A stretch of 9,908 nt of DNA from Dehalococcoidia bacterium (GTDB lineage: Bacteria; Chloroflexota; Dehalococcoidia; GIF9; AB-539-J10). The position numbers were made by a program, and so were the translations under genes. Of this stretch, positions 1-9,908 are shown piece by piece; the first letter of the stretch is position 1, and each line of letters starts with the position of its first letter. The stretch covers positions 1 to 9,908 of the forward strand of contig JAUVYX010000015.1 of NCBI GenBank assembly GCA_030602865.1. Reading direction: 5' to 3'. A model generated the notes under the pieces. That model was given only the letters and a program-made list of their open reading frames with translations, did no database searches and was not told where the DNA came from.

Positions 1-1
1 A

Positions 2-634
2 TTATTTTGTCGACTCTTCTTTTGCAGAAGCAGTCGCCTCCGTTGAAATACTCTCCTGTTGATCTTCTTTACGCAGGCGTGCTACGGCAATTTTCACTAC
101 TACCTGCTCTGGTTGGTTGAGGATTGAGACCCCCTCTCCAGGGTCGATATCCTTTACCCTTATTGCCTGTCCTCCATGTGTGAGAGAGCTGACATCGATT
201 TCTATACTGGCAGGAAGCTTGGAGGGAAGGCTCTCGATACTTATCGTATGGAGTTCGTGTTCCAGCATATTACCTGATATTTCCGCCCCTGGGGCTTTTC
301 CTACCAACACCACAGGCACCTCTATCTTCACCTTCTCCGTCATCTTTACCTGATAAAAATCTATATGTAGCAACTTTCTATTCAATGGATTGCGTTGAAT
401 CTCGCGAACTAGAACGTGCTTTGCCCTTTTTTCCTTGTCAACCTTAAGGCTGATAAGAGCCACCTTGGCCTCATCTTTAAGCACTTTCTCGAGGATTTCG
501 GTATCGCCCTGCAGGGCAAGCGATTTAGTGGTAGGCCCAAAGAGATGTACCGGAGTTACTCCCTGGCGGCGCAGGTATTTAACTTTCTTGCCCAGAATTT
601 CACGCTTATTAAGTACTAGTTCAATTTCCTTCAT
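2..634 (-). CDS. rplY: 50S ribosomal protein L25 / general stress protein CTC family
   Basis: This 210-residue protein binds 5S rRNA in the large ribosomal subunit. The N-terminal L25 domain (about residues 5-95) shows the family pattern of Arg/Lys-rich GKKVKYLRRQG followed by a P-V-H-L-F-G turn, and later QRNPLNRKLLHIDFYQV. The second, TL5/CTC beta domain covers about 97-185 (VEVPVVLVGKAPG, LEHELHTISIE, LPSKLPASIEIDVSSL). A short Glu/Ser/Thr-rich tail follows, so this is the long two-domain form rather than the short E. coli form. The ATG is preceded by an AAAGGAGA ribosome binding site at 641-648. The stop lies at 2-4, so the gene is complete. It is transcribed away from the rest of the window, and its downstream neighbour is outside it. 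Family identity is very secure. Confidence 0.95.
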   Translation of the reverse strand: MKEIELVLNKREILGKKVKYLRRQGVTPVHLFGPTTKSLALQGDTEILEKVLKDEAKVALISLKVDKEKRAKHVLVREIQRNPLNRKLLHIDFYQVKMTEKVKIEVPVVLVGKAPGAEISGNMLEHELHTISIESLPSKLPASIEIDVSSLTHGGQAIRVKDIDPGEGVSILNQPEQVVVKIAVARLRKEDQQESISTEATASAKEESTK

Positions 635-681
635 TTAATCTCTCCTTTTATATTGAGGATATAGTCTGCTGAAATATTTCT

Positions 682-718
682 AGCCAGAAAGCTTGCAATG
701 TTCTTGTATCTTCTGGCT
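682..718 (-). repeat. Inverted repeat (8-bp perfect arms) in the rplY leader
   Basis: AGCCAGAA at 682-689 pairs perfectly with TTCTGGCT at 711-718, with a 21-nt spacer. No U-tract follows on either strand, so it is not an intrinsic terminator. It lies between the putative rplY promoter and start codon and could form a leader hairpin. Function is unknown. Confidence 0.4.
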
Positions 719-778
719 CCAATATCACTATGTTGTTTTTTTATTTTTCTTTTATATAAGGCCTATATTTATTAGCTC

Positions 779-787
779 ATTATAGCA
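779..787 (-). promoter_or_regulatory. Putative extended -10 promoter of rplY
   Basis: Read on the minus strand this is TGCTATAAT, a perfect -10 hexamer with the extended TGN element. The -35 region about 17 bp further upstream has no good match, which is tolerable for an extended -10 promoter. It would give a leader of roughly 135-140 nt containing the 682-718 hairpin. Confidence 0.4.
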
Positions 788-942
788 TGTTGTGGCTGCA
801 GTTAGTTTTCCCCTTTGAAGAGGGTTTTTATGAAGCAACATAAAATTGCTACAACTTTTCCATAATTTCTACATATTTCAGGTCTATTATGTAGGGCAGA
901 GGTCAAGAGACTTGAATATTGAAGACTAGAAAGGAGAGAAAG

Positions 943-1587
943 ATGAATAAAAAAGTGAAACTTTTGTTAGTAAGCCTGGTAATAGTTGTGATAGGGATCG
1001 GCATTGCCGCTGTTCCATTCCAGGAAAACATTATGGCTGCGGATCCCCTTAATATCGAGGTTCCCCCAAGGTATCGCCACTCTGAAGATGGAGAGGGGGT
1101 TGGCTATCATGGGATAGGCTATGTATACCACGAATCGATTGATGCCGTGAGCGAACTGTTAGGGCTCAGTCCTGAGGAGATCAGGGAAGAACGTAAGTTG
1201 GGCAAGAGTTTAGTGGAGATTGCGGAGGAGCAGGGAGTAAGTGAGGATGCTCTGATAGAGGCTATCATGGCTGCTCCGAAGGAAGCGATTGAGCAGAAGG
1301 TCGAGGATGGTATATTGACCCAGGAGCAGGCGGATCAGATGATTGAACGCCTGGAGCAGAGAGTGATTTGGAGAATCAATAGAACTGATATAGTGCCCAT
1401 AGGGTATCGCGAATACAATGGCGGCGGACAATATGCTGAAGGTGCGGCTTTCGGCATGGTAGGCCAGCGGTCTATGACTAATGATTGTGAGAGAGACTGT
1501 GATGGAGATGAAGAGCGGTGTTTTGGCAAGGGAAATAGTATTTATGGAACAAGTGCAGAGAATCGATATGCCGGGCAATGGGCATGA
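943..1587 (+). CDS. Secreted or membrane-anchored helical protein of unknown function
   Basis: The gene encodes a 214-residue protein. I chose the ATG at 943 because AAGGAG at 931-936 sits correctly before it; the in-frame TTG at 919 would include that ribosome binding site in the coding sequence. Residues 1-33 form a signal sequence or membrane anchor (Lys-rich start, then LLLVSLVIVVIGIGIAAVP). About residues 66-135 form a helical unit: LGLSPEEIREERKLGKSLVEIAEEQGVSEDALIEAI, then a second helix pair ending in GILTQEQADQMIERL. This pattern recurs in secreted Chloroflexota and actinobacterial proteins and loosely resembles DUF2680-like proteins. The C-terminus is Gly-rich with a Cys cluster (C182, C186, C193) in an acidic context. 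A two-component system follows after a terminator, so a stress or envelope link is possible. No function can be named. Confidence 0.75.
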   Translation: MNKKVKLLLVSLVIVVIGIGIAAVPFQENIMAADPLNIEVPPRYRHSEDGEGVGYHGIGYVYHESIDAVSELLGLSPEEIREERKLGKSLVEIAEEQGVSEDALIEAIMAAPKEAIEQKVEDGILTQEQADQMIERLEQRVIWRINRTDIVPIGYREYNGGGQYAEGAAFGMVGQRSMTNDCERDCDGDEERCFGKGNSIYGTSAENRYAGQWA

Positions 1588-1614
1588 GATGATTCACTAA
1601 CTACCTAATCTCTG

Positions 1615-1650
1615 GGGAGGCAGGCATAAGTTCTGCCTCCCTTTATTCAA
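1615..1650 (+). terminator. Rho-independent terminator
   Basis: A perfect 9-bp GC-rich stem, GGGAGGCAG (1615-1623) with CTGCCTCCC (1633-1641), has a 9-nt loop and is followed by the T-rich stretch TTTATTCAATTT. It lies 28 bp after the stop of the secreted-protein gene and separates that gene from the two-component system. Confidence 0.9.
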
Positions 1651-1664
1651 TTTAATGGTCGAGA

Positions 1665-1694
1665 TTGACATATAACACGTGTAGCACACATAAT
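1665..1694 (+). promoter_or_regulatory. Putative promoter of the two-component operon with an internal palindrome
   Basis: A consensus -35, TTGACA (1665-1670), is followed after 18 bp by CATAAT (1689-1694). An 8-bp palindrome, ACACGTGT (1675-1682), lies in the spacer and could be an operator. Initiation would fall near 1700, so the ATG at 1693 would not be in the transcript and the response regulator would start at 1708 with a very short leader. Confidence 0.5.
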
Positions 1695-1707
1695 GGCCAG
1701 GGGTATT

Positions 1708-2400
1708 ATGAAAAGAAAGATATTGGTAGTCGACGATGAGAAGAAAATCGTCGATATAGTAAAGGCCTATCTGGAAAGAGAGAGATATCAGGTCACCGTT
1801 GCCTATGACGGCGAGGAAGCTCTGGATATGGCCAGGGAGCAACTGCCAGATCTGCTGGTTCTGGATCTGATGCTTCCTGGGATTTCCGGGTGGGATGTAT
1901 GCCGCATCCTTCGAAAAGAATCGGATATCCCTATCATTATGTTGACGGCACGTGACGAGGTCACAGACAAAATTGTTGGATTGGAACTGGGTGCGGACGA
2001 TTATGTTACCAAGCCATTCGACCCCAAGGAACTTGTTTCGCGAGTGAAGTCCGTACTCAGGCGATCTCAAGGCAGCGCTACCTACAGCACCTTATTGAAA
2101 GTCGGTGAATTGAGCATAGATGTAGAGAAACGCCTGGCTCGTGTTGCTGGCGAGTCTATTGAATTGACTTCTACCGAGTTCGATTTGTTAAAGATAATGG
2201 CTCAGCACCCAGGCCGTGTTTACAACCGTATGAAATTGCTGGATGAGATCCAGGGTGACTCATATGAAGGGTATGAACGTACTATTGATAGCCATATAAA
2301 GAACCTGCGCAAGAAGATCGAGCCTGATCCTAATCATCCCAGGCATATTATCACTGTTTACGGTGTTGGCTATAAACTTCAGGAGAATTCAGGTGCGTAG
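1708..2400 (+). CDS. OmpR/PhoB-family response regulator
   Basis: This 230-residue DNA-binding regulator is phosphorylated by the adjacent histidine kinase. The receiver domain (about 1-118) shows the acidic pair D9/D10 (LVVDDE), phospho-acceptor D53 (LLVLDLMLPG), T80 (IIMLTAR) and K102 (DYVTKPF). The C-terminal winged-helix domain (about 130-225) shows the OmpR/PhoB pattern: ELTSTEFDLLKIMAQHPGRVYNR, the recognition region ERTIDSHIKNLRKKIEPDP, and the wing IITVYGVGYKL. An in-frame ATG at 1693 would add five residues. I prefer 1708 because AGGGG at 1699-1703 precedes it, the protein then begins MKRKILVVDDE as is usual, and the likely -10 box overlaps 1693. The stop overlaps the start of the kinase gene. 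The stimulus and target genes cannot be read from the sequence. Confidence 0.95.
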   Translation: MKRKILVVDDEKKIVDIVKAYLERERYQVTVAYDGEEALDMAREQLPDLLVLDLMLPGISGWDVCRILRKESDIPIIMLTARDEVTDKIVGLELGADDYVTKPFDPKELVSRVKSVLRRSQGSATYSTLLKVGELSIDVEKRLARVAGESIELTSTEFDLLKIMAQHPGRVYNRMKLLDEIQGDSYEGYERTIDSHIKNLRKKIEPDPNHPRHIITVYGVGYKLQENSGA

Positions 2401-3811
2401 TCTGAACTGGAAACTCGGCGGCGCCCTTCTGCTGATGGTAGTAGTTTCTATTGGGCTGATGGCGTATCTGACCAACCTGAATACTGCCAGGGAGTTCCGT
2501 CAGTATATCTCTTGTATCAATGTCGTGTATGCCGAAAGGGTTGAGCAAAGCCTGACATTATTCTATAGCAAAGAATATAGCTGGATTGGCATACAGAGTG
2601 CCCTGGAAGCTTCGCTGGAAGCAGAGGACGGCAGATTGGTTGTGGCGGATAGTGCTGGAGTTGTAGTTGGTGATAGCTATGGAGATTGGCAAGGGAGGGA
2701 TGCGGAGGATCTTGGACTGAAGGGAGGTATCCTCATTGATGTTTTGGGTAAGGAGGTGGGGGAATTCTATTTGATAGGGACACCTGTTGCATGGATTAGC
2801 AGAGGACATATGGGGCAGTGGGACAAATTCATCCCTCCTGTCCTGAATATGGCTGAGCAGGATTTTCTTAAACGCGTACGAGTTTCTCTTTTACTGGCGG
2901 GGCTCCTTGCAGCCGGTGTGGCTATTCTACTGGGCTTGATAATCACCCGACAAATCACCAGGCCCATCCATGCTCTCACTGCAGGGGCGCGTCGCATAGC
3001 CAGAGGGCAGCTTAATTATCGGGTAGAGGTTCACTCCAAAGACGAAATCGGCGATCTGGCGACATCCTTCAACGAAATGGGTTCTGTCTTGAGCAAGAAC
3101 GAGGAGACTCGCCGTCGATTGTTGGCTGACATAACCCATGAATTGCGCACGCCACTCACTGTAATTGAAGGAACTGTAAATGGGATACTGGATGGAGTTT
3201 TTGAGCCAGACAAGGAACGATTGAACTCGATAAAGGATGAGACTTTCCTGTTAACTCGTTTGATTAATGACTTGAGGGATATTTCCCTGGCTGAATCAGG
3301 ACAACTCAAGTTGGAGATTGCGCCCACAGATATGGCAAAACTGGTGAATCGAAAGCTGTCGCAGGCTGAGCGGACAGCTCATGCAAAGGGAGTGCAGCTC
3401 GAATTACAAGCGGCGCAGGATATGCCTGAGCTTAGAGTTGATTTGCTCCGGATGGAACAGGTTATTGCCAATCTGATTACCAATGCAGTGCGACATACTT
3501 TTGCTGGAGGGAAAGTTACCGTTTTCTTGCAAGAGGGGACTGTAGATGATGGAAGCGGACTTGATTGTCCTCATATGCTAATTTCTGTTGCTGATACGGG
3601 GGAGGGAATTGGAGCAGAGCATCTGGCAAAGGTCTTCGAACGGTTCTACAGGGCGGATAGCTCTCGTGCCAGAAGCAGGGGTGAAACGGGATTGGGACTG
3701 GCCATAGTCAAGCAGATGGTTGAAGCTCATAGTGGCAGGGTCTGGGTATTGAGTGAACCGGACAAGGGCAGCACCTTCTTCGTTGCGCTTCCCTTTGATA
3801 GTTCTTTGTGA
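2393..3811 (+). CDS. HAMP-domain sensor histidine kinase
   Basis: This is the membrane-bound sensor partner of the preceding response regulator. The GTG at 2393 is preferred: AGGAGA (2381-2386) precedes it by 6 nt and it overlaps the upstream TAG. The upstream in-frame GTG at 2363 is less likely. The protein has 472 residues: TM1 at about 6-26, an extracytoplasmic sensor region at about 27-160, TM2 at about 162-183, and HAMP at about 187-240 (ITRQITRPIHAL, EIGDLATSFNEM). HisKA carries the phospho-acceptor H249 in DITHELRTPL. The HATPase domain carries the N box (NLITNAVRH, N364), G1 DTGEGIG (401-407), the F box FERFYRAD and G2 GETGLGLAIV (430-439). All catalytic motifs are intact. The sensor region has no recognised domain, so the signal is unknown. 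Confidence 0.95.
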   Translation: MRSLNWKLGGALLLMVVVSIGLMAYLTNLNTAREFRQYISCINVVYAERVEQSLTLFYSKEYSWIGIQSALEASLEAEDGRLVVADSAGVVVGDSYGDWQGRDAEDLGLKGGILIDVLGKEVGEFYLIGTPVAWISRGHMGQWDKFIPPVLNMAEQDFLKRVRVSLLLAGLLAAGVAILLGLIITRQITRPIHALTAGARRIARGQLNYRVEVHSKDEIGDLATSFNEMGSVLSKNEETRRRLLADITHELRTPLTVIEGTVNGILDGVFEPDKERLNSIKDETFLLTRLINDLRDISLAESGQLKLEIAPTDMAKLVNRKLSQAERTAHAKGVQLELQAAQDMPELRVDLLRMEQVIANLITNAVRHTFAGGKVTVFLQEGTVDDGSGLDCPHMLISVADTGEGIGAEHLAKVFERFYRADSSRARSRGETGLGLAIVKQMVEAHSGRVWVLSEPDKGSTFFVALPFDSSL

Positions 3812-3881
3812 TGGTGGAAGAGAGGTGTGCTAGTGCAGGGGTTCATAGCTATGGATGTCCAACCGCTGGTACTTTGTAATA

Positions 3882-4778
3882 TCAGCTTAAATCGTCTGCA
3901 GACTTAACTATAATAGAGAGCACGAGCAGCACTATTCCGATAGCCAGAATGACTATGCTGTATATTCGCAGAGGGCTGATAAGGTCACCGACCAGGACTG
4001 GCAAGAATGAGGTAATTTCATGTGGCAATTTAGCAGGTATCATACCAGAGATAAGGCTTCTGGCGAGCAAAGTAGCTATCAGGGTAGAGGCTCCTGCCAC
4101 AACGAAAGGCACTCCGCTGTAACGGGCAATGGCTTTTAGCCGCCACCACTGCAGCAGGGCGATAAGCAATATCAGTAAGGCTATTAAGCTTATCAATATT
4201 ATATCGCCGATCTCTATATAGCCGACGATTTGTCGAGCCTGGTGAAGTCGTGCTGTTAGTTCTGATCCCAGGAATGTCTCGTTGATTTCAAGTTGCTCGG
4301 GTATTTGATTATCTATCTCTAGGTATATCTGTGATAGGAAGACCTGTATCATTTCCTGGGGAATCCCTTCCAGTTCAGGGGGGAGGGATTCAAGGACAAC
4401 ATCCTTCACATTTTCCTTTATACCGTCCCTGACCTCTTTTAGCGGAATGACGATATGAAGGTCCTGTCCTCCCTTAAGATAGGCAAAACCATCGTAGATA
4501 ACGAGGTTGACCTGCTCTTTCAGCCAGGGCTCAAGCTCGGTGATGGTCTCATCTATTATTTCTTCTACATAAGGGACTTCGGCGGGAACTTGGTCATTTA
4601 ATTGAAGGCTAACCTGGTCGATGATGATTGAGTAGGCATCCAACTTCTCCATCTCAGAGATAATGAAGGCAGGGTTAAGTATGGTATTCTCCAGGGTGAT
4701 TATGCCTCCCAGTATAATCAGGGTAACAGTTAACAGGAAACCAATTATTCCGGAGAGTATCCCTTTAACAATCTTCAT
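3882..4778 (-). CDS. Conserved-looking integral membrane protein, function unknown
   Basis: I do not recognise a family for this 298-residue protein. It has an N-terminal hydrophobic segment (about 7-29), a long acidic, probably extracytoplasmic domain (about 30-190), then three membrane segments (about 192-212, 221-243, 271-292) and a short polar tail. The soluble domain is rich in Glu, Ile and Leu, with repeated amphipathic stretches (VPAEVPYVEEIIDETITELEPW, SLPPELEGIPQEMIQVFL), and has no cysteine or catalytic-looking motif. It is convergent with the histidine kinase gene and shares no operon in the window. The 70-bp gap between the two stops has no convincing terminator. The ribosome binding site is weak (GAGAAAAG). 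The putative promoter is at 4795-4823, giving a leader of only about 10 nt. That the gene is real is supported by its length, composition and membrane topology. Confidence 0.8.
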   Translation of the reverse strand: MKIVKGILSGIIGFLLTVTLIILGGIITLENTILNPAFIISEMEKLDAYSIIIDQVSLQLNDQVPAEVPYVEEIIDETITELEPWLKEQVNLVIYDGFAYLKGGQDLHIVIPLKEVRDGIKENVKDVVLESLPPELEGIPQEMIQVFLSQIYLEIDNQIPEQLEINETFLGSELTARLHQARQIVGYIEIGDIILISLIALLILLIALLQWWRLKAIARYSGVPFVVAGASTLIATLLARSLISGMIPAKLPHEITSFLPVLVGDLISPLRIYSIVILAIGIVLLVLSIIVKSADDLS

Positions 4779-4794
4779 ACGCTTTTCTCATTCT

Positions 4795-4823
4795 ATTATT
4801 CCATTAAGGTCTGGCTATTTCAA
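4795..4823 (-). promoter_or_regulatory. Putative promoter of the membrane-protein gene
   Basis: On the minus strand TTGAAA (4818-4823) is separated by 17 bp from AATAAT (4795-4800). The start codon at 4776-4778 would be only about 10 nt from the transcription start, which fits the poor ribosome binding site. Confidence 0.4.
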
Positions 4824-4925
4824 GTTAGCGTCATGAGGGTTCCGACAGGATAGCTGCAGGGGCTCAGAAACCCTTCCACATTGATGAAATATGTCTTAAC
4901 AATATAACCTCATAGTCTCTATTTC

Positions 4926-4962
4926 CTTACTATACTGTATTGACTAGTTCAAGTATGGTAAG
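4926..4962. repeat. Inverted repeat, 11-bp arms with one mismatch
   Basis: CTTACTATACT (4926-4936) is opposed by AGTATGGTAAG (4952-4962) across a 15-nt spacer; the one mismatch would be a G-U pair in RNA. No U-tract follows. It lies about 70 bp upstream of the -35 of the thioredoxin operon and could be a binding site for another regulator or a hairpin. Function is unknown. Confidence 0.4.
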
Positions 4963-5031
4963 AATGGCATCCTCCTTGTTGTTTCCGGTTGGCTATCTGC
5001 TGTTTGCTTTTATTAAGCTTGACTCATCATT

Positions 5032-5059
5032 TTGACAGAGGAAACAAATAAGCTATAAT
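5032..5059 (+). promoter_or_regulatory. Strong sigma-70-type promoter of the thioredoxin/ArsFG-like operon
   Basis: Perfect consensus boxes, TTGACA (5032-5037) and TATAAT (5054-5059), are separated by 16 bp. Transcription would start near 5066, inside the dyad at 5059-5080, as expected for a strong promoter held off by a repressor. Confidence 0.85.
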
Positions 5060-5080
5060 ATATGCATCAATGTGCATATA
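5059..5080. promoter_or_regulatory. ArsR-type operator upstream of the thioredoxin operon
   Basis: The dyad TATATGCA-N6-TGCATATA has perfect 8-bp arms and overlaps the last base of the -10 box and the expected start of transcription. The same arms and spacing occur inside the palindrome in front of the ArsR gene (7837-7858), with a different spacer. The shared arms and matching position relative to each promoter make it very likely that the ArsR encoded at 7878 represses both units. Binding itself is inferred. Confidence 0.8.
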
Positions 5081-5184
5081 CAAATACAGATAGGCAACTA
5101 ACGTATAGGTGAATTACTGAACTTGGTTAATAGTATAGGCAGATTTAGCTTGAGGAAGAAATAACTATAAAGGAGCTAAGGTAA

Positions 5185-5448
5185 ATGAAGATCAGCATAA
5201 AGGTTTTTCATCCAAGCCCACCATGTGCAAAATGCAAACAGGTGGAGAAAGTGGCTAAAAAGGTAGCTGAAAAGTATCCCGAGGAGGTAGAAATGGTCGC
5301 CTTTCCGGTGATATCTGATGAAGCCCGAAGCTATGGAATCATGCTCACGCCTGGCGTGGTGATAAATGACAGAGTTTTTTCTTCAGGGAAGGTGATTTCA
5401 GAGCTTGAATTGGAGAACGCAGTAAAAAAAGAGTTGGAAGCAGGATGA
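5185..5448 (+). CDS. Small thioredoxin-fold protein, CAKC active site
   Basis: This 87-residue protein has no signal peptide and is presumably cytosolic. It has the minimal thioredoxin/glutaredoxin-like fold of the Thioredoxin_3 type: a first beta strand (KISIKVFH), the active-site loop SPPCAKC (C14, C17) at the start of a long Lys-rich helix, a second strand (VEMVAFPVI), a short helix, and TPGVVIND (T55-P56) supplying the expected cis-proline opposite the CxxC. Start codon ATG is preceded by AAAGGAG at 5169-5175. It is the first gene of an operon and overlaps the next by 4 nt. Its role is probably dithiol electron transfer or metal(loid)/thiol handling, supplying the membrane and lipoprotein partners downstream. 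The substrate is not determinable. Confidence 0.85.
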   Translation: MKISIKVFHPSPPCAKCKQVEKVAKKVAEKYPEEVEMVAFPVISDEARSYGIMLTPGVVINDRVFSSGKVISELELENAVKKELEAG

Positions 5449-5711
5449 TGAAGGTAAAAATGGAAGTGCTCAGTGGAGACCCTCCCTGCCCGGGATGCCT
5501 CGCAATCCTGGAGTTGGCTGATGAGGTTGCCCTGAAATATAAAGAGAAACTGGATGTAACCAAACTGATTGGAGAGGAAGCAATAGCCAAATTCGAAGAG
5601 TACAAAATCGGCTGTGTGCCGGCAATTGTTATTAATGGGAAGATAAGAATTGAAGGCATATGTCCCAGTCGAACTACTTTGGCCAATGCACTAAGGGAAG
5701 GTGGCCTATGA
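5445..5711 (+). CDS. Small thioredoxin-fold protein, CPGC active site
   Basis: This 88-residue cytosolic protein is a paralogue of the preceding gene. It keeps the active site DPPCPGC (C15, C18), a helix, a second strand (LDVTKLIG), and CVPAIVING with the cis-proline at 59. It also has C57 just before the V-P and C73 in the C-terminal GICPS turn; the third paralogue shares the C-terminal Cys but not the cysteine before the cis-proline. The start overlaps the upstream stop (ATGA); an ATG immediately after (5448) is equally possible. GGAAG at 5436-5440 may act as ribosome binding site. The extra cysteines could bind a metalloid or form a second disulfide. A thiol-redox function is well supported; the partner is not known. 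Confidence 0.85.
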   Translation: MMKVKMEVLSGDPPCPGCLAILELADEVALKYKEKLDVTKLIGEEAIAKFEEYKIGCVPAIVINGKIRIEGICPSRTTLANALREGGL

Positions 5712-5974
5712 ATAAGATAAAAGTCGAGGCATTTTTATCAGTCCCAACCTGCTCCGGTGGTGTTGCCCTCTCCAAATTGCTCAGTGAAATCGAAGAGGAA
5801 TATGGTGATAAGGTGGAGCTTATCACTTACAGAGGGCGAAATGAACTATTTGAGAAATATGGCCTGTCTGCTGCGCCAGCAGTAGTGATTGGAGAATTGA
5901 TCAAGATAATGGGACTCTGCCCAAGCAAAGAGTCCCTGCTTGCTGCCCTACTGGAAGTGGGACTAGAACAATAA
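5708..5974 (+). CDS. Thioredoxin-fold protein with degenerate CSGG active site
   Basis: This 88-residue protein is the third tandem paralogue. The start at 5708 overlaps the upstream stop by 4 nt (ATGA) and aligns with the two paralogues; an upstream in-frame ATG at 5660 would add 16 residues lying inside the previous gene and is rejected. The active-site loop reads VPTCSGG: C15 remains but the second Cys of CxxC is replaced by Gly, making it monothiol. The cis-proline (SAAPAVVIG) and the C-terminal GLCPS turn, with another Cys, are retained. It may work as a monothiol glutaredoxin-like protein, a metal(loid)-binding chaperone, or pair its active-site Cys with the C-terminal one. Intact fold features and position in the operon argue against a simple pseudogene. 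Confidence 0.8.
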   Translation: MNKIKVEAFLSVPTCSGGVALSKLLSEIEEEYGDKVELITYRGRNELFEKYGLSAAPAVVIGELIKIMGLCPSKESLLAALLEVGLEQ

Positions 5975-5988
5975 CAGGAAAAATTACT

Positions 5989-7017
5989 ATGAATAGAGCA
6001 ATGGTGATTGCATGCCTTGTCAGTTTGTTATGCCTGGCAACTGGCTTTATGGGTGGTTGTGAAAAAGCTACTGCCGAGAATTCTGAAATCAATGGTGAAG
6101 CGCAAGAAACCTCCCGATTGGAAATCGATTTACTTGGCGTGAAGAGCAGCTTTCCAGTTGATAGCCAGGGAAAGCTTGAGGCAGATGTAAAACTGTCATC
6201 TCTCGATGGGGAGATAACACTCTCGATAGGCAAAGATACGGTTATCATGGACGAGGGTGGAAAGATTATTCAGAATGTCGATGTTGCTATTGCTACTGCC
6301 TATAGTCACCCATCGCTACCGGGCGATACCTGTTTCGTCGGGCCTGTCTATACTTTAATGCCGGAAGGGGCCAATTTTTCTACGCCTGCTTACATCACCC
6401 TAAGGTATGACCTGGAGGAGTTGCCGGAGGGAGTAAATGAGGAAAATTTATTTATCGCCAGCTATCCTTATATTGGCTGCTGTATGGTATATTATGAATG
6501 GAATGTATCATTACATCAGTCTGTAGATATCGAAAACCACATGGTAACTACTCAGCTGTCCCATCTAACACACTTTGTGGTTATGGCACCGGTGGAAGCG
6601 GGCTCCCCTGTCTCCCCCGCGACTCCAGTAGTGCCTGATCCCCCTCCAATACCAGAACCTGAACCTCCTGCGATTCAAGCTGACAGGGTGGAACTGGTTT
6701 ATTTCCACCGTACTCAGAGATGTGCACCTTGTATCTATGCGGAAGACGGGGTGCGCTATACACTGCAGAAGTACTTCGCGGAAGAACTGGCTAACAGCAT
6801 AGTCTCCTTCGAAGTTTATGACTTGGGGAAGGAGAAAAATGCTGCTGTCATTGAGCAATATGGTGCTTATACATCATCACTGTTTATCAACGTGATAAGA
6901 GATGGCATGGATAATATTGAAGAAGTGAACGAAATTTGGCTTGTCGTGGGTGATAATGATGCATTTATTGAAACAGTAAAGAGCAGGATCAAGGAAACTC
7001 TCATGGGGGTAAGCTAA
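5989..7017 (+). CDS. Lipoprotein with ZU5-like domain fused to an ArsF-like thioredoxin domain
   Basis: This 342-residue protein is predicted to be lipid-anchored outside the cytoplasmic membrane: residues 1-23 are a lipoprotein signal ending in GFMGGC (C24). About residues 40-200 form a beta-sandwich of the type common in Dehalococcoidia secreted proteins (LSSLDGEITLSIGKDT, VGPVYTLMPEGANFSTPAYITLRYDLEELPEGVNEENL, then VTTQLSHLTHFVVMA), which resembles ZU5. A Pro-rich linker (about 205-228) leads to a C-terminal domain (about 230-342) with VELVYFHRTQRCAPC (C245, C248), the hallmark of ArsF-type proteins annotated as nitrophenyl compound nitroreductase subunits. It follows the third thioredoxin gene by 14 nt and overlaps the ArsG-like gene by 1 nt. 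It could receive electrons from that membrane protein. ArsF assignment is from memory of the motif, so moderate; lipoprotein and thioredoxin-like calls are firm. Confidence 0.8.
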   Translation: MNRAMVIACLVSLLCLATGFMGGCEKATAENSEINGEAQETSRLEIDLLGVKSSFPVDSQGKLEADVKLSSLDGEITLSIGKDTVIMDEGGKIIQNVDVAIATAYSHPSLPGDTCFVGPVYTLMPEGANFSTPAYITLRYDLEELPEGVNEENLFIASYPYIGCCMVYYEWNVSLHQSVDIENHMVTTQLSHLTHFVVMAPVEAGSPVSPATPVVPDPPPIPEPEPPAIQADRVELVYFHRTQRCAPCIYAEDGVRYTLQKYFAEELANSIVSFEVYDLGKEKNAAVIEQYGAYTSSLFINVIRDGMDNIEEVNEIWLVVGDNDAFIETVKSRIKETLMGVS

Positions 7018-7733
7018 TGGACCCAGGCGGCATAATACAGCAGTTCATTAATAACACAAATGTTCCTGTTCTGGCAGCGTTTGGCCTTGGCTTGTTAACA
7101 GCCATTAGCCCCTGTCCTATGGCAACCAACATTGCTGCTATAGCATATGTCAGCCGTAAGGTGACAGTGCGCAGATATGCTGTGATAACGGGAGTGCTCT
7201 ACACGCTGGGTCGCATGTTTTCCTACTCCGTCATTGGAATTTTGATTCTCAAGGCAGGGCTGGGAATTCCAGGTTCTGCTACTTTTCTCCAGAACTTTGG
7301 CGAGCGTATCCTGGGACCGCTTCTAATAGTTATGGGGCTGCTAATGCTGAATATAGACAGGATATCTTTTAACCCGGGAAGTGGAAAGCTGGCTGAAATT
7401 GGAAGGAAAGTTGCAGATAAAGGTAAGTTAGGGGCTTTTCTGTTAGGTGTCATTTTTGCCTTGGCCTTTTGCCCTTATAGTGCCATTATATTCTTTGGGG
7501 TGTTGCTGCCTCTGGCTTTTAAATCTGCTGGTGGGGTCATAATGCCTGCGGTGTTTGCTATTGGTACCGGGCTCCCGGTAATAATATTTGGCACGCTTAT
7601 AGCGGCTGGTGTGGCCAGAATTTCTGCCTGGTTTGACGCAGTTACCCGTGCTCAGAAAATCATCCGTATAGTAGTCTCAAGCACCTTTATATTAATTGGA
7701 ATATACTATGTGGTTCTCTGGATACAGGCTTGA
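7017..7733 (+). CDS. CcdA/DsbD-like, ArsG-type membrane protein
   Basis: This 238-residue integral membrane protein has about six TM segments, in the cytochrome c biogenesis (CcdA/DsbD) superfamily and close in pattern to ArsG-type aromatic arsenical efflux permeases. The first repeat carries LLTAISPCPMATNIAAI (C33) and the second carries ALAFCPYSAIIFFG (C152). These match the two intramembrane cysteines by which CcdA/DsbD move reducing equivalents across the membrane. Its start codon overlaps the upstream stop (TAATG), so it is translationally coupled to the ArsF-like lipoprotein. It may act either as an electron conduit from cytosolic thioredoxins to the lipoprotein domain or as an efflux permease. 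Superfamily membership is firm; the ArsG label is moderate because it rests on the motif and on the ArsF-like neighbour. Confidence 0.85.
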   Translation: MDPGGIIQQFINNTNVPVLAAFGLGLLTAISPCPMATNIAAIAYVSRKVTVRRYAVITGVLYTLGRMFSYSVIGILILKAGLGIPGSATFLQNFGERILGPLLIVMGLLMLNIDRISFNPGSGKLAEIGRKVADKGKLGAFLLGVIFALAFCPYSAIIFFGVLLPLAFKSAGGVIMPAVFAIGTGLPVIIFGTLIAAGVARISAWFDAVTRAQKIIRIVVSSTFILIGIYYVVLWIQA

Positions 7734-7804
7734 AATGGAAGTTCATCTTGTGGTCGGATAATTAGTTACAGACAACCAACCTTGTGAATAAAGAGTACAT
7801 GTGG

Positions 7805-7833
7805 TTGACTTTCTGTAAGAGCTTGGATAAAAT
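7805..7833 (+). promoter_or_regulatory. Promoter of the arsR-permease unit
   Basis: TTGACT (7805-7810) and TAAAAT (7828-7833) are separated by 17 bp. The -10 box lies inside the left arm of the 42-bp palindrome, and transcription would start near 7840, within the operator. This is classical autorepression geometry. Confidence 0.8.
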
Positions 7834-7868
7834 AACTATATGCACATTTGTGCATATAGTTATTTTAT
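7827..7868. promoter_or_regulatory. Perfect 42-bp palindrome: ArsR operator and probable terminator
   Basis: Two perfect 20-bp arms (7827-7846 and 7849-7868) flank a TT centre. The core 7837-7858 is TATATGCA-N6-TGCATATA, the same dyad as at 5059-5080. It overlaps the arsR -10 and start of transcription, so it should be the ArsR binding site. In transcripts coming from the upstream operon it would form an A-rich tract, a stem with a 4-nt loop (GCAC-AUUU-GUGC) and a U-rich tail (UUAUUUUAU), the layout of an intrinsic terminator. Transcripts from the arsR promoter would lack most of the left arm and escape it. Confidence 0.85.
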
Positions 7869-7877
7869 GTTAAAGAT

Positions 7878-8225
7878 ATGCGAAAGTTAGTTAAAGTTTT
7901 CAGGGCTTTGTCAGATGAGACCAGAATCAGAATTCTGAAGATTCTGCTGGAAAGGGATTGCTGTGTGTGTGAGGTAATGCAGGCACTGGATATCTCACAA
8001 TCGCGTGCCTCGCGTAACTTAAGTATATTGGAGAATGCTGGCTTTGTTAACTCCAGGCGGGAGGGATTGTGGATAGTCTATTTCATTGATAACGAAAGTA
8101 ATGGTTCTGTTACCTCTCTACTACAGATGCTGAGCACCTGCATGGAGGGAGAGGAGATTATCAAGCTGGATAAAGAGAGATTAGGACGAGCCGCTAGGAT
8201 AGGCTGTAGAACTCTGAAGAAATAA
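7878..8225 (+). CDS. arsR: ArsR/SmtB-family metalloregulatory repressor
   Basis: This 115-residue winged-helix dimeric repressor releases DNA when it binds a toxic metal(loid). It begins with the typical LVKVFRALSDETRIRILKILL. The metal-site motif is DCCVCEVMQAL (C28, C29, C31), matching the CxC of arsenite-responsive ArsR proteins. The recognition helix is ISQSRASRNLSILENAGFV (about 39-57) and the wing is RREGLWIVYFI. Further Cys at 88 and 110 lie in the C-terminal helical part and could complete a three-coordinate site. The ribosome binding site is poor (AAAG), and the gene sits directly downstream of its own operator. It is followed by the permease gene after 55 bp with no terminator seen, so the two are probably co-transcribed. 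Family is certain; the As(III) rather than Cd, Sb or other effector is inferred. Confidence 0.93.
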   Translation: MRKLVKVFRALSDETRIRILKILLERDCCVCEVMQALDISQSRASRNLSILENAGFVNSRREGLWIVYFIDNESNGSVTSLLQMLSTCMEGEEIIKLDKERLGRAARIGCRTLKK

Positions 8226-8280
8226 AGGCTTCGAGAGGGGTAATCTGCGCCAATTGCCGGATTTATATTGGAGGAAGTAA

Positions 8281-9321
8281 ATGTTTGAATTAATTATGCA
8301 GTCAGGACTGGACGCCATGAAGGAATATGTGGCACTGCATGTGCTTACCTGCCTCGTCCCAGCCTTTCTTCTTGCCGGGGCGATAGTATCCTTCGTGTCC
8401 AGGGAGGCGATCATAGGGCATCTGGGCAGTGCCGTGAACAAGCTCAAATCCTTCCCAATTGCAGCTGGAGGAAGTTTCTTCATCGCGGTTTGCTCATGTA
8501 CAGTCATTCCTGTTGCCAGTGGTCTCTATTATGGAGGCGCAGGGATTGGCCCCGCCTTCATTCTGCTCTGGGTGGCACCGGCTGCGAATGTTCTGGCACT
8601 GGTTTATACCGGCTCGATCCTGGGCTCTCAACTGGTTATTGCTCGATTGATAGGAGCCCTTGCCGTCTCTTTTATAATTGGGATGATTATGTTCCTTTCT
8701 TTCAGGAAAGAAGAAAAACAGAGAGTACAGACCATTCAGGCTTCAACAGGGAAGGTTATGACCAGACAGAATGGCATACTGCTTCTACTGCTGGTGGCGA
8801 GTCTTCTAGCTCCCAATTATGCAGTACAAGGAGGGAGCTATTATGCAAAGATTGGGGTATGGATGGCGGCTACGGCGGTAACAGCGATTTATGTCTGGAG
8901 GGTTAAGAGTTGGAATGAAATTAAAGGCTGGATGAGGGAGACCTGGTGGTTTGTGCGCATGATATTTCCTTTGCTCCTGGGAGGAGTATTTATAGTAGGT
9001 GTCATCGGAGCTGTACTGCCTGAGGCTTGGATAGAGAGGTTTTTAGGCGGAGAAGGATTGAGACAATCTTTTCTTGCTACGATGATTGGCGCGACGACTT
9101 ATTTTGCTACCATGACCGAAGCTCCTTTTGTAGACACTTTGATGGGATTGGGGATGGGCAAGGGGCCTGCGCTGGCTTTATTGCTTACAGGTCCAGGACT
9201 CAGTTTGCCCAGTTGGCTGGCTATAGGGAGAGTATTTGGTTTTAAGAAAGCCCTGGTATATATTCCCAGCATAATTGTTCTGGGGACCTTGCTGGGTTGG
9301 TTGGCTGGCTATATTTTGTAA
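8281..9321 (+). CDS. ArsP-type (UPF0718/DUF318) permease
   Basis: This 346-residue polytopic membrane protein of the permease family includes ArsP, an exporter of trivalent organoarsenicals. The ATG at 8281 is preceded by GGAGGAAG (8270-8277). The first half has about four TM segments with the family signature GGSFFIAVCSCTVIPVASGLY (C71, C73), then a charged cytoplasmic loop (about 141-158). The second half has about four to five segments with ATMTEAPFVDTLMGLGMGKGPALALLLTGPGLSLPSWLAI. The length is usual for the family. It lies downstream of the arsenite-type arsR and upstream of a decayed glutaredoxin-like gene, a neighbourhood common for this family. Transport of an arsenical is the best guess; other soft-metal or thiol-linked substrates cannot be excluded. 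Confidence 0.9.
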   Translation: MFELIMQSGLDAMKEYVALHVLTCLVPAFLLAGAIVSFVSREAIIGHLGSAVNKLKSFPIAAGGSFFIAVCSCTVIPVASGLYYGGAGIGPAFILLWVAPAANVLALVYTGSILGSQLVIARLIGALAVSFIIGMIMFLSFRKEEKQRVQTIQASTGKVMTRQNGILLLLLVASLLAPNYAVQGGSYYAKIGVWMAATAVTAIYVWRVKSWNEIKGWMRETWWFVRMIFPLLLGGVFIVGVIGAVLPEAWIERFLGGEGLRQSFLATMIGATTYFATMTEAPFVDTLMGLGMGKGPALALLLTGPGLSLPSWLAIGRVFGFKKALVYIPSIIVLGTLLGWLAGYIL

Positions 9322-9332
9322 AAATAATTCAA

Positions 9333-9354
9333 GAGTTGTTAATATAAATAACTC
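9333..9354 (+). repeat. Small inverted repeat after the permease gene
   Basis: GAGTTGTT (9333-9340) pairs with AATAACTC (9347-9354) with one G-U pair and a 6-nt loop, 11 bp after the permease stop. There is no U-tract, so it is at most a weak terminator or an mRNA 3'-end stem. Confidence 0.35.
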
Positions 9355-9388
9355 TGCCTGGAGAAATTCCTGATAAGGAGACGGCTTT

Positions 9389-9541
9389 ATTAAGATCGAG
9401 GTTTGTGGACAGGGTTGTTCCAGGTGTCACCCCCTACTTAGGAGTGTAAGGAAAGGGCTAAAGGGTCTGGGACGGGAAAATGGAGTAGAGGTGATTCCCT
9501 GTGTGGATGATATAAAATAATGGATTGAAGAGCGAGGCTAA
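9389..9541 (+). pseudogene. Decayed thioredoxin/glutaredoxin-like gene (TM0996/MTH895-type)
   Basis: A good ribosome binding site, AAGGAG (9375-9380), is followed after 8 nt by ATT instead of ATG. Reading from there gives KIEVCGQGCSRC and then helix and strand sequence ending VIPCVDDIK, a recognisable small thioredoxin-fold protein with active site C10/C13, 43 codons long before a TAA at 9518-9520. Beyond that stop the same frame gives WIEERG and a second TAA at 9539-9541. The part that should carry the cis-proline strand and C-terminal helix is missing in all frames of the next 60 bp. The start is mutated or non-canonical, there is an in-frame stop, and the C-terminal half is lost, so this is best read as a pseudogene. 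Intact relatives often follow UPF0718 permease genes. Confidence 0.75.
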
Positions 9542-9600
9542 AGACTGCAAAGTCTATTTACGCAGTATAATAGGGAAAGAATAGATTGTAGAAAGGTGAT

Positions 9601-9908
9601 ATGAAAAAAGTAAGAGTTGTTATTAATAAATTGAATGTAGAAAGGGTAGCCGTCTTTGTAGTGCTGCTTATTTTTATCATTAGCATGTTTGGATGTGCTC
9701 CGAACAATAATTTACCGGAAATAATAAGTCTTGAAACTGGAGCAGAAGTGATTGGTCCTTCTGGAAGCTGCTTAATCGAGTGTCTGGCTCATGACCAGGA
9801 TGGCGATATACTGACCTATAATTGGATGGCTGATGAGGGCAAGATAACCAACGTAGCCCAGAATGGAGCCAGCATTGCCTGGACTGCACCCAAGGCTGAG
9901 GGTATATA
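9601..9908 (+). CDS. Lipoprotein with PKD/Ig-like domain, cut by the window end
   Basis: The first 102 codons are visible and the reading frame is open at the window edge. The ATG is preceded by AAAGGTGAT (9591-9599). Residues 1-31 form a lipoprotein signal with a long hydrophobic stretch (VAVFVVLLIFIISMFG) and the lipobox Cys at 32. The mature part begins with NNNLPEIISLETGAEVIGPSGSCLIECLAHDQDGDILTYNWMADEG, the pattern of a PKD or cadherin-like Ig fold (D-x-D-G-D, then Y-x-W). Two Cys flank an LIE tripeptide in the first strand pair. A TATAAT at 9566-9571 may be its -10 box, without a clear -35. It is probably a surface-exposed binding or structural protein. Nothing links it functionally to the arsenic-type genes except position. 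Confidence 0.8.
   Translation, partial: MKKVRVVINKLNVERVAVFVVLLIFIISMFGCAPNNNLPEIISLETGAEVIGPSGSCLIECLAHDQDGDILTYNWMADEGKITNVAQNGASIAWTAPKAEGI

Follow-up and report, generated by a model that had tools for sequence, protein, structure and literature searches.

Does one arsenic-sensing repressor control two neighbouring sets of genes in this uncultured Dehalococcoidia bacterium, and are the inverted repeats in front of them copies of a single switch? The window (the whole stretch of DNA analysed, a single 9908-base contig, JAUVYX010000015.1 of assembly GCA_030602865.1) contains a thiol-redox unit, trx1-trx2-trx3-arsF-arsG, and an arsR-arsP unit with a predicted pump for arsenic compounds (Table 1). 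An ArsR/SmtB repressor accompanied by ArsP and ArsEFG-like genes is a kind of system already known. Here, both units are probably under the one repressor, through the same switch used twice.

Table 1. Genes and predicted regulatory elements of the two units, in window coordinates.
Feature	Position	Strand	Description
promoter of unit 1	5032..5059	+	TTGACA-N16-TATAAT
operator 1 (predicted)	5059..5080	.	TATATGCATCAATGTGCATATA; one-base overlap with the -10
leader of unit 1, 104 nt	5081..5184	+	conservation in L171
trx1	5185..5448	+	Thioredoxin_3 protein, CAKC active site; ArsE/MTH895-like, below family cut-off
trx2	5445..5711	+	Thioredoxin_3 protein, CPGC
trx3	5708..5974	+	Thioredoxin_3 protein, CSGG
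arsF-like	5989..7017	+	lipoprotein, C-terminal thioredoxin-like domain (CAPC); NF040494; lipobox by eye
arsG-like	7017..7733	+	membrane protein, DsbD/CcdA-type; Cys33, Cys152; NF040495
promoter of unit 2	7805..7833	+	TTGACT-N17-TAAAAT
operator 2 (predicted)	7837..7858	.	TATATGCACATTTGTGCATATA; within larger palindrome
arsR	7878..8225	+	ArsR/SmtB repressor, CCVCE metal box; NF033788 and alignment
arsP-type permease	8281..9321	+	PF03773

The preliminary description of this DNA had placed the dyad TATATGCA-N6-TGCATATA at two places only, each on a promoter, and both statements hold. The dyad occurs exactly at operators 1 and 2, with identical arms and different spacers (TCAATG and CATTTG), and no further match appears in the window even with up to three mismatches allowed; over 200 shuffles of the window the mean was 0.08, and no shuffle had two sites. 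Both sites lie in the -10/start region, dyad 2 starting three bases past the -10. The hexamers of unit 1 (5032-5037 and 5054-5059, 16 nt apart) match at 12/12 positions and those of unit 2 (7805-7810 and 7828-7833, 17 nt apart) at 10/12. Promoter-like matches are no commoner in the region than in shuffles (7 versus a mean of 6.8), so the promoter calls rest on placement and conservation.

A dyad resembling that of the window, TATATGCR-N6-YGCATATA, stands ahead of arsR in most relatives. Across the arsR upstream regions of 45 relatives, the mean best match is 12.7/16, compared with 9.3 in dinucleotide shuffles, and 36 of the 45 beat the shuffles at p ≤ 0.05, as do all nine new arsR loci at p ≤ 0.005. 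The nine of 45 that miss p ≤ 0.05 are L011, L015 and L024 (all three second arsR copies), L016, L020, L025, L043 (Paceibacterota), L101 and L112; rescored with the matrix as L132, L016 gives p 0.005. Across the class the dyad goes with arsR: 393 sampled genomes of the class hold 19 strict sites, against one match to the reversed-pattern control, and 18 of the 19 adjoin an arsR. Thirteen of these sites lie outside the matrix training set, 12 of them ahead of an arsR. At the level of the order, allowing at most one mismatch yields 25 sites (versus 2 control matches), spread over 22 of 84 genomes; 21 of the sites are ahead of an arsR. These comparative data support a predicted ArsR regulon.

The earlier proposal of selection on the arms needs a correction as to the spacer. 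The arms are identical and the spacers differ in the window, but the six central bases are constrained in relatives, where position 10 prefers A (0.83) and position 11 prefers T (0.68). The base flanking the spacer in the relatives' consensus is more often G than A (CG 0.57 versus CA 0.36), and the window lies at the A end. In 30 of the 43 upstream regions listed, the -35 starts 24-30 nt 5' of the dyad; the offset in the window is 27 at site 1 and 32 at site 2.

A second genome, G033, the nearest one found, repeats this arrangement. Its 3198-base contig (locus L171) runs from operator 1 through trx1-3, arsF, arsG and operator 2 to the start of arsR, matching the order of the window, with a site spacing of 2781 versus 2778; the contig breaks off about eight bases inside arsR, and the gene match covers that length. 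No ArsR was found elsewhere in the G033 assembly. Alignment of the intergenic regions shows that both sites are kept, with 22/22 bases identical at operator 1 and 19/22 at operator 2. Promoter 1 (5032-5058) is identical at 24/27 positions versus 61% in its flank, and promoter 2 (7805-7836) at 30/32 versus 66%. Conservation in the leader of unit 1 (91/104 identical, 88%) and in the genes (88-96%) is close to that of the promoters (89-94%), so the contrast holds only with the upstream flanks. The tie between the redox operon and metalloid sensing by ArsR, as first suggested from the window, is supported by the way the dyad tracks arsR and by this second pair of sites.

The repressor itself scores 87.8 bits against NF033788 (cut-off 55) and 60.3 against PF01022 (cut-off 22), which puts its winged-HTH above the curated cut-off. 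Solved structures related to it in sequence include CzrA, SmtB and CadC. The recognition helix SQxRASRNL is found in 34 of 45 ArsR rows and CCVCE in 41, the exceptions being L010, L112, L113 and L117. The CCVC box of the window presumably lacks the third cysteine of R773. Its sequence DCCVCEV is a close variant of the metal box worded as ELCV(C/G)D in PMC5658604. Proteins of the ArsR/SmtB family bind to 12-2-12 repeats close to start sites (PMC8790569 and PMC5658604); at the promoter/start of unit 2 such a repeat is perfect (7835-7860, around operator 2 and inside a perfect 20-2-20 inverted repeat, 7827-7868, that has the dyad as its core), and at site 1 it is imperfect (8/12 pairs by hand count). 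The HTH_5 protein with a CxC box, the inverted repeat near the promoter/start and the apparent autoregulation are shared with E. coli ArsR, SmtB, CzrA and AzuR, as portrayed in PMC8790569 and PMC6555750; unlike in those systems, the arms are TATATGCR and two operators serve two units. Motif and neighbours together suggest a sensor for arsenic. Two matches to ArsR at 38% identity occur on plasmids, and viral contigs scanned with ArsR yielded no relative.

We consider it very likely that this ArsR represses both units through both dyads, is released by trivalent arsenicals, and descends with its targets from a single ancestral cluster. What the computation shows is the sites, their placement on promoters, their conservation with arsR and the second genome with the same layout. 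By analogy with the ArsR/SmtB family, an ArsR dimer would bind both dyads and block RNA polymerase at the two promoters, repressing its own arsR-arsP unit and the detached redox unit. A trivalent arsenical, whether inorganic As(III) or an organoarsenical, would bind the CCVC box and free ArsR from the DNA, and both units would be switched on together. The ancestral state would be one cluster headed by operator and arsR; in the lineage of the window, the redox genes would have come to lie ahead of arsR-arsP with their own copy of the operator.

The gene order in relatives bears on this last step. Upstream of arsG lies arsR in all 23 related arsG loci that have arsR in reach, so the layout of the window and G033, which G033 alone shares among 31 non-window arsG loci, is probably derived, by a rearrangement that gave trx1-3-arsF-arsG an operator of their own. 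The ArsF/ArsG genes of relatives lie inside the arsR cluster, in four loci with trx genes too, so a common operator is expected. In relatives the switch heads a single cluster, so the arrangement in two units seems to have arisen by a later split. It would exemplify a divided gene cluster both of whose parts retain the switch and whose undivided form survives in relatives. The split lies beyond the view of a reader given the window alone.

The operators could have another explanation. Another ArsR/SmtB-type repressor, with its gene elsewhere in the genome, might act at site 1, the local ArsR owning only site 2; some relatives do have two ArsR copies (L015, L024, G023, G044, G065), further ArsR proteins of the window's genome could share the sites, and operator 1 scores below operator 2 on the relatives' matrix (23.7 versus 30.2 bits). 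We judge this unlikely, given the identical arms, the placement of relatives' ArsF/ArsG genes within the arsR cluster, and the G033 assembly, which has just these two sites at up to one mismatch.

That the dyads are RNA hairpins (a terminator or attenuator) is suggested by site 2, which lies between arsG and arsR and folds very strongly (-23.9 kcal/mol, z -9.2), and whose copy in L171 still folds (-11.6, z -3.2). This is nevertheless very improbable: L171 keeps the core dyad and loses the outer arms, on which ground a hairpin or terminator at site 2 was rejected; site 1 is barely more stable when folded than its shuffles (z -1.4); what relatives conserve at their sites is the bases themselves, beyond mere complementarity; neither site is among the terminator-like elements listed; and both dyads, overlapping the -10 or trailing it by three bases, lie at the expected start. 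An assembly chimera might be suspected of a single metagenome contig whose layout recurs in only one other arsG locus, yet this is scarcely credible, being already contradicted by the same order and spacing on the separate G033 contig.

What the proteins of the two units may do is suggested by their families. ArsF (NF040494, 79.8 bits, cut-off 60) and ArsG (NF040495, 268, cut-off 200) exceed their thresholds, as does the ArsP_1 domain (PF03773, 237.1, cut-off 32.3); the three Thioredoxin_3 proteins (45.3, 31.6 and 17.8) stay below the ArsE-family cut-off of 62 (TIGR00412). Cys33 and Cys152 of ArsG occur in all 83 aligned sequences, window included, CxxC is at the aligned place in 59 of 67 ArsF rows (absent in 8), and trx3 has CSGG with a single Cys in 6/6 sequences compared. 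Neither ArsG nor ArsP matched a solved structure at E ≤ 0.001. The mediocre ArsG model (pLDDT 67.9) has CcdA as its best fold match (5vkv, probability 1.00, E 4e-3, TM 0.39), a likeness that is suggestive only. ArsP may export organoarsenicals, and the trx/ArsG/ArsF set may move thiol electrons or handle aromatic arsenicals. It is possible, though doubtful, that the whole set relays thiol electrons across the membrane for use on arsenicals. In such a relay trx1-3, in the cytoplasm, would hand electrons to ArsG, a CcdA-like conduit and not an efflux permease, and ArsG would pass them to the surface lipoprotein ArsF, which would reduce arsenicals outside the membrane. ArsP would export the trivalent products, the arsenic sensor coupling relay and pump via the duplicated operators.

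Going by family names and a title, ArsEFG reportedly reduces nitroarsenicals and confers resistance to aromatic arsenicals. The window shares ArsF and ArsG with that system and differs from it in its three Thioredoxin_3 genes and in the linkage to ArsP and ArsR. ArsEFG is introduced in PMC9144182, citing Chen, Zhang, Rosen 2019. Small thioredoxin-like proteins are also found in Tso, described in PMC13188914 as a three-selenoprotein operon, and NCBIfam has an ArsR/SmtB-type regulator named TsoR; the window scores fall short of these families (TsoX 36.5/52, TsoC 33.3/45, TsoR 35.8/115), and, unlike in Tso, its trx genes have no in-frame stop. As in Thermus thermophilus, where TtSmtB binds separate promoters of dispersed arsenic genes, one ArsR/SmtB protein is predicted to act here at separate promoters; TtSmtB acts on its own gene as well as on a Zn/Cd-type ATPase and ArsC (PMC5658604), unlike the predicted arsR-ArsP and trx/ArsF/ArsG targets with identical operator arms. 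Among the literature matches listed, subscription papers being mostly outside their scope, none concerns this Dehalococcoidia regulon or operator. For a class of mostly uncultured bacteria, the locus offers a precise candidate operator through which ArsR would regulate, and it connects trx/ArsF/ArsG, genes of which little is understood, with metalloid sensing through their predicted regulation, beyond annotation alone.

The leader of unit 1 does not fold stably (z -0.31 and 0.81 versus shuffles) and has no Rfam match at the gathering score. The idea that it holds a fossil arsR, operator 1 being a leftover arsR promoter, was not supported: compared with 39 ArsR tails, the leader ranked 162nd of the 517 stop-ended peptides of the window. 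Relatives, too, show separate operators for a second unit: in place of one at the redox genes, many have a second, weaker operator ahead of arsP (18/33 at p ≤ 0.05), a feature out of sight from the window alone; in G410, arsR and arsP are divergent, with one operator each.

The window, a contig of 9908 bases, holds two exact copies of the dyad TATATGCA-N6-TGCATATA, as the preliminary description had claimed, and scanning its whole length with up to 3 mismatches tolerated gives no third. Each was also said to sit at a strong promoter, and this holds: dyad 1 shares one base with the -10 of a 12-of-12 promoter ahead of trx1-trx2-trx3-arsF-arsG, and dyad 2, on which a perfect 20-2-20 inverted repeat is centred, begins three bases past the -10 of a 10-of-12 promoter ahead of arsR-arsP. 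We read this as two units probably under one predicted ArsR/SmtB repressor; upstream of arsP itself the window has no site (p 0.185). The named kin of the window proteins are Dehalococcoidales/Dehalococcoidia. None of the proteins scanned with NCBIfam and Pfam (10 each; protein 2-634 lies outside both sets) is an ArsB, Acr3 or ArsC, which agrees, for those proteins, with the earlier view of a redox operon lacking a classical arsenate reductase or ArsB/Acr3.

Operators, genes and other features of the window
Feature	Positions	Assignment	Score	Source
Dyad 1	5059-5080	Putative operator 1		Window scan
Leader	5081-5184			
trx1, trx2, trx3	trx3: 5708-5974	Three Thioredoxin_3 proteins	Below ArsE-family cut-off	NCBIfam + Pfam
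arsF	N-terminal two thirds: 5989-6690	ArsF-family lipoprotein	79.8 vs cut-off 60	NCBIfam
arsG		ArsG family	268 vs cut-off 200	NCBIfam
Dyad 2	7837-7858	Putative operator 2		Window scan
arsR		ArsR/SmtB	87.8 vs cut-off 55	NCBIfam
arsP		ArsP_1	237.1 vs cut-off 32.3	Pfam
Remnant after arsP	9384-9540	Resembles MTH895/ArsE-type thioredoxin		By eye

Related loci came from an ArsG-alignment search of genome contigs (best 80 loci of 534 confirmed relatives) and from ArsR searches of the order (84 genomes) and a class sample (393 genomes). We compared 45 arsR upstreams, no two of them identical though some belong to near-identical genomes such as L093/L094. Within 80 nt their best dyad match scores 12.7/16 on average against 9.3 in dinucleotide shuffles, with p<=0.05 in 36 and nine failing. 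A symmetric matrix of 36 sites, optimistic because these were picked as best matches, reads TATATGCG-CATATG-CGCATATA, with A as second choice at position 8. As a check, all nine previously unseen loci (excluding L132, a repeat of L016) have a site 6-21 nt ahead of arsR at p<=0.005 against dinucleotide shuffles. The strict pattern, arms with a 6-nt centre, occurs as a single site in each of 19 of the 393 class-sample genomes, versus one match to the reversed control; arsR adjoins 18 of the 19, and follows 12 of the 13 outside matrix training. At <=1 mismatch the order has 25 sites in 22/84 genomes versus 2 control matches, of which 21 are followed by arsR, one by a cut-off arsR and one by trx1 (both in G033), and two lie elsewhere (L164, L168). 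The L168 site (position 1501, genome G083; 10.4 bits) precedes a lipoprotein that by eye resembles a metal ABC-transporter binding protein. A different but related palindrome, TATATGAATTNNNATTCATATA, lies 1.3-3.2 kb upstream of arsR at L005 4340, L007 2044 and L010 4517, and is possibly the operator of another regulator.

The -35 starts 24-30 nt ahead of the dyad in 30 of the 43 upstreams with a TTGAC-like hexamer, a position at which ArsR, once bound, would mask the -10 and the start and thereby repress, the standard ArsR/SmtB mode (PMC8790569, PMC5658604). Conservation of the CCVCE box (41/45 ArsR rows) and of the recognition helix (exact in 34/45) suits a conserved operator and predicted thiol sensing. 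Going by family names only, ArsP and the ArsF/ArsG neighbours would argue for organoarsenicals as inducer. In two loci (L112, L113) an ArsR with a CCVYE box lies inside a single open frame of ~300 aa, whose C-terminal part resembles a nitrogenase-cofactor (NifX-like) domain.

Aligning both intergenic regions with a related genome, as had been proposed, was possible for G033. Its 1.2 Mb of sequence contains only two sites at <=1 mismatch; they share a single 3198-base contig (locus L171) and are separated by 2781 bases, against 2778 in the window. Operator 1 is 22/22 identical and operator 2 19/22, two of its differences falling in the central bases and one in an arm, where G replaces A at the R position. 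Identity is 89% and 94% for the promoter regions, 61% and 66% for the intergenic flanks, 88-96% for the genes and 88% for the leader. This shows both predicted promoter-operator units to be constrained relative to the preceding flanks, but no more than leader and genes. A chimeric contig, which could itself produce a two-unit layout, is very unlikely given the same layout, with matching sites and spacing, in G033. The two-unit form is probably derived, judging from gene order and the ArsG tree. Among Dehalococcoidia-type loci (51/80 omitted: L028-L034, L036-L041, L043-L080; L027 out as a fragment), arsR is upstream of arsG in 23/23 non-window loci with arsR in reach; the other 8 of the 31 non-window arsG loci include L171, because its contig ends at arsR. 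Two loci (L015, L024) have an additional arsR downstream of arsG, and a trx1-3 trio close to the window's occurs only in L002, L004, L015, L024 and L171. The ArsG tree pairs the window with L171 (support 100/100) in a group (86/94, several inner forks open) whose every member with arsR in reach has it upstream. Operator 1 as the leftover of a deleted arsR was tested and found no support.

Relatives carry further sites. A weaker one lies 11-28 nt ahead of arsP in 18/33 upstreams at p<=0.05, versus 0/5 for trx1, 0/5 for arsF and 1/27 for arsG in a 70-nt stretch that misses window operator 1, 104 nt from trx1. This weaker operator between arsR and arsP (L002 6761, L004 2104, L008 1151, L011 2521, L016 2540, others) often directly follows the T-run after the arsR stop. 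Genome G410 has divergent arsR and arsP with one operator each, and another of its contigs (L173) has sites at 7521 and 7648, with a thioredoxin lipoprotein on one side and a second lipoprotein on the other; that contig has no ArsR match, all five in G410 lying on others, and the putative pair is possibly a further regulon unit. Putative operators besides arsR's own are therefore a repeated feature, of which the window shows one arrangement. Control of separate units by ArsR proteins is already known in Thermus thermophilus (PMC5658604) and A. tumefaciens (PMC7965956); as far as the literature surveyed goes, three things are new: an operator for the Dehalococcoidia, its connection with trx/ArsF/ArsG and the two-operator split.

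ArsG retains Cys33 and Cys152 in 83/83 aligned sequences and matches DsbD/CcdA Pfam families, and CcdA is the best solved match of its mediocre predicted model; CxxC is missing at the aligned place in 8/67 ArsF rows. Unit 1 may form a thiol relay, with trx1-3 inside, ArsF outside and ArsG between, or serve the efflux role implied by the ArsG name, which is equally plausible. In the ArsF-like lipoprotein, the N-terminal two thirds match no Pfam family at E<=0.01, and trx3 has a single active-site cysteine (CSGG) in 6/6 sequences, differing from trx1 and trx2. The leader, 88% identical to that of L171 though without predicted structure, shows on inspection by eye a frame of 13 codons, starting with TTG/ATG (VNSIGRFSLRKK / VNGIVRFSLRKK) and stopping shortly upstream of trx1. 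The remnant after arsP, VCGQGCSRCHPLLRSVRKG...DDIK then a stop, with no clear start, looks like a decayed gene.
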